Assembly: GCA_004374725.1 (NCBI GenBank)
Contig: SOKK01000095.1
Coordinates: 1-10,081, forward strand
Direction of reading: 5' to 3'
Origin: Patescibacteria group bacterium
GTDB lineage: Bacteria; Patescibacteriota; SOKK01
Length of the DNA: 10,081 nt
The translations under genes were made by a program, and so were the position numbers. The notes beneath the pieces are model-generated. The model was not told the origin of the DNA. It saw nothing but the letters and a program-made list of their open reading frames with translations, and did not search any database. Numbering within the stretch: position 1 is the stretch's first letter; the number at the start of each line of letters is the position of its first letter. Below, in pieces: positions 1 to 10,081 of this stretch.

Positions 1-68
1 AAGTGCTGTCCTCCAAATTGAGCCTTTCCACCAAGTGGCTGCTGGGTAACAAGGGAATATGGTCCAAT
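1..68 (-). pseudogene. rpoB: continuation of rpoB beyond the in-frame TAA (partial, runs off the left edge)
   Basis: Reading on in the rpoB frame past the stop gives [20 protein letters not shown] followed by QH and a partial F/L codon. This is the highly conserved C-terminal segment of RpoB (family consensus [24 protein letters not shown]). So the frame is intact and only a single codon, expected to be Ser/Thr (for example TCA), reads TAA. A second departure is His (CAC at 5-3) in place of the near-invariant Arg before FGE. Either the gene is truly interrupted here, or the sequence has errors near a contig end, or the last part of beta is translated by some other means. The rest of the C terminus lies outside the window. 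Confidence 0.9.
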
Positions 69-3000
69 TTAACGAGCATGCATCTTGTCTTCGACAAGGT
101 GGAGTAGTTTCATCATATAGATGTAACCAACAGTTGTTTTGCTGTCAAAGGGCTCGCCAGTTTGACCATCGTAGAGCTGCACTTTGCCTGTTTTGGGGAA
201 GCCTACTTGTTCTAGAAGATTTTCAACTTGTTCAGCGGATAAACCATTGAATGGAGGACTAGCGATTTTGTAACCGAGTTTGGAGGCCGCCCAGCCAAGG
301 TGCGTCTCTAAGATTTGTCCGATGTTACGGCGGGAAATGACTCCCAGGGGATTTAGAATGATGTCGACGGGGGTGCCGTCGGCCAAGAAGGGCATGTCTT
401 CCTGGGGTAGAATCTTGGAGATAATTCCTTTGTTCCCGTGCCGTCCAGCCATTTTATCTCCTACAGAAATTTTTCTTAATTGGGCAACGTTTACTTGAAT
501 CATTTGTTTCACACCTACAGATAGTTCGTCTCCATCTTCACGGTTGAAAATTTTTATTCCTATTACTTTTCCATGTTTACCATGAGGTAGACGTAGGGAA
601 GTATCTTTAACATCTTGGGCCTTCTCACCAAAAATTGCACGGAGTAATCTTTCTTCAGGAGTGAGTTCAGTTTCTCCTTTCGGGGTAATTTTCCCGACTA
701 GGATATCACCAGATTCGACAGAAGCACCAGCGCGGACAACTCCATTGGCGTCCAGGTTTTTTAATCCTTCTTCTCCGACGTTAGGGATATCGCGGGTGAC
801 AATCTCTGTCCCCAGTTTAGTGTCTCGCACTTCAATCGAGAATTCTTCTATGTGAGTTGAAGTATAGTAATCTTCTCGCACTAGTTTATCGGAGATAATA
901 GTGGCATCCTCGAAATTTCCGCCTCCCCAGGGCATAAAAGCAACGACAACATTACGTCCTAAAGCTAGTTCGCCGTTGTCTGTTGCTGGTCCGTCAGCAA
1001 GGATGTCACTTTTTTTTACTTTCTGACCAACTTTTACAATTGGTCTTTGATTGATACAAGTATCTTGGTTAGAGCGTTTGAATTTTGCAAGTTGATATTT
1101 TCGAAGTTTGCCGTCTTTTTCGGAGACACGAATCTCGTCAGCAGCGGAGTAGGTTACAACACCATTATTTTCGGAAATTATAATTTGGCCAGAGTTTTTT
1201 GCTGCTTCAAATTCCACCCCTGTTCCAACTAAAGGTGCCTCTGCTTTAACTAGTGCTACAGCCTGACGTTGCATATTGGTGCCCATTAAGGCACGGTCGC
1301 CATCGTTGTGTTCTAGGAAGGGGATTAAAGAGGTTGTGATACTAACAATTTGTTGAGGGGAAACATCGATATATTCTACCTCGAAAGAATCTATAACAGT
1401 TGGTTCAGAATAACGACGTGCAGAGGTAAGGCGTTTAATAACATTTCTTTTTTTATCACGCTGGAGATGGGCTTGACCAATAATAGTTTTGTCTTCTCTG
1501 ATTGCATCAAGATACTCAATTTCATCAGAGACGAATGGCTGGACAGGAATAGTTTTGAGATCAAGGTGCGTAAGTTCTTTGGCAATTTTCTGATCAATTT
1601 CTTGACCACTTTTTACAATTACAGATCCTCTTTTGCCTTTAATTGTTTTTTGGGCAATCTGACCCTCGGTGTTTGTAGGGTTATTTTTTACTTTCTTAAG
1701 AATCTTGCGGTAAGGAGTTTCAATGAAACCAAATTTATTTAATCGTGCGTGACTGGCAAGATGCCCGACCAATCCAATGTTGGGACCTTCTGGTGTAGCA
1801 ATTGGGCAGATCTTGCCGTAGTGAGAAGAGTGAACGTCACGGACATCAAAACCGGCGCGCTCGCGGGAGAGACCCCCGGGGCCCATTGCAGACAGACGAC
1901 GTTTGTGAGCAAGTTCAGAGAGGGGGTTGGTTTGGTCCATGAACTGGGAAAGCTGAGAGTTAGCAAAGAATTCCTGAAGGACTGCGGAGATTGGACGTGA
2001 GTTGATTAATTGAGAAGGAGTAATTACTTCGGGGTCATAGACACTCATGCGATCTTTGACAATTCGTTCCACTCGAGCTAAACCAACACGGAATTTATTT
2101 TGAATTAATTCTCCGACTGCTTTAATACGACGGTTACTTAAGTGATCGATATCGTCAGCTTTGCCGACTCCGTTGTGGAGCTGGATGATTTTTTTGATGA
2201 TTCCGGCCAAGTCACTTTTCTTGAGAACTCGATTCTTTTGATTTAAAGAATGATTTTCGTCTAAGTGTTTATTTAATTTGTAGCGTCCAACTTGGCCTAG
2301 GTCATAACGCTTGAAATCAAAGAACATAGAGTGGATCAAGGTGCGCGCGTTTTCAGCAGTCGCTAAATCGCCTGGTCGAATACGCTTATAAATTTCTTTT
2401 AGCCCCTCTTCTTCTGATTTTGAAATATCTTTTTCTAAAGTTGTTTTAATGAAGTCTTGCTTGGAATGAGTACTGATGTCTTTGAAAAGTTTGAGAATTT
2501 CTTCATCAGTACCATAGCCAAAAGCACGCAAAAGGGCAGTAATTGGGACTTTGCGGCGACGGTCAATTTTGACGCTGATGATGCCTTTGTGGTCAGTTTC
2601 AATTTCTAACCAGGCGCCACGGTTGGGAATAATTTTTGCACCAAAAATATCTTTGCCGTTTACAAAATCCGAAGTGAAAAATACTCCGGCTGATCGAATA
2701 ATCTGGCTAACGACAACTCGCTCAATCCCATTGATAATAAAAGTCCCTCTCTCGGTCATAACTGGAAAATCTCCTAAGAAGATTTCCTGTTCTTTGATTT
2801 CGCCAGTTTCTTTATTAACTAGCTCGACCTTGCATTTGAGAGGGGCCTCATAGGTAACATTCTTTTCTTTGGATGTGAATTCGTCGTATTTGGGTTCTTC
2901 GAGGTGGTATTCCCGGAAGAAGAGATCAAAAGTTTTTCCCAGGGAATCCTGAGCGGGGGAAATTTCATCCAGTAATTCTTTAAGCCCTTCTTTGAGAAAC

Positions 3001-3122
3001 CATTGGTAGGAGTTAAGCTGCATTTCGATCAGGTTGGGAAGAGGGATGGTGTCGAGGGGAGAATTGAAGTATTTACGACCCTTGATTTCGGTAATAGGAG
3101 TGGCGTGGGCTTTTGACTTCAT
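69..3122 (-). CDS. rpoB: DNA-directed RNA polymerase beta subunit, with premature in-frame stop
   Basis: This is the beta subunit of core RNA polymerase, which forms the catalytic cleft with beta' and binds rifampicin. The visible 1017 residues run from the N-terminal protrusion ([20 protein letters not shown], about 117-136) through the rifampicin-pocket region (SQLSQFMDQ about 389-397, [19 protein letters not shown] about 406-424) to the hybrid-binding segment [12 protein letters not shown] (888-899, with conserved lysines K890 and K898) and the C-terminal clamp-anchor start EDKMHAR (1011-1017). No large lineage insert is seen. The rifampicin pocket residues look like the sensitive type. 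The start Met is the first in frame; the 25 bases before it are almost all A/T and carry no Shine-Dalgarno. The stop TAA (69-71) falls where nearly all bacterial RpoB continue HARS/T-GPYS; about 100 residues are missing from this ORF. Residues [10 protein letters not shown] (731-740) replace the usual W-x-G-Y-N-F-E-D, and SRRN (930-933) the usual SRMN. Identity is certain; integrity is not. Confidence 0.97.
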
Positions 3123-3149
3123 AAAAAATTTAAAATAAAAAAATTACAC

Positions 3150-3193
3150 AAACCCTAGGATGCAACCAAACATCCCTCAGGAAAGAGGGGTTT
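3150..3193 (-). promoter_or_regulatory. structured 5' leader of rpoB (possible three-way junction)
   Basis: Between the predicted rpoB transcription start (about 3211) and the start codon, the transcript can fold. An outer 6-bp stem pairs AAACCC (3193-3188) with GGGTTT (3155-3150). It would enclose a small hairpin CTC/GAG with a 6-nt loop and a second hairpin GGATG/CATCC with an 8-nt loop. An alternative fold extends the first hairpin to CCCTC/GAGGG at the expense of the outer stem. I do not recognise it as a named riboswitch or ribosomal-protein leader. Two mutually exclusive folds would fit translational or attenuation control of beta synthesis, but that is inference from base pairing alone. 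Confidence 0.35.
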
Positions 3194-3217
3194 AAATCTA
3201 TGATTTTTAGCAGTTTT

Positions 3218-3245
3218 AGTATATATGATAGAGGGAGGATGTCAA
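3218..3245 (-). promoter_or_regulatory. sigma70-type promoter of rpoB
   Basis: On the minus strand a perfect -35 TTGACA (3245-3240) is followed after 16 bp by TATACT (3223-3218), five of six matches to TATAAT. The predicted start is near 3211, giving a leader of about 89 nt before the rpoB ATG at 3122. This gives rpoB its own promoter, independent of the MFS gene upstream, whose likely terminator lies at 3298-3322. A 7-bp repeat array (3248-3282) begins two bases upstream of the -35. Confidence 0.75.
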
Positions 3246-3247
3246 GA

Positions 3248-3282
3248 AGGAATAGGTTATAGGTGACAGGTGTCAGATGGGG
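3248..3282 (+). repeat. heptanucleotide repeat array A (five 7-bp units)
   Basis: Five consecutive 7-bp units can be read: AGGAATA, GGTTATA, GGTGACA, GGTGTCA, GATGGGG. The first four share the pattern G-G-T-N-A-N-A with drift. The array lies between the MFS terminator and the -35 box of rpoB. The third and fourth units create an inverted repeat TGACA-GG-TGTCA (3264-3275), which could be read as an operator but is also explained by the repeat. It belongs to the same family as the arrays at 5241-5329, 7148-7222 and 9598-9632. Unlike the two hairpin copies it has no matching inverted arm nearby. Confidence 0.6.
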
Positions 3283-3297
3283 CTTTTTACATATTTG

Positions 3298-3322
3298 AAA
3301 ACACCTTTAGATTAGGTGTTTT
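3298..3322 (-). terminator. terminator-like hairpin downstream of the MFS gene
   Basis: A perfect 9-bp inverted repeat AAAACACCT / AGGTGTTTT encloses a 7-nt loop and starts 18 bp past the MFS stop codon. The stem carries its own run of four U on either strand, but no longer U tract follows, so termination efficiency is uncertain. Its place between the MFS gene and the rpoB promoter fits an intrinsic terminator that separates the two units. Confidence 0.5.
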
Positions 3323-3339
3323 GATTTAGATGATGATTG

Positions 3340-4635
3340 TTACGGTTTCTCTTCTGCAAGTTCCTGGTAATGTTTCATCCGCTTAAACCCAAACGCAATT
3401 AACAAAATCCCCATGCAAACCAAAACCGTCGTCACTGAAAAGAGATCAGCAATAAAACCAGCCAAAATCATTGGAAAGAGAGCAATGAGGTTGTTGAGAG
3501 TGTTTAAGGAGCCAAAGGCGCGACCACGGACTCTGGCAGGGGCGTTTTCCTGAATCATTGTTTGAGCAGGGGTGACTACTAAAGAATTCATAAATCCTAA
3601 AGTTGCTGCCAGAATGGTAGTTGTTAGAAAAACATTGATTACCGCAATTAAGGGAATTTCATTAACACCCGAAAGAAGTGTGTATTTTATAAAGCGCCCC
3701 AGGTAGGGAAAGATTGAAAGCAGGATTAAAATTATTCCTCCTCCCAGCATTCCTCCAGTAATCAAGGAGTTCTTGGAAATCTTTTTTGCAAGGGGAGTAA
3801 TAATTAAAGCGCCGATCAACATTCCAATTGTAGCAGGACCAATAATGGCATAGCTCGAGGCCTTAACATCGATATGGAGCACTTTTGTTGTAAAAGCCGG
3901 GATCACTACAATTAAAACTGCAATCGCGGTGTAAGAAACACTGATGCTCAGAATTGGATAGAGCACCTCTTTCTTCTGACGAATAAAATCAATTCCTTCC
4001 TTAATACTTTTCTTCGCCTGGCCGACAATTTTAGAGTAGTTGATTTTTATTTGTTTTCTCTTATCAGAGGGGAGAAGGAAAACTGAGAAAGCAGCAAGTA
4101 AGAGAAGAATAAAGGCGAGAAAGAAAGGGAAGCGTGAGCCAAAGATTTGCATTAGGGGGCCTGCGAGGGTGAATCCTCCAGCATAAGCGCCGTAAATTGT
4201 GAACATAAAAAAAGAATTGGCTGTAAGCAAGTTCTTTTTTTTCACTAGAGAGGGAATCATTGATCCCTCGGCAGGAATGTAAAGTTGATTGATTGCATTA
4301 TAGGTGAAGGCAATGAGGCAGAGAACACCGGCGTAGTTGAAAGCGAAAAAGTAGAGAATAATTGTACCCGCCTGAGCAATAATAGAAAAGAGTAAGAGTT
4401 TGCGACGGTAAATACGGTCCACGATTGAACCCCCCATTATTCCAAAGAGAACATATGGAGCACCGATACAGAACAGAAGAAAACTTACAAAAATAGTAGT
4501 TTGAGTTAATTCAAAAACCCGCATGATTAACACAAAGTTAAGCATGTGGATTGAGACTTGGGAAAAGATCTGTGAACCCCACAACTTTAAGAAGTTAGTG
4601 TTGCGGAGCACTACAAGGTAAGAAACCTTGGGCAT
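3340..4635 (-). CDS. major facilitator superfamily permease (EntS/MFS_3-like exporter)
   Basis: A 431-residue polytopic membrane protein, probably with twelve transmembrane segments and a longer cytoplasmic loop (about 192-222, rich in Lys) between the two halves. After the first pair of helices it shows the MFS motif-A variant GGSIVDRIYRRK (about 68-79). In the second half it shows NAPARVRGRAFG (about 365-376), a pattern typical of the MFS_3 branch that includes the enterobactin exporter EntS and macrolide-efflux-like proteins. Such proteins are proton-driven exporters; the substrate cannot be told from sequence. The gene starts 22 bp after clpP ends and is probably cotranscribed with it, although it takes the place often held by clpX. 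No Shine-Dalgarno is seen before the ATG; MPKVSYLVVLRN is a plausible cytoplasmic N terminus leading into the first helix. The family call is firm and the specific role open. Confidence 0.88.
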   Translation of the reverse strand: MPKVSYLVVLRNTNFLKLWGSQIFSQVSIHMLNFVLIMRVFELTQTTIFVSFLLFCIGAPYVLFGIMGGSIVDRIYRRKLLLFSIIAQAGTIILYFFAFNYAGVLCLIAFTYNAINQLYIPAEGSMIPSLVKKKNLLTANSFFMFTIYGAYAGGFTLAGPLMQIFGSRFPFFLAFILLLLAAFSVFLLPSDKRKQIKINYSKIVGQAKKSIKEGIDFIRQKKEVLYPILSISVSYTAIAVLIVVIPAFTTKVLHIDVKASSYAIIGPATIGMLIGALIITPLAKKISKNSLITGGMLGGGIILILLSIFPYLGRFIKYTLLSGVNEIPLIAVINVFLTTTILAATLGFMNSLVVTPAQTMIQENAPARVRGRAFGSLNTLNNLIALFPMILAGFIADLFSVTTVLVCMGILLIAFGFKRMKHYQELAEEKP

Positions 4636-4657
4636 AGATTTAGTTTTGAGAAGATTC

Positions 4658-5233
4658 TTACTTCATTACCTTGTCAACAATCCCGTACTTCCTTGCTTCT
4701 TCGGGAGTCATAAACTTATCGCGCTCAACGTCTTTTTGAATTTGGCTTAAGGACTTTTTGGTATGTCTAGCGAGGATTTTATTAAGGCGCTCTTTGGTTC
4801 GCAGGATTTCATCAGCATGGATTTTAATGTCAGTTGCTTGCCCTGTGATTTCTCCAATTACCTGATGGATAAGGATGCGGGAGTTGGGGAGAGTGAAACG
4901 CTTGTTTTTAGCACCAGCGCTTAAGAGTATTGCTGCCATACTTGCAGCTTGGCCGACGCAAATTGTTTCAACTGGCGCTTTGATATGGTTCATTGTGTCG
5001 TAAATTGCAAGGCCATCTGTGACACTTCCGCCAGGGCTATTAATGTAGAATTTAATTTCTTTATTCTTATCCTTGCTTTCTAAAAAGAGCATCTGAGCAA
5101 TGACCGTATTAGCAACAGCGGTATTAATTGGTTCACTTAAAAAGATAATCCGTTCTTTTAAAAGACGAGAGTAAATATCATATGCGCGCTCGCCTCGGTG
5201 AGTTTTTTCAATGACAGTTGGAATCAATGTCAT
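4658..5233 (-). CDS. clpP: ATP-dependent Clp protease proteolytic subunit
   Basis: Serine peptidase of family S14 that assembles as a double heptamer and degrades proteins fed in by a Clp ATPase. The 191-residue length is normal. The start is supported by the typical N terminus [20 protein letters not shown], which corresponds to the mature family N terminus with almost no propeptide. The catalytic triad is visible as Ser98 (GQAASMAA), His123 (RILIHQ) and Asp172 (ERDKFM). The substrate-strand glycine motif [11 protein letters not shown] (64-74) is intact. After the catalytic histidine the common HQP is HQV, an uncommon but tolerable change. It follows tig by 90 bp, the familiar tig-clpP order, but no clpX follows within this window. 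No Shine-Dalgarno precedes the start; the 5' flank is an inverted heptad-repeat element that could fold in the mRNA if clpP is cotranscribed with tig. Confidence 0.97.
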
Positions 5234-5240
5234 ATTTGTA

Positions 5241-5329
5241 GGTTAAAGGTAATAGGTCAAAAGTAAGAGGTAAAAGGTTGTGATTACTACTACCCCTTAC
5301 CTTTAACCTTTACCCTTTGACCTCTAACC
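5241..5329. repeat. inverted heptanucleotide repeat element B (long imperfect hairpin)
   Basis: The left arm has five 7-bp units in strict register (GGTTAAA, GGTAATA, GGTCAAA, AGTAAGA, GGTAAAA, 5241-5275). The right arm carries five more on the opposite strand (5295-5329, read on minus as GGTTAGA, GGTCAAA, GGGTAAA, GGTTAAA, GGTAAGG). The arms oppose each other base for base with 25 of 35 positions paired, plus GGT/ACC at the top and a loop of about 13 nt. It fills the gap between tig and clpP and overlaps the end of tig: the TAG stop (5326-5324) lies inside the outermost right-arm unit. Because units differ within each arm but match in type, the arms look like two independently drifting arrays of one repeat family. 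Confidence 0.7.
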
Positions 5330-6634
5330 TAATTTACTGGCGTATTCAACCAGTTTGTCTATTGCTTTACGATTTCTTAGGGTAAGCTCAATTTGTTTTT
5401 TCTGACGATCAGAGTTGAATTGTTCTTTGAGTTTTTTAATCTCCTTTGGCTGAAACTGGGCAAATTGAAGAAGTTGTTTTTGAATCTCAGTATTGATTTC
5501 CTTTTCAGGTACAGTGATCTTTTCTTCTTTGGTAATTTGGGCAATCACAAGACCAGTTTTAATTCGTTTCTCTGCTTCTTTGTGCCACTCTTTCTTGAGC
5601 TCATCTTTGGTTTTATTGATCCGTTTGAGGTACTGATCAAAGTTTGACCCTTGCTGGATAAGTTTCGAGCTTACCTCCTTAATCATATTTTGTAGCTCTT
5701 CCTCAATTAGACCTGGAGCGATTTCAACTTTTGCTTGACTAACCACTGCATCAATTACTTTACTCTTGAAAGCAATTTCTTGTTCATCTCTTTTTTGTTT
5801 AGTAATGCTTTTTTGGATATCCTCTTTGAGCTTTTTTAGGTCGAATTGGGGGTTAACTTTTTTAGCGAGTTCATCATCTAGTTCGGGAAGTTTTACTGCA
5901 AAGACTTTGTTTAGTTTTACTTTGAATTTAACTTTTTGCCCCCTAAGGTGTTTAGCAGGATGATCTTTTGGGAAAGTTACTTCGAACTCTTTTTCTTCTT
6001 TAGGTTTCATTTTAATTAAATTGTCTTCAAAACCTTTCACAAGCATATTCTCTCCGATAACCAGGGGATGATTTTTGCTGGCTGCGTCTTCAAGGGGAAC
6101 ATTTTTGAGAAAGCCTTGGAAATCAATTTCAACTCGATCACCTTTTTTAACCGCTGTTTTTTTCTCGGTGTAAGTTGCGAGTTGCTTCTGAATTCTTTGC
6201 AAAACATTCTCGATTTCTTCTTTGCTTACTTCTATATTAGATTTTTCTGGCTTCTTAATTTTGATTGCTTTGTAGTTACCCAAGGAAACTTCAGGGAAGG
6301 TATTAACTTCAATTGTGTAACTAAAAGGATTTTTAGGAGCAAACTTAATAACCTGGATTTTGGGGCGGTCAATCGGAGTAATTTTTGCTTGTTCTAGGGC
6401 TTTGGGATAGGTGTTATCAAGGGTGACCTTAATAACTTCGGCATGGATTTTGTCAGTGCCGATTTTTGATTCGATTACTTTACGGGGAGCGTGCCCTGGC
6501 CTAAATCCCTCAAACTTTTCTCTTGAGTTGATTTGTTTAATTGCTTGGTCAAAGTATTTCTCAACTTCTGTGGCTGGAACTGTGACAGCGATTTTGGCTT
6601 TGTTGTTTTTCTGTTCGGTAATTTCAACTTGCAT
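5324..6634 (-). CDS. tig: trigger factor, ribosome-associated chaperone and prolyl isomerase
   Basis: Ribosome-bound chaperone that meets nascent chains at the exit tunnel. The 436 residues match the usual family length. The N-terminal ribosome-binding domain carries the signature GFRPGHAPRKVIE (43-55; family G-F-R-x-G-x-x-P). An FKBP-type peptidyl-prolyl isomerase domain follows at about 163-245 (KKGDRVEIDFQGF, then VIGENMLVKGFEDNLIKM). The remainder is the helical, Lys/Glu-rich C-terminal chaperone arm. Start MQVEITEQ is typical for the family; no Shine-Dalgarno is evident. The last codons, Leu-Gly-stop, are read from the start of heptad repeat element B, so the extreme C terminus has been shaped by the repeat. 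It lies 54 bp after the CBS-domain gene and 90 bp before clpP on the same strand, consistent with one transcription unit. Confidence 0.97.
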   Translation of the reverse strand: MQVEITEQKNNKAKIAVTVPATEVEKYFDQAIKQINSREKFEGFRPGHAPRKVIESKIGTDKIHAEVIKVTLDNTYPKALEQAKITPIDRPKIQVIKFAPKNPFSYTIEVNTFPEVSLGNYKAIKIKKPEKSNIEVSKEEIENVLQRIQKQLATYTEKKTAVKKGDRVEIDFQGFLKNVPLEDAASKNHPLVIGENMLVKGFEDNLIKMKPKEEKEFEVTFPKDHPAKHLRGQKVKFKVKLNKVFAVKLPELDDELAKKVNPQFDLKKLKEDIQKSITKQKRDEQEIAFKSKVIDAVVSQAKVEIAPGLIEEELQNMIKEVSSKLIQQGSNFDQYLKRINKTKDELKKEWHKEAEKRIKTGLVIAQITKEEKITVPEKEINTEIQKQLLQFAQFQPKEIKKLKEQFNSDRQKKQIELTLRNRKAIDKLVEYASKLG

Positions 6635-6638
6635 TATG

Positions 6639-6659
6639 GGGTTTAGGAAATAGGATAGT
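6639..6659 (+). repeat. degenerate trace of the heptanucleotide repeat
   Basis: Three 7-bp units GGGTTTA, GGAAATA and GGATAGT lie directly upstream of the tig start codon, each beginning GG with A/T-rich remainder. They resemble the units of the stronger arrays but are too few and too diverged to be sure. If real, every minus-strand gap larger than 50 bp here carries a copy. Confidence 0.25.
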
Positions 6660-6688
6660 TGCTAAAACGCACAGCTTTCGTCTCTCTA

Positions 6689-7141
6689 TTAATGGTTTTG
6701 TTCTGCAATCAGGGCAACAAGGTCAGAACGGCTTACAATTCCCACCGTTTTCTCGTTGTCCATCACGGGGATTGGATTAACATGTTTTTCATGCATAATA
6801 TTGGCGAGTTCCTCAACGGTAGAATCTAATTTAACCGTTGTAAAATCTTTAGTCATGATATCTTTTGCTTTGACAGCAAGGATTTTTTTGAGATCTTTTT
6901 CTACTTCCTTGGTGCTTTCAAGATAAAGGAAGCTATCTAGCAATTGGATGTAGGTTGGAAGGTGAAGATGCGCTTTTTTCATGATTAAGTCACCTTCGGT
7001 TACAATACCAACGATTTTTCCGTTTTCAACTACTGGGATCCCTGTTAAGTCATGTTTAATCATCAGCTTTGCAATTTCTTTAACCGTTGTTTCGGAAGTT
7101 ACGGTGATTACGTCTTTAGTTAAGATTTTAGAGATTTTCAT
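6689..7141 (-). CDS. stand-alone protein with two CBS domains
   Basis: A 150-residue soluble protein made of a tandem pair of CBS domains. The first, about 1-60, reads MKISKILTKDVITVTSETTV and later GIPVVENGKIVGIVTEGDLI. The second, about 92-147, contains AKDIMTKDFTTVKLDSTV and later NPIPVMDNEKTVGIVSRSDLV. Such pairs (Bateman modules) bind adenine nucleotides such as AMP, ATP or S-adenosylmethionine and usually act as sensors; a linker of about 30 residues joins them. There is no attached enzyme or channel domain, so the partner is unknown. It is the first gene of the probable CBS-tig-clpP-MFS unit and diverges from uvrC. Its predicted transcript starts near 7234 and carries the heptad hairpin just before the start codon, with no Shine-Dalgarno. 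Confidence 0.9.
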   Translation of the reverse strand: MKISKILTKDVITVTSETTVKEIAKLMIKHDLTGIPVVENGKIVGIVTEGDLIMKKAHLHLPTYIQLLDSFLYLESTKEVEKDLKKILAVKAKDIMTKDFTTVKLDSTVEELANIMHEKHVNPIPVMDNEKTVGIVSRSDLVALIAEQNH

Positions 7142-7147
7142 GAGTGA

Positions 7148-7222
7148 TGTTAAATGTTAAATGTCAAAAGTCAAAAGTGGTAGTTCGTGCTACATTTAAC
7201 ATTTGACATTTAACATTTAACA
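7148..7222. repeat. inverted heptanucleotide repeat element C (strong hairpin)
   Basis: The left arm has 7-bp units TGTTAAA, TGTTAAA, TGTCAAA, AGTCAAA (7148-7175), then AGTGGTA. The right arm on the plus strand has TTTAACA, TTTGACA, TTTAACA, TTTAACA (7195-7222). Arms 7149-7176 and 7194-7221 pair at 25 of 28 positions, the outer 14 bp without a mismatch. The top has a GTAG/CTAC stem (7180-7183 with 7190-7193) closing a 6-nt loop, after a 3-nt bulge. It lies wholly within the predicted 5' untranslated region of the CBS gene and ends about seven bases from its ATG. It is between divergent genes, so it is not a terminator for either. Confidence 0.8.
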
Positions 7223-7240
7223 TTAATTCCTGCACCCTGC

Positions 7241-7269
7241 ATTTTAGCATATCAGCTGGACTTTCTAAA
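7241..7269 (-). promoter_or_regulatory. promoter of the CBS-domain gene / tig unit
   Basis: On the minus strand a -35 of TTTAGA (7269-7264, four of six matches) is followed after 17 bp by TAAAAT (7246-7241, five of six). The -10 is preceded by TGC, giving an extended -10. Predicted start is near 7234, so the leader would be about 93 nt and would contain all of hairpin element C. Confidence 0.5.
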
Positions 7270-7279
7270 GGGTGCCCTG

Positions 7280-7288
7280 TGCTATAAT
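7280..7288 (+). promoter_or_regulatory. extended -10 promoter of uvrC
   Basis: TGCTATAAT is a perfect extended -10 (TGn plus TATAAT at 7283-7288). A -35 is poor: TGGACT (7257-7262) matches four of six but lies 20 bp away. Only nine bases separate the -10 from the uvrC ATG at 7298, which puts the expected start within a few bases of the start codon. The mRNA would then be nearly or fully leaderless, in line with the absence of a Shine-Dalgarno. Confidence 0.65.
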
Positions 7289-7297
7289 AAAATTGCA

Positions 7298-9070
7298 ATG
7301 GCTAGACAAAACCGAGCAAAAATTACAAAGTTGGCGAAACAGACAGAAGGATTGCCGAATAAACCAGGAGTCTACCTTTTTAAAGACCAAAAAGATAAAC
7401 CTATTTATGTTGGCAAGGCCAAAAATCTTAAAAAAAGAGTAAATTCTTATTTTAAAGCAGATCGGAACAGCAAAGCAAGAAGAATTCTAGCTAAGACTTC
7501 TAGTTTAGAATCTATTGTGGTCAGTTCTGAAGTTGAAGCATTGATTTTGGAATCAAATTTAGTTAAAAGATACCAGCCGAAGTACAATGTTGATCTTAAG
7601 GATGATAAAAATTTTCTTTATCTTCGGATCTCAGTTCAGGAAGATTTTCCAAGGGTGAATTTTGTAAGAAGGGTTGAGAAAGATAAAGCAAAATATTTTG
7701 GACCGTTTACAAATGCTAAAGAGATCAGGTCAACTCTAAAATTTGTTCGCAGAATATTTCCGTTTCGTACTTGCAGTTTGAAAATTAAAGAGGGGAAAAA
7801 ACAAAAACCTTGTTTAGATTTACATCTTGGGAAATGTATTGGACCTTGCTTGGATAATGTTGAAAAGAATGACTATCGTAAAATTATTAATGATTTAATT
7901 TTGTTTTTAGAAGGGAAACAGAATGGGATTATTGATAGATTGAAAGATCAGATGGAGAAAGCGGTGAAATCAAAAGACTTTGAAAAGGCAGCTAAATTAC
8001 GTGATCAATTAAGGGGATTCAAGCAATTGACGATAAGACAAAAAGTTATTTCAACAAATTTCGTTGATCAGGATTTGATTGGTCTGAGAATTGGCAATAA
8101 AGTTGCAGTGGTTAATCTTTTTATGATCCGTTCCGGCAAATTGACTGGTTGTGAATATTTTACTTTAAAGAACGTTAATAGGTCTTCAAGAGGTGAAGTT
8201 TTAAGTTCTTTTATTCAAAATTATTATCAAAAAGTAGCGGATTTCCCCAAGGAAGTTATTTTAGATTTAGCACCAGATCAATTAGAAATTTTATCAGCTT
8301 GGTTAAATAAAATTTCTGATCATAGAATAAAAATCATTATTTCTAAAAAGGGTAATAAGAAGAAATTATTAAAGTTAGCGAATGAGAATGCGGAATTATA
8401 TTTAAATCAAATTGTTCGGCTCGGGGATTCACGCCTTGTTATAGAAAAGGCTTTGAAAGAATTATTGAAAGTCATTCAGCATCCGAAACTTCTAGCGCCT
8501 AAAAAATTTGATCTTAATAAAGCCAAGCGCTTTCGGATTGAGGGTTATGATATTTCCAATCTTCAAGGAAAAGATGCTTATGGTTCAATGGTGGTCTTGG
8601 AATTTTTTAAGAAAGAAGTAGAGAACAAAGATAAAGGAACGCGAGAAAAAAAGTGGCTTCTTAGATTGGCGAAAGATCAGTACCGCATTTTTCGCGTTAG
8701 AACAGTTACTAAACCGAATGATTACCGAATGTTTGGAGAGGTTCTTTCACGTCGTCTTGGCAATCGTAAAAAACATTCTGATGATGAGTCTTTTAGAACC
8801 TTGCCTGATTTAATTTTAATTGATGGAGGAAAAGGACAATTAAATGCTGCTTTGAAAGTATTAAAAAGTCTAGACCTTACGATCCCTGCGATTAGCTTAG
8901 CTAAAAAAGATGAGGTTATTTTCACCCCGCTTAATAAAGATGGAATCAAATTAGAAGAACGTAGTCAGGTTTTAAAAATTATTCAAAAGATTCGGGATGA
9001 GTCTCATCGTTTCAGTTTAAAATTTCATCGTAATTTGCGAAGCAAAAGTATTAGAAGAGGAGCAAGATGA
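7298..9070 (+). CDS. uvrC: excinuclease ABC subunit C, lacking the C-terminal helix-hairpin-helix pair
   Basis: Dual-incision nuclease of nucleotide excision repair, recruited by UvrB to damaged DNA. The N-terminal GIY-YIG nuclease (about 16-98) shows GVYLF (24-28), IYVGKAKNLKKRV (36-48, Arg47) and the catalytic-type Glu85 in ALILESNLVK. Four cysteines C159, C172, C180 and C184 match the spaced set reported to bind an iron-sulphur cluster in UvrC. A UVR helix pair (about 219-241, MEKAVKSKDFEKAAKLRD) contacts UvrB. The RNase H-like 5' nuclease has Asp418 (EGYDIS), Asp509 (ILIDGGKGQ) and His570 (DESHRF). The protein ends at FHRNLRSKSIRRGAR just after this domain, so the usual (HhH)2 DNA-binding tail is absent. 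Length is still 590 because of extra residues within the nuclease domain (about 437-460, 488-502). The stop overlaps the queH start by ATGA. Confidence 0.96.
   Translation: MARQNRAKITKLAKQTEGLPNKPGVYLFKDQKDKPIYVGKAKNLKKRVNSYFKADRNSKARRILAKTSSLESIVVSSEVEALILESNLVKRYQPKYNVDLKDDKNFLYLRISVQEDFPRVNFVRRVEKDKAKYFGPFTNAKEIRSTLKFVRRIFPFRTCSLKIKEGKKQKPCLDLHLGKCIGPCLDNVEKNDYRKIINDLILFLEGKQNGIIDRLKDQMEKAVKSKDFEKAAKLRDQLRGFKQLTIRQKVISTNFVDQDLIGLRIGNKVAVVNLFMIRSGKLTGCEYFTLKNVNRSSRGEVLSSFIQNYYQKVADFPKEVILDLAPDQLEILSAWLNKISDHRIKIIISKKGNKKKLLKLANENAELYLNQIVRLGDSRLVIEKALKELLKVIQHPKLLAPKKFDLNKAKRFRIEGYDISNLQGKDAYGSMVVLEFFKKEVENKDKGTREKKWLLRLAKDQYRIFRVRTVTKPNDYRMFGEVLSRRLGNRKKHSDDESFRTLPDLILIDGGKGQLNAALKVLKSLDLTIPAISLAKKDEVIFTPLNKDGIKLEERSQVLKIIQKIRDESHRFSLKFHRNLRSKSIRRGAR
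9053..9062 (+). promoter_or_regulatory. ribosome binding site of queH inside uvrC
   Basis: The purine run AGAAGAGGAG at the 3' end of uvrC includes AGGAG (9058-9062), 4 bp before the queH ATG at 9067. It supports this start and translational coupling through the ATGA overlap. Confidence 0.6.
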
Positions 9071-9609
9071 AACCCAAGCTACTTCTACATGTCTGTTGTG
9101 CACCTTGTGCCGGCCACCTATTAAAAGAGCTCCAAAAAGAATTTGATCTCACAGCCTACTTTTATAATCCCAACCTGGATAGCAAAGAGGAACATCAGAA
9201 AAGATTAGTTGAAGCAGAGAAATATTGTAAAAAACTAGGAATTGATTTAGTTAAGGGTGACTATAATCATAAAGAGTGGCTTGAAATGGTAAAAGGTTTT
9301 GAGAACGAGCCAGAGGGCGGGAAAAGATGTCTGAAATGTTTTGAAATGCGGCTTGGGGAAATAGCAAAATTTGGAAAAGAAAATAACTTCGATTGTTTTT
9401 CTACTACTCTAACAATCAGTCCTTATAAGAGTACAAAAGTAATCGGTCCGATTGGTAGAGAAGTGGCTAGAAAGTTTGAAGTGAAGTTTTTAGACAAGGA
9501 TTTCGGGAAGAGAGATAGATTTAAGAAAAGTCTAGAGATATGTAAAGAAGAAGGGTTTTACCGTCAGGATTATTGCGGGTGTGAGTTTAGTAGGGCAGGT
9601 AATAGGTGA
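9067..9609 (+). CDS. queH: epoxyqueuosine reductase QueH
   Basis: Reduces epoxyqueuosine to queuosine in tRNA, the last step of queuosine synthesis; QueH (DUF208) is the alternative to the cobalamin enzyme QueG. The N terminus LLLHVCCAPCAGH carries C10, C11 and C14. Further family cysteines are C88 and C91 (KRCLKCFEMRL), and C170 and C172 (YCGCEFS), which supply the iron-sulphur and metal ligands. TTLTISPYKS (113-122) and DFGKRDRF (145-152) are also typical. The start overlaps uvrC by ATGA and is supported by an AGGAG. The family normally ends soon after CGC-x-x-S; the last residues here, AGNR and the TGA stop, are encoded by heptad array D. No other queuosine gene is in the window, so the precursor pathway or base salvage must be elsewhere. 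Confidence 0.95.
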   Translation: MKPKLLLHVCCAPCAGHLLKELQKEFDLTAYFYNPNLDSKEEHQKRLVEAEKYCKKLGIDLVKGDYNHKEWLEMVKGFENEPEGGKRCLKCFEMRLGEIAKFGKENNFDCFSTTLTISPYKSTKVIGPIGREVARKFEVKFLDKDFGKRDRFKKSLEICKEEGFYRQDYCGCEFSRAGNR

Positions 9610-9632
9610 TGGGTGGTAGGGAATAGGTAAAA
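9598..9632 (+). repeat. heptanucleotide repeat array D (five units, overlaps the end of queH)
   Basis: Five consecutive 7-bp units GGTAATA, GGTGATG, GGTGGTA, GGGAATA, GGTAAAA are in perfect register and all begin GG. The queH stop TGA (9607-9609) is inside the second unit, so the array supplies the last codons and the stop. There is no opposing arm downstream. Orientation and unit type match the left arms of elements A and B. Confidence 0.65.
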
Positions 9633-9693
9633 TTGGTATAGCTATTTTGTAGTTTTTGTTTTACAATAAAGTTGCTTAATAGTTTTTAGTTCA

Positions 9694-9700
9694 AAAGGAG
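9694..9700 (+). promoter_or_regulatory. strong Shine-Dalgarno of the LiaI/LiaF-type gene
   Basis: AAAGGAG lies 8 bp before the ATG at 9709, an ideal spacing. It shows that the organism does use anti-Shine-Dalgarno pairing, in contrast to the minus-strand genes here, which have none. Confidence 0.8.
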
Positions 9701-9708
9701 TATCAAAA

Positions 9709-10011
9709 ATGTTTTTTGCGCTTGTCTTAATTGCTCTTGGAGTGATTTTTCTGTTGAAGAATTTGGGGTATATCAGTACAGATACCTGGGATGTGCTCTG
9801 GCCAATTTTGATTATTGCGGCGGGGCTCTCGTTCCTTGTTGGAAAGTTTAGAGTAAAAAGAAAGTTCTATCGTTTCTGTGACCGGGTTGAAGATTATGAT
9901 TGGGATGAATTTGGTGAGAAAATGAAACGGAAATTCGCGAAGTTTGAGGAGGAAATCCCTGATGAAATCAAGGTAGAAATGAAAAAGTCTAAAAAGAAAA
10001 AGAAAAAATAG
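9709..10011 (+). CDS. small membrane protein with LiaI/LiaF-like transmembrane region (DUF5668-type)
   Basis: A 100-residue protein with two predicted membrane helices: about 2-20 (MFFALVLIALGVIFLLKNLG) and about 29-47 (VLWPILIIAAGLSFLVGKF). The short turn between them, YISTDTWDVLWP, gives the pattern G-x-x-x-L-x-x-N-x-G ... W-x-x-x-W-P-x-x-x-I-x-x-G that I associate with the LiaI/LiaF-like transmembrane module. After the helices comes a charged cytoplasmic tail with an acidic, aromatic stretch (CDRVEDYDWDEFGEK) and a poly-lysine end. In Firmicutes such modules sit in cell-envelope stress sensing; that role cannot be transferred here. The start has a strong Shine-Dalgarno. The gene is followed after 2 bp by a PIN-domain gene, probably cotranscribed. 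Confidence 0.7.
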   Translation: MFFALVLIALGVIFLLKNLGYISTDTWDVLWPILIIAAGLSFLVGKFRVKRKFYRFCDRVEDYDWDEFGEKMKRKFAKFEEEIPDEIKVEMKKSKKKKKK

Positions 10012-10013
10012 AG

Positions 10014-10081
10014 ATGTGGAAAGTTGTTGTTGATACTAATTTGTTTATTGCGGCGTACTTTAACCGCCAGAGTGCTTCAGC
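10014..10081 (+). CDS. PIN-domain protein, 5' part only (runs off the right edge)
   Basis: An open frame from ATG gives 22 residues, MWKVVVDTNLFIAAYFNRQS and on to the edge. The start KVVVDTNLFIAAYF is the classic first strand of a PIN nuclease domain, with the first catalytic acidic residue at Asp7 and the following T-N. The form is closest to the PIN_3 group of putative toxin ribonucleases. The ATG lies 2 bp after the preceding stop, with no clear Shine-Dalgarno, so translation may be coupled. No antitoxin-like gene is visible upstream: the preceding protein is a membrane protein. The remaining acidic residues lie outside the window. Confidence 0.65.
   Translation, partial: MWKVVVDTNLFIAAYFNRQSAS

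Follow-up and report, generated by a model that had tools for sequence, protein, structure and literature searches.

Degenerate heptanucleotide arrays and G-inward hairpins form a genome-wide family in a Patescibacteria genome

The window, by which we mean the whole stretch of DNA analyzed (10,081 nucleotides of contig SOKK01000095.1, from a Patescibacteria group bacterium), carries tig, clpP, a CBS-domain gene, uvrC and queH, as well as tandem arrays with a 7-bp period. An earlier, sequence-only reading had proposed four such arrays, and all four stand out beyond dinucleotide shuffles, with lag-7 identities of 0.64 (3248–3282, matched by 1 of 2000 shuffles), 0.61 (5241–5329), 0.75 (7148–7222) and 0.68 (9598–9632, with 0 of 2000 shuffles as high), values reached in only 0 or 1 of 2000 shuffles throughout. 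A fifth, claimed as a trace at 6639–6659 with no strand given, has to be dropped, as its p value of 0.03 at lag 7 rises to 0.21 over lags 3–12 and it is not distinguishable from chance. Together, the five window gaps longer than 50 bp hold five segments at a relaxed score, compared to 0.006 in shuffles, and three at a strict score.

Two of the arrays are hairpins and two are single arms. The tig–clpP hairpin (5240–5330, DNA folding z −2.8) consists of a 5′ arm (AGGTNAD)n at 5240–5281 on the plus strand, identified by the lag-7 test and DNA folding, which lies 6 bp upstream of the start codon of the minus-strand gene clpP, and a 3′ arm (HTNACCT)n at 5296–5330 on the minus strand which, read in the mRNA sense, is the source of the last codon of tig (GGT) and its TAG stop. 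The same two methods identify both arms of the hairpin in the gap from which the CBS-domain gene and uvrC diverge (7147–7223, DNA folding z −8.0, RNA folding z about −10 on both strands), where the 5′ arm, ATGT/AAGT-NAA at 7147–7178 on the plus strand, stands 5 bp before the start of the CBS gene, and the 3′ arm, ACAT-TTA/TTG, lies at 7192–7224 on the minus strand. The plus-strand array at 3247–3274, which begins AAGGAATAGGTTATAGGTGACAGGT and was found by the lag-7 test and by the family pattern with 3 mismatches, has no inverted partner in the inverted-arm scan and is classed as single. The other single arm, AGGTAATAGGTGATGGGTGGTAGGGAATAGGTAAA at 9597–9631 on the plus strand (lag-7 test and ORF list), encodes the last three residues of queH (GNR) and its TGA stop, and the QueH Pfam match stops at residue 176 of 180. 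Neither 3248–3282 nor 9598–9632 shows a fold (DNA folding z 0.07 and 0.33).

The arrays of the window are local representatives of a family of degenerate 7-bp tandem arrays that extends through the genome. The genome of the window (G000, 488 kb, 78% complete) was sampled through 167 kb of arbitrarily taken contigs, after contigs reading all N had been set aside, and this sample contains 39 period-7 arrays, a count that omits the window and ten contigs of a wider sample picked for AGGT matches; any other period from 4 to 13 yields at most 2 arrays, and the double, period 14, yields 13. The gaps of these arbitrary contigs hold 26 arrays, compared to 0.01 when shuffled. In the main, the observation of the sequence-only reading holds. 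Its statement that arrays fill nearly every gap above 50 bp describes the window only, because, of the 87 gaps in the arbitrary contigs that measure 40 bp or more, 18 are occupied at the strict score, and its statement that they are absent from coding interiors is mostly right, with 6 of 57 arrays in the wider sample (10% intergenic) lying more than half within a simply called ORF; arrays may also run over the final codons and stop of the upstream gene, as in tig and queH. That the family is dispersed and keeps its register is borne out by 40 overlapping matches of the pattern AGGTNATAGGTNATAGGTNATAGGT in G000 with up to 3 mismatches, compared to 0 for the reversed control, and by one 30-base array that occurs identically at two loci. 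Hairpins at separate loci are about 80–87% alike over 54–75 bp. With exact 7-nt units far exceeding other periods and a mainly intergenic location, the family belongs to a widespread and already known class of prokaryotic heptanucleotide repeats. The earlier pointer to cyanobacterial heptanucleotide repeats (STRR) was thus apt, but the class is wider, with AGGTNNN arrays present across many phyla. STRR proper are repeats of (mostly filamentous) cyanobacteria, and G000 and the 58 relatives compared all belong to one other phylum, which genome size and gene content indicate to be Patescibacteria.

The unit is indeed a degenerate heptamer, as proposed, although the loose form (G/T/A)GT(N)A(A/T)A describes it less well than AGGT-N-A-D, the dominant unit, accompanied within the same genome by ATGT, AAGT, AGTT, TAAT, AGAA and ATGG relatives. 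Two of its seven positions are almost free: among 97 AGGT units from 25 arrays, 99% have A at position 6, while position 5 is divided between A (16), C (22), G (24) and T (38), and position 7 between A (48), G (27), T (23) and C (2). A unit with two nearly free positions of this kind appears to be new. The variable triplet is identical in 0.29 of adjacent units, compared to 0.10 of non-adjacent units and 0.11 of random family pairs, and this likeness of neighbors supports the slippage that the earlier reading had suggested. Because one substitution yields two lag mismatches, conservation of neighboring phases within arrays was tested against an event-based null in which substitutions are counted as events, and the resulting effect is weak in G000 (39 vs 45.0 ± 3.7) and in the relatives G027 (157 vs 165.6 ± 6.0) and G019 (14 vs 21.4 ± 2.4). 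The fixed core is clear at the level of the family and weak within single arrays.

The 58 relatives are all of the same phylum as G000 and none is close (56 of them are 0.6–1.4 Mb), so that they offer no empty site for the arrays of G000; those sampled for arrays were partly chosen for pattern hits. A trigger-factor scan aimed at gaps orthologous to those of the window returned nothing. Array turnover is fast, since in the compared 40-kb stretches G005 has 11 arrays and its congener G027 has 45, and the two differ in gap length as well. Similar heptamer hairpins are dispersed in G027, where 320 kb contain one roughly 75-bp GTAT hairpin in 12 long and 9 partial copies with related loops. Among these GTAT elements, judged by eye, the orientation of the loop is independent of the type of arm.

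The hairpins share a strand polarity. In 26 of the 28 hairpins of the G000 sample, found without recourse to a core motif, the strand running 5′ to 3′ toward the center has more G than C, and in 2 it has less; searching the whole genome by pattern gave 16 AGGT-first matches (overlapping ones counted) and no ACCT-first match. On IMG/VR contigs, after setting aside viral hairpins already counted under another core, the inward strand is G-rich in 95 hairpins, the opposite in 7 and tied in 3. Pattern scans of IMG/VR, counted by stretch, gave AGGT first in 23 to 1, AAGT first in 22 to 1 and GTTG first in 23 to 2; with the G/C-balanced core AGTC/GACT, which partly overlaps the AAGT set, the inward strand has more G in 18, less in 3 and as much in 4. 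Among named genomes, AGGT-first order was found in 10 of 49 and ACCT-first in 0 of 49, using 50 of 80 listed AGGT-array loci and omitting same-genome repeats and other hand-picked loci, among them L104, where ACCT units follow the AGGT array downstream. Plain hairpins, taken as a control, are G-inward or C-inward in 26 to 27 cases in G000, 120 to 99 on viral contigs and 68 to 76 in named genomes; heptamer hairpins counted by the same method split 3 to 5 across other CPR stretches and 2 to 1 within G027. Polarity is weaker or absent in other sampled relatives, at 21 to 11 in G027, 9 to 4 in G019, 3 to 2 in G032, 0 to 2 in G021, 1 to 2 in G011, 0 to 1 in G057 and 1 to 1 in G005; counted by family, G027 has 135 of the same polarity vs 46–49 of the opposite. 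This one-way orientation of heptamer hairpins across lineages appears to be new, and its recurrence in unrelated bacteria and virus contigs hints at repeats growing from DNA ends.

The two arms of a hairpin share their units but not the order of these units, which also appears to be new. In 59 of 73 distinct viral hairpins (14 with fewer than three triplets in an arm, or with a single triplet, were omitted), outer-aligned arm-to-arm identity is 0.602, compared to 0.594 ± 0.012 after permuting units within arms, and in 16 G000 hairpins it is 0.565, compared to 0.542 ± 0.019. The vocabulary is nevertheless specific to each viral hairpin, at 0.57–0.63 when outer-aligned vs 0.27–0.35 when arms are swapped between hairpins. 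The absence of mirrored order argues against simple fold-back copying, which we reject as the direct source of the hairpins. It likewise gives no support to the earlier suggestion of template switching, taken as the direct source of the inverted arms.

Heptanucleotide repeats are on record from many bacteria without an agreed origin; any account of them has to accommodate a polarity found again with other cores, in several phyla and on virus contigs, together with arms that share units but not their order. We consider it highly improbable that the hairpins are selected elements, serving as terminators, 5′-UTR structures, stop cassettes or protein-binding sites, even though they fold well as RNA, 19 of the 28 come to within 1 to 12 bp of a simply called start codon, several overlap upstream stops, and Shine-Dalgarno-like matches at −14 to −9 number 2 in 31 array-preceded genes, compared to 50 in 111 array-free genes whose gaps measure 40 bp or more (16 in 73 with shorter gaps). 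In the transcribed sense, the stems do not favor G-U mismatches over A-C ones (20 vs 31 in 20 hairpins), for which reason mRNA-level selection on the stem was rejected, and sense folding is no better than antisense (−25.6 vs −27.0). Moreover, arrays occupy tandem, divergent and convergent gaps (35, 5 and 3, with 8 at a contig edge), their number and the gap length differ between congeners, and an Rfam search of the window gave no match. A leaderless promoter was likewise discarded, as TANNNT 5–7 nt before starts is found where an array supplies it and has no genome-wide peak. An unlikely origin, in our estimate, is that of hairpin cassettes moved by a transposase in trans, in the manner of REP or MITE palindromes, and varied afterward by slippage. 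The GTAT copies of G027, the likeness between G000 loci and the Y1 transposase genes of the array-bearing G005, G019, G027, G032, G050 and G011 would fit this origin, and REP/REPIN are dispersed intergenic palindromes too (available text of PMC12306157). However, Y1_Tnp (PF01797) has no match in G000, at 78% completeness, or in the array-bearing G021 and G057, and G001, G017, G018 and G022 have it but show no period-7 array in the stretches sampled; the loops of the G000 AGGT hairpins look dissimilar by eye, single arms occur, and one polarity recurs with differing cores in unrelated records. REP palindromes carry a constant tetranucleotide tag, and no constant flank was noted by eye in the 28 G000 hairpins. 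A reverse transcriptase fares similarly: RVT_1 (PF00078) matches 5 of 22 genomes, four of them array-bearing (G032, G050, G011 and G021), and has no match in G000, where incompleteness or divergent enzymes could account for this, or in the array-bearing G005, G019, G027 and G057. With no match for either in the 78%-complete G000, both were rejected as carriers.

Neutral dynamics, in which polymerase slippage expands arrays, fold-back or template switching copies an arm, and slippage and conversion then scramble the order while keeping the vocabulary, are possible, if on the doubtful side. They accommodate the likeness of adjacent units, the vocabulary common to both arms, the fast turnover and the mixed polarity of several relatives, and inversion between arms would give the independence seen by eye among the GTAT elements of G027. 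They do not by themselves explain the G-inward polarity, mirrored order has left no trace in the 59 viral or 16 G000 hairpins, and substitutions would be expected at all seven positions, whereas position 6 is nearly invariant and positions 5 and 7 vary. Polarity and unit order together separate fold-back copying from end growth, and our best reading, which we hold tentatively, is that two 3′ ends grow strand-specifically, 7 nt at a time, and are then joined. At each step the G-rich 3′ end would re-anneal by way of a 4-nt core such as AGGT, AAGT or ATGT, and the remaining positions would be filled with little constraint. Extension of both ends of a break or gap, then joined, would leave two inverted arms, each with its G strand facing inward and with a unit order of its own, and growth at one end only a single arm; the agent could be a dedicated enzyme or an ordinary polymerase that slips over the core. 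Against this reading stand the weaker or absent polarity of other relatives, the weak effect within single arrays and the lack of an RVT_1 match in several array-bearing genomes. The similar copies found at several loci require a copying process besides end growth, and certain hairpins may later have been copied as cassettes, as in G027. We propose that arrays persist in gaps because insertions within genes are removed, and because an array entering a gene end supplies its own stop codon.

Several described repeats share part of this picture. In the available text of PMC4692102, the Xanthomonas GGGAATC and Nostoc GGGGA(T/C)T repeats are intergenic 7-nt tandem units like those of G000, and the Xanthomonas units form 70 and 75 close pairs "with convergent orientation", that is, with the G strand inward as here; paired repeats are described there as few in Nostoc, and the units of both, with three or four Gs, form G-quadruplexes and are less degenerate. 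The P6b stem of the Nostoc tRNA-Leu intron (PMC4476775, in part) is similarly built from heptamers with two degenerate positions (TDNGATT and NNTGAGT), one class having replaced the other in several lineages, but these are cyanobacterial, lie within a structured RNA and differ in sequence. The multicopy heptanucleotide sites of Geobacter metallireducens (consensus MTYCTGA, five tandem heptamers in 15 of 16 aligned sites) also have degenerate positions, are mostly paired and are drawn as loops, although they differ in sequence and, in the portion of PMC2700814 available, are proposed as global regulator (IHF/HU) sites. TAACTGA repeats, searched as one exact unit, are likewise intergenic and scattered over phyla (Beggiatoaceae, Cyanobacteria and Bacteroidetes), and those of one genome lie mostly just upstream of starts, but they are direct repeats, only one indirect repeat being mentioned in the accessible part of PMC4679880. 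A model for a fixed core and a filled segment is DRT10, a telomerase-like bacterial reverse transcriptase which, in the available text of a preprint (PMC12632851), makes tandem-repeat DNA by re-annealing over a 4-base alignment segment; its product is a protein-primed cDNA whose unit, of 9 nt in the main example, is templated and constant, whereas the filled segment in G000 varies from unit to unit. It is quite improbable that bacteria of many phyla and their viruses possess a dedicated activity adding degenerate 7-nt repeats to 3′ DNA ends in telomere fashion, with a 4-nt alignment core and a loosely specified remainder, and that G-inward heptamer hairpins are the scars of ends so joined; heptanucleotide repeats would then be footprints of a bacterial end-healing system.

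Counter to the G-inward polarity, the C-rich arm, CAAC, comes first in at least 5 of 7 inserts of the G027 23S rRNA gene, as judged by eye; the G000 assembly has no match to a 23S rRNA gene.

Five stretches of the window had been claimed from the sequence alone to carry a 7-bp period; four hold, in that shuffles almost never reach their periodicity, and the fifth was lost after correction. By period-7 analysis and DNA folding, two of the arrays (tandem runs of 7-nt units), at 5240–5330 and 7147–7223, are hairpins, in which two inverted arrays (arms) surround a loop, and those at 3247–3274 and 9597–9631 are single arms that gave no fold. Arrays also run into gene ends: in tig, the final codon and the TAG stop are array sequence, and in queH the final three residues and the TGA stop. 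The window has Pfam matches to an MFS protein, trigger factor, a CBS-domain protein, QueH and a LiaF-like protein, and, from a reading of its ORFs, presumably also encodes RpoB, ClpP and UvrC. It is one complete contig of 10,081 bases, and the small size and gene repertoire of its assembly point to a Patescibacteria/CPR genome.

The proposal of the sequence-only reading that such arrays form a dispersed intergenic family is supported in the assembly to which the window belongs (G000; 488 kb, 78% complete), where a scan, with 25 contigs chosen arbitrarily (167,296 bases) as the abundance sample, found 39 period-7 arrays; each of the other periods between 4 and 13 gave 0 to 2. The gaps held 26 arrays, compared with a mean of 0.01 after dinucleotide shuffling (maximum 1 in 200 runs), and of the 87 gaps on arbitrary contigs that were 40 bp or longer, 18 contained one. 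In an earlier G000 sample (90% coding), 6 of 57 arrays lay more than half inside ORFs; for 36 of the 57, an inverted partner was found no more than 110 bp away, compared with 4.8% of random sites. Nineteen of 28 hairpins come to within 1 to 12 bp of a start codon (simple ORF calling), and this placement by genes may be explained as insertion tolerated in very short gaps. We note that Shine-Dalgarno-like motifs at −14 to −9 are nearly missing before array-preceded genes, though present for other G000 genes: counted as matches, several of which are possible per gene, there were 2 in 31 array-preceded genes, whereas array-free genes gave 50 where the gap was 40 bp or longer (111 genes) and 16 where it was shorter (73 genes).

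The main G000 family is AGGT-N-A-D (97 units in 25 arrays); as arrays were picked by their AGGT match, only the last three positions (the triplet) can be fairly compared. Position 6 is A in 99% of units, and positions 5 and 7 are free, except that C is scarce at 7. Adjacent units share their triplet at a frequency of 0.29, compared with 0.10 for non-adjacent units and 0.11 for random family members; within single arrays, changes clustered only weakly in neighbouring phases when a strict null was applied. Other cores (the first four nucleotides) also occur in G000, namely ATGT, AAGT, AGTT, TAAT, AGAA and ATGG, and the core can switch inside one array, for example at 7147–7178.

The hairpins have a preferred polarity, with the G-rich strand running inward 5' to 3'. 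In the first G000 sample, the AGGT arm came first in all 14 AGGT-type hairpins (one core mismatch allowed), and among 28 hairpins detected without a core motif in a larger sample, G exceeded C on the inward strand of 26 and C exceeded G on that of 2; pairs of similar hairpins shared polarity in 87 cases and opposed it in none. Of 379 genomes from the phylum, three (G000, G171 and G361) carry AGGT-first hairpins and none carries ACCT-first ones. IMG/VR viral stretches favoured AGGT-first by 23 to 1, AAGT-first by 22 to 1, GTTG-first by 23 to 2, and AGTC-first over GACT-first by 20 to 3; the four GACT-first hairpins likewise point their G-rich strand inward. When all cores are pooled, the 105 non-redundant viral hairpins divide 95 to 7 G-inward, with 3 equal, a figure equivalent to core order for three of the four cores. 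Among 49 named genomes with AGGT arrays, 10 carry AGGT-first hairpins (41 matches, overlaps counted; one each in Oscillochloris, Desulfobacteraceae, Elusimicrobia and Yanofskybacteria, and six of Bacteroidota kind) and none the opposite order; the 14 cyanobacteria among them had no AGGT-first hairpins. The built-in control columns for the Oscillochloris genome gave 12 TGGA-first and 0 TCCA-first. The AGGT hairpins listed for a Bacteroidales genome (G416, locus L148) nearly match the G000 unit vocabulary (TAA, TAG, GAG, AAA, GAT).

Plain hairpins did not show this bias in the same sequences, with G-inward to C-inward counts of 26 to 27 (G000), 24 to 34 (the relative G027), 120 to 99 (viral contigs), 68 to 76 (named loci) and 58 to 104 (other CPR stretches). 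For heptamer hairpins, the same method gave 7 to 0, 2 to 1, 53 to 10, 8 to 2 and 3 to 5, respectively, the viral loci having been retrieved because of their heptamer hairpins. Against a general rule, however, ratios are weaker or mixed in G027 (21 to 11) and the relative G019 (9 to 4), five other relatives sum to 5 to 8 in small samples, and the G027 23S rRNA gene has C-first inserts.

Within a viral hairpin, both arms draw on one small triplet set: outer-aligned letter identity is 0.57–0.63 (0.50–0.63 inner-aligned), compared with 0.27–0.35 with arms swapped between hairpins. A 58-kb viral contig with AAGT arrays (IMGVR_UViG_3300031812_000004; L306, L307, L308) reaches arm lengths of 17 and 22 triplets, drawn from 7 and 6 different ones (L307, L308). 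Mirrored unit order is absent, since identity was 0.602 compared with 0.594 ± 0.012 after permuting order within arms for 59 viral hairpins, and 0.565 compared with 0.542 ± 0.019 for 16 in G000. Loop-aligned viral arms (0.556) fell under the permuted value (0.589 ± 0.013); with every shift allowed, the highest identity equalled the permuted one (viral 0.681 and 0.682; G000 0.653 and 0.654). For 14 G000 hairpins, identity within and between hairpins was 0.32 and 0.27 at N, and 0.48 and 0.32 at D; the unit vocabulary there belongs largely to the genome as a whole.

We infer that the hairpins arise by end growth followed by joining: both 3' ends would lengthen by 7-nt steps on the G-rich strand, and the two grown ends would then be joined. 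This would account together for the polarity, the independent unit order, the shared vocabulary and the single arms. Fold-back copying of one arm would give mirrored order, yet none is seen, unless it was scrambled later, and selection on the transcript would give a sense-strand preference, of which none was found. Descent from one hairpin hardly explains the data, because the same polarity occurs with different cores in unrelated records, although horizontal spread is possible. For end growth, we know of no enzyme that extends heptamers in this way, and Y1 transposase and RVT_1 profiles gave no candidate in the 78%-complete G000 assembly. Bacteria can make tandem-repeat DNA through re-annealing over four bases, as a preprint describes for DRT10, a reverse transcriptase (PMC12632851); its product, however, is a cDNA primed on protein, and no RVT_1 gene was found in G000.

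Heptanucleotide repeats are known from many bacteria (PMC4679880, PMC4692102 and PMC2700814), with convergent pairs described in Xanthomonas (PMC4692102). Among the matches listed from mainly open-access literature, titles and abstract openings neither name this family in CPR bacteria nor give a general polarity rule.

Within the phylum, the arrays are patchy: in twenty relatives taken without selection, 17 of them readable, the first contigs held five period-7 arrays, one a plain TA-rich run, compared with 0 to 3 at other periods from 4 to 13, while several other genomes are rich in them. Array number differs strongly between the congeners G005 (11) and G027 (45; one 40-kb stretch each), for which a compared protein is 84% identical. 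A GTAT hairpin, roughly 75 bp in length, also recurs in G027, where 320 kb held 12 long copies and 9 partial ones (L232, L235–L238, L242, L246 and L248, e.g., L236 5970–6075); it shows modular joins with another heptamer family, and its arm type and loop orientation seem independent. The 23S rRNA gene of G027 (L233 17498–20000, L232 1–1645) measures 4,148 bp compared with 3,068 in G005, and contains seven inserts of 64–374 bp (1,067 bp in total), six of which show their highest lag identity at 7 (lags 5–10, without a shuffle control). By eye, at least five are heptamer stems with the C-rich CAAC arm first, and the longest, of 374 bases, looks like a group I intron with a heptamer hairpin. The inserts are reminiscent of heptamer stems in the Nostoc tRNA-Leu intron (PMC4476775).

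G000 itself contains other perfect or near-perfect palindromes of 24–30 bp (L044 397–426 and 950–977; L061 6802–6825 and 7099–7126; L057 5333–5358), and a second dispersed repeat (ACGGGATTGCTTCGTCGCC...CTCGCAATGACA) whose copies at L040 4260–4318 and L054 2753–2811 are 97% alike over 59 bases.
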